From: Brevinematales bacterium
Lineage (GTDB): Bacteria > Spirochaetota > Brevinematia > Brevinematales > Thermospiraceae
NCBI GenBank assembly: GCA_026417555.1
Contig: JAOADA010000002.1
Location: forward strand, 234,244-298,243
Direction: 5' to 3'
DNA length: 64,000 nt
Shown: piece by piece, positions 1-64,000 of the stretch
Layout: every line of letters begins with the position of its first letter
How positions within the stretch are numbered: position 1 is the first letter of the stretch
Translations under genes and position numbers: made by a program
Notes under the pieces: model-generated
Told to the model about the DNA's origin: nothing
Seen by the model: only the letters and a program-made list of their open reading frames with translations
Database searches by the model: none

Positions 1-1084
1 GCTCCGCAGAAAGCTTGATGGGGGTGAGGGGGTTTTTGATCTCATGGGCAAGTCTTTTTGCCATTTCCTTCCATGCCTCCAAACGCTCCATACGTTTGAT
101 TTGTCGAGTGGCCACACTGAGTTTTTCGGCCATAGCGTTAAAGTTTTTGGCAAGATCCTCAAGTTCATCTCCAGAATGAATCTCCACACGATAGTCAAGA
201 TTTCCCAGAGCAAGAATCTTGGTTCCACGCGTGAGGGCTTCAATACTTCCGGTGAGGTTCTTGGCCACACGGATACTGATGACAAAGGCAAGGAAAAAAA
301 CAGGCACAGAAATCACCACAATCACAAGCAAGGTAATCACACGGATATACTTCTTGAGGAAAAGCATTTGTTTGTATTCATCACGGCTATTGTAAATGGT
401 CCTGTATGCGGCCTGAATATGCTCTGGAACCCAGACGGCAAAAAACCTTTTGTCTTTTTTCACCAGAAGTGCGGCCTTCTCCTCTCCAAGAAAGAAACTC
501 TTTTTTTCCGGATTGGCAAACGCCTCCAAAAGACTCTCTCTATTTTCGATCACCAGTTTCACAAGTTCTGTATCATCGCTACGAAGAAAAAAAAGGTTGG
601 TTTCCCTCCAACCAAATACCACCGGAAATTGCTCCTCCTGATACTTTAAAAGACTCATATTCCAGCGCTCGAATTCGCTCTTGTTGTAGGCGATCAGGTC
701 TTGATACCCTGCAAGAATCTTTTCCGCGATGGTATATTCCTTGTCAATGAAGTTAACTTCGGTGAGCAAGATGAGGTAAAACATCACACCACCTACAACA
801 AGGATCGTACCAAAGGTTACCCCCAAAAAGAAAAAGGTAATCTTCCCACGAAGTTTATAACCACGAATACCCCGTCTTTGAAAAAGAAAGGTCACAAAAC
901 TTCGGTAGATAAGCCATATCCCGAGAAAACTTGTGGAAAAAAGGACGAGGGGAACGAAAAACCTTAAGGTGGCATTCCCCTGAAGACTCACCATCCAGCG
1001 ATACCCCATCCAGGCAAAGAAGAGAGAAACCCCAAGGTCTATGGCAAAGACCACGAGAGCCCAGCGCTTACTTGAGAATACCAT
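1..1084 (-). CDS. NtrY-like sensor histidine kinase (3' end beyond window)
   Basis: Membrane sensor kinase of a two-component system. Only the first 361 codons are in the window. The N-terminus has about three hydrophobic segments (roughly residues 8-65 and 75-105), then a sensor region of about 140 residues, another membrane segment near 265-290, a HAMP-like linker and the phospho-acceptor H-box HEIKNPLTPIKLSAE at the window edge. The sequence WKEMAKRLAHEIKNPLTP is the signature of NtrY-type kinases. The ATP-binding domain would lie to the left and is not visible. The ATG overlaps the upstream exported-protein gene by 17 bases, so the two are co-transcribed with HPr. The signal sensed is unknown, and no partner regulator is visible in this operon. 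Confidence 0.88.
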   Translation of the reverse strand, partial: MVFSSKRWALVVFAIDLGVSLFFAWMGYRWMVSLQGNATLRFFVPLVLFSTSFLGIWLIYRSFVTFLFQRRGIRGYKLRGKITFFFLGVTFGTILVVGGVMFYLILLTEVNFIDKEYTIAEKILAGYQDLIAYNKSEFERWNMSLLKYQEEQFPVVFGWRETNLFFLRSDDTELVKLVIENRESLLEAFANPEKKSFFLGEEKAALLVKKDKRFFAVWVPEHIQAAYRTIYNSRDEYKQMLFLKKYIRVITLLVIVVISVPVFFLAFVISIRVAKNLTGSIEALTRGTKILALGNLDYRVEIHSGDELEDLAKNFNAMAEKLSVATRQIKRMERLEAWKEMAKRLAHEIKNPLTPIKLSAE

Positions 1085-1646
1085 TTTTGTTAAACACCCT
1101 GCTTCGGATTGGAGAAAGCTCGTAACGCATGCCTAAGAGAGAACGGAAAAAACGCCCCACTATTTCATTTTCTTGATCTGGATTCGTCTCTGTGTCGAAA
1201 AACTGAGAGACCTCAAGGTAGAAAGCATCCTCTTCTGAGGCTTCAGTAAAGGAAAACGCCCGAAAATTCTCCAGTCGATACAAAAAACGAAGCAGTTTTT
1301 CATCAGTGTCTATCCAACGTCTATAGGCAAATTCACATCCGTACCACACACTGGCAACGTACCCATCGTTGAGATAGTCTTTTTTGATATCGTAGCGTAT
1401 CTTGATATTGGTGAGAAAGAGATCCGACTCGGGAAATACGGCCTTTTTAAAAACCCGAATATCATACCCTACCCGCAAGGAATTCCCCCCCTGAAGAAAC
1501 AGAAAAGGATTGAAATCAGAAGAGGGGAAGGTTCGAAGAGAAAGATAGAAACTTGCGCCCCGAATGGCCATTCTCTCAATCACAAGCTCTGAGAATCCAA
1601 GCGAGATTGTCAAAAACAAGGCAGAAAGAACCACCCTATTCTTCAT
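1068..1646 (-). CDS. Exported protein of unknown function, DUF4390-like
   Basis: Protein of 192 residues beginning with a signal peptide (MKNRVVLSALFLTISLGFS). The rest is a soluble, probably beta-rich domain with no recognisable catalytic motif. Its length, signal peptide and place directly before an NtrY-like kinase recall DUF4390, which in proteobacteria often precedes ntrYX. That match is an inference from context and general sequence character. The start was chosen because GAGGTGG lies at good distance from the ATG at 1646; the frame also stays open a few codons upstream. It overlaps the end of the HPr gene by 11 bases and the kinase start by 17, so translation is probably coupled along the three genes. 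It may modulate the kinase from the periplasm. Confidence 0.7.
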   Translation of the reverse strand: MKNRVVLSALFLTISLGFSELVIERMAIRGASFYLSLRTFPSSDFNPFLFLQGGNSLRVGYDIRVFKKAVFPESDLFLTNIKIRYDIKKDYLNDGYVASVWYGCEFAYRRWIDTDEKLLRFLYRLENFRAFSFTEASEEDAFYLEVSQFFDTETNPDQENEIVGRFFRSLLGMRYELSPIRSRVFNKNGILK

Positions 1647-1905
1647 GAAATTTGGCCACCTCAATCAGTTCCCGAAGCTCTCGAAGAGCCTGAGCCTCGT
1701 CTGGTCCATCGGCTGTAATCACAAGTTTTGATCCTTTGCCTGCTGCCAGAAGGAGCACATTCATAACGCTCTTGGCTGTGACCACCCTCTCCCCCATCGT
1801 GATAGTAATATCACTTTGGAACTTGTTCGCAAGCTCTACAAGAAGAGAAGCTGGTCGTGCATGAATCCCGTATTCATTCTTTACTTCTACGGTTATACTT
1901 TGCAT
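1636..1905 (-). CDS. ptsH: Phosphocarrier protein HPr
   Basis: Small cytoplasmic phosphocarrier of the phosphotransferase system, 89 residues, the usual HPr size. His15 in GIHARPAS is the site phosphorylated by enzyme I, and Ser46 in AKSVMNVLLLA is in the position of the regulatory serine used by HPr kinase. No enzyme I or sugar permease lies nearby. The gene is the first of an operon with an exported protein and an NtrY-like kinase, which suggests a regulatory (PTS-Ntr-like) rather than a sugar-uptake role; spirochaetes often keep an incomplete, regulatory PTS. A strong promoter lies about 40 bases upstream. Confidence 0.95.
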   Translation of the reverse strand: MQSITVEVKNEYGIHARPASLLVELANKFQSDITITMGERVVTAKSVMNVLLLAAGKGSKLVITADGPDEAQALRELRELIEVAKFHEE

Positions 1906-1943
1906 GTGCCCCTAGAATCTCCCCATCTTTTTTGTTCCCCTTT

Positions 1944-1972
1944 ATTATACGATAGATGAGAAAAAAAAGCAA
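1944..1972 (-). promoter_or_regulatory. Promoter of the ptsH operon
   Basis: On the minus strand TTGCTT (1967-1972) and TATAAT (1944-1949) are separated by 17 bases, a near-consensus housekeeping promoter about 40 bases before the HPr start codon. Confidence 0.7.
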
Positions 1973-2103
1973 TAAAAGCAAATTTCCCAAAAAAAGAGAA
2001 CACAAAAATGCTCTTTTTATGCTTTTTCTGTGTTTTTTGGATGAATTTCTTGTTTTTCACAGGATAGGAGCACCTCATTTTTCTCTTTGTTGGGCGAGAA
2101 AAG

Positions 2104-2307
2104 CTATTTTATCGTTATTTTATAGGGGGTTTTCTGATGAATGATGTCCATAAGAGTTGTTGGAGAAACCTCTCCTTTCACCACCACCTCTTTTGTCAAG
2201 AGATCTCCTTTCACCTCTTCCACCCCAGGGACAGAAGAGAGAATCTCTTTCACGGTTTGGAGACACCCCTGGCATTTCATGCCTTTTACTATAAACCGTG
2301 TTTCCAT
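2104..2307 (-). CDS. Heavy-metal-associated domain protein, CopZ-like
   Basis: A 67-residue stand-alone HMA domain. The metal-binding loop GMKCQGC (CxxC) follows the first strand, and the rest fits the ferredoxin-like fold of copper chaperones and mercury-binding proteins. It would bind Cu(I) or a similar soft metal in the cytoplasm and pass it to a transporter or regulator. No P-type ATPase or metal regulator lies nearby, so the metal cannot be assigned. It appears to be a single-gene unit. Confidence 0.85.
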   Translation of the reverse strand: METRFIVKGMKCQGCLQTVKEILSSVPGVEEVKGDLLTKEVVVKGEVSPTTLMDIIHQKTPYKITIK

Positions 2308-2450
2308 AGCTTTTTCTCCCTAATATTTTTTTTAATATACACAAAAAAAGAAAAAAAGAAAAGTCCTTTTATCTGGGTAACTCCCGGGATTCATTTCTTT
2401 TTTGGGATATTTGTTTTTCTTCCCCTGCGTATGGTAGCCTCTCTCCAGGT

Positions 2451-3755
2451 TTACTGTCCTCCTCCCAAAAGGATAAGAGTATTGGTGGAACGGGCAAGAA
2501 TAGCCTGACGACTTGCTGTTTGTCCATAGCAGTTTGTTTGGTAAGGATCTGCTCCTCGGGCGAGAAGATATTCTACAATGTCCTTATGTTGACAGCGTAC
2601 AGCCTCCATAAGAGCTGAATACCCATATATGTCTTGAGTATTGACCTTTGCTCCCGCCTCCACAAGAACCCTGACAATGTCTTTATGGCCTCGTTGAGCT
2701 GCTATGATAAGAGGTGTCCACCCATATGGATCCCTCTCCTCTGGTGAAATTCCCTTTTTTAAGAGTTGTTTCACGACTTCTCCATGCCCCCAATATGCCG
2801 CCTCAAAAAGGGGAGACCATCCCTTGGTATTGGTGGTGGCAAGATGGATCCCCCTTTCAATAAGCCAAAGGGCTAATGGCACATCCCCTCTCTTGAGGGC
2901 ATAGTGGAGGGCTGTGTTTCCCTCAGCATCTTGTTTTTTCCACTCATACATATTGGTAAACATATTTCGCCAGAGATACCAGTCTTGTCTCTGCAGGGCT
3001 TCAAAAAGTGAGGGGGTTTTCTTGCTTTCAATGAGCATGCGTTGATGCGCTAATTTTCCCGGCGAATGTCGAAGAACCTCCACCAGGGCCCGTTTGTTCT
3101 GTTCCCAGAGGGCATGGTGCGGAATTCGAGGCACCTCAAGGGTAATCATCGGGATCCCACGTTCAAGGCAATATTGTCCAAAGGAGCCGGGTGTCTCATA
3201 GTCAAGCTCTGCCACAAGAGGGTAATGGTTGTAGTACTGCATTCGGCGAGCGATTTCCCATACATCCCCCTCAACCATCATACAGTGGAGTTGGGCATGG
3301 ATCGTTACTACAAGAGAGGGTGCATACTTTTGAATCAACTTTATCAAGGCCTTTGTTTCTGGTTCGCTGGCGGCTTGTCTTCCTGGATAGTAGGCTTTTT
3401 TGTGATAATTGGTGGTAAAACTGCTGGTGGGAAAATTTCGATTGATATCTACTCCCCTTGCATTCCCTCGTGTTCCTCGTCTTATTCCATCGGGGTTGGC
3501 CTTGGGGACAATAACCACCCGTATGTTTTTGCGTATCTCTGGCGTATTGGCTACCATCCTGCGAAAGCGAGTTAGAATCTCTACTCCCTGTCGCTCATCC
3601 CCGTGGATTCCTCCCACAAAGAGGAGTGTTTCATTCCCCCTCCCATAGACAAAGGCCTCAATTTTTCTTCCCCGAACACTTTTGCCGATTACCTCGGCGA
3701 AGGTGTTTTCCAAAAAAAATACCATGAAAAGGAGACAGGCTATTTTTTCTCTCAT
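2451..3755 (-). CDS. Exported M14-family carboxypeptidase/amidase fused to ankyrin repeats
   Basis: Protein of 434 residues in three parts. Residues 1-20 form a signal peptide (MREKIACLLFMVFFLENTFA). Residues about 25-235 are an M14 zinc peptidase: H51 and E54 in GGIHGDE, the substrate-binding NARGVDINRNFP, the third zinc ligand H153 in TIHAQLH, and the catalytic glutamate E207 in ITLEVPR. Residues about 275-425 contain four to five ankyrin repeats (GNTALHYALKRGD, GWSPLFEAAYWGH, GWTPLIIAAQRGH, GYSALMEAVRCQH). The peptidase part is most like the bacterial peptide amidases that trim murein peptides (MpaA type), so an envelope or cell-wall substrate is likely. The start was set at the Met beginning the signal peptide; the frame is open 29 codons further upstream but that extension looks non-coding. 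Ankyrin repeats fused to M14 are unusual. Confidence 0.88.
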   Translation of the reverse strand: MREKIACLLFMVFFLENTFAEVIGKSVRGRKIEAFVYGRGNETLLFVGGIHGDERQGVEILTRFRRMVANTPEIRKNIRVVIVPKANPDGIRRGTRGNARGVDINRNFPTSSFTTNYHKKAYYPGRQAASEPETKALIKLIQKYAPSLVVTIHAQLHCMMVEGDVWEIARRMQYYNHYPLVAELDYETPGSFGQYCLERGIPMITLEVPRIPHHALWEQNKRALVEVLRHSPGKLAHQRMLIESKKTPSLFEALQRQDWYLWRNMFTNMYEWKKQDAEGNTALHYALKRGDVPLALWLIERGIHLATTNTKGWSPLFEAAYWGHGEVVKQLLKKGISPEERDPYGWTPLIIAAQRGHKDIVRVLVEAGAKVNTQDIYGYSALMEAVRCQHKDIVEYLLARGADPYQTNCYGQTASRQAILARSTNTLILLGGGQ

Positions 3756-3898
3756 ACCCAATATATATCGACACGGGAAACAAAAAAAGTTGAGAGTCCT
3801 TTGCGCAAATGAGGGGTATGACTTTCTTGACTGTATGGGCAAGATGTACTTCTGCTTTTTTCTTGAGAAAAATAGGAGTTACGACCCATGGTCTTTTT

Positions 3899-3927
3899 TT
3901 GCTTTCTTTTGTCTCTTGGTGTATAAT
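3899..3927 (+). promoter_or_regulatory. Promoter of the DUF58 / response-regulator operon
   Basis: TTGCTT (3899-3904), 17 bases, TATAAT (3922-3927). It lies 19 bases before the start of the small membrane protein, whose AAGGAG ribosome-binding site follows. Confidence 0.7.
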
Positions 3928-3945
3928 ACTTCATAAGGAGATACC

Positions 3946-4230
3946 ATGAACCATTTTTGGGAAAAACTGTGGTTTTGGACAACGATGGGGTTGGCGAGTA
4001 TAGTTATCCTGGTGGCGATGTCTGTCCTTTTGCCTGTCTTGTTTTTTCTGGCGTTGCCCTTTTTTCTGATGGCCATGGTATGGCTTCTTAGTCTCTGGCT
4101 TCGGGGTCTCAAAAAAGAAAATAGTGCTACTTATGATGAACAGGGGGCGAGGTACACCAAGGCTACCATCCTTTCCAAAGAATCTTCAACCCAGGAGCTT
4201 TTTGATGGAAAAGACAAAAGCTCTTCCTGA
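3946..4230 (+). CDS. Small membrane protein of unknown function
   Basis: Protein of 94 residues, not recognised. Residues about 10-60 are very hydrophobic and could form two closely spaced membrane helices; the C-terminal 35 residues are polar and cytoplasmic-like. The start has a clear AAGGAG site. It is the first gene of a plus-strand operon and overlaps the start of the DUF58 gene by 26 bases, so it may anchor or assist that protein at the membrane. This role is a guess from position only. Confidence 0.65.
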   Translation: MNHFWEKLWFWTTMGLASIVILVAMSVLLPVLFFLALPFFLMAMVWLLSLWLRGLKKENSATYDEQGARYTKATILSKESSTQELFDGKDKSSS

Positions 4231-5125
4231 ATCCATCCAGAAAATCATTTCTCGGGTAAAACACCTTGAGATTCGGGCTCGAAAACTCATCAAGGATCAG
4301 CTCACCAGCCAGTACCATAGTGTTTTCAAGGGAAAGGGGATTGAATTTTCTGATGTTCGGGAATATAGTTATGGGGACGATGTTCGGGACATTGATTGGA
4401 ATGTGACTGCTCGGATGAGGGAGCCTTATATCAAACAGTTTGTGGAAGAACGGCAACTCACTGTCTATTTTGTGGTTGATATAAGCAGTTCAACCTTTTA
4501 CGGAAAGAAAATCTCCAAACGTCAGATTATGGCAGAAATTGCGGCCTTCTTGGGGTTTATTGCCTACTACAACCAGGATAAGGTGGGCCTAGTTTTGCAT
4601 ACCACTGAGATAGAGCTTTTCCTTCCCGCAAAACACAACTACTCCCAACTTTTGAGGATCATTCGAGATATTTGGTATTATAGTCCTCGTTTTCGTGGGA
4701 CCTCTTTGGCCCATGCCTTTGAACAAGTGGCCTCCCTTGTGAAAAAACCTTCCATTCTCTTTCTCTTAAGTGATTTTTTAGATGGAGAGTATGATAGGGC
4801 GCTCTCTCGTCTGTGTGATAGGCATGAGGTGATACCCTTGGTTGTCCATGATGAGAGTGAACAACACGCATTTTCTCCGCTTATTGTACCCTGGAACCGA
4901 ACATTTCCCCCTCTTGCCTCTCTTGAGGATATCGAAACGCTTCAGAAGAAAACGGTTCTCCTTGGAAAAACCTCTACCTATGAACAGTATCGTCGTTTTT
5001 ACACCTCGGTGTTTCGGAGATTTGGTTTGGATTTTGTAGAGCTTGCGAGTAATACAAATTATTTTCAGAGTGTAGAGAAACTTCTTGCCCAAATGACACG
5101 GGCACGGCATCATCTCCAACATTAG
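4205..5125 (+). CDS. DUF58 domain protein
   Basis: Cytoplasmic protein of about 306 residues. The central part carries the DUF58 hallmark: the stretch with GKGIEFSDVREYSYGDDVRDIDWN followed by a von Willebrand factor A-like region beginning FVVDISSS (a MIDAS-like DxSxS metal site). Members usually occur with a MoxR-type AAA ATPase and other VWA proteins and are thought to act as chaperone adaptors in metal insertion or envelope stress. Here no MoxR gene is next to it; instead an OmpR-type regulator follows 9 bases later. The start at 4205 was chosen because an AGGAG site precedes it; the frame is open further upstream but overlaps the previous gene. Confidence 0.85.
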   Translation: MEKTKALPESIQKIISRVKHLEIRARKLIKDQLTSQYHSVFKGKGIEFSDVREYSYGDDVRDIDWNVTARMREPYIKQFVEERQLTVYFVVDISSSTFYGKKISKRQIMAEIAAFLGFIAYYNQDKVGLVLHTTEIELFLPAKHNYSQLLRIIRDIWYYSPRFRGTSLAHAFEQVASLVKKPSILFLLSDFLDGEYDRALSRLCDRHEVIPLVVHDESEQHAFSPLIVPWNRTFPPLASLEDIETLQKKTVLLGKTSTYEQYRRFYTSVFRRFGLDFVELASNTNYFQSVEKLLAQMTRARHHLQH

Positions 5126-5134
5126 GGGAAAGGT

Positions 5135-5830
5135 ATGCGCGAGATGGTTTGGATTGTAGAGGACGAGCCAGATATTCGGGAACTTGAAAAAACTGCCCTC
5201 GAAGAGAGTGGTTTTCTCTGTCTTGGTTTTCCTACAGCCTATGATTTTATGCGTGCTTTTCAAGCCACCAATCAAAAACCGCAGGTGATTGTCCTTGATA
5301 TTATGCTTCCTGACAGGAGTGGTCTTGACCTCATTCGTTGGATACGAGAGAAAAATCCCTCCATAGGGATCCTCTGTGTTAGTGCACGGGGAGATGAGAT
5401 GGATAGGGTGATTGGCCTCGATTTAGGAGCTGACGACTACCTTCCCAAGCCTTTTAGTCCCAGAGAGATGGTGAGTCGTGTCCGGGCTATCTTGAGACGC
5501 CATTCCGCTCCACCTGCGCCCTCATCCCTTCTTCAATGGGAAGGTATTTGTCTAGACACCTCTCGATTCCACGTGACGGTTGATGGCGAGGAGGTTTCTC
5601 TCACAGCGACGGAATTCCGCCTGTTGGCTATTCTTGTTGAGAATCCTGGGCAGGTATTCAGTCGAGAAAACCTCATAGAACGCCTCTGGAATAATGAAAA
5701 GGCTATCATGGATAGAACAATTGATGTTCATATAAAGCATTTAAGGGAGAAATTAAAAAATTATGGTTCGTGTCTTCAAACCCTTCGTGGTATTGGGTAT
5801 AAGCTTGATAACCCTCAACGCCCTCGCTAA
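5135..5830 (+). CDS. OmpR/PhoB-family response regulator
   Basis: DNA-binding response regulator of 231 residues. The receiver domain (1-120) has the acidic pair E9/D10, phospho-acceptor D55 in VIVLDIMLP, S83 and K105 in PKPF. The C-terminal winged helix (about 130-225) has the usual FRLLAILVENPGQVFSRENL, the HIKHLREKL recognition helix and the GIGYKL wing. No histidine kinase lies in this operon; the NtrY-like kinase at the left edge is on the other strand. The last 68 bases are also read, in another frame, as the signal peptide of the next gene. Confidence 0.95.
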   Translation: MREMVWIVEDEPDIRELEKTALEESGFLCLGFPTAYDFMRAFQATNQKPQVIVLDIMLPDRSGLDLIRWIREKNPSIGILCVSARGDEMDRVIGLDLGADDYLPKPFSPREMVSRVRAILRRHSAPPAPSSLLQWEGICLDTSRFHVTVDGEEVSLTATEFRLLAILVENPGQVFSRENLIERLWNNEKAIMDRTIDVHIKHLREKLKNYGSCLQTLRGIGYKLDNPQRPR

Positions 5831-7553
5831 CCCTCTCGATCTCAATATCCTCTCTGACAGCCAACTGGCTTCCATACTTCGGCTCAATGGAATAGAAGAA
5901 AGATACATTCTTTCCCTTCTCTCGTGGCGAGAGAAAAACGGCTGGGTATGGTCCTACGAAGAACTTCTTCTTTGTGGAATACCTGAGGAGATGCTTCCCT
6001 GGTTTCGTCACCATTTTATCATCTCGGATCCCCTTCCGCCTGAAGACATTTCTTTGGAACTAGCAGATTTTCTCTTGTATCCACTGGATCTCAATGAGGC
6101 CCATCCCTCTGCGTTAAGGCTTCTTCCCGGGATGACTGAAGAGAACATACGCAATATCCTTTCCTACCGTCGGCACAAGGGGTTTGTCTCTCTTCGGGAA
6201 CTTCTCTCTCTTGGATGGACAAAAGAAGAGATCCAGCGTATCTCTCCTTTTGTTCGGATTTCCCCTCCTTCTTCTCGCCTCCAATGGCATCACGCCTTTC
6301 GTATAGAGGGTACAAATACCCTTTATCGAACCACGCTCTTTCTTCCCTTTGGAGAAGGGTATCTTCTTCTCCCTCGTCCCCATACCACGCTTGGCAACAT
6401 TTCTACTATTCAGACTCAGGCCGTAATGGGAGTATGGATTTCTTCTTCATGGGGGAAATGTGTTGTAGGGGATTTTCGCTATTTTCAGGGATCAGGGCTT
6501 CTTTTTGGGAGACCCTTTTCTATCATATCCCGTGATCCCTCAGAGATGATCCCCCGAGACTATGGGTTTTCTCGTGTATTTTCCCCAAAAAGAGATCAAA
6601 ACAATAATCGCTATGACGAGATTTTTCGTGGAGTGGCTGGAGAAGGGGTGTGGGACATGCTGTCCCTTGGGGGGCTTTGGTCCTCTCATCAGAGTATTTT
6701 GGCAGGTCTCTGGGCCATTGTTGGTCAAGGTGAAAATCGCATAGGGCTCCAAGGATTTCAGTTTTATCTCACCAATACCCCCCTCTTTTTGGGAAGCCTT
6801 TTTGGGCAAGCGAGTTGCTGGGGATGGGAGGCGGGAGGAGAAATAACCATCTCCCAAGAAAAAGCCTGGTTGGGATGGCTACGAAAAAAAGGCAAACACG
6901 AATTTGCCCTTGTGGCGTATCAGGGAGATACCAATTTCCCTTCTTTCTTTTCAGGAGCGCTTTACCGTGGTATCACAGGCAGAACGGGTATTCTTGCCAG
7001 TCTTAAAATCAAGGTTTTTCCGTGGGAATGTCTTGTCAGGGGAGAATGGTACACCAATGCTAAAACCTTTTATCATACCACAAAATGGGGGATAGAACCA
7101 GCTTTCGTTCAGAAAGTAGGGTATCCCCTTGTTGGTATGAAAAGAATCTCTTTTCCTTTTTCGTTGGATTATCGTACCAATCAGGCATTTGCCTCTGGAG
7201 GGGTTTCTGTGGAGGGATGGGTGGCGAGTCTTTTTTCCTTTACTACAAAGGCGGAGTGGCATCATGACCAGCATGCCGTTGGAAGTGAATACCATCTCCG
7301 CACATCCGTGGGAAGCAAGTCCTGGCATTTCTCTCTTTGGTATAGTCTTCTTTCCCCTTTGAAAACCACCCCTCTCTCGCTTACTTTTCCCCCTATAGAA
7401 TCAGAGGAAATGGAAAGCTTCTGGTTTTATGAACCTGCGGAGGTATGGTGTGCTGTAGTGCGCTACAAAAGAAAAGAGCTTGGTGTTGCTATGCGAGTCC
7501 TCACCTTTCACCATCACGTGCGTTTTGCCATGGCTCTCCAGTGGATGTGGTAA
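5763..7553 (+). CDS. Exported helix-hairpin-helix protein with a probable outer-membrane barrel
   Basis: Protein of up to 596 residues. Residues 1-22 form a signal peptide. Residues about 25-75 and 105-165 hold ComEA-like helix-hairpin-helix repeats (NPLDLNILSDSQLASI..., PLDLNEAHPSALRLLPGM). The remaining 430 residues alternate aromatic and polar residues in short segments and end in an aromatic residue (MALQWMW), as outer-membrane beta barrels do. The barrel is an inference. Helix-hairpin-helix modules usually bind DNA without sequence preference, so a role in DNA binding or uptake at the surface is possible. The ATG at 5763 lies inside the upstream gene and has only a distant AGGGAG site; starts a few codons later (GTG/TTG) are alternatives. 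The 3' end overlaps the convergent CPBP gene by 53 bases. Confidence 0.75.
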   Translation: MVRVFKPFVVLGISLITLNALANPLDLNILSDSQLASILRLNGIEERYILSLLSWREKNGWVWSYEELLLCGIPEEMLPWFRHHFIISDPLPPEDISLELADFLLYPLDLNEAHPSALRLLPGMTEENIRNILSYRRHKGFVSLRELLSLGWTKEEIQRISPFVRISPPSSRLQWHHAFRIEGTNTLYRTTLFLPFGEGYLLLPRPHTTLGNISTIQTQAVMGVWISSSWGKCVVGDFRYFQGSGLLFGRPFSIISRDPSEMIPRDYGFSRVFSPKRDQNNNRYDEIFRGVAGEGVWDMLSLGGLWSSHQSILAGLWAIVGQGENRIGLQGFQFYLTNTPLFLGSLFGQASCWGWEAGGEITISQEKAWLGWLRKKGKHEFALVAYQGDTNFPSFFSGALYRGITGRTGILASLKIKVFPWECLVRGEWYTNAKTFYHTTKWGIEPAFVQKVGYPLVGMKRISFPFSLDYRTNQAFASGGVSVEGWVASLFSFTTKAEWHHDQHAVGSEYHLRTSVGSKSWHFSLWYSLLSPLKTTPLSLTFPPIESEEMESFWFYEPAEVWCAVVRYKRKELGVAMRVLTFHHHVRFAMALQWMW

Positions 7554-8403
7554 CGGGCACGGGCCAAGATGCAAGTTTTTTTATCAGAGAAACAGCCATT
7601 ACCCCAGTTATTCCTAGGAAAGGAACAAGAAAAAAAAGATAGTGAGGAGCCAGGGTCTGTGGATCAATAGCCAGTGCCTTTTCTCCCCCAATCAAAAAAG
7701 TTAAAAAGGCCATGAGGTTTTGAAACTGGTGTGCCCATATTCCAGGCCAGAGGGAGTGAAATTTTTTCCGAAACCATCCAAGAAAAAGTCCTATACCAAC
7801 ATAGAGTGAGGTATAAAAGCCGAGAGGATGGAGAGAGGCAAAAAGGAGTGCTTGAAGGATGACTGCCCAGCGTGCGTGAAGAGAACGGCATAATCCCTCA
7901 TAAAGAAGTCCCCGAAAAAGCCATTCTTCAGTGAGAGGAACAAGAAACACAAGAATGACAAAAAGCCATAGAAAGAAAAGACCATTGTTTGTTTTTATGC
8001 CATGCAGGATGTGCCCATACTCCATCTGATAACGTATCATATCTCGTATGACTATCTCTCCTACCATTCCTTTCGTTATCATGTTTATTATGATCATAAT
8101 GATCCAGAGTATACTTCCCACGGCCATCAGTGCAAAGAGCCAGGAAAGTAGAATCGTGAGAGCGAGTCTTTGGGGTTTATACAGAGGTGAAAAAAGAGCT
8201 TTTCTTGTGGGATTTTCTGCCTTGAGGAACACAAGGGGACTCATGGCTATACCCCATTGAACAGTAGGAATGAGAAGAAAAAACACCTTAGGGTCAAGTA
8301 CGGTGTTTTCCCACACCAGCGATACCCCCAAAGGTACCCCCAAGAAAACACATACCCCTATGGCAAGAGTTGCCCAGAGAGGGAAACCTTCTTGCTTTTT
8401 CAC
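7501..8403 (-). CDS. CPBP-family intramembrane glutamic protease
   Basis: Polytopic membrane protein of 300 residues with about seven hydrophobic segments. The three family motifs are present in order: EEWLFRG (EExxxR, catalytic glutamates), FASLH (FxxxH) and HQFQN (HxxxN/B). This places it among the CAAX prenyl endopeptidase Rce1-like / bacteriocin-processing family (ABI/CPBP). Its substrate is unknown. It is the last gene of the sulfur operon, starting by an ATGA overlap with thiF, but a functional link to sulfur metabolism is not evident. Confidence 0.9.
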   Translation of the reverse strand: MKKQEGFPLWATLAIGVCVFLGVPLGVSLVWENTVLDPKVFFLLIPTVQWGIAMSPLVFLKAENPTRKALFSPLYKPQRLALTILLSWLFALMAVGSILWIIMIIINMITKGMVGEIVIRDMIRYQMEYGHILHGIKTNNGLFFLWLFVILVFLVPLTEEWLFRGLLYEGLCRSLHARWAVILQALLFASLHPLGFYTSLYVGIGLFLGWFRKKFHSLWPGIWAHQFQNLMAFLTFLIGGEKALAIDPQTLAPHYLFFLVPFLGITGVMAVSLIKKLASWPVPVTTSTGEPWQNARDGER

Positions 8404-8966
8404 GGTTCTCTCCTTGCGCTTTTTTCCTCAAATATGCCGGCCCACTCCAAAACCATGGCTGCCATCATAGCCGCAATGGCTCCTACCTTCGCAGAACTCA
8501 GGGGATGATCTGCCACATCCGAAACAAAATCTCCCACCAGAGCAATCGTAGGTTTGGGTCGATAGATGCGAAGGCCTTCTACCCTATTTCCGGCGACACC
8601 ATTGGCTGAAACAATGTATTTCCCAGAGTTCCAGAATGTCCTCAGAAGTAGGGCTTTGCTCTCCGCCTTATCAAATCCTTCCACAATGCAATCACAATCT
8701 GAGAACAGCCCTTCAATATTGGTTTCATCAATAAAGGTTTCCCGTGCCTCTATGGTTACCTCTGGGCAAATGGCCTTGAGATTCTCTATCAACATCCATA
8801 CCTTGGGTTTTCCAACCTGATGAGAAAAATAAAATTGCCGGTTGAGGTTAGAGGTATCCACCCGATCATAATCTACTATCTTCATTGCCTTTATCCCTGC
8901 CCTCACAAGGTGCATAGCCACGTTACTCCCAATTCCACCGACACCGGCTATTCCTATACGCATCAT
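8400..8966 (-). CDS. thiF: ThiF/MoeB-family adenylyltransferase for a sulfur carrier protein
   Basis: E1-like enzyme of 188 residues that would adenylate the C-terminal glycine of the ThiS-like protein encoded just upstream. The Rossmann motif GVGGIGS (about residues 8-14), the aspartate in VDYDRVD, and the arginine in SNLNRQF match ATP-binding residues of ThiF. The protein is short and lacks the CxxC zinc pairs of E. coli ThiF, so it belongs to the compact ThiF type (family 2, as in clostridia). The start ATGATG overlaps the thiS stop by 4 bases and has a GGGAGGAGG site. Its position after metY suggests it may serve homocysteine synthesis (HcyF-like) as well as, or instead of, thiamine synthesis. 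Confidence 0.88.
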   Translation of the reverse strand: MMRIGIAGVGGIGSNVAMHLVRAGIKAMKIVDYDRVDTSNLNRQFYFSHQVGKPKVWMLIENLKAICPEVTIEARETFIDETNIEGLFSDCDCIVEGFDKAESKALLLRTFWNSGKYIVSANGVAGNRVEGLRIYRPKPTIALVGDFVSDVADHPLSSAKVGAIAAMMAAMVLEWAGIFEEKSARREP

Positions 8967-9163
8967 CCTCCTCCCACAAAGTGAACAATTTCGACGGTAT
9001 CTCCCTCCGAGAGAAGCGTGTTTCCCCATTGCTCTTTTGGGAGAATTTTCCCGTTATACTCAACAACGACCCTTTGGGAAGAAATTCCGAGTTCTTCAAG
9101 ATATTTCTGGAGGGAAAGGGGGGAGAGGAGAGTTTTCTCCTCTCCATTTACCAGGATCTTCAT
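8963..9163 (-). CDS. thiS: ThiS-like sulfur carrier protein
   Basis: Ubiquitin-fold protein of 66 residues. It starts MKILVNGEEK, typical of ThiS, and ends HFVGGG, so the C-terminal Gly-Gly is exposed without further processing and can become a thiocarboxylate. It would carry sulfide to ThiG (thiazole synthesis) or, as HcyS in Wolinella, to MetY for homocysteine synthesis. It lies 4 bases after metY and overlaps thiF by 4 bases. It is the only ThiS-like gene in the window. Confidence 0.92.
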   Translation of the reverse strand: MKILVNGEEKTLLSPLSLQKYLEELGISSQRVVVEYNGKILPKEQWGNTLLSEGDTVEIVHFVGGG

Positions 9164-9167
9164 ATGC

Positions 9168-10445
9168 TTACACCTTTCCTAATGCGTGGTCGAGATCAGC
9201 AAGAATATCATCAATATGTTCAATGCCTATGGAGAGTCGGATGAGATCGGGAGTGATTCCTCCTGCTTTCATGTCTTCATCCGACAGTTGGGAGTGGGTC
9301 GTTGTTGCCGGATGAATGGCAAGACTTTTTGCATCCCCCACATTGGCAAGATGGGAAAAAAGCTTGAGAGATTCAATAAATCTCTGGCCTTCTTTTCTTC
9401 CGCCCTTGACCCCAAAGACTACCATGCCACCATATCCTTTCTTGAGATATCGACGTGCCACTGGAAAGGTAGGATCATCCTCAAGCCCAGGATAACGTAC
9501 CCATGCCACTTTTGGATGGGTTTTGAGAAAACGGGCCACTGCCAGGGCATTACTACTATGTCTCTCCATACGAAGAGCAAGGGTTTCAAGTCCCTGGAGA
9601 AAAACCCACGCATTGTCCGGAGAGAGACACCCCCCAAGATTTCGAAGAGGAACAAGACGCATCCTCATGATGTAGGCAAGAGAATTCATCTCTCCTAAAT
9701 CATGGGCAAAACGAAGTCCATGGTATCCACCATCGGGCTCGTTAAAAAGAGAAAACTTGGGATTTTTCCAATTAAATTTTCCACTGTCCACCACAATGCC
9801 ACCGATGGCTGTTCCATGTCCACCAATCCACTTAGTTAAGGAGTGCACCACAATATCTGCCCCGTGTTCTATTGGTCTCAAGAGATAGGGGGTAGTGAAT
9901 GTAGCATCCACAATCAGCGGAACTTCCCTTTCATGGGCAATCTTTGCCACAGCCTCTATATCTGTGACATCCAGAGAAGGATTTCCAATGGTTTCCACAA
10001 ACACCGCTCGTGTTTTGTCGTTGAGAGCTTTTCGGAGATTTTCTGGATTTCGAATATCTACAAACCTTGTGGTAATGCCAAATTGGGGAAGAATGTCATG
10101 AAACATGGTAAAAGTGCCACCGTACAAATTGTTTGCAGAAACAATTTCTTCTCCCTGTTTAGCCAGGTTGATGATGGCATAATGGATGGCTGTGGTTCCT
10201 GAAGCGAGGGCTAATGCCCCTGCCCCTCCCTCCAAGAGAGCCATGCGTTTCTCCAGAACATCTGTTGTCGGGTTCATGATCCGGGTGTAGATGTTTCCAG
10301 CTTCTTTGAGAGCAAAAAGATTTGCTGCATGTTCACTACTTTTGAAAACATACGAGGTAGTCCTATAGATAGGAACAGCCCTAGACAAGGTTTCGTCAAT
10401 AGTATGACCTGCATGCAACGCAAGGGTTTCAAATCGTGCGTTCAT
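9168..10445 (-). CDS. metY: O-acetylhomoserine sulfhydrylase (homocysteine synthase)
   Basis: Cytoplasmic PLP enzyme of 425 residues of the Cys/Met metabolism family. It combines O-acetylhomoserine with a sulfide source to give homocysteine. The PLP lysine is K205 in [12 protein letters not shown], the aspartate pairing with the pyridine ring is D180 in LIVDATF, and YTRIMNPT near residue 53 is typical. Length and the N-terminus ETLALHAGH fit MetY rather than cystathionine synthase. The start has a perfect AAGGAGG site. Its neighbours are cysK upstream and thiS/thiF downstream, the same metY-carrier-activator arrangement described for protein-thiocarboxylate methionine synthesis. Confidence 0.94.
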
Positions 10446-10486
10446 TCTTTCCTCCTTATTTTCTCTTTGTCGCACCTTACCAAAAA

Positions 10487-11401
10487 CTATTCATCAAAAA
10501 GCCATGTGCTCAGATAGCGTTCTCCTGTATCACATCCAATCGTCACGATGGTTTTTCCTCTATTTTCGGGACGTTTGGCAACCTGCAGAGCGGCCCATAC
10601 ATTGGCACCTGCGGAAATGCCTACCAAGATACCTTCTTTTTTGGCGAGAGCCCGGGATGTTTCTCCTGCATCCTCAGCACGTACCTGGATAATCTCATCA
10701 ATGATCGACGTATTCAGCACCTTGGGGACAAATCCTGCTCCAATCCCTTGAATCTTGTGGGGTCCTGGTTTTCCACCAGAGAGTACAGGGGAGTCTGTGG
10801 GTTCGACAGCAATTACCTTCACTGAGGGGTTCCGTGACTTGAGGACTTCGCCTACTCCTGTGAGGGTTCCACCTGTTCCTACGGCGGCAACCAAAATATC
10901 CACCTTTCCTCCAGTATCCTGCCAGATCTCCTCAGCAGTAGTGCGCCGGTGAATATCTGGGTTTGCAGGATTCTCAAACTGCTGAAGGATAATACTCCCT
11001 GGATATTTTTCTGCAAGCTCGTTTGCCTTGTTTACGGCTCCACGCATCCCTTCTGCCCCCGGGGTGAGCACGAGCTCAGCCCCAAAGATCTTGAGAAGTT
11101 TTCTCCTTTCTATACTCATGGTGTCTGGCATGACAAGGATCAGTCGGTATCCCCTTTGAGCGGCAATAAATGCGAGGGCAATACCTGTGTTTCCACTTGT
11201 TGGTTCAATAATGACACTTCCCGGGGAAAGTTTTCCTTCTCTCTCTGCAGCCTCAATCATGGAGAGACCTATTCTGTCCTTGACACTGGACAATGGGTTA
11301 AAAAACTCTGCCTTCAGAAGAATATCTGCCTCATCACACATTCGAGAAAGTCGGATAAGGGGTGTTCTCCCTATAAGTTCGGTAATATTGTCTACAAGCA
11401 T
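10487..11401 (-). CDS. cysK: Cysteine synthase A (O-acetylserine sulfhydrylase)
   Basis: PLP-dependent enzyme of 304 residues that makes cysteine from O-acetylserine and sulfide. The PLP lysine is K41 in [18 protein letters not shown] binds the substrate, GTGGTLTG holds the cofactor phosphate, and the C-terminal GERYLST is typical of CysK. It begins 9 bases after the Rrf2 regulator gene, so it is likely the main target of that regulator. Confidence 0.95.
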
Positions 11402-11410
11402 ATTTTCCTC

Positions 11411-11839
11411 CTATATTTCGTAGTTGTGGACGGATATTTCTGTATACCGTCGTATCATATCATCAAGGGTAAGATGCGCTAACTCCTGGCGAAGCACTGA
11501 CGAGAGTCTGTCCCACACCCACTGGGTGGGACAGACAGCCATTCTCTCACAGGCTCTTTTGCCCACACAATCCACCAAGACAAGAGGACCCTCTAATACC
11601 TCAATTACCTCGAGAAGAGAGATCGTATCAGGGCTTCTGGAAAGGATATACCCTCCTTTGATTCCACGTTGAGCCTGGACAATGCCAGCTACTTTGAGAC
11701 GATTGATAATATGCTCCAGATACTTTTCTGAGATGTCCTCTTTTTCCGCTATTTCACTCAGAGGAACCACCTCTTTGCCTGCTGTGGCCAAACGAAAAAG
11801 AAGACGAAGACCATATCGGCTTTTTGTGGAAAGCTTCAT
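11411..11839 (-). CDS. Rrf2-family regulator with IscR-type iron-sulfur cysteines
   Basis: Transcription regulator of 142 residues. The N-terminal winged helix (KLSTKSRYGLRLLFRLA to GGYILSR) is classic Rrf2. Near residues 95-107 lie three cysteines spaced C-x5-C-x5-C (CVGKRACERMAVC), the same spacing as the [2Fe-2S] ligands of IscR (C92, C98, C104). The cysteine regulator CymR lacks these residues, so this one probably senses Fe-S or redox status. It heads an operon with cysK, metY, thiS and thiF, so it probably couples sulfur amino-acid synthesis to Fe-S demand. A palindrome overlapping its own -35 box suggests autoregulation. Confidence 0.92.
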   Translation of the reverse strand: MKLSTKSRYGLRLLFRLATAGKEVVPLSEIAEKEDISEKYLEHIINRLKVAGIVQAQRGIKGGYILSRSPDTISLLEVIEVLEGPLVLVDCVGKRACERMAVCPTQWVWDRLSSVLRQELAHLTLDDMIRRYTEISVHNYEI

Positions 11840-11882
11840 GTTGCCCTCCTTAAAGGCAAATTTTCCTATATGTTTTATAGGT

Positions 11883-11911
11883 ATTATAAAGGTGTTTTTT
11901 TCTCTTGTCAA
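11883..11911 (-). promoter_or_regulatory. Perfect-consensus promoter of the sulfur operon
   Basis: TTGACA (11906-11911), exactly 17 bases, TATAAT (11883-11888) on the minus strand. Such a perfect promoter usually needs a repressor, which fits the palindrome over its -35 box and the Rrf2 gene downstream. Confidence 0.85.
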
Positions 11912-11919
11912 GAGAAAAA
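11897..11919. promoter_or_regulatory. Candidate operator: 11-bp inverted repeat over the -35 box
   Basis: The plus strand reads TTTTTCTCTTG, one central T, CAAGAGAAAAA: a perfect 11-bp inverted repeat with a one-base centre, covering the -35 hexamer. Its position is right for repression by the Rrf2 protein encoded immediately downstream. The binding itself is an inference. Confidence 0.6.
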
Positions 11920-12132
11920 CGAATTTTTTCGATCCATGTGTTGTGGTACAGAAGAGGGGGATTTTCTTTATATAAAGAGAAAACCACTTCCCCTCTTTGA
12001 GGGTAGGCCAAACATGATCTCTGTTTGTCTTCGCTAAAAGCCTCATCCCTCAATGGCATAGGAAAAAGAAGCATGAAGATGTGAAAATAGGGGGGGCTTT
12101 CTGGGCACCTCTTTAGGAATATTTTGGACATC

Positions 12133-12160
12133 TTGACTTTTTTGCTGGCTTCTTTACAAT
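12133..12160 (+). promoter_or_regulatory. Promoter of the galT operon
   Basis: TTGACT (12133-12138), 16 bases, TACAAT (12155-12160), placed 28 bases before the galT start. Confidence 0.65.
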
Positions 12161-12188
12161 AACATTACTCCAAAACAAGGTGGTCTGT

Positions 12189-13223
12189 ATGCCAGAACTT
12201 CGACAGAATATTCTCTTGAAAGAGTGGGTGATTATCTCCACTGAAAGAAGTAAGCGTCCTGAACAACTTCGGGAAGAAAAACTCAACTGTGAATCGGCCT
12301 ATCCTTCTTATGATGAACAGTGCCCTTTTTGCCCTGGCAATGAAAAAAAGACAGGAAATGATATCACACTTGATGCTATGGAAATGCATGGACAATGGCA
12401 GATTCGTGTGATTCCCAATAAATATCCGGCCCTTCTCCCTCCTGAAGATGGTTTTTCAGTCAACACGACAGGGTTTTTCCGTTCTATGGATGGGATTGGC
12501 CACCATGAGGTACTTATTGAACACCCGCAGCATAATCTCACTGTTGCTCTTTATGACCCTCCCCATGTTGCCCACATCTTGCGGATGTATCAAAAACGGA
12601 TGGCTCATCTGATGAGTTTCTCGTATGTGGAATCCGTTATTCTCTTCCGTAACCATGGAAGTCGTGCTGGTGCTTCTCTTGTTCATCCTCACTCTCAGAT
12701 TATTGCGCTTCCAGTTATACCTCGGGATGTGATGGCAAGAATGAATGAATCCATCCGTTATCATGAGGAACATAGGGCGTGTATCTTTTGTACCATGCTC
12801 GAAAGAGAACTTTCCGAAGCCAAAAGAATCGTGTATGAAAGTGAGTATTTTGTTGCTTTTGTACCGTATGCTGCTTTTTCTCCTTTTGCTGTATGGATTT
12901 TTCCCCGCAAGCACAAATCCAGTTTTCTTTATGCCTCTGAAGAGGAAATTGCCGACCTCTCAGTAACTCTTCGTCTTGTCCTTCGAAAACTCTATTTTGG
13001 TCTTAATGATCCAGATTACAACTATATTATCCGCTCCGCTCCTCAGGGATACAGCCACACAGCTTTTTTTCACTGGTATATCACTCTTGTTCCTCGGCTC
13101 ACCAGAAGTGCAGGGTTTGAGTTAGGATCAGGGATGTTTATTAATCCATCCATCCCTGAGGAAAATGCGGCCTTCTTGAGAGATTTTGTTCTTCCTGAGG
13201 AGAAACCACCGCAAGGGAGGTAA
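12189..13223 (+). CDS. galT: Galactose-1-phosphate uridylyltransferase
   Basis: Leloir-pathway enzyme of 344 residues exchanging UMP between UDP-glucose and galactose-1-phosphate through a uridylyl-histidine. The active site VHPHSQIIALP is present with nucleophile H168. Zinc ligands C45 and C48 are in CPFCPGNE, and SRAGASLVHPHSQ and HWYITLVPR match the GalT HIT fold. The start was placed at the ATG preceded by AAGGTGG; a start three codons earlier is possible. It is followed 1 base later by an MGDG-synthase-like gene, so its UDP-galactose may feed galactolipid synthesis. Confidence 0.92.
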   Translation: MPELRQNILLKEWVIISTERSKRPEQLREEKLNCESAYPSYDEQCPFCPGNEKKTGNDITLDAMEMHGQWQIRVIPNKYPALLPPEDGFSVNTTGFFRSMDGIGHHEVLIEHPQHNLTVALYDPPHVAHILRMYQKRMAHLMSFSYVESVILFRNHGSRAGASLVHPHSQIIALPVIPRDVMARMNESIRYHEEHRACIFCTMLERELSEAKRIVYESEYFVAFVPYAAFSPFAVWIFPRKHKSSFLYASEEEIADLSVTLRLVLRKLYFGLNDPDYNYIIRSAPQGYSHTAFFHWYITLVPRLTRSAGFELGSGMFINPSIPEENAAFLRDFVLPEEKPPQGR

Positions 13224-13224
13224 T

Positions 13225-14370
13225 ATGAAAAAAATTCTCATGCCTATCATCGAGGCTGGTGCTGGGCATCTGGCTACAGCCAAGGCGATCCGTGACGGTA
13301 TTGAGGCCTGTTATCCTGGAAAATACCACATCGAGATTGTAGAACTCTCTCAGGCCAGTGGTGCCCTCAAAGAACATGAATTTATGCGGCGGTATTGGCG
13401 GTTTTCTCTTGCTCATCGATGGATGGCGGATCTTTCTATGACGTTGATGGAGCTTTTCCATCCTATTTCCAGAATATATCTGCCTCTTTTTATGCCAGGT
13501 CTTCTCAAAAAAGGCATAGAATACTATGCCTCAAGGCAACCAGACCTCATCCTTTCTACCCATTTTTTTGCCATTACCATTGCTGCCCTTGCGAAACGCA
13601 GAAAAAAGATCTCATGCCCTGTGGTAGGGGTTATCACTGATCCTTTTTCACCTTTCTCCTGGTGGTGTGAAAAGCGTGCTGACTTCCTTTTTGCTCCAAG
13701 TGACGAGGTAGAAAAGGGCCTTCTCAGACGGGGTGTGAAGCCATCTCAGATTGTTCGTATGCCTTTTCCTATCGAGCGCAAATTCTATGATCCTCTCCCC
13801 TCTAAGGAAACTCTCCTCACTCGATACAGTCTCAATCCTTCTTATCAGACACTTCTTGTGGTCTATGGAGGAGAAGGCATTGGAAAGGCCTATGAGTTTA
13901 TACCAAAGATCATAGACAAGAGGATGCCCTTTAATTGGCTTGTCGTATGTGGTCGAAACAAGCCCCTCTATGAGGCAATGGATGCTCTCTCACGTTCTTC
14001 TCCTTACCCTGTTCGTGTTTTTGAATTTGTGGAAAATATGCACGAACTTATCCATGTTGCTGATGTTGTGGTGGGGAAAGCAGGTCCTTCTTTGTTGTTT
14101 GAGTCTTTGCTTCTTGGGAAACCCCTCTTGGCTACGGATTATTCTACCTATATGACAGAGAGAAAGAACCTTCTCTTTGCTTTACGCTACCATGCAGGGT
14201 GGTGGGCTCCAGATTTTCTCTCGTTTCTCACGGTATTGGAAACCATTCTCACTACTCCTCTTCTGAACACTTACTGTGAAAATATCTCTGCCATTCCACT
14301 TGTGCAACAGCTGAGGAAAGGGAAAGATGATATTGCCCACTGGGTCAATCATCTTCTTGATCACTCATGA
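13225..14370 (+). CDS. GT28-family glycosyltransferase, MGDG-synthase-like
   Basis: GT-B glycosyltransferase of 381 residues. The N-terminal acceptor domain starts with the family's glycine-rich GAGHLATAKAIRDG, and the C-terminal donor domain has VVGKAGPSLLFESLLLGKP, the nucleotide-sugar binding motif of monogalactosyldiacylglycerol synthases. It would sit on the inner face of the membrane and move a sugar, probably galactose or glucose, from UDP to diacylglycerol. Galactosyl diglycerides are known from other spirochaetes, and galT lies directly upstream. A GGGAGG site precedes the ATG. A MurG-like or other lipid acceptor cannot be excluded. Confidence 0.82.
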   Translation: MKKILMPIIEAGAGHLATAKAIRDGIEACYPGKYHIEIVELSQASGALKEHEFMRRYWRFSLAHRWMADLSMTLMELFHPISRIYLPLFMPGLLKKGIEYYASRQPDLILSTHFFAITIAALAKRRKKISCPVVGVITDPFSPFSWWCEKRADFLFAPSDEVEKGLLRRGVKPSQIVRMPFPIERKFYDPLPSKETLLTRYSLNPSYQTLLVVYGGEGIGKAYEFIPKIIDKRMPFNWLVVCGRNKPLYEAMDALSRSSPYPVRVFEFVENMHELIHVADVVVGKAGPSLLFESLLLGKPLLATDYSTYMTERKNLLFALRYHAGWWAPDFLSFLTVLETILTTPLLNTYCENISAIPLVQQLRKGKDDIAHWVNHLLDHS

Positions 14371-15500
14371 TGGGTTTGTATGTTCATATCCCTTTTTGTC
14401 GTCATAAGTGCATCTATTGTCATTTTATCAGTGGAATTCCCTACAACGAGGAAAGAGCTGAAAGGTATATTGATTTTCTCCTTCAAGAAGCCAAACTCTA
14501 CCGTTTTCTCTATGGCCATTTGCATTTTCACACCCTTTACCTTGGGGGTGGGACACCCTCTTTGCTTTCTGAGAGGCTTCTTTTTCGCCTTGTTGAAGGG
14601 CTTTCCTCCCTCTTTACCCTAGAGGCAGAAGAGAGAACCCTTGAGGTGAATCCTGAAGATGTGAACGAAGAACATCTCACGATGTGGAAAAAGGCTGGGT
14701 TCACGAGGTTGAGTTTAGGATTTCAAGCCGTTCAGCCAGAGCTTCTTGCTTTTCTTTCACGTCCTCTCTTTGATCCTGACAAGACCTATGAGATGGTGAG
14801 GGAGAAGGGATTTTCCAAGGTGAGTGTTGATTTTATTGTGGGTACTCCGCTTCTTCATACCCACAAGCTTTTGAAATGGATTCGGAAACATCTCCCTCCT
14901 CATCTTTCTCTCTATCTTCTTTCTTGTGAGAGTGGCAGTACTCTCGCTGGTTTAGAAAGACAGGGTCTTTTTTCTCCTCCTCCAGAGGAGTTTCAAGCGA
15001 AACAATATCTCACCCTCGCAAAAAAACTCTCTTGTCTCTACGAGTGGTATGAAATTTCCAATTTTTCGATGGGAACACAAAATCGTTCCCTCCACAATAG
15101 CCTCTATTGGGCATATGAACCGTATATTGGTCTTGGGATTGGTGCCAGTGGTTTTCTCTCTTGGAAAAAATTTCGCTACACCAATACCATACATCTCCCT
15201 CTCTATGAACGTCTCCTTCAAAAAGAACACTTTCCCTATGGATATGAAGAAACCCTTGGCGAAAAAACGGAAAAGATGGAGAAACTGATGCTTGGACTGA
15301 GAACCAGCGAGGGGATACCTCTCTCAACCCTCAAGGAATGGGCAACAGAAAAGGGATGGCAGGCCTTTGAGAGAACGGTTCAGCGTCTTGCCCCTTATTT
15401 AGAGTATTATGAAGAGAAACTCATCCTTACCCCAGAAGGGCGTATGGTAGCCAATACTCTCATCACAGAGCTCTGGTGCACCCTTGAGCCGTTTCTTTAA
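14367..15500 (+). CDS. hemW: HemW-like radical SAM protein
   Basis: Radical SAM enzyme of 377 residues. The cluster motif is in VHIPFCRHKCIYCHF (C-x3-C-x2-C, residues 11-18), followed by YLGGGTPSLL, the SAM-binding glycine motif, and EVNPEDV. It resembles coproporphyrinogen oxidase HemN but has the shorter length and N-terminus of HemW, a heme chaperone; it lacks the extra N-terminal cysteine of true HemN. No other heme gene is nearby. It starts by an ATGA overlap with the glycosyltransferase gene and its stop lies inside a hairpin before the tRNA-Thr gene. Confidence 0.85.
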   Translation: MMGLYVHIPFCRHKCIYCHFISGIPYNEERAERYIDFLLQEAKLYRFLYGHLHFHTLYLGGGTPSLLSERLLFRLVEGLSSLFTLEAEERTLEVNPEDVNEEHLTMWKKAGFTRLSLGFQAVQPELLAFLSRPLFDPDKTYEMVREKGFSKVSVDFIVGTPLLHTHKLLKWIRKHLPPHLSLYLLSCESGSTLAGLERQGLFSPPPEEFQAKQYLTLAKKLSCLYEWYEISNFSMGTQNRSLHNSLYWAYEPYIGLGIGASGFLSWKKFRYTNTIHLPLYERLLQKEHFPYGYEETLGEKTEKMEKLMLGLRTSEGIPLSTLKEWATEKGWQAFERTVQRLAPYLEYYEEKLILTPEGRMVANTLITELWCTLEPFL

Positions 15501-15527
15501 AAGAAACGGCCGTCCCTAAGGACGGCC
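15488..15527. terminator. Back-to-back terminator hairpins between hemW and tRNA-Thr
   Basis: Two inverted repeats share bases. At 15488-15510 an 11-bp perfect repeat (GCCGTTTCTTT / AAAGAAACGGC) contains the hemW stop codon. At 15508-15527 GGCCGTCC / GGACGGCC forms an 8-bp stem with a 4-base loop. On the minus strand the second stem is followed by GTTTCTTTT, a good terminator for tRNA-Thr. The two stems compete for 15508-15510. Confidence 0.75.
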
Positions 15528-15530
15528 TGT

Positions 15531-15603
15531 AGCCACCGAGCGGGATTGAACCGCTGGCCCACTGATTACGAATCAGTTGCTCTACCGACTGAGCTACGGT
15601 GGC
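15531..15603 (-). tRNA. tRNA-Thr (anticodon CGT)
   Basis: The minus strand folds as a 73-base tRNA: acceptor GCCACCG / CGGTGGC, D arm TAGCTCAGTCGGTAGAGC, anticodon stem ACTGA / TCAGT with loop TTCGTAA (anticodon CGT, reads ACG), and T arm GCGGTTCAATCCCGC. CCA is not encoded; the next bases are ACA. Confidence 0.97.
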
Positions 15604-15625
15604 AAAAGAGAGCATAGAGAGTAGT

Positions 15626-15654
15626 ATTATACCATAACAAGGGGGATTTTTCAA
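15626..15654 (-). promoter_or_regulatory. Promoter of tRNA-Thr
   Basis: TTGAAA (15649-15654), 17 bases, TATAAT (15626-15631) on the minus strand, 22 bases before the mature 5' end. Confidence 0.75.
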
Positions 15655-15740
15655 GTTTTGTTTTCTCTTGCTCGACTCTGATTGACGATCTTTTGCGTAT
15701 TCTCTCCGAGATCCCAGGGGTTTACGGAAAAGTCTTTTCT

Positions 15741-16649
15741 TTATCCTGGCCATCGTTTGGACAAATCGATATGACAATATCCTCCCGGATTCTTCTCTAT
15801 ATAGTCTTGATGATACTCCTCGGCTGGATAAAAGTTCTTTGCTGGGGAAACGTGAGTTACAGGATGTTTGCCATCCCTTCGAAGCTTTTCCAGCCATTTC
15901 TCAATGGCGGGCACATGCTTCTCAGAGAGATAAAAAATCACAGAGCGATACTGAGTTCCCACATCATGGCCCTGCCTATTCTCACTCTCAGGATCATGAA
16001 TAAAGAAAAAATGCCCCAGTATCTTTTCCACCGGCAGGATTTTGGGATCAAAACGGAGAAGTACTGTCTCCACATGGCCTGTTTCCCCTGTACACACATC
16101 CTCATACGTTGGCCACATGGTTTCTCCCCCACTATACCCCACCGTTGTAGCCAAAATTCCTTCCACCTCTTTGAAGTATGCCTCTACTCCCCAGAAACAC
16201 CCACCACCAAGAATAATCTGCTCAAAGGGCAAGGACAAATCCGAAAAAAGATACCAATACGCGAGATATCCTTCTGCTACTACTTCCTCGACGGGGATAA
16301 ACCTGAGAGATGCCGAATTGATACAAAACCGTGTCCAGGTTGGTGGTGGTCCATCGTGAAAGACATGCCCAAGATGCCCTTTGGTATGTTTTGTTCTCAC
16401 CTCCACTCGGCGCATTCCATGGGAAAGATCCTCCACATATTCTAGGAGTTCTGGATGCACAGGCTTTGAAAAACTCGGCCATCCTGTTCCAGAATCAAAT
16501 TTATCAAGCGAAGAGAAAAGTACCTCACCTGACACAGGATCTACATACAAGCCATGATGTTTATTATCCCAGTACTCATTCTGAAACGGTGGTTCTGTTT
16601 CTCCCCCAAAAAAGACCCTCTTCTGCTTCTCAGAAAGACCTTTTCTCAT
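15741..16649 (-). CDS. msrBA: Bifunctional methionine sulfoxide reductase MsrB-MsrA
   Basis: Fusion of 302 residues that repairs both stereoisomers of methionine sulfoxide. The N-terminal MsrB part (about 1-125) has GTGWPSF and the catalytic C109 in RFCINSASLRF, but no CxxC zinc pairs, so it is the zinc-free form. The C-terminal MsrA part (about 140-295) has the catalytic C151 in GGGCFWG, plus GTQYRSV and EEYHQDY. The order is B then A, the reverse of the classical PilB fusion, and is also seen in other bacteria. There is no signal peptide, so it acts in the cytoplasm. A GAGGAGGAGG site precedes the start. Confidence 0.95.
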   Translation of the reverse strand: MRKGLSEKQKRVFFGGETEPPFQNEYWDNKHHGLYVDPVSGEVLFSSLDKFDSGTGWPSFSKPVHPELLEYVEDLSHGMRRVEVRTKHTKGHLGHVFHDGPPPTWTRFCINSASLRFIPVEEVVAEGYLAYWYLFSDLSLPFEQIILGGGCFWGVEAYFKEVEGILATTVGYSGGETMWPTYEDVCTGETGHVETVLLRFDPKILPVEKILGHFFFIHDPESENRQGHDVGTQYRSVIFYLSEKHVPAIEKWLEKLRRDGKHPVTHVSPAKNFYPAEEYHQDYIEKNPGGYCHIDLSKRWPG

Positions 16650-16696
16650 ATACTCCTCCTCCTCAATATACGCACAAGTGTGGATTTTGGCAAAGA

Positions 16697-17749
16697 TTAT
16701 TCTAACACTTTCAACGCACGAAAATCCCTTTCCATAGCTTCCTGAGAAGAGTCGCTTTTTTTCTTCACGGAAATACCCTGAGAATACTTTTGTATGAGAG
16801 AAATCCTTGTTTCAAGAGAAGGATGCGTCGAAAAAAGGGAGAAAAACTCTTTTTCCTCTTCTTGTTGGAAAGAGCGCAAAAGCCTCTCCATTGCTCCAGG
16901 ATCAAATCCTTGTGAGATCAACCTGTTCACCGCATGCTTATCTGCTTGCATCTCAAAACCACGGCTATATCGCAAAACAAGGAGTTGTTCCCCTGTACCT
17001 AACAAAATCTGAGAGATATCATTTCCGCCACTGAGAAGGAGGAGAAAAAAACTCCCCACGTGTTGTCTCAGAATCATCTTGAGAGGATGATGGTACACAA
17101 GATGACCCTCCTCATGATAGAGAAGAGCCACTAATTCATCGGGATTTTCAAGAAGAGAAAACATCCTTTCCGTCACCAAAATATTCCCCCATGGGGTAGC
17201 AAAGGCATTCTCCACTGGCAAATCAATGACCATCACAGGAGGAAAATCCTCAGAGATATATTTTGCCACAAAAAGCTGAAGATTTCTCGAAGCTGTTTCA
17301 TTCACTCCCCAGGATGATACCTTTTCTTCCTCAAAGGAGGTCAAGATCTCCTGACTTCCTCTCTCCTGTCCCATCAGTATGTCCACCCCGACGTCCACAA
17401 GTACCGGTAATCCCAAAAACCAAAAGAGCACAATCCCCAGCCCAATGAGAGAGAAAAGCCAGACATGCCTTCTCAGGTCTCGCTTTCCAAACATCCGCCA
17501 AACCTCACGAAAAGTTCCCTCATCTGCGGAGAAGACAAAACTTCCCTGTCGTCCCTCCTCATGGAGAAGAATCACCTTCTCAGGTTTTGATCCCTCTGCG
17601 AGAGAGACCCTCGCTCTTGGCCACACAACCACACACACCTTCCCTTCATTATCTTCGTAAGAAACAGAGAGCTCACTCCCCTCAAAACGGATCTCTCCCG
17701 CATAGTCTCGCGAGGACTTCCCATCACGATACACGCCTTTGTATTGCAT
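16697..17749 (-). CDS. M48-family membrane metallopeptidase
   Basis: Protein of 350 residues. The N-terminal 90 residues form a small soluble domain, one membrane segment follows at about 95-118, and residues 140-330 form the M48 peptidase. The zinc motif is HEEGH (H212, E213, H216) and the third ligand is the glutamate in FEMQADKHA. THPSLETRI near the C-terminus is typical of M48 peptidases (HtpX/Oma1/BepA type). It follows a DUF898 gene by 21 bases; DUF898 (YjgN) and M48 genes are frequent neighbours, which suggests a shared membrane quality-control task. Confidence 0.9.
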   Translation of the reverse strand: MQYKGVYRDGKSSRDYAGEIRFEGSELSVSYEDNEGKVCVVVWPRARVSLAEGSKPEKVILLHEEGRQGSFVFSADEGTFREVWRMFGKRDLRRHVWLFSLIGLGIVLFWFLGLPVLVDVGVDILMGQERGSQEILTSFEEEKVSSWGVNETASRNLQLFVAKYISEDFPPVMVIDLPVENAFATPWGNILVTERMFSLLENPDELVALLYHEEGHLVYHHPLKMILRQHVGSFFLLLLSGGNDISQILLGTGEQLLVLRYSRGFEMQADKHAVNRLISQGFDPGAMERLLRSFQQEEEKEFFSLFSTHPSLETRISLIQKYSQGISVKKKSDSSQEAMERDFRALKVLE

Positions 17750-17770
17750 ACGTCATCCTTCGTTCTTAAC

Positions 17771-18739
17771 TTACAAAGGAAACACCCATCCCAACAACCC
17801 CTCTCCAAGATCAAAGAGACTGAATTCCACTTCTCCTCCCTTTTCCTCAGGATGCTGAACCAGAGACTGGGTGTCAATATCCCCATCAAGCGAAAGAGCA
17901 TTTACCCTGAGCTGCATCCATCCTGCGATAACCCAAGGAAGGGCTATCCCAAGTGTCACAACAAGCAAAAGAGTCCTTGTTATCCAAAAAAACAAAACCT
18001 TTCCCCCCGAAAGCTCGAGGGAAAAATACGCCCGTTTTCCCTCCTGCTCAAGATAGGTATGGGAAACATAAAACCGTGCCAGTCTCACATACCACCATGG
18101 GGTGTAGATGCCCAAAGTCAAAAGTGAAAAGACCACCCCTAACACGATCTCCCCAAACAACTCCGATCCATTCCCATCAAACCCAAGTGTCACATTCCCA
18201 ATCCCGATATGGTCATAGATATATTTGAGAACACCTACCGAAAACCACGCACTGTATATTCCCAATGTGATCATTGTCAAAAACAACCCCTTGAGGTAGA
18301 GGAAAAAAAGTTCTTTTTTCTTTCCTGTATAGGTCATACGGATGCCCTTCCAACTTAGCCGAGCAAACGTATACCGAAGCGCCCCATGCACAAAAATAGG
18401 AACCAATAACACAAGCAAGAGAACAAACCCTACGGAAAAGACAATTAACATCTTTGCATATACCAGGGACGTAGTAGCGAGGTACGACGCAAGAAAAAGG
18501 AGAACAAGAAGAATGATAATAAGAAAAAAAACTTTGACTATTCCCCAAAAAAGCTCTCCTCCTTTGCCATGAAACTCAAAGGGCTCTCCATCAAACTCCA
18601 CATGCCCTGCCATGTACTTCAGATACCGTACTTTTGCCCACGGAGCATAAATACCAAACGAAACCATTGACAACACAAAATTCAGAAGAAAAATACCAAA
18701 AATGTCCCCTCCCTTCCCTGTAAAGGCTACACTTTTCAT
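17771..18739 (-). CDS. DUF898 (YjgN-like) membrane protein
   Basis: Polytopic protein of 322 residues. A sequence unit is repeated three times: FTGKGGDIFGI...FGIYAPWAKVRYLKYM, YTGKKKELFFLYLKGLFLTMITLGIYSAWF and FDGNGSELFGE...LTLGIYTPWWYVRLARF. This repeat, with its GIYxxWxxVRxxRY signature after each membrane helix, defines DUF898. Function is unknown; the neighbouring M48 peptidase hints at a membrane-protease partner. A GGGAGGA site precedes the start. Confidence 0.9.
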   Translation of the reverse strand: MKSVAFTGKGGDIFGIFLLNFVLSMVSFGIYAPWAKVRYLKYMAGHVEFDGEPFEFHGKGGELFWGIVKVFFLIIILLVLLFLASYLATTSLVYAKMLIVFSVGFVLLLVLLVPIFVHGALRYTFARLSWKGIRMTYTGKKKELFFLYLKGLFLTMITLGIYSAWFSVGVLKYIYDHIGIGNVTLGFDGNGSELFGEIVLGVVFSLLTLGIYTPWWYVRLARFYVSHTYLEQEGKRAYFSLELSGGKVLFFWITRTLLLVVTLGIALPWVIAGWMQLRVNALSLDGDIDTQSLVQHPEEKGGEVEFSLFDLGEGLLGWVFPL

Positions 18740-18798
18740 TTTTCCTCCCTCCTTCTCTTTTTTTCATTATAAGAAAAAAAATATTTTTTGCAAGTCAT

Positions 18799-19962
18799 TT
18801 ACTTATTTTTCACAATTTTTTTTACAATCATCCATCCTATTATTCCTAGGCACAATGCCCCCATTCCTACAAAAATGCTCGCTGTTGACACACTATCTCC
18901 TAAAAAGCCAAGTGCCGTTGAAAAGAAAAGTCCTCCCAAGGTATAAAAACCAATAAAAACACTATTAGTAATATACTTCTCCTCTTCTCTTCCCTTTTTT
19001 ACCACAAGAGCACTCAACGTAGGATAAAGTACCGTATGGGCCACCCCATACATCATTCCTGTCAAAGCCACCTGCAAAGGCCAGAAAACAAGCGCCATGT
19101 TCCACAGAGAAAGAGAGGCTACTGCGAAGCCTCCCAAAAGAAGCCAAAAAGAAGAGATACCATCTAACCAAGACGCAAAAAGAAAGCGACACCCTATAGC
19201 TACGATAGAGTATACGGTAAAATACATCGTAAGCGAAGAGGAACCAAACCTTTCCAAGGTTTGCTGAGGGATAAATGTTCCCAACGTCGCAAATGCTCCT
19301 CCCAGAACCATTCCCATAATCAATTCTGATATGACCTGCCTTCTTCTCAAGACATCCCCGAGGTGATGGGCATGGTGGCTTTCTTTTTTCCAGGGCTTTT
19401 CTTTGATCATCCCCACTAATAGCAACGCAAGAAGGGTGAAACCTGCTCCCAACAAAAAAAGCCCCTGGGGGGCCGCCTTCATCACATGGCTTCCCAACCA
19501 AGCACAAAAGGGGTTGGAAAGTATCCCCGAGATACCAAAAAGGGCAATTCCTCCTGTGCGTTTTTCCTGGGGAAGTACATCAAAAGCCAGGGCAGCGTTG
19601 GCAGTGAATCCTACGGCATAGGAGAGAGAGGTCATAATTCTCCACAAGATAAGCAAAGAAACATCCCACCCTGAAAAAAACATTCCCACATACCCTATAC
19701 ATGCCAGGCCATAGGAAAAGATCATCATGTTCTTTTTGCCAACTTTTTCAACGACTGGCAGAAGAAATATCACAAAAATCACAAGACCAAAGACATGGAT
19801 ATTCATAAAAAAACCTGTGAAAGAACGGCTCATCCCTCGGTAAAAAAAGTACTCTGGCAGATTATTCAAAGCTGCATGACTTGCAAAAGAGAAAAAATTT
19901 AGCACAAAAAGCACCCAAAAATCCTTATTCTCAAAGAGAAAACCACGAGGTGTTGTGTTCAT
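18799..19962 (-). CDS. MFS transporter in the thiamine operon
   Basis: Major facilitator of 387 residues with twelve predicted membrane helices and a loop motif-A-like region (LLPVVEKVGKKNMM) after helix 2. The start was set at the ATG 3 bases after the thiH stop; a TTG seven codons earlier is also in frame. As the third gene behind a TPP riboswitch and thiG/thiH it is probably controlled by thiamine pyrophosphate, so import of thiamine or a precursor (such as the thiazole or pyrimidine moiety) is the best guess. The sequence itself does not reveal the substrate. Confidence 0.82.
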   Translation of the reverse strand: MNTTPRGFLFENKDFWVLFVLNFFSFASHAALNNLPEYFFYRGMSRSFTGFFMNIHVFGLVIFVIFLLPVVEKVGKKNMMIFSYGLACIGYVGMFFSGWDVSLLILWRIMTSLSYAVGFTANAALAFDVLPQEKRTGGIALFGISGILSNPFCAWLGSHVMKAAPQGLFLLGAGFTLLALLLVGMIKEKPWKKESHHAHHLGDVLRRRQVISELIMGMVLGGAFATLGTFIPQQTLERFGSSSLTMYFTVYSIVAIGCRFLFASWLDGISSFWLLLGGFAVASLSLWNMALVFWPLQVALTGMMYGVAHTVLYPTLSALVVKKGREEEKYITNSVFIGFYTLGGLFFSTALGFLGDSVSTASIFVGMGALCLGIIGWMIVKKIVKNK

Positions 19963-19964
19963 CT

Positions 19965-21071
19965 TTATATCGCGCCTACCCAATCTTTGAAGACGGGATC
20001 AAATCCCTTATGTGCGATCACCCTTTTCATTTCTTCTACACTTCGTGTATCCGCAACCTCAAATTGAGGGATATGGCAAGGTTTTTCGGTGTATCCTCCA
20101 ACCTCGGTATGAGACTCAGCGGAAACCTTTGTTACCCCGAGAGGAATCACAATGTCCCTCATGTAGGGTCTTTCACGGGTAGAGAGCGTTATCCCCACCG
20201 TGGGAAAAAAGATCCGAAAAGCCAAGAGATACTGAACAAAACGTCGATCCGAGAGGGTGTATTTGGGGACAAAGTCACCCTCGGCTGGATTCATTCTCGG
20301 AAGAGAAACCCCCCATTCTACTTCTGGATAATATTTTTTGAGAGTCATAAGGTGCATGGCCGTCCAGAAGGCATCATGAAGAGGATCAGCAAGTCCGTAG
20401 AGAGCCCCTATTGTAATCCACCGCAAACCTGCCATGGCTCCTCTTTCTGGAGTTTCAAGACGCCAGAGATAATCCTTTTTGGGTCCTGTGGGATGAACCT
20501 CATCATAGATCTTTCTCTCATACGTCTCTTGATAAATAGTCAAACCATCAAGACCGACCTGTTTTAGCCGAACATACTCGTCTGTTTTCAGAGGATACAC
20601 CTCGAGGGCTAATGAATCAAACATAGGGTGAAGTACACGAAGCATGTCCTCAAAAAATTCCACTGGGGTTATCGAGGGGGCATCCCCTGTCAAAAGGAGA
20701 ACATGTCGAAACCCTTTGGAAGAAAGGACTTCTCCATTCTTTCTGATCTCTTCTAAGGAGAGTTTTGTCCTCGCAAAGGTGTTTTGTGCTCGAAACCCAC
20801 AATACACACAGCGGTTTTGACAATAATCCGAGACATAGAGTGGGGCAAAAAGGAGAATAGCCCTTCCAAAATGCTTTGCTGTTATTTTTTGAGAGAGGAT
20901 AGCCATATCTTCAAGAAAGGCTTCTGCGGCGGGGGAGAGAAGACAGAGAAAATCCTCTGGTGTCAACCGTTCTTTTCTCAAGACCCTCTGGACATCTTCT
21001 TTTTTCACACGAGAAACCACACTTTCAATATCATAGGTAAGCCAGGAAAGAAACGCCTCTGTTGCTTTCAT
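19965..21071 (-). CDS. thiH: 2-iminoacetate synthase (tyrosine lyase) ThiH
   Basis: Radical SAM enzyme of 368 residues that cleaves tyrosine to dehydroglycine and p-cresol for thiazole formation. The cluster cysteines are C84, C88 and C91 in DYCQNRCVYCGF, followed by a ThiH-type pattern (LTGDAP, YQETYERKIYDEVHPTGPKKDY). It starts 8 bases after the thiG stop. Use of ThiH rather than the oxygen-dependent ThiO fits an anaerobe. Confidence 0.96.
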   Translation of the reverse strand: MKATEAFLSWLTYDIESVVSRVKKEDVQRVLRKERLTPEDFLCLLSPAAEAFLEDMAILSQKITAKHFGRAILLFAPLYVSDYCQNRCVYCGFRAQNTFARTKLSLEEIRKNGEVLSSKGFRHVLLLTGDAPSITPVEFFEDMLRVLHPMFDSLALEVYPLKTDEYVRLKQVGLDGLTIYQETYERKIYDEVHPTGPKKDYLWRLETPERGAMAGLRWITIGALYGLADPLHDAFWTAMHLMTLKKYYPEVEWGVSLPRMNPAEGDFVPKYTLSDRRFVQYLLAFRIFFPTVGITLSTRERPYMRDIVIPLGVTKVSAESHTEVGGYTEKPCHIPQFEVADTRSVEEMKRVIAHKGFDPVFKDWVGAI

Positions 21072-21079
21072 AGCTATTC

Positions 21080-21847
21080 CTACGACAAAAGTCCGGAAAG
21101 GGGTGAGCTTGCTTGGGCATACCGACTTTCCTCTTGTTTTTGGCAAAGATACGAGATACGTCCAGCCTCTACCGCGAGAGAAAAAGCCTTGGCTGTAGCG
21201 ACTGGATCAACACTCGTGGCAATGGCTGTATTCACAAGGACAGCATCTGCCCCTATTTCCATAGCTTCGGCAGCATGAGAGGGTTTGCCAATCCCCGCAT
21301 CCACAATAATGGGAAGATCAATCTTCTCAATAAGCATGGCAATAAGATCCTTTGTTCGTAATCCTCGGTGGGAACCAATAGGAGATCCCAAGGGCATCAC
21401 AGCCGCCGCTCCTGCATCCACCAGTTTTTGTGCGACAATGAGATCAGGCATGACATAAGGAAGGACAACAAAGCCCTCTTTTGCGAGAACAGCGGTGGCT
21501 TTTATTGTCTCTTCATTGTCAGGCATAAGGTAATCCATTTCATGGATAATCTCAATTTTGACAAAGTTTCCACAACCAGCTTCTCGAGCCAATCGGGCAA
21601 TACGTACAGCCTCTTCAGCATTTCTGGCCCCGGAGGTGTTGGGTAATATCACCACATGCTCCGGGATATACGAGAGGATATTCTCTTCCGGGCGAGAGAG
21701 ATTGACTCGACGAAGGGCAACAGTGATCATTTCTGTTCCACTCGCCTTCACAATATCCGGCAGAAGAGAAGAAGAAGGCAGTTTTCCCGTCCCGACAAAG
21801 AGACGACACGAAAATGATTTTCCTCCGATGATCAAAGGAGTATCCAT
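21080..21847 (-). CDS. thiG: Thiazole synthase ThiG
   Basis: TIM-barrel enzyme of 255 residues joining 1-deoxyxylulose 5-phosphate, dehydroglycine and ThiS thiocarboxylate sulfur into the thiamine thiazole. The Schiff-base lysine is K97 in [19 protein letters not shown] and [21 protein letters not shown] are family motifs. It is the first gene after a TPP riboswitch. The ThiS it needs is not in this operon but at 8963-9163. Confidence 0.97.
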
Positions 21848-21866
21848 TCCTCACCTCCCACATGGT

Positions 21867-21960
21867 CGCTGGGGAGGGCGCTTTCCTTCGCCGGTATGAC
21901 CCGGATCAGGTTCGAGGGTTGGGAGAGAACTCCCTCTCAGCCTCGTAGGCACCCCTAGCG
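21867..21960 (-). promoter_or_regulatory. TPP riboswitch (THI element)
   Basis: The minus strand has the whole conserved core: GGGGTGC, CTGAGA, GAACCTGATC, GGGTCATACCGGCGAAGGAAA and a closing P1 stem CGCTAGGGG / CCCCAGCG. A CCCTCCCC segment at its 3' end is complementary to the GGGAGG of the thiG ribosome-binding site about 20 bases later, so control is probably at translation. Confidence 0.97.
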
Positions 21961-21967
21961 TACCTAT

Positions 21968-21996
21968 AGTATAAGAAAGAACATTTTCCCCGTCAA
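21968..21996 (-). promoter_or_regulatory. Promoter of the thiG operon
   Basis: TTGACG (21991-21996), 17 bases, TATACT (21968-21973) on the minus strand, directly upstream of the TPP riboswitch. Confidence 0.8.
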
Positions 21997-22389
21997 GAAA
22001 AGCCATCTTTCTTGTGGAAGGGGTATACCCATTTTTCAAGATCTTTTTCTAGGCCAATAGTCACAGAGAAAGCCAGGAGAAGATGACACTCTCTTTGTCT
22101 CGAAGAATACCTATTTATCTTTTGATCAAAACGTGAGGTAACGTTTTTTTCAAGGAAAAAGCCTGGGTATAGAATCAAAAGGTTTTTCTCTTTGGGAGAA
22201 GAAGGTGACTACGAGAAATATGCCCTCCCCTTTTCTCAAAAGAAGGGGATTTCTTTTTTGCCTTGCTTTGGAGAGTTTTGAACAACGTGGCAATACGAGA
22301 GAAAAGGTGTCCCTCGCATCTCAGGAGAATGGTATACACAAGGAAGATGTTTCATCCGTGCCAAGGCTTTGTGTATGGATTTAAAAAAA
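21997..22389. other. Intergenic region without recognised features
   Basis: About 390 bases between the thiamine promoter and the permease terminator. Open frames here are short and resemble no family; no RNA motif or repeat was recognised. Confidence 0.6.
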
Positions 22390-22417
22390 ATCTCCCCCTC
22401 AGTAATGAGGGGGAGAT
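22390..22417. terminator. Terminator after the purine permease gene
   Basis: A 12-bp perfect stem (ATCTCCCCCTCA / TGAGGGGGAGAT) with a 4-base loop. On the minus strand it is followed by seven or more T residues; a T-run on the plus side means it could work both ways. Confidence 0.9.
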
Positions 22418-22430
22418 GACTTTTTTTGAA

Positions 22431-23756
22431 CTAAAAGAAAAGAATCATTATCGCGAGGATATCAATCACATAGAGCATAGGATGGATCTCTTTTATCTTG
22501 CCAGTAAAAAGCTTGATAAGCGTATAGATCAAAAATCCCCACACAATTCCTTGGGTGATAGAGTAGGTGAGGGGGATAAGGAGAAGAGACATAAATGCTG
22601 GTATGGTTTCTTCAAAATTATTCCAGTCAATTTGCAGAAGCGGCTTCATCATAAAGGCACCTACAATCACAAGGATAGGTGCGGTAGCCACAGCAGGAAC
22701 AAAGCTCAAGAGAGGACTTAAAAACATAAAGGGAAGAAACAAAAGCCCCGTGACAATTGCCGTTAATCCTGTTCTTCCTCCTTCTTCAATGCCGGCGGCG
22801 GATTCAATGTAGGTTGTTCCTGAGGAAGTTCCAAAAAGCCCAGATATCGTGGTGGAAATAGCATCTACAAGGAGTGCCTTTTTTGCATGAAGGGGTTGTC
22901 CGTCTTTATCCACAAGACCAGAAACCTGGGCTATTCCCATAAACGTAGAAATGGAATCAAACATATCCGTAAAGAGAAGGGAAAAGATCGGTCCAATCAT
23001 AGAAAGCTGGAGTGCTCCTACAAGATCAAGCTTCAGAAAGACATCCAATTTGGGAAGAGAGACAAGGGAAGTAGGGAGCTGAACAAGTGGCTTCTCAAGC
23101 CACCCATACTTCAATCCAAGGACAGAGACCCCAAGTGCGGCAAGGGAAGTGATCACAATACCGAGGATGAGGGCACCTTTAACTCTTCGGATAACCAAGA
23201 TAGAGGTTATTACGAGTCCGAACACAAAAAGAAGTGTTTGGGCATTTATCCCCCCAAAACCTACCAATGTTGCTTCCTGAGACACAATAAATCCCACAGA
23301 TTTAAACCCTATCAATGTAAGAAAAAGACCAATACCAGCCGCTACTCCATAACGGATCGTCTTGGGAACAGCGTGCAAGATCCAAAGACGCACAGGGAGA
23401 ATAGACAAAAGAATGAAAATAATTCCGGAAAGAAATACTGCTCCCAAAGCTGTTTGCCAACTCATTCCCATACCCAGTACAAGACTAAAGGTAAAAAAGG
23501 CATTGATTCCCATACCAGGAGCAAGAGCATAGGGAAGATTGGCATACAATCCCATCAAGATACTTGAAATCGACGAGACCAACACCGTTGCAAGGAGCAC
23601 ACCGCTAAAATCCATTCCCGCATTTGAGAGAATCTGCGGATTGACCACAATGATATACGCCATGGTCAGAAAAGTAGAAATACCAGCAAGAACCTCTCCT
23701 ACCACCGAGCTTTTTCTTTTTGAAAGCTCAAAAAACCTATCCAAGGCCTTCTCCAT
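22431..23756 (-). CDS. NCS2-family nucleobase permease (AzgA-like)
   Basis: Inner-membrane transporter of 441 residues with about twelve to fourteen helices. The N-terminal GEVLAGISTFLTMAYIIVVNPQIL and PGMGINAFFTF, and the later GTSSGTTYIESAAGIEEGGRTGLTA, are signatures of the AzgA-like branch, which imports adenine, guanine or hypoxanthine by proton symport. The start was set at the ATG with GGAGGATAT before it. It is a single-gene unit with its own promoter and terminator; no purine riboswitch was found in its leader. Confidence 0.93.
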   Translation of the reverse strand: MEKALDRFFELSKRKSSVVGEVLAGISTFLTMAYIIVVNPQILSNAGMDFSGVLLATVLVSSISSILMGLYANLPYALAPGMGINAFFTFSLVLGMGMSWQTALGAVFLSGIIFILLSILPVRLWILHAVPKTIRYGVAAGIGLFLTLIGFKSVGFIVSQEATLVGFGGINAQTLLFVFGLVITSILVIRRVKGALILGIVITSLAALGVSVLGLKYGWLEKPLVQLPTSLVSLPKLDVFLKLDLVGALQLSMIGPIFSLLFTDMFDSISTFMGIAQVSGLVDKDGQPLHAKKALLVDAISTTISGLFGTSSGTTYIESAAGIEEGGRTGLTAIVTGLLFLPFMFLSPLLSFVPAVATAPILVIVGAFMMKPLLQIDWNNFEETIPAFMSLLLIPLTYSITQGIVWGFLIYTLIKLFTGKIKEIHPMLYVIDILAIMILFF

Positions 23757-23785
23757 ATATCCTCCTTCTCTTTTCAGGATGAAAT

Positions 23786-23814
23786 ATTGTAATGAAAAAA
23801 ACTCTTTCTGTAAA
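23786..23814 (-). promoter_or_regulatory. Promoter of the purine permease gene
   Basis: TTTACA (23809-23814), 17 bases, TACAAT (23786-23791) on the minus strand. Confidence 0.65.
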
Positions 23815-23984
23815 CCTTTTTTTCTCAAAAATGTTGTATTTCAGAGGATCCATGAGGGAGTGAAAAGATCATCTTTTTTGAAAGAGGGCTCCTAGAGAGA
23901 AGTGTCTCACCCGGATTGGGGTTTTCTTACTGTATTTTTTCACGGGGCAAGAGAAGGGCTTCTCAAGGAAAATGCGGTATTTTT

Positions 23985-24443
23985 TCAGATCTCTACCCCT
24001 TTCCATGTGAGATAAGCCACGAGACGAGGTTTGTCCCCAGAAAAGGAGATGGCTGCCAATGAGGGGGGCTGGAACTCAATTGTGGCCTGTCCTCCCGTGA
24101 GGGAAAAAAGGGCTTCTTTGAGGTCTGGCATGTGTCCTACAATGATGATGTCTTTCTTTTTGTCATCAAGCGAGAGGCCGGATCCATCCCACCCTGGTTC
24201 AAAGAGGGGGTTTTTCACCACCTCGAGTTTCCAGATATCTCCAAAGATAGCGGCTGTCTGATAAGCCCTCAGGTAAGGCGAGGTGTAGAGTAGGGGGTTT
24301 TTGAGTTTTTCTCTCAGAAAACGACTTCCCTTGGCAAGCTTTTTTGTCCTTTCTTTGCCCTCTTCTGTAAGGGGGCGGTCGTTATCCGGTCCGTTCCATT
24401 CATTCACATCAACAGCTTTTCCATGTCGAATGAGGATGATCAT
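23985..24443 (-). CDS. SixA-like histidine phosphatase
   Basis: Protein of 152 residues of the branch-2-like histidine phosphatase superfamily. The phosphate pocket is RHGKA at residues 6-10, the arginine lies in SPYLRAYQTA, and the second histidine is in IIVGHMPDL. SixA enzymes remove phosphate from phosphohistidine on signalling proteins or PTS components; with an HPr/NtrY operon in this genome such a role is possible. It starts 2 bases after the YjbQ gene. Confidence 0.88.
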   Translation of the reverse strand: MIILIRHGKAVDVNEWNGPDNDRPLTEEGKERTKKLAKGSRFLREKLKNPLLYTSPYLRAYQTAAIFGDIWKLEVVKNPLFEPGWDGSGLSLDDKKKDIIIVGHMPDLKEALFSLTGGQATIEFQPPSLAAISFSGDKPRLVAYLTWKGVEI

Positions 24444-24445
24444 AT

Positions 24446-24862
24446 CTATTCTCCTATGATCTTGATAAGTACCCGTTTTCGTCTTTGGCCATCAAACTCC
24501 CCATAGAAAATACGCTCCCAGGGGCCGAGGTCAAGTCTACCCTGGGTAATAGCTACTACCACCTCTCTTCCCATGATTTGGCGTTTGAGGTGAGCATCGC
24601 CATTGTCTTCTCCGGTGAGGTTGTGTTGATAGAGGGAAGGGGTATGAGGGGCAATCTTCTCAAGCCAGTGTTTGTAATCCTCATGGAGCCCCCTCTCATT
24701 GTCGTTGATGAAAACACTTGCGGTAATGTGCATTGCATTGACAAGACATAGCCCCTCTTGGATGCCGGACTCAACCACAGCCCTTTCTACCTCTTCTGTG
24801 ATATGGACAAACTCTATTCGGTTTTTGGTGCAAAACCACAGTTCTTTTCGATAAGACTTCAT
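24446..24862 (-). CDS. yjbQ: YjbQ / UPF0047 family protein
   Basis: Protein of 138 residues. Conserved histidines appear in [42 protein letters not shown] and [21 protein letters not shown], all hallmark segments of UPF0047. Some members have weak thiamine-phosphate synthase activity, but the main role is uncertain. Given thiG/thiH in this genome and no thiE in the window, a thiamine link is tempting but unproven. It is translated with the SixA-like gene downstream. Confidence 0.93.
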
Positions 24863-24882
24863 GGTTACTCCTTTGAGTGATA

Positions 24883-24910
24883 AGTATACCACATTTTTTA
24901 AAAAAATCAA
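24883..24910 (-). promoter_or_regulatory. Promoter of the yjbQ-sixA pair
   Basis: TTGATT (24905-24910), 16 bases, TATACT (24883-24888) on the minus strand, 20 bases before the start codon. Confidence 0.7.
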
Positions 24911-25067
24911 GTTTCATCTCTCGTTTCTTGCACACGGGGAAAAAAGAAACATTCCTGTTGCGTGGCAAAAGGCTCACAGGAAAGGGTATCGTTCACCGGT
25001 CTCCGGCTCTCACCTTTTTGGGGAAAAGGGGGTGGGGGTTCTAGTGGCATTTTCCTTGGGTTTTCGC

Positions 25068-25073
25068 TATAAT
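25068..25073 (+). promoter_or_regulatory. -10 box of hisD
   Basis: A consensus TATAAT lies 26 bases before the hisD start. The -35 region (TGGCAT at 25045-25050) is weak. Confidence 0.45.
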
Positions 25074-25099
25074 AGTGGGGAGAAAAGAAGGAGTTAACC

Positions 25100-26377
25100 A
25101 TGAAACGATTGTCCCAACATGAGGCAAAAACCTACACACGTTTGGGAGAAGAGGTTTCTCCCGACCTTTGGCAGAGGGTTCAGGGGATTCTCCATGATGT
25201 AGCTACGCGAGGGGATAGGGCGGTGTATGAATACACGGCCACTTTTGATGGGGTGGATACCTCTTCGTTTTCCCTTGTGGTATCTTCTGACGAATATGCC
25301 CATGCTTCCGAGGTGGTTCGTACTTCCTACGCGGACGTATGGAAGTGTTTTGTTGAGGCCGCTGAGAGGATAAGTCGCTATCATGAAAAACAGAAGGAAA
25401 CAAGTTGGTTCTATGAAGAAGAGGGGGCATTTCTTGGACAGCTTATCACTCCTTTGGAACGGGTAGGGGTGTATGTGCCTGGCGGAAAAGCGTTCTATCC
25501 CTCCTCAGTCCTGATGAACGTTATTCCGGCAAAAATTGCTGGTGTGAAGGAGATATACCTTACTACCCCACCAGAGAGAGGGGGAAGCGTTCATCCGCTT
25601 CTTTTGGCGCTTGCCCAATGGCTTGGAGTTACTGCTGTGTTCAAAGTAGGAGGGGCGCAAGCTATAGCAGCCTTGGCGTATGGGACAGAAACTATTCCAG
25701 CGGTTCATAAAATCACTGGTCCTGGAAATGCGTATGTGGCTATGGCAAAGAGACTTGTTCAAGGAAGGGTAGGGATTGATTCTCTTGCTGGTCCCAGTGA
25801 GGTAGCGATCTTTGCCGACGACTCTGCCAATCCAGAATGGGTAGCGATAGACCTTTGTGCCCAGGCAGAACATTCTCCAGATAGTGTGGTGTTTTTTCTC
25901 TCAACGTCAGAAAAGCTTCTTTCAGAGGTGGAGAGGGTTCTCCCCCAGATGGGGAAAAAACTCTCGCGATGGAATGTGATTGAAAAGAGTCTTGAGGTTT
26001 CTTACAGTGTGTTCGTTGACTCGTATGAAGATGGATTTGATCTTTTGAATCGGATAGCCCCAGAACATGCTGAGATCATTCTTCGTTTGGATACGACTGA
26101 AATTTTTTCAAAAATTAAGCATATGGGGGCTGTTTTTATTGGTCCGTGGACACCTGTAGCTATGGGAGACTACTTTGCTGGTCCCAACCATGTGATTCCT
26201 ACCTATGGTACGGCAGTATATGCCTCTCCCCTTGGTGTTCATGACTTTGTTAAGCGAACGAGTGTTCTTACCCTCTCAAAGGACTATATGGCACACCATG
26301 CCCACAAGGTGAAAACCATGGCTGATCTCGAGGGGCTTGATGCCCATGGTCTCTCAGCCATCCTGAGAAAAGCATAA
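25100..26377 (+). CDS. hisD: Histidinol dehydrogenase
   Basis: Zinc enzyme of 425 residues carrying out the last two oxidations of histidine synthesis. Typical segments are ERVGVYVPGGKAFYPSSVLM, the NAD-binding TGPGNAYV, DSLAGPSEV, QAEHSPDS (zinc histidine), the catalytic NRIAPEHAEI and AGPNHVIPT. Length is normal. No other his gene is nearby; hisD stands at the head of a two-gene unit with an ApbE lipoprotein, so the genome's his genes appear scattered. Confidence 0.97.
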   Translation: MKRLSQHEAKTYTRLGEEVSPDLWQRVQGILHDVATRGDRAVYEYTATFDGVDTSSFSLVVSSDEYAHASEVVRTSYADVWKCFVEAAERISRYHEKQKETSWFYEEEGAFLGQLITPLERVGVYVPGGKAFYPSSVLMNVIPAKIAGVKEIYLTTPPERGGSVHPLLLALAQWLGVTAVFKVGGAQAIAALAYGTETIPAVHKITGPGNAYVAMAKRLVQGRVGIDSLAGPSEVAIFADDSANPEWVAIDLCAQAEHSPDSVVFFLSTSEKLLSEVERVLPQMGKKLSRWNVIEKSLEVSYSVFVDSYEDGFDLLNRIAPEHAEIILRLDTTEIFSKIKHMGAVFIGPWTPVAMGDYFAGPNHVIPTYGTAVYASPLGVHDFVKRTSVLTLSKDYMAHHAHKVKTMADLEGLDAHGLSAILRKA

Positions 26378-26386
26378 GGGGGAAAG

Positions 26387-27394
26387 GTGTCCCACAAAAG
26401 ATCTTTTTGCTATGACTACTTGTGCTTCTTTTTTCTCTTGATTGTAGCAGGAGGTTTTTTCTCAGGATGTGAGAGACGCATTCACCAGGTTCGAGGTGAG
26501 AGGTTTTTGATGAATACTCTTTTTCAGGTGGTGCTTTATACCACCGATGAGAAACAAGCCAAACGCTGGGTAGAGGAGTCTCTTGACCTGGTTGAGGCCC
26601 TTGAGAAACGTTACAGTGTGCATCTTACCAATTCTTTGCTTTTTGCTCTGAATACAGAGGGACGAGGTTTTCTTGATGACGACCTTGTGGTGGTGTGGGA
26701 AGAGGCAGAGAAATACTATCGCCTCTCCGATGGGCTTTTTGATCCTACGGTAGAGCCCCTTATGCGTCTCTGGGGGTTTTATCATACGGGGGTTCAACGA
26801 GTGCCTTCGCCAGAGGAACTTAAAAACACGCTTGCAAGGGTGGGGTTTTCTTCTGTGACTCGAAGGGAGAGAACCATCCTTCTTCACGGGAGGAGGATAG
26901 ATTTCGGGGGTATTCTCAAGGGGTATGCCCTGGATACAATGGCAGCCTATCTCAAGAAAAAATCGGTGAGTGGTTTTCTTCTCAATGCGGGAGGAAACAT
27001 CCTTGTTTGGGGAGAAAAACCCGACCATTCCCTGTGGAATGTGGCTATTCGCCATCCCAGACGACCTAATGACGTGATAGCCATATTTTCTCTTGAGAGA
27101 GGAAGTGTGGCCACCTCAGGAGACTATGAGCGATATTTCATGGAAAATGGTGTACGTTACCACCATATCCTGAATCCAAAGACAGGCTATCCTGTTTCTC
27201 ATGGTGTGATCTCGGTCACCGTTGTAGCTTCTACGGGCATAGAAAGCGATGGTCTCTCTACCACTCTCTTTCTTCTGGGCAAAGATAAAGGAATGCACCT
27301 TGCGGAAAGACTAGGCGTAGGGGTATGTTACATTATGGAAGATCTTTCTCTTTGGACCAACCGTTTTTTTCCAAGGCTTTCTGGTACGCCATAA
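26387..27394 (+). CDS. apbE: ApbE-family FAD:protein FMN transferase lipoprotein
   Basis: Protein of 335 residues. The N-terminus is a lipoprotein signal ending in the lipobox FFSGC with the lipidated C28. The rest is an ApbE domain with MRLWGF, DFGGILKGYALD, LNAGGN, SVATSGDYER and HILNPKTGYPV. ApbE attaches FMN to Ser/Thr of membrane complexes such as Rnf or NQR on the outer face of the inner membrane. The start is GTG, preceded by AGGGGG, 9 bases after hisD. Its 3' end overlaps the convergent TrmJ-like gene by 62 bases. No Rnf or NQR genes are in the window. Confidence 0.94.
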   Translation: MSHKRSFCYDYLCFFFLLIVAGGFFSGCERRIHQVRGERFLMNTLFQVVLYTTDEKQAKRWVEESLDLVEALEKRYSVHLTNSLLFALNTEGRGFLDDDLVVVWEEAEKYYRLSDGLFDPTVEPLMRLWGFYHTGVQRVPSPEELKNTLARVGFSSVTRRERTILLHGRRIDFGGILKGYALDTMAAYLKKKSVSGFLLNAGGNILVWGEKPDHSLWNVAIRHPRRPNDVIAIFSLERGSVATSGDYERYFMENGVRYHHILNPKTGYPVSHGVISVTVVASTGIESDGLSTTLFLLGKDKGMHLAERLGVGVCYIMEDLSLWTNRFFPRLSGTP

Positions 27395-28079
27395 GCCGCC
27401 CCTGAATGCGACGGAAGAGGTTTTTCACAATCATGGCACTGTTTTCGTCTGGAGCCATCCGATAAAGAAGTTTGCGAAGGTAGGCTTCAAGCCTTTCTCT
27501 AGGAACGGTCTTGAAATATCCCATTGTTTCAAGGGTTTCGATGATAGTTTTAAGCATGGCATCAAACTCTTTTCTTTCGACGGTATGATGGGAGAGAGAG
27601 TTTTTCCATTCGCTTCGGTAGATTTCGTAGAGAACTGTCATAACTGCTTGAGCGAGATTCAGTGAGGGAAAAGCCTCTGAGGAGGGGATAGTAAGGATCA
27701 TATCACAGGTAGTAATCTCCTCGTTGGTAAGCCCACTTTTTTCTCTTCCAAACACCAAGGCAATATGTCGTTCTCTATAGGGGGCCATAGCCTCAGCCCA
27801 CTCTGGCAAGACTATGTCTTTCTGTCTCCATTGGCCAATACGTCTGGTAACAGCGAGGGAAACATCACTCTCTTTCAGTGCCTCTTGGAGAGAAAAAACG
27901 ACGTGAGCTTTTTCTAAGATAGGCTTTGCATGAACAGCGAAAGAGCAGGCATTCTCCGAGAGGTGGTTGGTTTTTGGGGAGACAAGAACAAGCCTTTCGA
28001 CGTCCATGTTCATCATACTCCTGGCAATCATACCAATATTCATGTCGCCTTCTGGCTCAACAAGGACAATAGAGATCAT
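27333..28079 (-). CDS. SPOUT RNA 2'-O-methyltransferase, TrmJ-like
   Basis: Protein of 248 residues. The SPOUT knot motifs are IVLVEPEGDMNIGMIARSM, ALVFGREKSGLTNEE and PSSEAFPSLNLAQAV, the SAM-binding motifs of the TrmH/TrmJ family. TrmJ methylates the ribose of residue 32 in tRNA; the exact target here is an inference. A GGAGGAAAAAT site fixes the start at 28079; the open frame extends 28 codons further upstream. Confidence 0.9.
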   Translation of the reverse strand: MISIVLVEPEGDMNIGMIARSMMNMDVERLVLVSPKTNHLSENACSFAVHAKPILEKAHVVFSLQEALKESDVSLAVTRRIGQWRQKDIVLPEWAEAMAPYRERHIALVFGREKSGLTNEEITTCDMILTIPSSEAFPSLNLAQAVMTVLYEIYRSEWKNSLSHHTVERKEFDAMLKTIIETLETMGYFKTVPRERLEAYLRKLLYRMAPDENSAMIVKNLFRRIQGRLMAYQKALEKNGWSKEKDLP

Positions 28080-28178
28080 ATTTTTCCTCCCTTTCTTTCG
28101 AGTAGAGTGGGTATCGTGTTTCTGAGAGAATGGTTTTGTGTGAGAGGCAGATGTTGTGAACACTCTTTGTGGTACATA

Positions 28179-29375
28179 CTACTCCTGAAGGGAACTCTCT
28201 TTGGAGAGAAGTTCCAGCCATGCCTTGGCTTGAGAAGCAAGCACATGATTTCCGTATCGTGTTACCACCCCTTCATACATCCGACGAGCCTCTTCTTTGT
28301 TTCCGCTTTCATAATAACATCCAGCCATCTCAAAAAGAATCTCTGGGTCGCGATCTTTTCTGCTATTCGAAAGTCCTCGTTTTGCTACAGCAAGGCATTC
28401 TTTGTATCGTTTCTGTTGCCTGAGAAGACGCAGAGAAGCGAGAATAGCCTCTTCAGCTTCCCGAGTGTCAGGAAAGCGGGTAAGTTTCTCATAGTAGCTG
28501 AGAGCAAGTGTAGGATTGTGGTTCTCATTGAGTTTGGCATAATAAAGGGTTTGTCGGAGAAAGGCGGTGAGTATGCCATTTTTTCGATGGCTCTCGGGAT
28601 AAAAGGCAAAGAAATTCTCATACTCCTGGATTGCGGCGGGGTAATTATTCAGGACGATATAGGCTCTTGCCCGGCCAATGAGGGCAAGCTCTCCTTTGGC
28701 CTCCTGAAGATAAGCAAGTGCTGTTGTGGGGTCGTTTTTGTAGAGGTACTGGTAGGCAATACCTACCACAAGAGCAGACACGTTCTCTGTTGAGTGACGA
28801 AGATACACCTGTTCCATCCAGGAAAGGAGAGCTGGGTCGAACTTCTCCGCATCCTTGAGCACAAAACCCACGACAGAAGCCAATCCAAGCTCATATTCTC
28901 TTGGAATATTTTCATTTAGGGCTTTTCGACACCAGGTAAGTGCCTCTAAAAAATTTCTTTGCTCATACAGAGCCATGGCCACGCTCTGCATGACAGGGAT
29001 ACGGTACTTTCCCTGTGGGTAAAGAGACAGATAAGAGGAGGCCGTCTGAAAAACCTTTTCATATTGGCCTAACTCAAGGGAGACATTGATATCACGGATC
29101 ATCATTTCTTCGGATGGGGATGAGGAAGCAGGAGAGGATGTTTCTTTCAAAGGAGTGAGTTCGATTCCCTCAAGCGTCTCTTTGTCCTGGCCACGAGAAA
29201 CACCTGCAAGAGACGTTCCTTCTTCGCCCTGTTCAGAAGAAGAGAGAGGGGCATGTGATGACACCCCTCTCTCCAAAAATATCTTGAAATACCCTTCTGA
29301 CCAGAGAAAAAAGATCACAACCACTGCGAATATACCCATCGAAACGAGAAAAGTTGTGAGCCACTTTCTTTCCAT
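28179..29375 (-). CDS. Membrane-anchored TPR protein
   Basis: Protein of 398 residues with one N-terminal membrane anchor (residues 7-30), a low-complexity Ser/Glu linker (about 40-90), and a periplasm-facing helical-repeat region with TPR-like units (for example FLEALTWCRKALNENIP, PAAIQEYENFFAFYPES, NKEEARRMYEGVVTRYG). TPR proteins hold complexes together; no partner can be named. It begins 3 bases after a barrel-like envelope protein, with which it may work. Confidence 0.8.
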   Translation of the reverse strand: MERKWLTTFLVSMGIFAVVVIFFLWSEGYFKIFLERGVSSHAPLSSSEQGEEGTSLAGVSRGQDKETLEGIELTPLKETSSPASSSPSEEMMIRDINVSLELGQYEKVFQTASSYLSLYPQGKYRIPVMQSVAMALYEQRNFLEALTWCRKALNENIPREYELGLASVVGFVLKDAEKFDPALLSWMEQVYLRHSTENVSALVVGIAYQYLYKNDPTTALAYLQEAKGELALIGRARAYIVLNNYPAAIQEYENFFAFYPESHRKNGILTAFLRQTLYYAKLNENHNPTLALSYYEKLTRFPDTREAEEAILASLRLLRQQKRYKECLAVAKRGLSNSRKDRDPEILFEMAGCYYESGNKEEARRMYEGVVTRYGNHVLASQAKAWLELLSKESSLQE

Positions 29376-29378
29376 TGG

Positions 29379-30074
29379 TTATCGTCGACCACCCCATAAA
29401 CCGAAGTAGATATTTCCTCCAACCATGAGGCTTCTATTGGCATCCATGAGATCGAGTCCTACAAAATCTAGAGAGAAGAAATCCGTGAGGATAAATCGAA
29501 GTCCGGCATTGAGAATACCTCGGTGAGTACTCGCGTAGGAAGCCCCCACTCCGTATTTATAGGGAAAATTGGAGAAATCAGCTATAATGTACAGTTGGGG
29601 TATGAGAAAATTTCTCTGAAAACCAATGGCAAAATTGATATCCCACGAGTTGTTAAAAGTATACCCCAGAATAAAGGTGGCTCCACTACTCCCCACTCCG
29701 CTTGCATTGAAACCTTCTTGCCAAGCAAAATAGAGACTAAAAAAGTTGCCCGTATTGTCTAATCCAATCTCTCCCATTGCCCCAAGAGCCCCTTGTTTGG
29801 TGAATTGAAATTTTCCGTTCAGAAGAAGCGGACTTTGGGGACGTGTTCCGATATCAATCCCTGCCCCAAGTTCAAGTTGTGACAAAGGACTGAAATTTGC
29901 GGCTATGGTGAGGGGAAGTTCAGGGGTATATTTTACCGACAGACCAAATCGTCCTCCATACGCTGCATCCACACTGGGAACAATGATATACCCATCAGCC
30001 CCTGAATATGTCGGAGCACCCATTCCCAATGCGTACATTACCACAAGACCTATACCAACGAGAAACCTTTTCAT
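29379..30074 (-). CDS. Exported barrel-like envelope protein
   Basis: Protein of 231 residues with a signal peptide (MKRFLVGIGLVVMYALGMGA). The mature part is rich in glycine and aromatic residues in alternating segments (LPLTIAANFSPLSQLELGAGIDIG, NFFSLYFAWQEGF, GILNAGLRFILTDFFSLDFVGLD), as in outer-membrane beta barrels. No family was recognised. It is the first gene of a pair with a TPR protein and has its own promoter. Confidence 0.72.
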   Translation of the reverse strand: MKRFLVGIGLVVMYALGMGAPTYSGADGYIIVPSVDAAYGGRFGLSVKYTPELPLTIAANFSPLSQLELGAGIDIGTRPQSPLLLNGKFQFTKQGALGAMGEIGLDNTGNFFSLYFAWQEGFNASGVGSSGATFILGYTFNNSWDINFAIGFQRNFLIPQLYIIADFSNFPYKYGVGASYASTHRGILNAGLRFILTDFFSLDFVGLDLMDANRSLMVGGNIYFGLWGGRR

Positions 30075-30109
30075 CTTTTCCTCCTTTTCCCTCTCGTTAT
30101 TGTATGATT

Positions 30110-30137
30110 ATTCTAGACACGTTCTGGAAAAAATCAA
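30110..30137 (-). promoter_or_regulatory. Promoter of the barrel/TPR gene pair
   Basis: TTGATT (30132-30137), 16 bases, TAGAAT (30110-30115) on the minus strand. Confidence 0.6.
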
Positions 30138-30199
30138 AAAAACGCCCCTTCACCTTCTCCCCCTTTTTTTCTAGATTCTCTTTTGGTAGGTTTTTATGA

Positions 30200-30499
30200 T
30201 TATGCTCCTTTTTCGCTTGCCACAGTGATCACAGGGAGCCGTGCTCGAAACCGCCGATCATGCTGCTGCAAAACCTCAAAAACCTTTTTTTTGATGTAAT
30301 ACAACCCTCCTCGGTACTTTGCCAGCACCCCATCATAAGTGATCTTTGTTCTCTCAGAGATATAAAAAACAGTACCCACGAATTCTACCTTTGTCCAGTC
30401 ACAGGTGACAAGCTCGGGGAGTTTGGTGAGGACAGAAGCACTGATTGTGTTGTTTTGCACAGCATCTACATACATTTTGGCCAGAGCAGAAGGATCCAT
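30200..30499 (-). CDS. Small protein of unknown function
   Basis: Soluble protein of 99 residues without recognised family. A short helical N-terminus (MDPSALAKMYVDAVQ) is followed by a mixed segment and a basic C-terminal part (IKKKVFEVLQQHDRRFRARLP). It has a good GGAGTTGGT site before the ATG. It lies between a CvpA-like gene and an envelope operon on the same strand; nothing in it points to a function. Confidence 0.65.
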   Translation of the reverse strand: MDPSALAKMYVDAVQNNTISASVLTKLPELVTCDWTKVEFVGTVFYISERTKITYDGVLAKYRGGLYYIKKKVFEVLQQHDRRFRARLPVITVASEKGA

Positions 30500-30518
30500 A
30501 CCAACTCCTTTGTCTTAT

Positions 30519-30590
30519 TTATTTCGTGGGGTATTGCTTGATCAATTTTTGGTCCCTTGTAACAAGGGGGGATCCGTACCTATACTTCAT
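30519..30590 (-). CDS. Possible 23-residue small protein
   Basis: A short open frame on the minus strand (MKYRYGSPLVTRDQKLIKQY and three more residues) begins after GAGGGAAAC and ends 19 bases before the 30200-30499 gene. It could be a leader peptide or small protein of that gene, or a chance frame. The rest of the 188-base gap holds only a short CCCTTGTAACAAGGG hairpin. Confidence 0.25.
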   Translation of the reverse strand: MKYRYGSPLVTRDQKLIKQYPTK

Positions 30591-30687
30591 GTTTCCCTCA
30601 GAGGAGAAGCAAATCCGTATAGAGATCGGGAACCCAAATTTTTGGATATCGGACCCAAAAATTCTTTTGTCTCACAATACCCCACGC

Positions 30688-31143
30688 TTATCTCAAAAAG
30701 GTAAAAAACACAAGCCACTCGATTGGTTTGACCAATGCCCCGTAAAAAGATTCTCCCACGATGGTGGACAAGGCCAAGATTCTAAAAAAGCCCAGATACC
30801 ACACCACAAATCCTATCACTAACCAGGCTCTAAGCACTCCCACAAGGGCTCCCAAAAACACATTCACCACATCGGGGTGGGCTTTTTTCTCTGGCAATCG
30901 TATAGAGGCACTCAGCACAAGAAAGAAGATCACGGAAAGAATAAGCCCAAGCAGCCCCCGAATCATCCTATCTTGAGAAATCAGAGAAACCAGAAATACA
31001 ATCACCCCGGCAAGGACCAGAGGCAGCAAGAGACGAAGAAGTTTATAAAACGCCCTATGAAAGCCTTCTCGACTATCCAGATAGATAAAGACACCCAAGA
31101 CCCCAGCCAAAATACCAACTATCACCCAATATGTTGTGTTCAT
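30688..31143 (-). CDS. CvpA-like membrane protein
   Basis: Protein of 151 residues with four predicted membrane helices. The N-terminal helix, a turn containing DSREGFHRAFYKLLR, and later helices ending with LRAWLVIGFVVWYLGFFR resemble the CvpA family, whose members are linked to colicin V production and envelope maintenance. The match is by hydrophobic pattern and the G-F-R region, so it is moderate. Of two adjacent ATG codons the second has better spacing from GGGAGG. Confidence 0.65.
   Translation of the reverse strand: MNTTYWVIVGILAGVLGVFIYLDSREGFHRAFYKLLRLLLPLVLAGVIVFLVSLISQDRMIRGLLGLILSVIFFLVLSASIRLPEKKAHPDVVNVFLGALVGVLRAWLVIGFVVWYLGFFRILALSTIVGESFYGALVKPIEWLVFFTFLR
31070..31070. other. 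Divergent control region starts downstream of here
   Basis: The CvpA-like gene reads leftwards and the tRNA genes read rightwards; their promoters lie between 31144 and 31274. Confidence 0.3.
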
Positions 31144-31169
31144 CATGTCCTCCCTTCTCTTTTTTTATT

Positions 31170-31198
31170 ATTGTAATGGACAGAGGGGAAAAAGTCAA
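31170..31198 (-). promoter_or_regulatory. Promoter of the CvpA-like gene
   Basis: TTGACT (31193-31198), 17 bases, TACAAT (31170-31175) on the minus strand. Confidence 0.75.
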
Positions 31199-31230
31199 GA
31201 CGACAAAAACTCACCTCATGACTCAAAAAC

Positions 31231-31259
31231 TTTCCAAAAAACAAAAAATATGCTATACT
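31231..31259 (+). promoter_or_regulatory. Promoter of tRNA-Pro
   Basis: TATACT at 31254-31259 lies 15 bases before the tRNA; the -35 (TTTCCA at 31231-31236) is weak. The segment AAAAATATGCTATACTATA is nearly repeated before tRNA-Tyr. Confidence 0.6.
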
Positions 31260-31274
31260 ATACGTATACTTTTT

Positions 31275-31349
31275 CGGGCCGTAGCGCAGTTTGGCTAGCG
31301 CGCTTGGTTCGGGTCCAAGAAGTCGGGGGTTCGAATCCCCCCGGCCCGA
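31275..31349 (+). tRNA. tRNA-Pro (anticodon CGG)
   Basis: 75 bases: acceptor CGGGCCG / CGGCCCG, anticodon stem CTTGG / CCAAG with loop TTCGGGT (anticodon CGG, reads CCG), T arm GGGGGTTCGAATCCCCC. CCA is not encoded. Confidence 0.96.
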
Positions 31350-31393
31350 AGAGAAGACCCTTTTATGAGGTTCATCTCTTCGGGTTTTTTCTT
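31342..31393 (+). terminator. Terminator of tRNA-Pro
   Basis: CCCGAAGAGA at the tRNA 3' end pairs with TCTCTTCGGG (31370-31379 region), followed by GTTTTTT. The hairpin reuses the last bases of the tRNA acceptor stem. Confidence 0.65.
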
Positions 31394-31484
31394 AGATTTT
31401 ATCTTCAAAGTGAGATTCGAGGGGCAGGGATATGTTGCCTTTTTCCTTTTTGGGAACAAGAAAAGCAAGAGACAAGGGGTTTTC

Positions 31485-31513
31485 TTGACTTTTCCTAAAA
31501 AATATGCTATACT
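31485..31513 (+). promoter_or_regulatory. Promoter of tRNA-Tyr
   Basis: TTGACT (31485-31490), 17 bases, TATACT (31508-31513). Confidence 0.8.
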
Positions 31514-31529
31514 ATATGCCTCATATGGC

Positions 31530-31612
31530 GGGCAGGTACCCGAGTGGCCAAAGGGGGCAGACTGTAAATCTGCTGGCACTTGCCTTCGTTGGTTCGAATC
31601 CAACCCTGCCCA
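31530..31612 (+). tRNA. tRNA-Tyr (anticodon GTA)
   Basis: 83 bases with the long variable arm of a class II tRNA: acceptor GGGCAGG / CCTGCCC, anticodon stem-loop CAGACTGTAAATCTG with anticodon GTA, variable arm after it and T arm TTGGTTCGAATCCAA. CCA is not encoded. Confidence 0.96.
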
Positions 31613-31615
31613 TAT

Positions 31616-31646
31616 ACCCACCCATGAGCGGTGGGTGTTTTTTTTC
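31616..31646 (+). terminator. Terminator of tRNA-Tyr
   Basis: Stem ACCCACC / GGTGGGT with a 7-base loop, followed by GTTTTTTTT. Confidence 0.85.
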
Positions 31647-31829
31647 TTTCTGTTCAAAAAGTTCACAGAGAGTATCCTACGCTCTGATCTCTTTTTGCTT
31701 CACAACGCATCATTTTATCCCCTTGTTCCAAGGGGAGAGGTTTTTCACCGTGGCTTACTGTGCTTCTTTAACGAAAGAAGAGAGCCTCTAAGGCTGGGAG
31801 AAGGGGGAGGAAATGTTTTTTCAAGATAC

Positions 31830-31866
31830 AAAAAGGCCACCCCTTCCAAGGAGTGGCCTTTTGTTT
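31830..31866. terminator. Terminator after gapA
   Basis: AAAAGGCCACTCC / AAGGGGTGGCCTTTT on the minus strand forms a long stem with a short loop followed by T residues; symmetrical A and T runs allow use in both directions. Confidence 0.85.
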
Positions 31867-31881
31867 TTCTTTGCAAAAGGG

Positions 31882-34178
<2,297 letters not shown>

Positions 34179-34223
34179 AAGCACCTCTTTTTCCCCTCAT
34201 CGAGAAGAGGGTACATTTTCTTC

Positions 34224-34252
34224 ATTATAAGGAAATAGAAAAAAAAAATCAA
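34224..34252 (-). promoter_or_regulatory. Promoter of dnaN
   Basis: TTGATT (34247-34252), 17 bases, TATAAT (34224-34229) on the minus strand. Confidence 0.75.
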
Positions 34253-34619
34253 CTTAAGACCTTCGATAGGGCTCATAGGGACCGTGAAAAGGATGAAAAA
34301 AACGCTCTTTTGTTTCAAAAAAAGGGAATTTCTTCTCATTCCGGGGGCAAGGTATGTTTTTTGGGTAAATCGGCTCACTTCCCCTCCTTTCTGGGTTATT
34401 TTGAATGTGGCCTATGTTTTTATCTTGCTTGTAGTCATGGTATTTTTTCTGAGAAAAGGAGAGTACCAAGAGGAGAATTTTCGCCCTTTTATTTCAAGAA
34501 AATCCCAGAAAGGGGTTTCACCACTTCCGGCTGTCAAGGTGAATCATTTCTATGGACTCAGAGGGAAAAGAATGCTTTCTTTTCTTGACAAAAAAGCAGA
34601 AAAAGCCTTTTTTGCGATG
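34253..34619. other. Intergenic region without a supported gene
   Basis: About 370 bases between dnaN and the flagellar operon. A plus-strand frame (from 34284) includes one hydrophobic stretch but runs 237 bases antisense into the next gene and is not supported. No DnaA-box cluster or tRNA is visible. A weak hairpin near 34595-34618 may end the flagellar operon. Confidence 0.5.
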
Positions 34620-35105
34620 TTACTTGCCGGCGATCATCAGTTTGAAGTCGTTATGGGCTTTGTCATACACAATCTGGGTAGAAAACTTGAGCATTTTCAT
34701 TTCTCGAAGGTGTCGATCAATATTGAATTGTTTGGCCCAGAGAGCGACGGTGGAGATGATTTCTTTGTTTTCTTTGGGAATGGGTTGGGAGGAGAGTTTT
34801 TCACATTCAGCAAGAATCTTTTTGATTCTATCTTCAATAAGAGCACGATTTTCTGATACTGATACCTCAATCATGTAGTTAACAATCTTTTGCCCGAGTT
34901 TGTCGGTCATAGAGGATCCTTTGCGTGAGGGGGCAAAGGAAGGGGTTTCGTTGGAGAGAAGGGTAGAAGGGGCTTCATGGGCTTCGGATTTTTTTCTCCG
35001 AAAGATGCCAACATACACAAAAGCAATAACGACTCCCATGGAAAGAAAAACCACAAGAACTACCATGAATTGGGTGAAAAAGATTTCATGGGGATACGGT
35101 GTCAC
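34620..35105 (-). CDS. Membrane protein of the flagellar operon, unknown
   Basis: Protein of 161 residues. A single membrane helix (about 12-34) is followed by basic residues (FRRKKSE), a Ser/Pro-rich linker (40-65) and a helical cytoplasmic domain. It is the last gene of the fliJ-SLT-flbB operon. In Borrelia flbC follows flbB, so it may fill that position, but no real sequence match can be claimed. It starts at GTG with AAGGGGG upstream; an ATG lies 13 codons later. Confidence 0.65.
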   Translation of the reverse strand: MTPYPHEIFFTQFMVVLVVFLSMGVVIAFVYVGIFRRKKSEAHEAPSTLLSNETPSFAPSRKGSSMTDKLGQKIVNYMIEVSVSENRALIEDRIKKILAECEKLSSQPIPKENKEIISTVALWAKQFNIDRHLREMKMLKFSTQIVYDKAHNDFKLMIAGK

Positions 35106-35116
35106 CGATTTCCCCC

Positions 35117-35698
35117 TTACTCTAACATCTTTCTCTGAATACGAGCAGATTGTTCAGGATCCATGAGAGATAAGAGGTATGGGACGAGAGATCGTCTTCC
35201 GGCTGCCTGGGCACGTTTCTCCATCATGCGGAGAATATCAATAAGCATTTCATCTTCTTGTTTCTCGAGGATCTTGACGGCACTCTGGGGGGGCATATTC
35301 TCAATCTGGGTAGCAATCTCTTCCACCTTTTTTTCATAGGTGGCCTGATTTTGTTTGGAGAGTTCGAACTGAGCTATCATATTTTGGATGTTTTCTTTTT
35401 CTTGGGCAAGTTCTTCTTGTTTCTGGGTGATCATGAGGAAGGCTTTTTCCATTTCTCGGCGCGCATCCTCTAGGTTGCGTTGTTTCTCTTCAAGAAGAAG
35501 CCATTTTTTCTCAAGTTCAAGTTTCTCGAGAAGAAAAGGGTTTTCAATCTTGACTACAAAGCTTTCTCTCAAGAAGGGAATCTGGGAGAATATTTGTCGG
35601 TAGTCGAGGATCTCTAACATGTCGAGAAAGTAGAGAGAAAGGATCACAAGCCCAAGATTGATCAAGAGAAGAAACAGGATTCGTTTACTTCGACTCAT
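35117..35698 (-). CDS. flbB: FlbB/MotE-like flagellar collar protein
   Basis: Protein of 193 residues. It has one N-terminal membrane helix (about 5-24), a long coiled coil (about 50-125, rich in Glu/Lys/Gln) and a C-terminal MgtE-N-like part (MPPQSAVKILEKQEDEMLIDILRMMEKRAQAAGRRSLVPYLLSLMDPEQSARI). This layout is that of MotE and of spirochaete FlbB, which in Borrelia organises the periplasmic collar of the flagellar motor that recruits stators. It lies after fliJ and a lytic transglycosylase; in Borrelia flbB directly follows the fliJ homologue. The ATG was preferred over a GTG three codons upstream because AAGGTGAT is well spaced. Confidence 0.82.
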   Translation of the reverse strand: MSRSKRILFLLLINLGLVILSLYFLDMLEILDYRQIFSQIPFLRESFVVKIENPFLLEKLELEKKWLLLEEKQRNLEDARREMEKAFLMITQKQEELAQEKENIQNMIAQFELSKQNQATYEKKVEEIATQIENMPPQSAVKILEKQEDEMLIDILRMMEKRAQAAGRRSLVPYLLSLMDPEQSARIQRKMLE

Positions 35699-35710
35699 GG
35701 GGATCACCTT

Positions 35711-36412
35711 TTAGAGATTTTTGTAGGTATCATAGTAGGCAAGTACCTTTTTGACATAGTCTTGGGTTTCTTGATAGGGGGGGATTCCTCCGAATCTTTC
35801 AACAGCTGAGGGACCGGCATTGTAAGCGGCCAAGGAAAGGGCAAGATCCCCCTGAAATTTGTCTAACATGAGCCTGAGGTAACGGGTTCCACCCATGATG
35901 TTTTCTCGGGGATCAAAGGGATTCTCTACCGCAAGGGCAGAAGCTGTATCGGGCATGAGTTGCATGAGTCCCATGGCTCCCTTGGGGGAAACAGCTCGGG
36001 GATTGAATTGGGATTCTTGTTGAATGACGGCCTTGATCAGGGCTGGATCTACACGGTATTTTTCTGCCGCTTCTTCAATGAGAGAGTCAATGTTTTGGGA
36101 AGAGTTATAAGAATTGAGTTTGGTGAGCGCTGAAAGGAGGGCATTCCTTTCTTTGGTGTTGCCAAGAAGCTGGTTGATGTTTTGGCCAAGCCCCTCCTCA
36201 AGAAGCCCTGTGGTGGTTGTGTCAGAGTCCTGCATCACCTCTTTGAGTATATCAGAAAAACGAGGTGTTTCTGAGGTACTTGAGGTTTTGGATGGTGAGG
36301 ATGTCTCAGAGAGAGATTCAATAGGTTGAATACGACTCAGGTTTTGGATTTCCTGGATACGACTGTGAATCTCGGTAATACGTCCATAGATATTTTGGAT
36401 ACTCTCTATCAT
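35711..36412 (-). CDS. Flagellar lytic transglycosylase (SLT domain)
   Basis: Protein of 233 residues. Residues 1-100 are Ser/Thr-rich and helical with no signal peptide; residues 105-230 form an SLT domain with the catalytic glutamate in [11 protein letters not shown], then [10 protein letters not shown], and AYNAGPSAV. It would cut murein glycan strands. With no signal peptide and a place between fliJ and flbB (ATGA overlap with fliJ), it is likely exported through the flagellar secretion system to open the wall for the rod, the job done by FlgJ in enteric bacteria. Confidence 0.88.
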
Positions 36413-36894
36413 GGCTTTTCCCCTCCTTTTTCCTCTCTGTGTGTATCGGCATATTTGGGATTTTTGTGAGTGATGATCTGTGAAAGTTCATCGAGGATAT
36501 GTTGTTCTTCTTTGAGGACAGCTTCTTGATGGGCTTGCCATGCCTTTTCTCGTAGGATTTCTACAGCCCGTTTTTCTTGACGCATCTTGGTATAGAGGGC
36601 AAGCTCCTTTTCCATGGTTTGTTTTTTTTCTTCGATGTGTCGGTTGAGATCCCCCTCAATCTTTTTGGAGTGCCACCCATAATAGTCTAACCATTTGAGT
36701 CTGGAAAGATCACTTTTTCCTTGGTCTTGTTTTACCTTTTCTCTGAGGGTGTGTTCATGTTCTTGGATAGCCTGTTGTTTTCGGAGTTCCTTTTGGTATT
36801 CTCCACTGGCTTTTGCGAGAATGATCTTTTGTTGATCTTCTTTTTTTTGTCGGATCTCAAGAAGTTTTTGAAGGCGGAAGGTGAAGCGTTTCAT
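36409..36894 (-). CDS. fliJ: Flagellar export chaperone FliJ
   Basis: Protein of 161 residues that is almost all charged alpha-helix. It starts [21 protein letters not shown], the conserved FliJ N-terminus, and continues as a coiled coil to about residue 145. FliJ forms the stalk of the FliI ATPase in the flagellar export machine. fliI and fliH, its usual neighbours, are not in the window; instead the upstream gene is a cyclase overlapping by ATGA. Confidence 0.86.
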
Positions 36895-38798
36895 GGTACT
36901 TTCCTCCATACTAAGCGCATGACTCGGAAGGGGTCTTTTTTGCCCTTGAGGACAAGGGGAGGGAGTTCTTCGGTGAGATAGGATTGTTTTGCCTCTGAAA
37001 GAATATCGGCAGAAGCAAGGATTTCTCCACTTTTGGCATGGGAACAAAGTCTTGAGGTGGTGTTTACGGCATCTCCAATACAGGCAAAATCCATTCGGAA
37101 TTGGCTCCCAATGTTTCCCACCACCACATCGCCGATGTGTACCCCTATCCCAATTTCAAAGACAGGGAGTTTGTGTTTTTTCCTTTCTTCATTAAAGAGT
37201 TCGATGTCTTGCATGATTTCCATAGCCACCTGGAGGGCTGTGTCAGCTCTCTTTTCTCCCCCGAAATGGGCCATGATCTGATCCCCTACAAAATCGTCAA
37301 TATCCCCTCGGTATCGACGGATAATTTTGGCCTGGCGATCGAAGTAGGCATTGAGAATGGTGATCACCAGTTCAGGATCGTTCTCCTCAGAAAAGGCAGT
37401 GAATCCTCGCACATCACTAAAAAGGAAAGCGAGGTGTTTTCTGTCATGAGTGCCAAGGTCCAGTTTGTCTTCTGATTTTTGTTCTATCATGGAGCGGGTT
37501 GAACGAGAGACAAATTTTTCAAGGTGGTATTTGGAGATAAGTTCGTTAAGCATCATCTGGAAGATATCGGCTAATCGCCCAATCTCATGGCCACCTTTGA
37601 TATCCACAGAGACTGAGAGATTGCCATTGCTCACATCGAGGGCCCATTTTTCAAGCATTTTGATCTGACGAACCATGATGCCAGAGAGCCAATAGACGGC
37701 CATCATACTAAAGAGATAGATGACTATGGCAAGAAGAAAAGCTATAGACACGTTTTGTCGTATACTTGATTGAATCTGGTCAAGGTCGTAGACGACCACA
37801 ACATTTCCAAGAAAACGAAAACGCTCTCCATAATCGCGAAGTTTCAAAAGACGTTGAAAGATTTTCTCATCTGCTGATTTGATGGCCCCTACATTCCGGC
37901 GTTCTAAGGCATCTCGAAGATCCCGGATGGCGCCAGGAAGCCAGGCGTCTCGGAGGAGCCAACGATCATCCTTGTCGAGGCTGTAGCCTTTTTTAGTAAA
38001 GATGGCTTTGTAGGATTCGAGAAAGAGGTTGTCAAGGCTCCAGGCGAGTAGGTCTTCAGTGGTGGTGAAATTGGAGGGATGAAGGTAAACAGGGAGCCAT
38101 TCTTCATACCTTTTGTAAAGGTCTTTGTAGGTTTTTTTTCTTTGATCATCAGAGAGACCCTGTTTGTGATAGGGAACGAGAATGGCATCGAAATCTCGGT
38201 TGACTGTCATGAGTTCCCCAAACTGGGCACGAACAGGGGATGAAAGGAGCCGGTAACGTTTTGTAGAGACAGTCTTGTCCGTCTTGTTGGTGGAAACAGC
38301 CACATAATCTTTGGATGTGGTTTCGTTGGTTCCTGTCATACGGGCAAGAAGGGGGGTGTATGGGGGTTTTCGTTCTCGGATTCTTTGGTGGCTAAAGGCG
38401 ACTTTTGCCTCTCGATTGTAGACATACACAGCAATAACGTCTGGATTGATCTCCATGAAACGCACTATTTCATTGGAAATAAAACTTTGTTTAATGGCCT
38501 GATCGGTGGGGTTTCCTTGTTTTTCCGTGTCCAGATACCACTGAAGAGAGGTACTCAGGCTTTCTGTGAGGGCACGGGCCTTTTGTTGTTTTTCTTGGGC
38601 AATGACGCTACTCTGTGAGAGGTAGACAAGGAGGGTGAAAATACCTATGGTGACAAAGAGCAGAAGGCCTAAAAGAAAAAGCCATCGTGCCCTAATTCCA
38701 AAGAACACCTTTCGTATGGGGTTTTTCTTTTTCTTTTTTTGGGTAAAGGGCAAGAGTTGCAGGATATTTTGTATCCAGAAACTTTTCCGCTTTGCCAT
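36891..38798 (-). CDS. Membrane class III nucleotide cyclase with HAMP domain
   Basis: Protein of 635 residues. A basic N-terminus precedes membrane helix 1 (about 37-60), then a large extracytoplasmic sensor (about 65-345), helix 2 (about 350-375), HAMP (about 375-430) and a class III cyclase domain (about 455-630). Metal-binding aspartates are in FSDVRGF and DIDDFVGD. The residue that recognises adenine, normally Lys in KxxGD, is Asp here, and the partner Thr/Asp in the RMDYTxIGD region is Ala (RMDFACIGD). It may therefore make cGMP or another product, or be inactive. It is co-transcribed with fliJ, so it may couple an external signal to motility. Confidence 0.88.
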   Translation of the reverse strand: MAKRKSFWIQNILQLLPFTQKKKKKNPIRKVFFGIRARWLFLLGLLLFVTIGIFTLLVYLSQSSVIAQEKQQKARALTESLSTSLQWYLDTEKQGNPTDQAIKQSFISNEIVRFMEINPDVIAVYVYNREAKVAFSHQRIRERKPPYTPLLARMTGTNETTSKDYVAVSTNKTDKTVSTKRYRLLSSPVRAQFGELMTVNRDFDAILVPYHKQGLSDDQRKKTYKDLYKRYEEWLPVYLHPSNFTTTEDLLAWSLDNLFLESYKAIFTKKGYSLDKDDRWLLRDAWLPGAIRDLRDALERRNVGAIKSADEKIFQRLLKLRDYGERFRFLGNVVVVYDLDQIQSSIRQNVSIAFLLAIVIYLFSMMAVYWLSGIMVRQIKMLEKWALDVSNGNLSVSVDIKGGHEIGRLADIFQMMLNELISKYHLEKFVSRSTRSMIEQKSEDKLDLGTHDRKHLAFLFSDVRGFTAFSEENDPELVITILNAYFDRQAKIIRRYRGDIDDFVGDQIMAHFGGEKRADTALQVAMEIMQDIELFNEERKKHKLPVFEIGIGVHIGDVVVGNIGSQFRMDFACIGDAVNTTSRLCSHAKSGEILASADILSEAKQSYLTEELPPLVLKGKKDPFRVMRLVWRKVP

Positions 38799-38807
38799 AG
38801 TGCCCCC

Positions 38808-39602
38808 TTATGAGAGAGGTTTGAGGTGTTTGAGATGATCAGAGAGGGGTGGCATAGGGATCCTCGAGTCAATCATCCTCTGGTCATATACAAAACTCTC
38901 TTCTGGAACAATCACCCACTTTTTTTTGAAAAACTTTTTGAGGGCCGTGGCAATCTCGTAGAAATTCCATCCTCGGTTGGAATCAAGAAGATAGAGAGCG
39001 GGTGGGTGGTGAAGCACAATCTCCCAGAGGGTTTTGACAGTATCCTCAAGAAAAGAGGCCGCCGGGAGCCAGCGGGTACTCGCAAAAATTGTTCCTTCTT
39101 GGGTGTGTTTTGCCTCTAAATACGTGCCCATATGATTACCCTCTAACGTCGTGCCTATCTGCCATCCCAGTCTTGCAATATAGGCCTGAGGGTTCTGGTA
39201 GAGGATGCGTTGTTCCGCCATCCGTTTTTCAAACCCATAGCCGTAATCGTTGTCCGGTTGGGATTGAGGGGTAAATGGTCCCTTGGCCGTGTCAGAGAAT
39301 ACCTGAACGGTGCTGGTGAAGAGAAACTTGATACCAAATTTGTGAGTGATCCAGGCTAGTTCGCTACTCCATTCGTAGTGGACGAGCCAATTCTCGTTGG
39401 GTTTGCCCGTGGGATGAGAGGGGACAGCCAAATGGAAAAGAACATCGGGAGCAACTTCTTGGACGAAACTCTCCATCGCCATATAGTTATCAATGGGGAT
39501 TTCTTCCCGGTTCCAGCCAATTACTTCGTGTCCTAACCCTTCGAGGTAGATTTTGAGGTGTGTGCCTATGGTGCCGTGAAGCCCTGTCACAAGTACTCTC
39601 AT
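38808..39602 (-). CDS. RmlD-like short-chain reductase
   Basis: NAD(P)-dependent extended short-chain dehydrogenase of 264 residues. The Rossmann loop is TGLHGTIGTHL at the N-terminus and the catalytic pair is in YGFEK (YxxxK) after STVQVFSD. It most resembles dTDP-4-dehydrorhamnose reductase (RmlD), but no other rhamnose gene is near, so the substrate is uncertain. It overlaps the TPR gene upstream by ATGA and precedes the cyclase by 9 bases. Sugar modification of flagellar or envelope parts would fit the context. Confidence 0.82.
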   Translation of the reverse strand: MRVLVTGLHGTIGTHLKIYLEGLGHEVIGWNREEIPIDNYMAMESFVQEVAPDVLFHLAVPSHPTGKPNENWLVHYEWSSELAWITHKFGIKFLFTSTVQVFSDTAKGPFTPQSQPDNDYGYGFEKRMAEQRILYQNPQAYIARLGWQIGTTLEGNHMGTYLEAKHTQEGTIFASTRWLPAASFLEDTVKTLWEIVLHHPPALYLLDSNRGWNFYEIATALKKFFKKKWVIVPEESFVYDQRMIDSRIPMPPLSDHLKHLKPLS

Positions 39603-40477
39603 TTTCCCTCCTGCAACCCAAAAAGGAGTTGTTGTTCGAGTACGCCAAGCTCACGTTTCCATGGGTAGAGTTTTCTTGCTTTTTGAAGGAGGGACATGGC
39701 TTTGGCGATATTCTTCGTGTCTCTATAAAGAGAACAGAGTTCAAGCATGCCATCAGCGTGCCATGTGGGAGAGCTTTGAAGAGCCCGTTCATAGTACTGA
39801 ATGGCTTCCTCTAGACGCTTACGTTCGAGGGAGGCCATCCCACACACACGAAGAATCTCAGGATGTTTGGGGAAAAGCCTCAGGGCTGTGGTGGCAGTAC
39901 TGTCGAAAGCCTCCCAGTTTCGCTGTTTGTAAAGGAAAAAGAGGCGATAAAAGTGGAGAAGAGGAAAACGAGGATATCTTCCGATCAGGTCAGAAAGTTT
40001 GTCTAAGGCAGCCACATAGTCTTTGTTTCTCTTGACATGCTCCTTGATAATCTCAAGGCGTACCACCCAATTCACGTATTTCAGTTGGGACTCCATCTCA
40101 ATGAGAGTGACAAGCCTATCTTTTGGATTTTCTATGTAACGAGAAAGAAAATCCTGAAGAGGAAGAGAAGAGGAAAGAACCCGTTTGGTGTAAAGAGAGA
40201 GGTTTTTGTTCAAGCCATACTCTAAAGATTCAATACCAAAACCCTCCTCTTGAGAGAGAAAATGGTAACTCAAGAGAATTACCGCATTGGAGGGATGTTT
40301 TTGGAAAAGACGAAAGAGGGTTTTTTCTGCAAGAGAGAAATCCATTTCTTGGTATGCCTTGAGAAACCGGCTATACTCTGATCTGGCCGAGCTTTCAAGG
40401 AGATTTTCCCATTCTACCTCCTGGGCAAAGAAAAGAGAAAAACTCATCAGAAGAGTGTACACGACCTTCTTTTGCAT
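39599..40477 (-). CDS. Exported TPR protein
   Basis: Protein of 292 residues beginning with a signal peptide (MQKKVVYTLLMSFSLFFA, followed by QEVEW). The mature part has TPR units (for example RLEEAIQYYERALQSSPTW, NIAKAMSLLQKARKLYPWK). It acts in the periplasm or at the outer membrane; partners are unknown. It is the first gene of the operon that goes on to RmlD, cyclase and flagellar genes, with a strong promoter upstream. Confidence 0.8.
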   Translation of the reverse strand: MQKKVVYTLLMSFSLFFAQEVEWENLLESSARSEYSRFLKAYQEMDFSLAEKTLFRLFQKHPSNAVILLSYHFLSQEEGFGIESLEYGLNKNLSLYTKRVLSSSLPLQDFLSRYIENPKDRLVTLIEMESQLKYVNWVVRLEIIKEHVKRNKDYVAALDKLSDLIGRYPRFPLLHFYRLFFLYKQRNWEAFDSTATTALRLFPKHPEILRVCGMASLERKRLEEAIQYYERALQSSPTWHADGMLELCSLYRDTKNIAKAMSLLQKARKLYPWKRELGVLEQQLLFGLQEGK

Positions 40478-40509
40478 ATATGCCTCTTTTTTGAGTTTTG
40501 CTTTCTACC

Positions 40510-40538
40510 ATTATAGCAAAAAATCCCCAAAACCGCAA
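40510..40538 (-). promoter_or_regulatory. Promoter of the TPR-cyclase-flagellar operon
   Basis: TTGCGG (40533-40538), 17 bases, TATAAT (40510-40515) on the minus strand. It is a housekeeping rather than a flagellar sigma type. Confidence 0.75.
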
Positions 40539-40582
40539 CCTTTTTTATTATGATGGATGTAGAGCCTCCCTCTGAAAGAAAT

Positions 40583-40610
40583 ATCGGGGCTGTTTGGAGA
40601 CAGCCCCGAT
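40583..40610. terminator. Terminator after the zinc-ribbon gene
   Basis: A 10-bp perfect stem (ATCGGGGCTG / CAGCCCCGAT) with an 8-base loop, followed on the minus strand by ATTTCTTTC. Confidence 0.7.
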
Positions 40611-40633
40611 GGTATTTCAAAAATCACAGGGGG

Positions 40634-40954
40634 CTATTCTTGACTCACATTTGAGGATCCACACATAGGACATGAAACGTCAACAAAGTCATTTTCGTCG
40701 TCCACCTCGGAAATATAATCAGTCCATTTGTGGCCACACTCTTCGCAGATAAAGGTTGCCTCAACCTCTCCTACCTCATCGGAGAACTCGTCCTCATCAT
40801 CGGCGTACATGTCTTCAAGTTCATCATACTCATCTGAGAGCTCGTCGAGATACTCATCATCCTCTTCGTTGAGGAAGTCCTCCATGTAGTCCAGGTCGTC
40901 GAAGTCTTCAAATTCTGCGTCGTCCGAGTAGGACCGATCCAAGTAGTCTTTCAT
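40634..40954 (-). CDS. Highly acidic zinc-ribbon protein
   Basis: Protein of 106 residues. Residues 1-66 are almost half Asp/Glu with Tyr and Leu at intervals (DDEYLDELSDEYDELEDMY). Residues 68-103 form a zinc ribbon with CEECGHKW and CPMCGSSN (two CxxC knuckles). No family name can be given. The acidic arm could mimic nucleic acid or bind a basic partner, while the ribbon could contact RNA polymerase or another protein. It has its own TTGACA-containing promoter and terminator, so it is expressed on its own. Confidence 0.85.
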   Translation of the reverse strand: MKDYLDRSYSDDAEFEDFDDLDYMEDFLNEEDDEYLDELSDEYDELEDMYADDEDEFSDEVGEVEATFICEECGHKWTDYISEVDDENDFVDVSCPMCGSSNVSQE

Positions 40955-41167
40955 ACCAGCAAATCCTCCCCTAAATTGGTTATCTATATTATTACTAAAG
41001 ATTCTATTCTGTCAAGTAAAACAGCCTATTTTTTGAAAAATTTTTTTGTGTCGGAGAAAGGAAGAACACCCCAATAAGGAGGTGTTACCACGGAAACTTT
41101 CAAGACGCGAAGATGATTTTTGGTCTTTGGAGGAAAACAAAGTGTGGTGAGGAAAAAGAGCTTAATA

Positions 41168-41196
41168 TTGCAAAATATCTTCTTTTTTTCTACAAT
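41168..41196 (+). promoter_or_regulatory. Promoter of the LuxR-type regulator gene
   Basis: TTGCAA (41168-41173), 17 bases, TACAAT (41191-41196), 16 bases before the start codon. Confidence 0.7.
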
Positions 41197-41212
41197 ATTG
41201 ATGGGGAGGAAA

Positions 41213-42421
41213 ATGGCGATGGTTTCGGATTTTTTGCCGATGTGTGTTCTTGAGAGGGAGAGTTTTCTCATCAAAAGGATGAACGCCGCCTTTTGTGAGG
41301 AGCTTGGGTATGATGCTTCTCTCGTGGGGCAGGAATATATGGTTCTTGTGGTGGCAGAAGAGTTCTCGTATGCTCTTCAATCGTTGGATTCTGTTTCCTC
41401 CAAGCCGTTGTATGTGGCGTTTTCTCTTCTGAATAAAGAGGGAAAACCCCAGAATTTTTTTCATGCGTTGGTGCTTGACGAAGAAGGCATTGTCGATCTG
41501 ATGATACCGAATCGATCTCAGGAAAAGACCCAGTTAGAACATCATCTTCTCAAATATGTGAGTAAGCCAGTCTTTTGCCTGGGGAGGGATGGAAATATTC
41601 CTTCTGCCAATGAGGCAGCAAAAAAACACATCTTCGGTGAGGGAAAGGTGTCGCTGAGAAATGAGCCGATATGGGAATCGCTTCAATCTCGACTTTTTGG
41701 GGACAAGCCTTTTTCTGAATGGATAAAGCTTCAGGGAAAAGAGGGGTTTTTCTTGTTCCGTCCTGTGGAAGAGGCATATTGGCTTGTGGAGTATCAATGG
41801 GGAAGAGAAGAGATTTTTCAACGTCTTTCTGAGATTATTCTTGATTGGGAGCTTCCTTCTGTGGTGGTTGATCTCCGAAGTGAGCTTCCTCATGGGGCCC
41901 TGTGGAATGGAGCATTTGCTTCTCTAAATACTTCTCCCCTCTCTGTCCTCTCTGAGATCAAACAGTTTCCAGAAAGAGAAAAGTATCTCAGTATTCCTCA
42001 AAAAGAGGGAGGGTTTGCGTATTATCGACCGCTGGTGTTTCCCTTTCATCCTCGGGTAGAAATACTTCTGGTGGTTCTTCTTGAGGAAACCGAGCATGTG
42101 AGAAAGGAGTTTCTGTTTGAGCGTCTCCAAGGTTCTTTGGAAGAGATGATTCGTCTTTCGGAGGATATTCAGACAAGGCTTTCTGGCGGTATGGAATCCT
42201 TTTTTGAGCAGTATCATCTCTCCGACAGAGAAAAGAAATTGGTAAAACTTATCCAAAAAGGATTTTCCAATGAAGAGATTGCTTCGTCTCTTTATGTTTC
42301 TGTGGATACGGTGAAGAAAAGTATCTCCCACCTTTATAGAAAATTGGGGGTCAACAATCGACTTGAACTATTTCAGGTTTTGTATGGGTCTTCTCCGCGA
42401 AAAATACCACCAAAGAGTTAG
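41213..42421 (+). CDS. PAS-like sensor with C-terminal LuxR-type DNA-binding domain
   Basis: Protein of 402 residues. Residues 1-115 and about 125-220 look like PAS domains (PMCVLERESFLIKRMNAAFCEELGYD and PVFCLGRDGNIPSANEAAKKHIFG are PAS-type openings). Residues 330-395 are a LuxR/FixJ helix-turn-helix (LSDREKKLVKLIQKGFSNEEIASSLYVSVDTVKKSISHLYRKLGV in outline). It is therefore a one-component regulator that senses a small molecule or redox state in the cytoplasm. Its targets are unknown; the TonB-receptor-like gene and a candidate small RNA follow. The GGGGAGG site sets the start. Confidence 0.85.
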   Translation: MAMVSDFLPMCVLERESFLIKRMNAAFCEELGYDASLVGQEYMVLVVAEEFSYALQSLDSVSSKPLYVAFSLLNKEGKPQNFFHALVLDEEGIVDLMIPNRSQEKTQLEHHLLKYVSKPVFCLGRDGNIPSANEAAKKHIFGEGKVSLRNEPIWESLQSRLFGDKPFSEWIKLQGKEGFFLFRPVEEAYWLVEYQWGREEIFQRLSEIILDWELPSVVVDLRSELPHGALWNGAFASLNTSPLSVLSEIKQFPEREKYLSIPQKEGGFAYYRPLVFPFHPRVEILLVVLLEETEHVRKEFLFERLQGSLEEMIRLSEDIQTRLSGGMESFFEQYHLSDREKKLVKLIQKGFSNEEIASSLYVSVDTVKKSISHLYRKLGVNNRLELFQVLYGSSPRKIPPKS

Positions 42422-42462
42422 AAAATACCCTTGGGTGCCTGAATTTTTACTCGCTGGGGGGC

Positions 42463-42491
42463 TTGTGTTTCTTTCGTGAAGTGAGTATACT
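42463..42491 (+). promoter_or_regulatory. Promoter of a candidate small RNA
   Basis: TTGTGT (42463-42468), 17 bases, TATACT (42486-42491). No start codon with a ribosome site follows; a strong terminator lies 140 bases on. Confidence 0.6.
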
Positions 42492-42497
42492 GTGGGT

Positions 42498-42668
42498 GTC
42501 AATAAAAAAACGTAGGAGAGTAAAAAGCTTTCTTAATGACAGGAGCGAAGTCAATATTCTTCTTTAATAAAAGCGGACCTCTCATCAGGAACCATACCTA
42601 ACACACTTAACAGATCTCCTTTATTCAGCCACGGGGAGAAGACCCACCACTTCTCCCCGTTTTTTTCG
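42498..42668 (+). ncRNA. Candidate small RNA of about 170 bases
   Basis: A transcript would start near 42498 and end at the terminator at 42631-42667. It contains no convincing frame. Segments near its ends can pair (AATAAA and AGGAGA at 42501-42519 with TCTCCTTTATT at 42615-42625), leaving a loosely paired middle with a TGAC/GTCA hairpin. Size and rod-like closure recall 6S RNA, but no signature could be confirmed. Confidence 0.45.
42631..42666 (+). terminator. Strong terminator of the candidate small RNA
   Basis: An 11-bp perfect stem (ACGGGGAGAAG / CTTCTCCCCGT) with an 8-base loop and six T residues. Confidence 0.9.
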
Positions 42669-42734
42669 TGTTTTCCACTTCCACCACCTCTTTCTGAAAA
42701 ATTCCCCCTTGACAACCTGATAGGCTATGGTAGA

Positions 42735-42944
42735 ATACATGGCGGAGAAATAGCCCCTGGGGGATGGTGCTTACCATCGCGCTGTCTTTCCCAAGGCTGC
42801 CAGACTATTTACGCTGAGGACTACGAGAAGTTTATGGAGTTGTTTGCGGAGAGAAATGAGGAAGGTTCTTTTAGAAAAGATAAAGACGATAAGATGATAT
42901 ACATATATAATTTGATAGGATATTATTTTTTATTGACACAATAA
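42735..42944 (+). pseudogene. Decayed Y1 (IS200/REP-associated) transposase fragment
   Basis: One frame reads EIAPGGW and later QTIYAEDYEKFMELFAERN; a neighbouring frame fills the gap with AYHRAVFPKAARLFT. Together they match the N-terminus of REP-associated tyrosine transposases (the IAPGG-YHVxxRAV-LF-DYEKFLEL pattern) with at least two frameshifts. The HUH motif and the catalytic tyrosine region are gone, and no intact element ends are seen. It sits in the leader of the TonB-receptor-like gene, and a TTGACA/TAGAAT promoter-like pair precedes it (42713-42735). Confidence 0.5.
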
Positions 42945-42958
42945 TATTGAGAGGAGAT

Positions 42959-45388
42959 ATGTATGGTAAAGAATGTAAAAAAACGATGTGTGCAATGACT
43001 GGGTATAGACGGGTTTGTTTTTTGAAAACCTTTTTTCAAAAGGTGGTGTTTTTTTGGGGGATGGTGCTGTATGTCCTCTGTCCTCTTTCGGGAAAAGCCC
43101 TTCTCCTTGAGGGAAGACTTGTTCACAGGCTTACCCTTCTTCCTGTTCCAAATGGGACGGTAATTCTTAGCGTTTCAAATCATCTCCCTCGTTTTGCAAC
43201 ATCTGATGAATCCGGAAGGTTTATTTTTGACGATGTTCCTCAGGGTTTTCTTGTTCTTGAGACAAAGGCGGTAGGTTTCTATCCAGAAAAAATCTCTTTT
43301 GTCCTCCAGAGGAACACCGTCTTTCCCATATATCTCACTCCTCTCCCGACGGCCTCAGGGGGAGAGATTGAGGTGACGGCTGAAAGGCAACGGGCAATTC
43401 CCAAAACCACGGTGGGACGTACCGATATCCAGAAATCCTCGGCTTCTTTGACTTCTGATCCTCTCGATACCCTGAAAAAGATGCCTGGGGTTGAATCTAT
43501 CGCCTCTCGAGATCTCTCTACTGGATCGAAACTCAGTGTTCGTGGGGGAGAGGGATTCGAGACAGCGGCAGACCTTGATGGTCTGTTTCTTGTGAGTTTT
43601 TTTCATCGGGGGCTTCTTCCTGATTCTCTTTTCATTGATGATATGATAGAAGAAATGGCCCTTTACAAGGGGGTGGCGCCTGCAGACTATGGGCAGATAC
43701 TTTCGGGGTTTCTTGCTGTGAGGCAAATTAATCCACCGGTGGGGTTTCATGGAAAATTCAATTGCGGTCTCCTTTCTACCTATCTCACTCTTTATGGCAA
43801 GACCTCAGACGAGAGATGGCAATGGGCGACAGGGATCAGACGGACACACTATGATCTTGTGCTTCCCCTCTTTTTTCAAGAGACAACGGACACCAGAGCC
43901 GTTCAAGTGCCGTATTATCTTGACAGCCATGGAAAAGTTCAGTACAAAACATTCTCGGATGAGTTTCTTTTGAGTTATCTTGTTTCTCTTGAACCGGGGT
44001 ATTTCACCAACCTTGAACCAACGAGAGAGATCAAGGGAAGGTTTTTCTACCTTTATGCGGGAATAAATCTGGCGTGGATACACCGATGGTCTTCCAATCT
44101 CATGATAGAACAGTCCCTAAGTTTCTTGCATCATGATACCACCGCTGGGTTAGATTTTCAGACCAATGTCAAAACCCATCTGAGGGACACGGGAATCCTC
44201 TCCCGGTATCGTGTTGTTCCACGCTTCTTTCTCTCTGAAGATTTTTCTCTTGTGGGGGGTGGTGAGGTGATGGTGTATCCCCATCTTGCTTATTCCAATC
44301 TTATCAGGGGAACTTACACCAATATTCTTACCCTCCAAGTAGAAGCTACAAACTTTGCTGAAGTCTCTGCTCAAACGAATACCACCTTTTTTGCTGTGTT
44401 TGGTGGGCTTGAGTGGAGTCTCTGGGAGAAACAGGTGATTCTCTCCCCAGGTTTTCGGGTGGGGTATTTTCCTGTTGTGAGAAGAGTTTCTTTTGATCCT
44501 AGAATCAATGCGGAATGGCGCCTTTCGAGGGAGAATATCCTTTTTATGGGGGTTGGACATCTTTCTCAATGGCCGACAGAACCCTACCTATTTGCCTTCT
44601 ACACCTCCAATCAGCAGTACCGAGAGATTCCAGGTGTTTGGCACGCGGTGATAGGGACACGACTCCTTTTCAATGATTTTTGGGAAATCACCACTGAAAC
44701 GTATGCCAAACATTATGAGAATCCTGTGACTCGAACCTCTAACCTCCATATGGAGTTTCAAAGTGGTGGAATGAAGAAAGAGATTGTGGGTATCGAGCTT
44801 CTTCTTCGAAAACGAAAGGGTGGTATCCCGTGGTATGGATGGATAAGTGGAAGCCTCATGAACCAATGGTTTTTTCTCGAAGAGGGAATAGACCCAAACA
44901 GTTTTTCTGGGGTGTCCATCTCGGTAGATGAACAGGGTACCATGCAGAGTGGTATTCTTTCGGCATGGCAGTTTGACCAGCCTCCCAGGGGAAGATGGTT
45001 CTCGATTCCTTCCTATAAAGCTAACCTCACGGCTATGTGGGATTTTGCAAAAAACTGGAGCCTCACCGTGGAGTTTCGTTACGAATCTCGAGGGGTTGTT
45101 ACCCCTGTTGAGGGGGCGGATGTTCTTCTTATTGGGACCAATGCCGTATATGTCCCACGCTATGGTGCCTTCCTCTCGGAAAAACTCCCGGATAGCCACC
45201 AGCTCAATCTCAAGCTTGAGTGGACTCCTCTCTGGTTTGGGCTCCCCTGCGGCATCTATCTTCAAGTGATGAATATCTACAACTTTCGTGATGTGTTCTA
45301 TACCTATACTCCAGATTATTCCTTGCGAAAAACCAATTTTTCCCCACTGGGTATCTATGGATATGGAGGTGTATGGGTGAGGTGGTAA
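42959..45388 (+). CDS. TonB-dependent-receptor-like outer-membrane protein
   Basis: Protein of 809 residues. The N-terminal basic and hydrophobic stretch (about 20-45, with FFQKVVFFWGMVLYVLCPLSG) is a signal peptide with a long n-region. Next come a carboxypeptidase-regulatory-like beta sandwich (about 47-125: GRLVHRLTLLPVPNGTVILSVSN...), a plug domain (about 130-240: SDPLDTLKKMPGVESIASRD, LSVRGGEGFETAADLDGL) and a long barrel ending in an aromatic residue (GGVWVRW). It would import a ligand, perhaps a metal chelate or sugar, with TonB. No TonB or ABC importer is near. The ATG was chosen because GAGAGGAG precedes it. Confidence 0.85.
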   Translation: MYGKECKKTMCAMTGYRRVCFLKTFFQKVVFFWGMVLYVLCPLSGKALLLEGRLVHRLTLLPVPNGTVILSVSNHLPRFATSDESGRFIFDDVPQGFLVLETKAVGFYPEKISFVLQRNTVFPIYLTPLPTASGGEIEVTAERQRAIPKTTVGRTDIQKSSASLTSDPLDTLKKMPGVESIASRDLSTGSKLSVRGGEGFETAADLDGLFLVSFFHRGLLPDSLFIDDMIEEMALYKGVAPADYGQILSGFLAVRQINPPVGFHGKFNCGLLSTYLTLYGKTSDERWQWATGIRRTHYDLVLPLFFQETTDTRAVQVPYYLDSHGKVQYKTFSDEFLLSYLVSLEPGYFTNLEPTREIKGRFFYLYAGINLAWIHRWSSNLMIEQSLSFLHHDTTAGLDFQTNVKTHLRDTGILSRYRVVPRFFLSEDFSLVGGGEVMVYPHLAYSNLIRGTYTNILTLQVEATNFAEVSAQTNTTFFAVFGGLEWSLWEKQVILSPGFRVGYFPVVRRVSFDPRINAEWRLSRENILFMGVGHLSQWPTEPYLFAFYTSNQQYREIPGVWHAVIGTRLLFNDFWEITTETYAKHYENPVTRTSNLHMEFQSGGMKKEIVGIELLLRKRKGGIPWYGWISGSLMNQWFFLEEGIDPNSFSGVSISVDEQGTMQSGILSAWQFDQPPRGRWFSIPSYKANLTAMWDFAKNWSLTVEFRYESRGVVTPVEGADVLLIGTNAVYVPRYGAFLSEKLPDSHQLNLKLEWTPLWFGLPCGIYLQVMNIYNFRDVFYTYTPDYSLRKTNFSPLGIYGYGGVWVRW

Positions 45389-45438
45389 ATGTTTTCTCAC
45401 TCCTTGGAAAAAGGATGAGATTGGAAAGAACGTGGAGA

Positions 45439-46041
45439 TTATTCTCTCAGGCAGGAGAGATAGGGAGAGAGTTCTTTGTGATAGATCTGACGAAGTTTTT
45501 CGTTTGTGTATCCCACACGACGAGAAAGAGGGCTTGGAGAGGGGAGGGTGACTATCTGAGGAAAAAAACTTTCTCCCATCGCATGTCCCTTTCTCCAGGA
45601 GAGAAGGGAGTGTGTGACATACTGACTGGTGGCAAAAATCCTCTGGGCAGAAGAAAGTATTTCTTCAAGATGAGGGTTCCAACGAACGGGGACAATATCT
45701 TTATCTGATGTTTTCCCCGCACTTTCTATCTCCGCATACACATCAGTAATGCCCATACCTAACTTCTGAAGGATTTCCTGTCTTTGCTGTACGGCCACTG
45801 GATTTTCCCATCCCCAAGACAAGGCCTCAAAAGACAGAAGGTCCCTTTCAAAGAGAAGAGATGCCAAAATTGGCCAGAATCGGTTGTGATCACTCCCATA
45901 GAAATAGTTGACATCTTTTTCCCTTTTTATCCTTCCAAACGCCTCTTTTATCAACACTGAGGGAAAACTTCCCACAAACCACAGCTCTTTCCCCCGGTAT
46001 TCCAAAAAAGCCTCTTCCAGGTAACGATGAACAATCCTCAT
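45439..46041 (-). CDS. Uracil-DNA-glycosylase-superfamily protein
   Basis: Protein of 200 residues. LWFVGSFPS followed by YFYGSDHNRFWPILASLL is the N-terminal active-site pattern of the deoxyinosine/uracil-DNA glycosylase branch, and LPSPSPLSRR is the C-terminal DNA-binding loop (LPSTSPAN-like). It would remove deaminated bases. The residue following the motif GSFPS lacks the usual Asp, so activity is uncertain. It is the third gene after the EAL and PilZ genes, starting by ATGA overlap. Confidence 0.75.
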   Translation of the reverse strand: MRIVHRYLEEAFLEYRGKELWFVGSFPSVLIKEAFGRIKREKDVNYFYGSDHNRFWPILASLLFERDLLSFEALSWGWENPVAVQQRQEILQKLGMGITDVYAEIESAGKTSDKDIVPVRWNPHLEEILSSAQRIFATSQYVTHSLLSWRKGHAMGESFFPQIVTLPSPSPLSRRVGYTNEKLRQIYHKELSPYLSCLRE

Positions 46042-47057
46042 ATCTTTTCATGCGTTTCTCCCATCCCTGAAACAGGATGGGTGGTAGCTAATTTGATCTC
46101 AAGGGCCTTTTCTTTCAAAAGGTGCATGAGTTGTTGGCGTACCTCATAGGGGAGATAGAGAAAGGAGAGGCTGTACACATAATCATTCTCTTGACGTAAG
46201 AGTTCCCTTCCCACCACACATTCGAGTTGGATGTTTCCGTTCTCCTTGGGGATCGTAAGGTAATACACAGCCTTTTTATCAAGGCGCGGACCACGAATAC
46301 GGCATCCCTCCCAACTGAGATCCATAAGAAGTACCTTGAGGGACTGATTTTGACGAATGTCACGCAAAAAAACAGTTATCCCAAACGGAAGCCTTTCATA
46401 ACGACGTTCTGCTGAGAGATAGATTTCTTTTGGAAGGGAGATCACGAAGGTATCGTTGAGCCTTACCTCTAAGACTCGTACCTTTCCCCGGAAGTGAAAC
46501 CTCTCGACGGTATAAGCGACTATCATCTCATCTCCCTTCTCAATAACGAACTGAAGGGTGGGTACATACTGAAGTACAATTCCTTGAGGGATTCTTTCTT
46601 TCACTTCTGTTTCAAAAAGATAAAACTTTCCCTCCTTGACGATCTCACATTCCACATGGTATCCAACAAGAAGGGGATAAATGCGCTGGAGTTCCCGTTC
46701 ATGGCGCTTGCTAACCTGGAGCCTCTTCATCGAGTGAAGAAAAAACTCGCTATACCGTTCCAAGACATAGGCAGGTACAGCCTGTGCTGTTTTCTCTACC
46801 TTTTTAAAATCAGTGATAAGGTCTTGGATGGCCTCGTATTGGGCAGGAGAGATCTTTGGTTTGACCACAAGCGGAGAATGGATTTTTTTCACCACAGGAA
46901 TCTCTATGATGGTTTTTCGGTACTTTTTCACCACCTCTCGAAACCACACAAACACAAGCCCACTCAAGGCAAATCCCACCAAAAATCCCACCAAAGATCC
47001 CACCCGATTTATTCTCTGAAAGCTCTCGGAAATCATCTGGATAATATTGCCATCCAT
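46038..47057 (-). CDS. Membrane-anchored PilZ-domain protein (c-di-GMP effector)
   Basis: Protein of 339 residues. One N-terminal membrane helix (about 20-42), a helical linker, then a beta-rich part. The PilZ motifs are RRYER (RxxxR) at about residue 215 and DLSWEGCRIRG (D/NxSxxG) about 30 residues later, so c-di-GMP binding is expected. The layout recalls YcgR-type brakes with a separate N-terminal beta domain. It follows the EAL gene by 3 bases (AAGGAG site inside the gap), so enzyme and receptor are made together. Confidence 0.85.
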   Translation of the reverse strand: MDGNIIQMISESFQRINRVGSLVGFLVGFALSGLVFVWFREVVKKYRKTIIEIPVVKKIHSPLVVKPKISPAQYEAIQDLITDFKKVEKTAQAVPAYVLERYSEFFLHSMKRLQVSKRHERELQRIYPLLVGYHVECEIVKEGKFYLFETEVKERIPQGIVLQYVPTLQFVIEKGDEMIVAYTVERFHFRGKVRVLEVRLNDTFVISLPKEIYLSAERRYERLPFGITVFLRDIRQNQSLKVLLMDLSWEGCRIRGPRLDKKAVYYLTIPKENGNIQLECVVGRELLRQENDYVYSLSFLYLPYEVRQQLMHLLKEKALEIKLATTHPVSGMGETHEKI

Positions 47058-47060
47058 ACC

Positions 47061-49202
47061 TTACTCCTTAGTAAAGAGTTTCTCATAGGGTACCGGTGGA
47101 CTGAAATAAAACCCCTGGGCATAATCTACACCGAGTTCTTTCACCTTGTGCCATACCACCTCATTGTGCACATATTCTGCCACCGTTTTTGCCCCAAGTT
47201 CCTTTGCAAGTTGACAGATGGACTTCACAAGGCTATAAGCCGTTTCATCTCTATCAAGATTTTTGATCAGAGAGCCATCTATCTTGATGAAATCAGGCCT
47301 CAGAGAAAACACATGATAGAAGTTTGAGTATCCCGCTCCAAAATCATCGATGGCTAATTTACACCCCAGGGCAAGAAACGGTTTCAAGGCCTCTTTGATC
47401 TCTTCATAGTTTTGGATGCTCTCTGACTCAGTGATCTCCATCACAATTCGACTCGGATTCTCAAAATTGGAAAAGGACGAGAGGAGAAAATGCTTGAGTT
47501 TCTTGTCAGCCAAATCTTCTGGGCTAAAATTGAGAGAGACCTGATAAGGAAGTGAACGAAAGTGGTCAAGGGCATGCATCACGACGGATCTCGAAATAAA
47601 CGAGTAAAGCTTTGCTTGTTTGGCTAACGTAAGGAAGGTAAGAGGAGGAATCATTTCCCCTGAGGGCAACTGAATACGGACCAAGGCCTCGTATTTTTCT
47701 ACCCTCCCACTATGGTTATTGATAATTGGTTGATAAAAATTTACCAAGTAGGAATGTTGGATAGCCTCTCTCACTCTCCCGAGAGTTTTGAGGTTTTCCT
47801 CCGTCTGGTGGGAGAGTTCCTTCATATCCTCGGCAATGAAGAAAAATGAGTGCATTACCTTGGCCTTTTTGAGAAGACCGGCCATAGCGGTGAGTACCGC
47901 ATTGCCCTCTATCCCCGGAGCAAGAAGATTTGCCCCGAGGATACCCGCTATGAAAGAGAGATAGATCTGTTGTCCGCCCACATTGTAGGCGAGATTTGAG
48001 AGGTTTTCAAGAAAGTAAGTGGCTATCACCTCAAGTTCTCGTCTCTCCATCGTTTGGTCGATCACAAGCAAAAACCTGTCTGCCCAGAGCTTGTAGAGAA
48101 AGGTTTTTGGATAAATCGAAAGGTTAGAAAGCCTCTGGGCTGTTTGGACAAGTACTTTGTCTCCCATGACACTACCAAAGTACATATTCCATTCACTAAA
48201 ATTTTCAATATCAAAAAGAAGAAGGTTAGGGTGCTCAAAGGTGGAAAAATCTTCAAGAAATTTATTGCCATTGGGAAGACCTGTGAGCTTATCATGGTGG
48301 TAATTGTATCGGAGTTGTTGGAAGAGTTTGTCATTGGCATAGTAACTTGCCTCAAGGGTTTCTGCAAGGCGATTAAAAGCCAGTACGGTTTCCTTCATTT
48401 CATCAGATAGTCCTTCCTCAAGAGGGATACGGTAGTGATAATCCTGGTTTTCAAATCGACGTACTCCTTCTAAAAAGGATTGCCAGGTTCGAGCAAAACG
48501 ACCAAACACCCGATGTTGAAACCAAAGATACACCACGAGAAAGAATACCAAAACGGTGAGTCCAATATACACAAAGTGTTTCATCAGGACACCAAAGATC
48601 CTGACAGGCATAAATCCTACAAGAAACACCCCCGTCTCAAGCCGCTGCAAAAACCATGCCCCATTCTTTACAAAAACAGGTCCAACGGGTCCCTCTAAAA
48701 AAAACCACTCTTCATGGGTTTTGAGGATATTCTCTATCTCCTGGTGTTTGAAGGGAGATGTCGTAAGGGATACTTCTTGATAGTGAGGAAAGGAGACCAG
48801 AAAAAGACTCCATTCCTTACTTGCCTTTTCATCATACAGGGTTTTTACCGGGATAAGAAGAAGTCTATTGGTGTGACGTATCCAAAGGTAGGGGTGAGAG
48901 TCTATCCAAAGAAGACCTCCATACTGTTGTTCCTTCCTCTGAAAAAAAGATTCTACCACTGTTCCCCCTATGCCGGGGTCTTTTCCCGAGAGGAGTTGGC
49001 CCTTCTCGTTGAACACCGCTTCCGGAGAGGAAAACGATTTCCGTACCTCTTCTCCAAAAACTTCGAACATTTTTGTTGCCGTAAATCGAAACTCCCGCTG
49101 AACGGCGTAAAGAAAGAAAGCATGAAGTGTTACAAACACGATTCCCAAGGAGACAAAAAAAAGCACACCTGTGAAGAGGGCCATCCTTCGTTCGAGTTTC
49201 AT
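47061..49202 (-). CDS. c-di-GMP phosphodiesterase with degenerate GGDEF and intact EAL domains
   Basis: Inner-membrane protein of 713 residues. Two membrane helices (about 10-32 and 225-245) flank a periplasmic sensor; a HAMP-like part follows, then a GGDEF domain (about 310-475) whose active loop is WADRF instead of GGDEF, so it probably makes no c-di-GMP. The EAL domain (about 480-710) keeps YEALVR, the Asn in LNFSPED, EITES, AIDDFGAGYSN, DFIKIDGS and the glutamate in TVAEYV, so it should cut c-di-GMP. The start at 49202 follows AAGGGAAAT; the frame is also open 11 codons upstream with a TTG. Confidence 0.92.
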   Translation of the reverse strand: MKLERRMALFTGVLFFVSLGIVFVTLHAFFLYAVQREFRFTATKMFEVFGEEVRKSFSSPEAVFNEKGQLLSGKDPGIGGTVVESFFQRKEQQYGGLLWIDSHPYLWIRHTNRLLLIPVKTLYDEKASKEWSLFLVSFPHYQEVSLTTSPFKHQEIENILKTHEEWFFLEGPVGPVFVKNGAWFLQRLETGVFLVGFMPVRIFGVLMKHFVYIGLTVLVFFLVVYLWFQHRVFGRFARTWQSFLEGVRRFENQDYHYRIPLEEGLSDEMKETVLAFNRLAETLEASYYANDKLFQQLRYNYHHDKLTGLPNGNKFLEDFSTFEHPNLLLFDIENFSEWNMYFGSVMGDKVLVQTAQRLSNLSIYPKTFLYKLWADRFLLVIDQTMERRELEVIATYFLENLSNLAYNVGGQQIYLSFIAGILGANLLAPGIEGNAVLTAMAGLLKKAKVMHSFFFIAEDMKELSHQTEENLKTLGRVREAIQHSYLVNFYQPIINNHSGRVEKYEALVRIQLPSGEMIPPLTFLTLAKQAKLYSFISRSVVMHALDHFRSLPYQVSLNFSPEDLADKKLKHFLLSSFSNFENPSRIVMEITESESIQNYEEIKEALKPFLALGCKLAIDDFGAGYSNFYHVFSLRPDFIKIDGSLIKNLDRDETAYSLVKSICQLAKELGAKTVAEYVHNEVVWHKVKELGVDYAQGFYFSPPVPYEKLFTKE

Positions 49203-49444
49203 ATTTCCCTTCTTTTTCATAAAAGTATCGGCCAAAGGGTGGAGAAAAGATAAATTCTTTGCCTCCTTTGAAGAAAGTTTTCTTTTTTCTTGGTTTTTTC
49301 CGTTCTCGAGAGAGGAGAGGGCTTTTCTCTTTTGAGGTTACCGCTTTCGAAACAGGGGTGAGAAAAAAGCATCCCTTTTCTTTTTTCAAAGGGATAACTC
49401 TCACCTGTGTAAAGCTTTGGGGCTTTCAGGGGTTGAAAAATGTG

Positions 49445-49480
49445 GTGTCCCTTGCTTGGAAGAAGCAAGGGACACCCTTT
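49445..49480. terminator. Terminator after the alpha-amylase gene
   Basis: A 13-bp perfect stem (GTGTCCCTTGCTT / AAGCAAGGGACAC) with a 5-base loop. A T-run follows on both strands, stronger on the plus side. Confidence 0.8.
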
Positions 49481-49485
49481 TTCTT

Positions 49486-51372
49486 CTAAGGGAGGTGAAC
49501 CTCATAAAGAGCCGCTGACACTGGGGGCAAAACGAGTGGTATACCTGCGTTTTTGGATAGTCTATTGGTTGTTTTGGCCGCTTCAAAGGAAATATCTGGC
49601 AACCCTCCCAAAAGATCCTTCAGCCGGTAGGTGCCTTTCACAGGAAGTTTGGCAGCTTCCCAGAGGGCCTGAGGAAGCTTCACAACAAAGCGTTTTTCTT
49701 CTCGTTCAAAGTTTGCTACCACGAGAACCATTTTTCCCTCGGTATAGCGGGCAAAGGCAAGGATGCCATCACTGAATCCTTCGCTCTGTGGGAGAAGACG
49801 ATCTTTTACCTGGACGGCCTCATTGGCAAAACCAAGATCATACATTTTTCCACCAGCAAGGGCTGGGTGAGTCTTCACTGTAGAAAGAAGTTTCTGGTAG
49901 AATGTGCGCAGCTTCTTTTGATCCTCGGAGAGTTGGCCACCATCAAACTTTCCCCCATTGACCCATTTCTGATGCTCTGGTACTCCCCAAAAGTCAAAGA
50001 TGGTTGTCCGTCCGTCATCCCCACCAAAACCTTCTTTTCCTGTGGCGGGTTCTCCTACTTCTTGACCAAAGTAGATCATGACAGGACCGGCATAGACGCT
50101 CGCCACTACCGTCATTCCCGGTATTCCCATCCAGGGATCAGCAGCGAACCCCTTCGAGGCGATACGCTCCTCATCGTGGTTTTCAAGAAAGGCAAGCATG
50201 TGATCAGAAAAGTCTTTCACCTTCAACCAACTGTAGTAAAACCCTTTTCGATCATAGGTGGGTTTCTTTTTCATAAAGGGTTTGACTGAATCATAGAGCC
50301 CTACTTTGTCATAAAGGTAGTCAAATTTCCCTTCGGTGAGGTATTTCTTGTAGGCTGAAGGATTGTAGATCTCGGCAATAAAAATGATGTGAGGATATTT
50401 CTCTTTCACTTGGGGGATCACCCATCCCCAAAACTCGACAGGTACCATCTCTGCCATATCGCAGCGAAAACCATCTACCCCCAGCGAAGCCCAATACAAG
50501 AGAATATCTCTCATCTTTCCCCATGTGTTTGGCGTAGGGACAAAGTAGGTTTTGCGTTTGTTTTGGAGATCTACCCCATAGTTTAACTTGACTGTTTCAA
50601 ACCAATCGCCTATCGATGGCTTGGGTGAAAACACATCGTTTCCTGTTGCCTTGGCAGGGGTTTCCTTGAATTGGCCATCTTCACCCGGGAGATTTATGTT
50701 TTTTCCTGCGGGGTCATATCCTTTGGGGACCTCAAACGACGTGCCGGGAAGATAGTAGAAATTATTGTTGGGATCAAAAGCCACGTTGGTATTGTCTCCC
50801 TCTCCCAAATCTTTCACCCCTTTTGGTTTGGCCAAAGACCTATATCCACGGGCCACATGATTAGGAACAAAATCGATGATCACCTTTATGCCATGTTTAT
50901 GGGTTCTCTCCACAAGTGCCCGAAACTCATCCATCCGGCGGGCAACATTGTGGGCCAAAAGGGGTGAGACGTCATAGTAATCTTTTATGGCATAGGGAGA
51001 ACCGGCCCTTCCCTTTACTACGTCGGGATCATCGAGAGGGATGCCATACCGACTAAAATCCTCCATCGTCGCGTGGGCAATTACGCCGGTATACCAGATA
51101 TAATCCACCCCAAAATCCTTTAATGCTCGTAGGGCCGTATCAGTGATGTCTCCAAATCGAGATACCCCATTCTCTTCCATACTCCCATAGAATACTCGAT
51201 TGGTGTTGGTGTTGGCAAAGAGTCGTGTCATCATCTGGTAGATGATCACTTTTCGATTCTGGGGGGTATAGGCCATCTCATTTCTGTCTGGGGGAAGATC
51301 CTTCAGACTTAAAGAGGGGCTACATCCTCCTATGGTGATTATCAGCATCAAGAATACCCATTGTCTTTTCAT
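49486..51372 (-). CDS. Alpha-amylase family lipoprotein (GH13)
   Basis: Protein of 628 residues. A lipoprotein signal ends in ITIGGC (lipidated C17). The GH13 barrel follows: KVIIDFVPNH (region I), VDGFRCDMAE (region II, nucleophile Asp), FIAEIYNP (region III, acid Glu) and FLENHDEERI (region IV, Asp). A C-terminal beta domain starts near residue 545. It would hydrolyse alpha-glucans outside the inner membrane. The start has GGAGGTCAGGT upstream; a long open extension 5' of it is not likely translated. Confidence 0.93.
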   Translation of the reverse strand: MKRQWVFLMLIITIGGCSPSLSLKDLPPDRNEMAYTPQNRKVIIYQMMTRLFANTNTNRVFYGSMEENGVSRFGDITDTALRALKDFGVDYIWYTGVIAHATMEDFSRYGIPLDDPDVVKGRAGSPYAIKDYYDVSPLLAHNVARRMDEFRALVERTHKHGIKVIIDFVPNHVARGYRSLAKPKGVKDLGEGDNTNVAFDPNNNFYYLPGTSFEVPKGYDPAGKNINLPGEDGQFKETPAKATGNDVFSPKPSIGDWFETVKLNYGVDLQNKRKTYFVPTPNTWGKMRDILLYWASLGVDGFRCDMAEMVPVEFWGWVIPQVKEKYPHIIFIAEIYNPSAYKKYLTEGKFDYLYDKVGLYDSVKPFMKKKPTYDRKGFYYSWLKVKDFSDHMLAFLENHDEERIASKGFAADPWMGIPGMTVVASVYAGPVMIYFGQEVGEPATGKEGFGGDDGRTTIFDFWGVPEHQKWVNGGKFDGGQLSEDQKKLRTFYQKLLSTVKTHPALAGGKMYDLGFANEAVQVKDRLLPQSEGFSDGILAFARYTEGKMVLVVANFEREEKRFVVKLPQALWEAAKLPVKGTYRLKDLLGGLPDISFEAAKTTNRLSKNAGIPLVLPPVSAALYEVHLP

Positions 51373-51399
51373 ACCTGACCTCCTTTTTTGTATGTATTC

Positions 51400-51427
51400 A
51401 GTATAAGGGGAAAAAGAAAAAAAGCAA
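51400..51427 (-). promoter_or_regulatory. Promoter of the alpha-amylase gene
   Basis: TTGCTT (51422-51427), 16 bases, TATACT (51400-51405) on the minus strand. Confidence 0.65.
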
Positions 51428-51751
51428 GATATCCTGATTTCCCTCGATGGAGATGCCTCTCTGACGTCGCTTTGTCGCCAGAGAGTGAATATCACCGTGT
51501 CATAGGAAAAAAGAGCCTCCTTTTTCAAGGGCTTGGGTATAAGCATTTTTACAAGGAGAAATAAAAATTTTCTTTCAAATGTTTTTTTAACACTATTTCC
51601 TTGGTGGTATGTTTCAGGGGAAAAGTCCTCTCTTTCCCAAAGAAACCAGGGAGTGAAAACACTCATACCATCCAAAATTCACACTTTTTTCACCAAAAAT
51701 TCATACATTTTTCATATTTTTTCCCTATACTATTTTCCAAAGGAGAAGGGT
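51428..51751. other. Divergent intergenic region
   Basis: About 320 bases between the amylase and arsC genes. It holds a hairpin (CTCTCTG / CAGAGAG, 51449-51477), a short GAGTG-AAAA-CACTC hairpin near 51655, and a -10-like TATACT at 51726-51731 for arsC. No gene is supported. Confidence 0.5.
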
Positions 51752-52192
51752 ATGATACGGGTTTTGTTTGTCTGTGTGCACAATTCGGCAAGGAGTCAAA
51801 TGGCAGAGGCTTTTCTCAACTACTGGGGGGCAGGCCATTTTATTGCTGAGAGTGGGGGTATTACCCCGGGGAACCTCAATCCCTTAGCGGTACAGGTGAT
51901 GGCCGAGAAAGGGATTGATATCTCCCAGAATCGTCCCAAGGGGGTGTTTGACCTCTACAAAGAAGGACGAAAGTATGACTATGTCATTACTGTTTGTGAA
52001 AAAGAGGCGGCTGAACGCTGTCCTATTTTTCCTGGGAGAAACATTCGGATTGAATGGAGTTTCCCTAATCCTGAATATTTTACAGGTACCCAAGAGGAAA
52101 AACTCCAACAGATGCGAGAGGTTCGAGACAACATCGAGAAACATGTCCTTGCCTTCATTAAAAGCGAGGGGTTTTCTCCATCACAACCGTAA
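51752..52192 (+). CDS. arsC: Thioredoxin-coupled arsenate reductase / low-MW phosphatase
   Basis: Cytoplasmic protein of 146 residues with the low-molecular-weight tyrosine-phosphatase fold. The loop CVHNSAR holds nucleophile C8 and R14; C82 and C90 in VCEKEAAERCP are the extra cysteines of the thioredoxin-coupled ArsC reductases that pass electrons after arsenate is bound. No arsR or arsB lies nearby. The start has AAGGAGAAGGGT before it. The 3' end overlaps the convergent methyltransferase gene by 35 bases. Confidence 0.9.
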   Translation: MIRVLFVCVHNSARSQMAEAFLNYWGAGHFIAESGGITPGNLNPLAVQVMAEKGIDISQNRPKGVFDLYKEGRKYDYVITVCEKEAAERCPIFPGRNIRIEWSFPNPEYFTGTQEEKLQQMREVRDNIEKHVLAFIKSEGFSPSQP

Positions 52193-52772
52193 AATCATTG
52201 GGAAGATAATCTTCCAAAAGTGTAATTTTAAAGGGATAGGTCTTTTGAAGATACTCAACCACCTCGCGAGGGTTGTAGTAACGATAAGGGGGCGTTTGGC
52301 ACTCAGAACGGCAGTGGAGGGCATTAAAAACCACTGTTTCTCGTGCCCATGATAACATCTTGCCAACGGCTTCGTAAAGAAATGTCTTTTTCTGGCCAAG
52401 ATCTAAATTAAAAATTCCTGAGGCGTACACCACATCAAAACTTTGAAGCGATACCATGTTCTTCTCAAAGGGATTCCCCACAAGGAATACCCCCTGGGGG
52501 GTATACTCCCTGGCTACTCTTATCATCTCAGGAAGAGCATCTATCCCTGTATACACACAAGAGATGCCACGGTGTTGCAAGAACCGATACAAACTTCCTA
52601 TACCACAGCCTACATCAAGAAGGGATTTCCCTTCAAGGGGGACCGAGGATACCAACACCTCAAAACGTTTCTGATGAGAAAATGCATCTTCCCAATCAAG
52701 TTTGGCATACTCCTCTTTAGCAGCAAGAAAAGGAAGATAATGCTCCCGAAGTTTTTCCACGTATCTCTCCAT
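52158..52772 (-). CDS. SAM-dependent methyltransferase
   Basis: Class I methyltransferase of 204 residues. The SAM loop is SLLDVGCGIGSLYRFL (residues about 50-65), followed by the acidic residue in YTGIDALPEMI and FDVVYASGIFNL. The acceptor is unknown. It starts at the ATG rather than the TTG two codons earlier. It follows a small hypothetical gene by 13 bases and belongs to the flavodiiron operon. Confidence 0.85.
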   Translation of the reverse strand: MERYVEKLREHYLPFLAAKEEYAKLDWEDAFSHQKRFEVLVSSVPLEGKSLLDVGCGIGSLYRFLQHRGISCVYTGIDALPEMIRVAREYTPQGVFLVGNPFEKNMVSLQSFDVVYASGIFNLDLGQKKTFLYEAVGKMLSWARETVVFNALHCRSECQTPPYRYYNPREVVEYLQKTYPFKITLLEDYLPNDFTVVMEKTPRF

Positions 52773-52785
52773 ACTCAAGAGACAC

Positions 52786-53052
52786 CTAGTGCTGTTGAGA
52801 CAAAGAAGAAATTTTGTTTGCCAAAGCCTTCTCCTCTCCCGAGAGGGGAAAGAGGCTCTCTATCCAATACTTGAGAACACGAAGCTCGAGGGAAGAGACC
52901 TCCCATGCTTTTGGTCTCTCTTTCAAAAGCTGAAGGATGTGCTCTTCCTCTCCAAGCGTTAACTGTCCATCCCCCCAATGTCCGTCGACCAGAACTTTCT
53001 CTGCCCATGAGGCCAAAATATCCCACTCCCTCGAAGATAAAAGAAGCGTCAT
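52786..53052 (-). CDS. Small hypothetical protein
   Basis: Protein of 88 residues, largely helical (SSREWDILASWAEKVLVDG, EEHILQLLKERPKAWEVSS). Not recognised. A GGAGGACAT site precedes the ATG. It sits between the flavodiiron protein and the methyltransferase genes on the same strand. Confidence 0.6.
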   Translation of the reverse strand: MTLLLSSREWDILASWAEKVLVDGHWGDGQLTLGEEEHILQLLKERPKAWEVSSLELRVLKYWIESLFPLSGEEKALANKISSLSQQH

Positions 53053-53110
53053 ATGTCCTCCAGAGGCCTTTCTCTCTATCATAAAGAACCTTTGTATCGG
53101 GAGGGGGTGG

Positions 53111-54298
53111 TCATTCTATGCCAAGGGCCTTATGTTTTTCTGCTATGGTATCTGCCAGTTTGTCGATGAGGGCAAAATCATTCTCCTTAGGGAAACCCTT
53201 GACCATCACAGGTTCTAGGATTTCGGGTGTATAATTCGTTATTGAGGCTTGGATCTGTTCAAGCATTTTTGATCCCCACCCATACGAAGCCAAAATCCCT
53301 ACCTGCTTTACCCCGGGTCGCATAAGGTTCAAGAAATAAAGGATATAGGCCATGGCAGGGTGCATCCCCCCGAGAACAGCACTGACCCCTATGACTACTG
53401 TGGGGGTGTCAATGAGTTCCATAGCAAGCTGCCCTACATCTACATGAGAAAGATGAAATGGTACTGCTTCAATTCCTCTATCAATGAGACGATCAATAAG
53501 ATAGTTGACCATGACTTCTGTACTTCCATGCATAGAAACAAAAGGGAGAATGACTTTGTTTCGCATCTTGCCTGATGTCCATTCACGGTAGAGAGAAAGG
53601 ATGGTAGTGGGGTTATCGTATACTGGTCCATGGGTTGGGGCAATCATCGCGGCCTGAAGCCCGGTAATCTTGTCAAAACCAGTGGAAATATTCTGTCGAA
53701 AAGGATACATAATCTCGGCGAAGTAGCGTTTTGCCCCCTCATAAAGGGCCTCGTCATGGGCAGAAGCAAAGATCTCACTTGAGGCATAATGGGAACCAAA
53801 GAGATCCCCAGAAAAGAGAATTCTCTCCTCTCGTAAAAAAGTGAACATGGTTTCAGGCCAATGCACCCATGGGAAAAGAATAAACTCCAGTGTTCGATTT
53901 CCGAGAGAGAGGGTTTGTCTGTCCTCAATCACAAGAAATCTCTCCTCGGGCAGCAAGAGAAGATCCTGCAAAAGCGGCTTGGCTTTGGCATTTGTGACCA
54001 GTTTTGCCTCGGGGAAGATGTCGAGGATCTTGGGAAGACTTCCCGAATGGTCTTGTTCTGCATGGTTCGAGATCACATAATCAAGTTTTTTGACATTGAG
54101 ACGGTTGAGATTCCCCAAGAGCACATGCATCATCTTGGGTTCAATCGTATCAATGAGGGCATTCTTCTCACTCCCCTCGAGGTAATAACAATTGTAAGTC
54201 GTTCCTTCGTGAAGTGGTGTTAACTCATCGAATGAAGTTCTGTGCCAGTCTATTCCCCCGACGGCATAGATTCCCTCTCTCAGTTTGCGAAGCGACAT
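53111..54298 (-). CDS. Flavodiiron protein (A-type flavoprotein FprA)
   Basis: Oxygen or NO reductase of 395 residues. The N-terminal metallo-beta-lactamase-like domain (1-250) has the diiron ligands in NHAEQDHSG (HxExDH), FSGDLFGSH and PTHGPVY. The C-terminal flavodoxin domain (250-395) has the FMN loop VSMHGSTEVM. It reduces O2 to water or NO to N2O using electrons from rubredoxin, protecting anaerobes. The upstream gene encodes a flavin reductase fused to rubredoxin, its likely electron donor. Confidence 0.96.
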   Translation of the reverse strand: MSLRKLREGIYAVGGIDWHRTSFDELTPLHEGTTYNCYYLEGSEKNALIDTIEPKMMHVLLGNLNRLNVKKLDYVISNHAEQDHSGSLPKILDIFPEAKLVTNAKAKPLLQDLLLLPEERFLVIEDRQTLSLGNRTLEFILFPWVHWPETMFTFLREERILFSGDLFGSHYASSEIFASAHDEALYEGAKRYFAEIMYPFRQNISTGFDKITGLQAAMIAPTHGPVYDNPTTILSLYREWTSGKMRNKVILPFVSMHGSTEVMVNYLIDRLIDRGIEAVPFHLSHVDVGQLAMELIDTPTVVIGVSAVLGGMHPAMAYILYFLNLMRPGVKQVGILASYGWGSKMLEQIQASITNYTPEILEPVMVKGFPKENDFALIDKLADTIAEKHKALGIE

Positions 54299-54366
54299 AG
54301 ATCCTCTCCTTGTGATAAAAATAAAGACAGAGAGCCCAGAGGGGGAACCTTGGGACTTCTCTTTGG

Positions 54367-54525
54367 TTACATCTTGCTAAACTGATCCTTTCCTACGCCG
54401 CAGACAGGGCATACCCATGTGTCAGGGAGAGATTCAAAGGGAGTACCAGCTGCTACCCCACTATCTGGATCACCCAGCGCAGGATCATAGACATAGCCAC
54501 AGACATTACACATGTATTTTGCCAT
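54367..54525 (-). CDS. Possible stand-alone rubredoxin from internal start
   Basis: In-frame internal start inside the fusion gene: AGGAGG at 54531-54536 then ATG at 54523-54525. The product would be 52 residues, the normal length of rubredoxin. It is a real ribosome-site match, but whether it is used is not shown by sequence alone. Confidence 0.45.
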
Positions 54526-55071
54526 AGAGGCCTCCTGAAAGGTTGATGGTGTTTTCTCAAGAGAGACATACGTGGGGGCATTGCGGGCAGTTTTCCCCTT
54601 TTTGACCTCACGATAGTAAGTGTAGGTCAATGGGATACCGGAAGAAAGGGGCTCAGCTGAGAGAAGTTTTCCAATGAAAAGGGTGTGGGTATCTACATCC
54701 ACGGTTTTGAATACCTCACAACTGAGATAAGAGAGAGCATAATTCCCTACAATTGGCACTCCTTCAGGACTTCGAAGAAGAGTGATTGTATGGTCAATTT
54801 TTTCGGTTTGTCTCCCCGAGCGAAAACCAAACCGGCCCAAAAACTCAAAAGGAACGTTTTGATCGAGAATGCTGACTCCAAACCTCCCACTTTTTGCAAT
54901 ATACTCATGGGTAAGGTTGAGTTTGTTGAGGATAACCTGAAAAGTTGGGGGTTCAGAGTTCACCTGACATAGGGTATTGATCAAGCACCCATTGATTTTG
55001 CCCTCTGATTCAGCAGTCACAATATATAACCCATACGTCACCTGAAAAAGCACATCAACAGAAATAGACAT
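54367..55071 (-). CDS. hrb: Flavin reductase-rubredoxin fusion (high-molecular-weight rubredoxin)
   Basis: Protein of 234 residues. Residues 1-155 are a flavin-reductase-like FMN domain ([36 protein letters not shown]). Residues 183-234 are a complete rubredoxin with two CxxCG sites ([10 protein letters not shown] and [11 protein letters not shown]). Such fusions pass electrons from NAD(P)H to flavodiiron proteins. An internal ATG at 54525, 5 bases after a perfect AGGAGG, begins exactly at the rubredoxin domain ([10 protein letters not shown]), so free rubredoxin may also be made. The FDP gene follows 68 bases later. Confidence 0.94.
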
Positions 55072-55102
55072 ATTTTCTTCCTATTTTCTCAAGGATGCCT
55101 AT

Positions 55103-55131
55103 ATTCTACTTGCAAAATTTCTTTTTGTCAA
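55103..55131 (-). promoter_or_regulatory. Promoter of the rubredoxin-FDP operon
   Basis: TTGACA (55126-55131), 17 bases, TAGAAT (55103-55108) on the minus strand, at the end of the TauE-like gene. Confidence 0.75.
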
Positions 55132-55484
55132 GAAAACCACAACCTGATTGCCACAAAACCAAGGAACAGGGCAAATATTCTCTTGAGTACCAGAGAATCT
55201 ATCCCCACAGCTATTCTTGCTCCTATCCATGCCCCACATACAAAAAAGAGAGCCATAACTATACCGAGGGGGACATGAACCATTCCTCGACGATAGTACT
55301 CCAAAAAAGCAAAAAATCCTATGGGAGGAAGCATAAGCAGAAGTGTTGTGCCCTGTGCCAGTTTTTGATCAAATCCAAGAAAAAATACCAGGGAGGGGAT
55401 GATCACAATAGCCCCGCCAACCCCTAAAAGACCACTCAAGAGACCTGCTATCACCCCAATAATTCCCCCCGCTATCCAGATCAT
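55128..55484 (-). CDS. Half-size TauE/SafE-family membrane protein
   Basis: Protein of 118 residues with three to four helices. GLLSGLLGVGGAIVIIPSLVFFLGF is the TauE/SafE repeat signature. Full-length members of this family, which move sulfite or other organic anions, have two such repeats in about 250 residues; here there is one, so it may work as a dimer. It starts by an ATGA overlap with the exchanger gene upstream. The open frame runs upstream but the overlap start has a better fit. Confidence 0.82.
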   Translation of the reverse strand: MIWIAGGIIGVIAGLLSGLLGVGGAIVIIPSLVFFLGFDQKLAQGTTLLLMLPPIGFFAFLEYYRRGMVHVPLGIVMALFFVCGAWIGARIAVGIDSLVLKRIFALFLGFVAIRLWFS

Positions 55485-56434
55485 GAGAAAACCACCATCT
55501 GGATGAGGTAAAAAACGTAGAAGCCTAAAAATACAACCCCACTTTTTTTGGAGATTTTTCCGCGACCGAAAAGGACGAGTCCCCAGCACAGGAGAGACAC
55601 TAAAAGGTTGACAACAAAGTCTCTCTGAATACCACTCGAAATCTCGAGCGGGCGCAAAAGAGCCGAGACACCAAGGATGAAAAAGACATTAAAGATATTA
55701 CTTCCCAGAACATTTCCTACCGCAATGTCAGAAGAACCCTTTTTTGCAGCAATGATGGACGTCGCCATCTCGGGAAGGCTTGTTCCTACAGCCACCACTG
55801 TCAAGGCAATGATCCGTTCTGGAACACCCAGTAAGCGAGCTGTATTCACCGCTCCATCTACGGTAAATTTTCCCCCAAAAATAAGAAGGGCTAAGCCACC
55901 CAAAAAAAGAAGTATTCCCAGAGGCAGACCATACGTTTTGATCTCTTCCTTCTCTTCAAAACCTTCTTGTACAGCCAAAAATCCATTGTAAATTAAGAAT
56001 ATAACAAAAAATAAAAGAAGGACAATGCCCTCACTCCGGCTTAGTTCCACAATCCCCTGGCCATCCAGCCACTTGTCACCCGCCAACACGAGAAGAAGAA
56101 AAGCAGAGAGTATCACAAGGGGTATCTCAAAAGCCGTGGTAGTCTTTCTGATAAGAAGGTCCCGAAACAAAAGACTGAACCCTAATATAAGAGCTATATT
56201 GGCGATGTTTGAACCGAGGACGTTTCCGAGGGCGATGTCTCCTTTGCCCCCAAGAGCGGCAAAAATGTTTACAAGAAGTTCTGGGGTTGATGTTCCAAAA
56301 GCCACGAGAGTGAGGCCTATCACCATTTCCGGCACATGAAGGTGTTTGGCTATAGAGACACTTCCTTCTACAAGCCAGTTGCCCCCTTTGATAAGGGCAA
56401 AAAGTCCCACAATTAGCATGAGGATTCCAAGCAT
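55481..56434 (-). CDS. Calcium/sodium exchanger (CaCA family)
   Basis: Membrane protein of 317 residues with ten to eleven helices in two repeats. The alpha-repeat motifs are LVAFGTSTPELLVNI and VVAVGTSLPEMATSI, each followed by GNVLGSNI. This is the YrbG-like bacterial Na+/Ca2+ exchanger group. Direction and ion preference cannot be read from sequence. A TauE half-protein follows by ATGA overlap. Confidence 0.93.
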   Translation of the reverse strand: MLGILMLIVGLFALIKGGNWLVEGSVSIAKHLHVPEMVIGLTLVAFGTSTPELLVNIFAALGGKGDIALGNVLGSNIANIALILGFSLLFRDLLIRKTTTAFEIPLVILSAFLLLVLAGDKWLDGQGIVELSRSEGIVLLLFFVIFLIYNGFLAVQEGFEEKEEIKTYGLPLGILLFLGGLALLIFGGKFTVDGAVNTARLLGVPERIIALTVVAVGTSLPEMATSIIAAKKGSSDIAVGNVLGSNIFNVFFILGVSALLRPLEISSGIQRDFVVNLLVSLLCWGLVLFGRGKISKKSGVVFLGFYVFYLIQMVVFS

Positions 56435-56470
56435 CGTGTGTTTTCCTCCTTTTTCTTTCTCGCGGTGCTT

Positions 56471-56965
56471 TTATTCTTTTTTCCTCTTTGAAGAAGGAAA
56501 AAGAGTATGGAATAAGATGGTTATACCCCAGAGGATGAGAAGGATGCCTCCCAATACTTGGAGGGGGAGACCTGGGACAAAAAAGTAGGCACTGATCAGG
56601 GCTACGATAAACATCTCCCACAGTTTTTGTTTTTCCCACGTTACCAAAAACTCTGCAAGAAAACTTGCTGCTGCTGCCAGAATGAAATGAGGCCAAAGAT
56701 ACTCTATTTTGTCCCATCCAAGGAAATTCAATATGAGAAAAAAGACCACAAGATAACTCAGATAAATCACCCAAAAGATAACCTTGGCTAACTCCTGTCG
56801 ATTCTGGACACCGGCTAACATGTTGACAACAGGCAAAAGAAGAAAAAGTGGCCACAGGGAAAACCCAGAGACACCAGGAAGAAAAGAACTGACAAGAAAA
56901 GCACTTCCTATGAGAACCAACAAAGCCCCAGCACTGATGGTAACGAGAGAGAATTTTTTACCCAT
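56471..56965 (-). CDS. Four- to five-helix membrane protein, unknown
   Basis: Protein of 164 residues with about five hydrophobic helices and a short basic tail (PSSKRKKE). It resembles LiaI-type small membrane proteins only in general pattern. It lies between a barrel-like gene and the exchanger on the same strand, with a GGAGAAAGGT site at the start. Confidence 0.65.
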   Translation of the reverse strand: MGKKFSLVTISAGALLVLIGSAFLVSSFLPGVSGFSLWPLFLLLPVVNMLAGVQNRQELAKVIFWVIYLSYLVVFFLILNFLGWDKIEYLWPHFILAAAASFLAEFLVTWEKQKLWEMFIVALISAYFFVPGLPLQVLGGILLILWGITILFHTLFPSSKRKKE

Positions 56966-56974
56966 ACCTTTCTC

Positions 56975-57616
56975 CTACCATCGAAAACCGATACCCACAA
57001 GAATTCCTCCCCCAGAAAGGTTGATTTTTTCCTTCACGAGGTATTCTCCGAGAGGGGTTGTGCGGGAAACACTGGCTATATCGAGAGAGATTCCAATGAC
57101 GGCTTGAGAGCGTTCTCCCAATGGGATGAGGATACCCGGCACGAGTTGAAAACTCAGAAAATCTCCTGCATAGAAATAGAGATTGCGATCGGTGAGGCGA
57201 GAATAGAGATTCCACAAAAGAGAGTATCCTACATCCAGCTCTGTAAAGACGCGAATATTCTCCCACACCATCCATGGCCAGGTGATACGGACTCCCCCTA
57301 ACATTTTAATGAGATGGGCCTGGACATCACTTTCCAGCATAGTGGTTGTTACACCGCTTGAGGTGGTGTTGCTCAATGTTTCCTGACGACTCGCATAGGC
57401 ATAGTCAAGTCCTCCGTGCAAAGACAGGGCCTTGTCCACCGTATAACCATATACCCCTTTAAAGCGAAAGCTGGGACCAAGATCCCATGGCCACCCAAAC
57501 CCAAGTGAAAACTCTACATAGGTCCCTTCATGTTGGGGGTGTGATGATGTTTGCGTTCCCATCTGTCCAAACATAGACGAAAAAAGGACAAGGAAAAGAA
57601 TTCCTATCTTTTTCAT
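56975..57616 (-). CDS. Exported barrel-like envelope protein
   Basis: Protein of 213 residues. A signal peptide (MKKIGILFLVLFSSMFG) is followed by strands of alternating polarity with many Gly and aromatic residues (YVEFSLGFGWPWDLGPSFRFKGVYG, GGGILVGIGFRW at the end). The C-terminal aromatic residue fits an outer-membrane barrel. No family recognised; promoter TTGAAT/TACAAT lies upstream. Confidence 0.7.
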   Translation of the reverse strand: MKKIGILFLVLFSSMFGQMGTQTSSHPQHEGTYVEFSLGFGWPWDLGPSFRFKGVYGYTVDKALSLHGGLDYAYASRQETLSNTTSSGVTTTMLESDVQAHLIKMLGGVRITWPWMVWENIRVFTELDVGYSLLWNLYSRLTDRNLYFYAGDFLSFQLVPGILIPLGERSQAVIGISLDIASVSRTTPLGEYLVKEKINLSGGGILVGIGFRW

Positions 57617-57647
57617 ACAAACCTCCCTTCTCGGTATAGACCTTGTT

Positions 57648-57676
57648 ATTGTAGCCACAAAAACCTAAAAATTCAA
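57648..57676 (-). promoter_or_regulatory. Promoter of the barrel/exchanger operon
   Basis: TTGAAT (57671-57676), 17 bases, TACAAT (57648-57653) on the minus strand. Confidence 0.7.
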
Positions 57677-57849
57677 GTTTTAAGGTGGCAGGTTTTTCTC
57701 AATCACCATGACATTTTCTCTTCCCGTATAGAGAGACCCTTGCCATAGAGTGAAAGAAAAGGGAGGAGAAGGTCCAGGCTCCTTATGAGCACAGGGGCAC
57801 TTCTTCCCTTGGTTTTTCCTGAAAAGAAAAAGAGAAGAGAGGCCTGAAA

Positions 57850-57878
57850 TTGCTTTTTTCGCTTTTTTGTCCTATACT
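57850..57878 (+). promoter_or_regulatory. Promoter of the argS operon
   Basis: TTGCTT (57850-57855), 17 bases, TATACT (57873-57878), 30 bases before the argS start. Confidence 0.75.
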
Positions 57879-57908
57879 ACTTAAGTGAGATTTTTTGAAG
57901 GGGTTTCC

Positions 57909-59462
57909 ATGATTGTGAGAACCTTTCTCAAGGAGAAGATTGCCCACCTTCTCAAGGAGTTATGGAATGAAGAGGTTCCCATTCCTCTCCTGTATCCTGA
58001 TCAGCCAAAATTTGGGGACTATGCCACCTCTGTGGCTATGGCTCTTGCTAAAAGCCTTCGTCAAAAACCACTTGATATTGCTCGTACCATGGCGGAACAT
58101 TGGAAATGGCAGGACATCTGCACGGTGGAAGTTGCCCCGCCGGGATATCTCAATTTTTTTGTTCAGGATTCTCTTCTTGGTGCTCTTGCCCAAGAGGAGT
58201 TTCTTCATCCTCACTATGGAAAGAGTACTCTTCTCTCTGACAAAAAGATTTTGTTGGAGTATGTGAGTGCCAATCCTACAGGCCCTCTTCATATTGGCCA
58301 TGGAAGATGGGCTGCGTTGGGAGACTCTCTTGCTCGTATTCTCTCCTATGCAGGGGCTGAGGTTTGGCGCGAGTTCTATGTGAATGATGCTGGTAATCAG
58401 ATACGTCTTTTGAGAGAGACTATTCAGGCAGTAAGAGAGAAAAGAGAGATTCCCGAGAACGGTTACCATGGGGCATATATTGCTGATGTGGCCCAACAAA
58501 ATGAAGATCCTGTCCAGTATATCCTTTCCTGGCAAAAAGAGACCCTCAAAAACTTTGGGGTGGAGTTTGATCGTTACTTTTCTGAGAAATCCCTCCATGA
58601 GAGTGGGATGGTTCAGAAGACGCTGGATTTTCTTACCTCGAAAGGGGTTGCTTATGCCTCAGAAGGTGCCCTCTGGCTTCGCACCACAGACCACGGAGAT
58701 GACAAGGATCGTGTTTTGGTGAAGTCAGATGGGGAATATACCTACTTTGCCGTGGATATTGCCTACCATCAGGATAAGATCAAGCGAGGATTTCGTTCTC
58801 TCTACAATATCCTAGGTGCCGATCACCATGGTTACGTGAAACGGATGGAGGCGGCTGTCTGGCTTCTTTCTCAGGCAGATGGGGTAGAGACAGATTTTCG
58901 GATCATTATTGGGCAATTGGTTAGTCTCTACAGAAATGGAGAACCTGTTCGCATGTCCAAACGGACAGGAGACATGATTACTCTTGAGGAGGTTCTCGAA
59001 GAGATTGGAAGAGATGCCCTTCGGTACTATATGGTGATGCGCAAGGCGGATACTCACCTTGAGTTTGATATTGAAGAGGCTAAAAAACAGAGTGAAGAAA
59101 ACCCTGTTTTTTACGTTCAATATGCCCATGCCAGAATCTGCGGCATTCTCAGAAATCTTCCCCCTTCTCTTCCGAAGGTGCAGGGAGGGGTGATTGACAG
59201 TCCTGAAGCACGCCTTTTGGCCATTCGTCTTTTGAGGTTTCCGGAGGTTGTCCAGGATGCGGCCCTTGCCCTTGAACCCCACCGTATCCCTCAGTATCTT
59301 GAAGACCTGGCCAGTGTCTTTCACAAATACTATACGGTTCATCGTATTATTACCGAGGATCTTGAAAAAACTGCTCAACGGGCTATTCTTGTCCGTGCGA
59401 CAAAGAATGTTCTTGCCTTAGGACTTCATCTCATTGGGGTGTCTGCCCCCGAAAGAATGTAA
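57909..59462 (+). CDS. argS: Arginyl-tRNA synthetase
   Basis: Class I synthetase of 517 residues, somewhat shorter than the usual 550-580. HIGH is at residues 128-131 (PTGPLHIGHGRW), the KMSKS equivalent is VRMSKRTGD, the N-terminal domain contains FGDYAT, and the C-terminal anticodon-binding domain includes FDIEEAKKQSEENPVFYVQYAHARI. The ATG with GAAGGGG upstream was chosen. It heads a plus-strand operon that continues to pyrC. Confidence 0.97.
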   Translation: MIVRTFLKEKIAHLLKELWNEEVPIPLLYPDQPKFGDYATSVAMALAKSLRQKPLDIARTMAEHWKWQDICTVEVAPPGYLNFFVQDSLLGALAQEEFLHPHYGKSTLLSDKKILLEYVSANPTGPLHIGHGRWAALGDSLARILSYAGAEVWREFYVNDAGNQIRLLRETIQAVREKREIPENGYHGAYIADVAQQNEDPVQYILSWQKETLKNFGVEFDRYFSEKSLHESGMVQKTLDFLTSKGVAYASEGALWLRTTDHGDDKDRVLVKSDGEYTYFAVDIAYHQDKIKRGFRSLYNILGADHHGYVKRMEAAVWLLSQADGVETDFRIIIGQLVSLYRNGEPVRMSKRTGDMITLEEVLEEIGRDALRYYMVMRKADTHLEFDIEEAKKQSEENPVFYVQYAHARICGILRNLPPSLPKVQGGVIDSPEARLLAIRLLRFPEVVQDAALALEPHRIPQYLEDLASVFHKYYTVHRIITEDLEKTAQRAILVRATKNVLALGLHLIGVSAPERM

Positions 59463-59479
59463 ACAAAAAGGAGGGAGAT

Positions 59480-60025
59480 ATGATTATTATCAAATGGATG
59501 ATGAATATCTTCAAAGCATTGAATTCGAATCAGCATCCCTTAGAGATAGCAGAGGCTATCGGGTTTGGTGTCATGCTTGCGCTTATTCCCCCGTCGAATC
59601 TTTTGTGGTGGGGGATATTTTTTGTTAGCTTTTTTCTCACCATCAATCAAGCGGTTATGATGGTGGTAATAGCGATTGGAAAACTTTTTGTGCCTTTTGT
59701 TGATCCGTGGCTTGATGCGCTGGGGTATCTTATCCTTACTGTTCCGGCCCTTGAAGATTTTTATGATAGTTTTTTCAATATGCCCCTTATTCCCCTTCTT
59801 AGACTTCACAATACGGTTGTGATGGGTGCCTTTGCGACTGGTGTTCTTCTCTATTTTCCCATCCTTTTTGTGATGGTGCCGGCGGTTCGTTATTATCGTC
59901 GGGTTCTCAGAGAGAAAATTGTCAACAGTAAGTGGTTCAAAGCCTTCACCTCATCTCCTCTTATTGCCAGTCTTATCAATACGTACAAGAGTGTTTCTGG
60001 CATTTATACCAAAATAAAATCATAA
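59480..60025 (+). CDS. DUF2062-like membrane protein (TIGR03546-like)
   Basis: Protein of 181 residues with three to four helices. HPLEIAEAIGFGVMLALIPPSNLLWWGIFF and LRLHNTVVMGAFATG are typical of DUF2062. With the next gene it forms the pair TIGR03546/TIGR03545 found in spirochaetes and some vibrios. Function unknown; both probably sit in the inner membrane. It follows argS by 17 bases. Confidence 0.8.
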   Translation: MIIIKWMMNIFKALNSNQHPLEIAEAIGFGVMLALIPPSNLLWWGIFFVSFFLTINQAVMMVVIAIGKLFVPFVDPWLDALGYLILTVPALEDFYDSFFNMPLIPLLRLHNTVVMGAFATGVLLYFPILFVMVPAVRYYRRVLREKIVNSKWFKAFTSSPLIASLINTYKSVSGIYTKIKS

Positions 60026-60040
60026 AAGAAGGAGACAACT

Positions 60041-62137
60041 ATGGCCAAGGAAAAAAAGCCCAAAAAAGCCAAGATCCACAAGATGTTCAAGATAAAGTAC
60101 ACCCAGACCCACTGGGAGAGGTTTTTGGAAAAATGTTATAACGATGCTGACAGAGAAAAACTGGCTACTTTTTTTGAACAAGACAAGAAAAAACGGTATG
60201 TGCTTCGCACAAATCTCACCCCGGAGGAGACACAGATCCTTGCCGACATAGGCAAACGGATTGAGCTTGGATACTCGTTTCTTCAGGTATGGAAGTTGAT
60301 TGCCGTGGGAGTGATTTTTGTGGGTATCTCTCTTTTTTTGGCCCTTTTTCAGAACAAGCTTCTCGAAAACGCGTTAGAGCGTGTACTCTCCTCTGTTTTC
60401 CAAGCAAAAGCTGATATTGTAGGTCTCAGACTCGATATTCCTCGTCTCTCTTTTCGTTTTGTTTCACTCTCGGTGGGGGATGAAGAAGAGCCCTATCGTA
60501 ATCTTTTTGAGCTTGGAAAAACGGAGGTTCGTCTCAATCCCCAAGCCCTCACCCTGGGGCGTTTTGTTATTGAGAATATCCAGTGTGAGGACATTCGTTG
60601 GAATACTCCCAGAACGACGCCGGGTACGCTTCCTTCTCTGAATAAGCGTGAGACTACTCAAGAAAAAAACACAAAGAAAGAAAGTGCCTCCTCGACAAAC
60701 GCTCCTTCTTTTGATCTTTCTCAGGTTACCGAGAATCTTTCACAACTTGTGGTTGCCCAGCGTACGAACCTCAAGAGTGAACAAACGCTCCAGAAGGCGA
60801 ATACAGAGCTTTCGAATATCCTTGACCAGTGGACCAAAACCTACGAACAAAAGAATGCCCAGATAGCCCAACTGTCTCCTCAAGCAAAAGAACTTCAGAA
60901 TATCCAGATCTCTTCGCTCAAAACTGTTGAGGATGCGCAGAAAGTTCTTGCTCAGATTGACAGTTTCAACAAAAATGTTATGAGTATGAGTGGAGACATC
61001 AAGACTACAGCCCAGCAGTTCAAAACCACCTATGAGAAGGCCCTCCAACACCAAAAGGCAATTGCAACAGCCCTAGAAGAAGACAAAGCTTATCTCCAAA
61101 AGCTTATTGCTCTTCCTGTTACCGATGGCAAGAATATTCTCCAAGGGATGGTGGACGATTTTCTGAGAAAGAAACTTGGTAAAATCTATAGCTACGGAAA
61201 ACGGGCAATTGCCTATGCCCAAAATCTCAAATCTGATCCTTCTCAGAAACCCAAGAAACAGGGATATCAGCGTCTCAAGGGGCGTACTATTCCCTACCCC
61301 TCAGATCCGTATCCCTCATTTCTTCTCAAGAACCTTCAATCGTCGGTAGAAACCCCTGAGAGGCGATTTTCTGGGCGTCTCGAAAATGTTTCCTCAGATC
61401 CTTATAAATGGACCAAGCCTATTCTTTTCACCTATCAGCAAGCCGAAAAGGTGTCGAGTTATGGGCTCAAGGTGAGTATGGATATTCGTACCAATGCCCC
61501 AACGGTGATGTTGGCGGAGTTGAAAGGCGAGGGTCTTCCCTTTCGTATAGACAATCTTGGATTTCTCAGGATTTCTAATCTTGCGGCTTCCCTCCGGCTT
61601 GAGTCGGCTTTTCAGTGGGATAGAGAGAAAAACACTGGAAAAATCAAAGCCGTTTTCTCGAGTATTCGTCTGGACAACGTGGATACGACAGATTTTGTCA
61701 CGAGGATTGTTGCAGAGATTCTTGAACAGACGAAGAGTTTTGATGTTTCTGTGGCCTATACCATGCCAAACGATGGGAATATACAGCTTTCTCTTCAGAG
61801 CTCGCTTGATACTCTTCTTCAAAAAAAGATTGGGGAATACCTCGCCAAGCTTACGAAAGAAGCCAGAGAAAAAATTGAAAAAGAATTGAATGCTCTTCTC
61901 AAGAGCGAGCTTGAGAAAAATGAGATCCTCTCCAAAAACCTTCAGGGAATCAACGAGGTATCTCTCAAAACCCTCACAGATATGAACACCTACGAAAAAC
62001 TTGTTGAAACAAAGAAGAGAGAGGTTCAAACCCGTATTGAACAGATAAAGAAGGAACAGGAAGAGGCTCTCAAGAAAAAGGCTCAAGAGGCCCTTCCTAA
62101 TCTTCCTAATGTGCAGATTCCCAAGATAGGAAAATAA
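60041..62137 (+). CDS. Large membrane-anchored coiled-coil protein (TIGR03545-like)
   Basis: Protein of 698 residues. A basic N-terminal part (1-75), one membrane helix (about 82-107), an AsmA-like beta region (about 115-195, with SVGDEEEPYRNLFELGKTEVRLNP), a Lys/Glu linker, a coiled coil (about 230-360), a beta-rich region (about 410-590) and a charged C-terminal helix rich in Lys/Glu. The mix of AsmA-like repeats and coiled coil suggests an envelope scaffold or lipid-transfer function, but no function is established. It is coupled to the DUF2062 protein upstream and an ABC ATPase downstream. Confidence 0.78.
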   Translation: MAKEKKPKKAKIHKMFKIKYTQTHWERFLEKCYNDADREKLATFFEQDKKKRYVLRTNLTPEETQILADIGKRIELGYSFLQVWKLIAVGVIFVGISLFLALFQNKLLENALERVLSSVFQAKADIVGLRLDIPRLSFRFVSLSVGDEEEPYRNLFELGKTEVRLNPQALTLGRFVIENIQCEDIRWNTPRTTPGTLPSLNKRETTQEKNTKKESASSTNAPSFDLSQVTENLSQLVVAQRTNLKSEQTLQKANTELSNILDQWTKTYEQKNAQIAQLSPQAKELQNIQISSLKTVEDAQKVLAQIDSFNKNVMSMSGDIKTTAQQFKTTYEKALQHQKAIATALEEDKAYLQKLIALPVTDGKNILQGMVDDFLRKKLGKIYSYGKRAIAYAQNLKSDPSQKPKKQGYQRLKGRTIPYPSDPYPSFLLKNLQSSVETPERRFSGRLENVSSDPYKWTKPILFTYQQAEKVSSYGLKVSMDIRTNAPTVMLAELKGEGLPFRIDNLGFLRISNLAASLRLESAFQWDREKNTGKIKAVFSSIRLDNVDTTDFVTRIVAEILEQTKSFDVSVAYTMPNDGNIQLSLQSSLDTLLQKKIGEYLAKLTKEAREKIEKELNALLKSELEKNEILSKNLQGINEVSLKTLTDMNTYEKLVETKKREVQTRIEQIKKEQEEALKKKAQEALPNLPNVQIPKIGK

Positions 62138-62138
62138 C

Positions 62139-63221
62139 ATGGCCTATCTCAGGGTAGAGAATCTCTCCCTCTCCCTGGAGCATGAGCGTGACGAAGAAGG
62201 AAAAAGCCTTCTTCGTCACGTTTCGCTTGATATCGAAAAAAAAGAGATTGTTGGTATTCTTGGCCCAAGTGGAGCAGGCAAGAGCCTTCTTCTTCGGGCC
62301 ATTGTAGGGCTTGAAAAACCTACTGAAGGAGAGATCTTTCTGGAGGGACAGGCCCTTTCTTTGGTTCCGCCTTCTGAGCGTTCGATGGCTTATTTGAGCC
62401 AGAGGCTTGTCCTCTATCCCCATCTTAGTGGAGAAAAGAATGCTGGTTTTTTTTACTGGATCCGGGGAGGAGTCAAAAGACATGAAGCCATCCGTTTTCA
62501 TCCTGTTGTCTTTGAGGTACTCAGGCATCTTCACCTTACGGAAGAGCATCTACTCAAGAGGCTTCCTAAGACTATGGCTGGTGGGGAGAAACAGCGCATA
62601 GCCCTGGCCAGAGCTATAGCCTCGGAAGCAAGGATTCTTTTGCTGGATGAGCCATTTGCCAACATAGAGGAAGGATTTCGAGACACCCTGAGGCATTTTC
62701 TCCGTCAGTGGATTCGGCAAAGGGAACAAACCGCCTTCATTGTTTCCCACAATCAGGAGGAAATGGCCTCTCTCTGTGATAGGCTTGTCCTTCTTGACAA
62801 GGGGACTGTCATCCAACAAGGGAGCTATGAGGATCTGTGTTTCTCTCCCACAAGCCGAATTACGGCTCTTTTTATGGGGGTCTCGAGAAAAAATTTTCTT
62901 TCTTCGGAAATGCTTCAGAAACTTTGGGGAAAGCGTCTTCCCTATGATGTTGTTCTTCTCCCCTCTTTAGGAAGAAAAGAGCCGTTAGACGAATGGGATC
63001 TGGAGGTGAAAGGTCCTGTTCTCATGGTTGAGCATTTTTTCCGGGAGAAGAAAAAACTCCTCTGTATAGAATACAAAAATGAACTCTTTTTTTGGGAGGT
63101 TGAGGAAAGTTTCCCCATTCAGAAAGGGGAAAGGGTGTGTTGGTACCTTCCCCTCAAAGAGGGATGGTTTTTTGAAAAAGAGTATCCCTACAGGAGAATA
63201 TATCAAGGAGTATTTTCATGA
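62139..63221 (+). CDS. ABC transporter ATP-binding protein without a permease
   Basis: Protein of 360 residues. The ATPase domain (1-240) has GPSGAGKS (Walker A), a modified signature [14 protein letters not shown] instead of [16 protein letters not shown] (Walker B) and the switch histidine in IVSHNQEEM. The C-terminal 110 residues are an extra domain of unknown type, as in MalK/CysA-like ATPases. No permease or binding protein is next to it. Bases 62187-62220 in the coding region form a 14-bp perfect hairpin. It follows the TIGR03545-like gene by 1 base and overlaps pyrC by ATGA. Confidence 0.88.
62187..62220 (+). promoter_or_regulatory. Intragenic 14-bp perfect hairpin
   Basis: CGTGACGAAGAAGG (62187-62200), loop AAAAAG, CCTTCTTCGTCACG (62207-62220), about 16 to 27 codons into the ABC ATPase gene. 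The mRNA would form a very stable stem, followed by TTTCGC. It could slow ribosomes, act as a weak attenuator or protect the downstream mRNA. Confidence 0.6.
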
Positions 63222-64000
63222 TTCTGTCTGGTGGTGTTGTTTTCGATACGGAGATCGCCCCTAGAGGCAAACGCCTCGAAATATGGATAGAGGGAGAGAG
63301 AATCAAAGCCATCTCTCGGCATTTTTCTCATTCTCGAGTATCCAGAATCTCTCTTAAGGGTCTTCATATTTACCCTGGGTTTATAGATATGCACGTGCAT
63401 CTTCGGGAACCAGGACAAACCCACAAGGAAGATATTTCTACGGCAACCCTTGCGGCGGCGGCTGGTGGAGTGACCACTGTTCTTGCTATGCCGAATACCC
63501 TTCCTCCTATTGATAGAGAGGATCGTTATGACATGGTAAAAAAACTCGTGGAAGAAAAAGCTCTTGTTGAGGTTCTTCACTCCTGTGCTATGACCATAGA
63601 ACGAGAGGGCAAAGAGCTCTCAGATTTTGAGGCGCTCAAAAAGGCAGGGTGTTTTTGGCTGACAGATGATGGCTCGAGTATTCAAGATCAGAAGCTTATT
63701 GCCCAAGCATGTGAGAGATTGGTGGCCACAGGGCAGCTCTGGATAGAACATCCTGAGGTTGCTTTTTTGGCCGAGGGTCGCCCTCTTCATAAAGGAAAGG
63801 CCTCATCCCAGCGAGGTCTCCATGGTCAACCACGGGAGGCAGAAAGCCTAGCTGTTCTTCAGGCAGGGGTTTTGGCGGGGTATTATGGGGTACGTATCCA
63901 TTTCACGCATCTCTCTACATGGCAGTCTGTGGAAGCAGTACGTCTTCTTAAAAACTGGTACCCAGGCCTCATCACTGCCGATACCTGTCCGCACTACCTC
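63218..64000 (+). CDS. pyrC: Dihydroorotase (3' end beyond window)
   Basis: Class I-type amidohydrolase; the first 261 residues are visible. H59 and H61 in [10 protein letters not shown] are zinc ligands, followed by [41 protein letters not shown] and TADTCPHYL at the edge. It closes carbamoyl-aspartate to dihydroorotate in pyrimidine synthesis. It starts by ATGA overlap with the ABC ATPase and has AAGGAG before it. Confidence 0.93.

Follow-up and report, generated by a model that had tools for sequence, protein, structure and literature searches.

An M14 zinc peptidase with a predicted signal peptide and a C-terminal ankyrin domain in one genus of Brevinematales

The closest described systems are the MpaA-like peptidases on the one side and the periplasmic ankyrin proteins on the other. 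MpaA, the murein tripeptide amidase represented by the structures from E. coli (5hxd) and V. harveyi (4axv), has a common fold with the peptidase part of the protein studied here (Z of 28.3 and 26.7, respectively), with about 30-35% identity and all catalytic residues in common; in contrast to MpaA, our protein has a putative signal peptide and an ankyrin tail and is without an 11-column stretch of the E. coli enzyme. On the ankyrin side, Bd3460 of Bdellovibrio is a periplasmic protein that binds and inhibits two peptidoglycan endopeptidases, covering the active-site cleft sterically in the complex described in PMC4686830, and the best non-predator BLAST match named for it there is a Leptospira ankyrin protein encoded in an operon with a protease. 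As presented there, Bd3460 is an ankyrin domain that is exported and acts together with a wall peptidase, as we propose for the M14-ankyrin protein, but it is a separate protein that acts in trans on serine DD-endopeptidases, whereas here the ankyrin domain is fused to a zinc peptidase. According to PMC7567364, an ankyrin gene and katE, which encodes a periplasmic catalase, share an operon in Leptospira, and two other bacteria need ankyrin-repeat proteins for their catalase activity. Pseudomonas AnkB and Leptospira ank-katE are thus cases of an ankyrin protein serving a periplasmic enzyme, although, unlike the M14-ankyrin fusion, both are separate proteins with a catalase partner (PMC7567364).

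The gene was identified in a window of 64,000 nucleotides (the whole stretch of DNA that was analysed), belonging to a 2.04 Mb Brevinematales (Spirochaetota) assembly of 33 contigs. The first-pass annotation had placed it correctly at 2451-3755; since no strand had been given, we add that it lies on the minus strand. The plus strand at the same position was rejected, as several stops interrupt the frame. Our genus sample consisted of three genomes, namely the window's own (G000), G001, which is perhaps Thermospira aquatica, and G002, a closely related MAG ("Brevinematales bacterium isolate Ch60") in which the gene also occurs. The G001 and G002 orthologues are 69% and 71% identical to the whole gene, respectively. 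An upstream TTG start would give a longer frame of 463 aa; however, the ATG at 3755 is the best-fitting start, because upstream of it the orthologues no longer resemble one another, and what they have in common is limited to a basic, hydrophobic beginning whose last residue before EV is A or G. The features are as follows (all on the minus strand).

2451..3755, minus: whole gene, probably exported M14 peptidase with ankyrin repeats, 434 aa (open reading frame and translation; orthologues in G001 and G002)
3696..3755, minus: predicted signal peptide, residues 1-20, cut likely between NTFA and EV (by eye; model helix 2-14; start shared in three orthologues)
3051..3695, minus: M14 (MpaA-like) catalytic domain, residues 21-235 (Pfam; NCBIfam MpaA below cut-off; PDB sequence matches 5hxd and 4axv; structural match 5hxd)
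3594..3605, minus: H51 to E54, presumably the first two zinc ligands (invariant in 33 rows)
3438..3470, minus: R96 to N105-R106, presumably the substrate carboxylate side (invariant)
3297..3299, minus: H153, presumably the third zinc ligand (invariant)
3135..3137, minus: E207, presumably the catalytic glutamate (invariant)
3012..3050, minus: linker, residues 236-248 (inside low-confidence 231-270, block pLDDT 55-68; 46% identical to either orthologue)
2454..3011, minus: ankyrin domain, with a tentative N-cap 249-274, four repeats 275-406 and C-cap 407-434 (Pfam; model pLDDT; layout by eye)

Both domains were recognized by Pfam, with 78.7 bits against a cut-off of 21.6 for Peptidase_M14 (PF00246, best stretch 21-160) and 112.5 bits against 27.3 for Ank_2 (PF12796), so that neither can be regarded as a chance match. 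The best NCBIfam model is MpaA (NF007897) at 135.8 bits, which does not reach the equivalog cut-off of 157. Membership in M14 is further indicated by the zinc ligands and the catalytic Glu (H51, E54, H153 and E207), all present; these residues, like R96, N105 and R106, do not vary in an alignment of 11 sequences, an E. coli MpaA among them, or across 33 spirochaete rows. We take their roles from family M14, in which a His, a Glu and a second His bind zinc, a Glu is catalytic, and an Arg and an Asn-Arg pair form the carboxylate side. The nearest PDB sequences to the M14 part are the MpaA proteins of E. coli (5hxd) and V. harveyi (4axv), and 5hxd also tops the structural comparison (Z 28.3, rmsd 1.9, 211 residues), in which the rows listed span residues 12-237 only and so speak neither for nor against a match to Bd3460. 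Other M14 carboxypeptidases appear at Z 25.6-27.6 among the best 50 fold matches; with general carboxypeptidases reaching 27.6, the margin of MpaA over its relatives is small. The sequence, the model and the two further genomes support the initial reading of a probably exported MpaA-like zinc peptidase with all catalytic residues and an ankyrin tail. The 11-column stretch of E. coli MpaA lies near the substrate side and is missing from the M14-ankyrin protein and from all other rows of the 11-sequence alignment, so that the specificity may differ from that of the E. coli enzyme. A loop with a critical Tyr and Asp, to which this stretch may correspond, is named in PMC6403190. In a tree of 34 M14 rows, the three fused proteins form one clade (99/99), the neighbours of which are unsure (66/48), and E. 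coli MpaA is a long branch.

At the N-terminus, a signal peptide was predicted by eye as MREKIACLLFMVFFLENTFA followed by EV, with a +1 residue other than Cys. The three orthologues have in common a basic and then hydrophobic start with A or G before EV, and the signal, already claimed in the first-pass annotation, is clear by eye in this protein and in both others. Judging from these starts, the M14-ankyrin protein is probably exported.

The linker is the least conserved mature part. For the tail, four to five repeats had been proposed, a fair count given that by eye we distinguish an N-cap, four full repeats and a C-cap. The AlphaFold2 model built on the 33-row alignment has a mean pLDDT of 88.4 and a pTM of 0.64, with ten-residue blocks at 85-98 over 21-230, 55-68 over 231-270 and 89-98 over 271-410; the pLDDT is 59-68 over 249-270 and 35-55 over 421-434. 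By these values, confidence is high for the four full repeats but low for the N-cap and for the end of the C-cap. A model from three rows gave a poor M14 part (pLDDT 55.1). Among other matches, Foldseek aligned the ankyrin part with designed ankyrin proteins. The model thus consists of two confident bodies with a weak joint, and it speaks neither for nor against a clamp of the tail on the active site.

For the pair G000 and G001, identity amounts to 75.8% in the M14 part (dN 0.175) and to 67.7% over the whole ankyrin part (dN 0.279), with dS above 2 and thus far higher than dN in either part; synonymous changes are near saturation and only the sense of the difference between dN and dS counts. 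For G000 and G002, the corresponding identities are 80.5% in the M14 part and 77.5% over residues 249-386. On these sequence comparisons, the M14 and the ankyrin domain are both under purifying selection. In the G002 orthologue (L008, about 1433-1525), an insertion flanked by a 28-base direct repeat breaks the ankyrin frame, so that this genome may be able to do without the tail; as the break is known from one MAG, however, it may also be an assembly error.

The distribution of the fusion was surveyed in 392 Spirochaetota genomes with the M14 part as query (E of 1e-12 or better), which gave 61 matches in 52 genomes. Three of the 61 are the fusion, found in all three genomes of the genus. Among the 58 other matches, no ankyrin match was obtained at 1e-4 in the 39 loci that were read, and the open frames of the remaining 19 (207-297 aa) are too short for both domains; the ten other genomes of the order all lack an M14 match at E 1e-12. 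Within the sampled Spirochaetota genomes, the fusion therefore appears confined to one genus, and it is not the common architecture against which the first-pass annotation had cautioned, a statement that applies to this phylum. Six exact peptide patterns from the M14 part of one protein, scanned against genome contigs, matched only the Ch60 contig, a scan that says little on other phyla. Plasmids yielded 81 records matching the M14 part, of which the 25 best listed belong to Escherichia, Citrobacter and Enterobacter and are annotated mpaA where the gene is annotated. The M14 part also matched 24 phage records, with no ankyrin annotation among the 20 listed, and 94 relatives on viral contigs, where none of the 80 loci checked had both an ankyrin and an M14 match (tblastn, 1e-4). 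A literature search on ankyrin with M14 or MpaA found no such fusion, and the M14 row of PMC6403190 names LysM, PGB1, LPXTG, SLH, CWB2 and ChW, which we take from that row as partner domains of M14, with ankyrin not among them.

The stand-alone MpaA-like M14 proteins of Spirochaetota are about 30-40% identical over the M14 domain and, unlike the fusion, gave no match to ankyrin among the 39 that were read. Several have a signal-like start by eye, and some are perhaps exported; their frames are of 224-316 aa, except for M14-VanY fusions, three lipoprotein-like chains and one frame of 207 aa. The lipoprotein-like M14 proteins (L110, L111 and L112; 405-418 aa) have a C-terminus that by eye resembles a carboxypeptidase regulatory domain. 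The M14-VanY fusions occur in other spirochaetes, three identified by Pfam (L022 in G042, L029 in G018 and L109 in G083) and one by sequence only (L108 in G065). Like the M14-ankyrin protein, they have two domains, one of them a related M14 domain, and look exported by eye, but their second domain is a D-Ala-D-Ala carboxypeptidase, whereas the ankyrin tail is a binding module. The zinc motif in the M14 domain of L109 looks degraded, perhaps marking a pseudo-enzyme domain.

Ankyrin repeats had been called rare on periplasmic peptidases, which fits the sampled spirochaete M14 relatives; exported ankyrin proteins as such, however, look common in the order. The ten ankyrin ORFs examined, from ten Brevinematales genomes, are best matches and not a random sample, and by eye nine of them start signal-like or lipobox-like (L002, L011, L012, L013, L015, L016, L019, L024 and, less clearly, L017), so that a periplasmic ankyrin protein seems ordinary for the order. 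The eight scanned by Pfam at 1e-5 (all save L002 and L021) had ankyrin models only. An Ank_2 search at 1e-5 gave four ankyrin genes in G000, the M14 fusion included; by eye, one of the other three is lipoprotein-like and one has a signal-like start, both with counterparts in relatives, and the third, on contig C33, has no clear signal. These proteins hint at an envelope ankyrin set in Brevinematales, and an ankyrin domain fused to a peptidase, as far as seen, does not appear to be ordinary in the order. A second ankyrin protein (L090, 1207-2880) has a signal-like start and counterparts in L088 and L089, and is thus present in all three genus genomes; its long C-terminal part had no Pfam match at 1e-5, a scan that covered L090 and not L088 or L089.

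Downstream of the gene, the window encodes a CopZ-like protein (2104-2307, minus) and HPr; divergent from it are a DUF58-like gene and those for a response regulator and a helix-hairpin-helix protein (names by eye). The CopZ-like protein, just downstream, is by eye a small heavy-metal-binding protein. Most of this gene order is retained in G002, and the G001 orthologue is found at another place, adjoining a glycosyltransferase and CsoR, CopZ and CopA-like genes. An operon partner kept across the three genus genomes was sought and not found.

What we computed here comprises the domain identity, the catalytic residues, the fold, the occurrence of the fusion in the genus and the purifying selection on both domains. 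Our best explanation, which we hold tentatively and at slightly under an even chance, is that the enzyme cuts wall peptides in the periplasm and is positioned by its ankyrin tail. Sec would export the protein to the periplasm, judging by eye from its start; the M14 domain would cut the gamma-D-Glu-mDap bond of cell-wall peptides, either the free tripeptide or stem peptides; and the tail would be a protein-binding arm placing or holding the enzyme beside an envelope partner. The wall-peptide substrate is suggested by the family and by the mDap markers of the genome: DapF is above cut-off in all three genus genomes, and the MurE of the window's genome scores 471.2 bits (cut-off 257.3) and has DNPR, the motif of the mDap type. 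DapF and a DNPR-type MurE fit an mDap peptidoglycan, and the M14-VanY fusions support a wall-peptide role of the related M14 domain; together, the three point to wall peptides without proving them. Docking by the tail, which the first-pass annotation had also put forward, is proposed from the general behaviour of ankyrins. Against this explanation we count the missed MpaA cut-off, the missing 11-column stretch, the lack of a steady partner gene and the broken frame in G002, as well as the fact that E. coli MpaA is cytoplasmic, whereas the M14-ankyrin protein seems exported.

As the main rival, which we consider rather doubtful, the tail may act in cis, covering, restraining or stabilising its own M14 domain, so that the protein would be a self-regulated wall enzyme. 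Such a role is suggested by Bd3460, which inhibits wall endopeptidases by lying across the active-site cleft (PMC4686830) and of which the fusion would be the fused counterpart, and by ankyrins tied to catalase, as in the katE operon described for Leptospira (PMC7567364); however, with the low-confidence joint and a pTM of 0.64 no fixed packing is predicted, and three fused sequences are too few for a contact signal. A more specific form, to our mind quite improbable, is a wall peptidase that carries its own ankyrin regulator, in which the tail would switch or tether the periplasmic zinc peptidase in cis, as a fused housekeeping counterpart of Bdellovibrio-style inhibition in trans. The M14 domain might instead be an exported carboxypeptidase for nutrient peptides or an envelope protein and not for wall peptides, since it falls below the MpaA cut-off, is without the E. 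coli stretch and finds general carboxypeptidases at Z up to 27.6; but the MpaA structures are its best sequence matches, one of them being also the best structural match, and VanY is the fusion partner of related M14 domains, and we regard this as unlikely. Action on a host or prey protein, as put forward in the first-pass annotation, is highly improbable: ankyrin effectors of intracellular bacteria exist, and the NCBIfam matches include Dot/Icm ankyrin effectors, but these are all far under cut-off (best 61 bits against 600) and look like generic ankyrin similarity, no effector, toxin or secretion gene was seen by eye beside the peptidase among the ORFs in the window's first 16 kb, and the cultured relatives are, so far as is known, free-living.

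Returning to the periplasmic wall-peptide peptidase placed by its tail, the pairing itself looks real and preserved by selection; each of the two parts is ordinary, and their combination is unusual. If the tail is a passive tether only, the fusion would be a minor domain shuffle. To our knowledge, the control of wall-cutting enzymes in spirochaetes, in a periplasm that also holds the flagella, has been little studied, and a peptidase with a protein-binding tail would be a ready bait for an envelope partner. The M14-ankyrin fusion would thus link two known themes, the periplasmic ankyrins and the wall peptidases.
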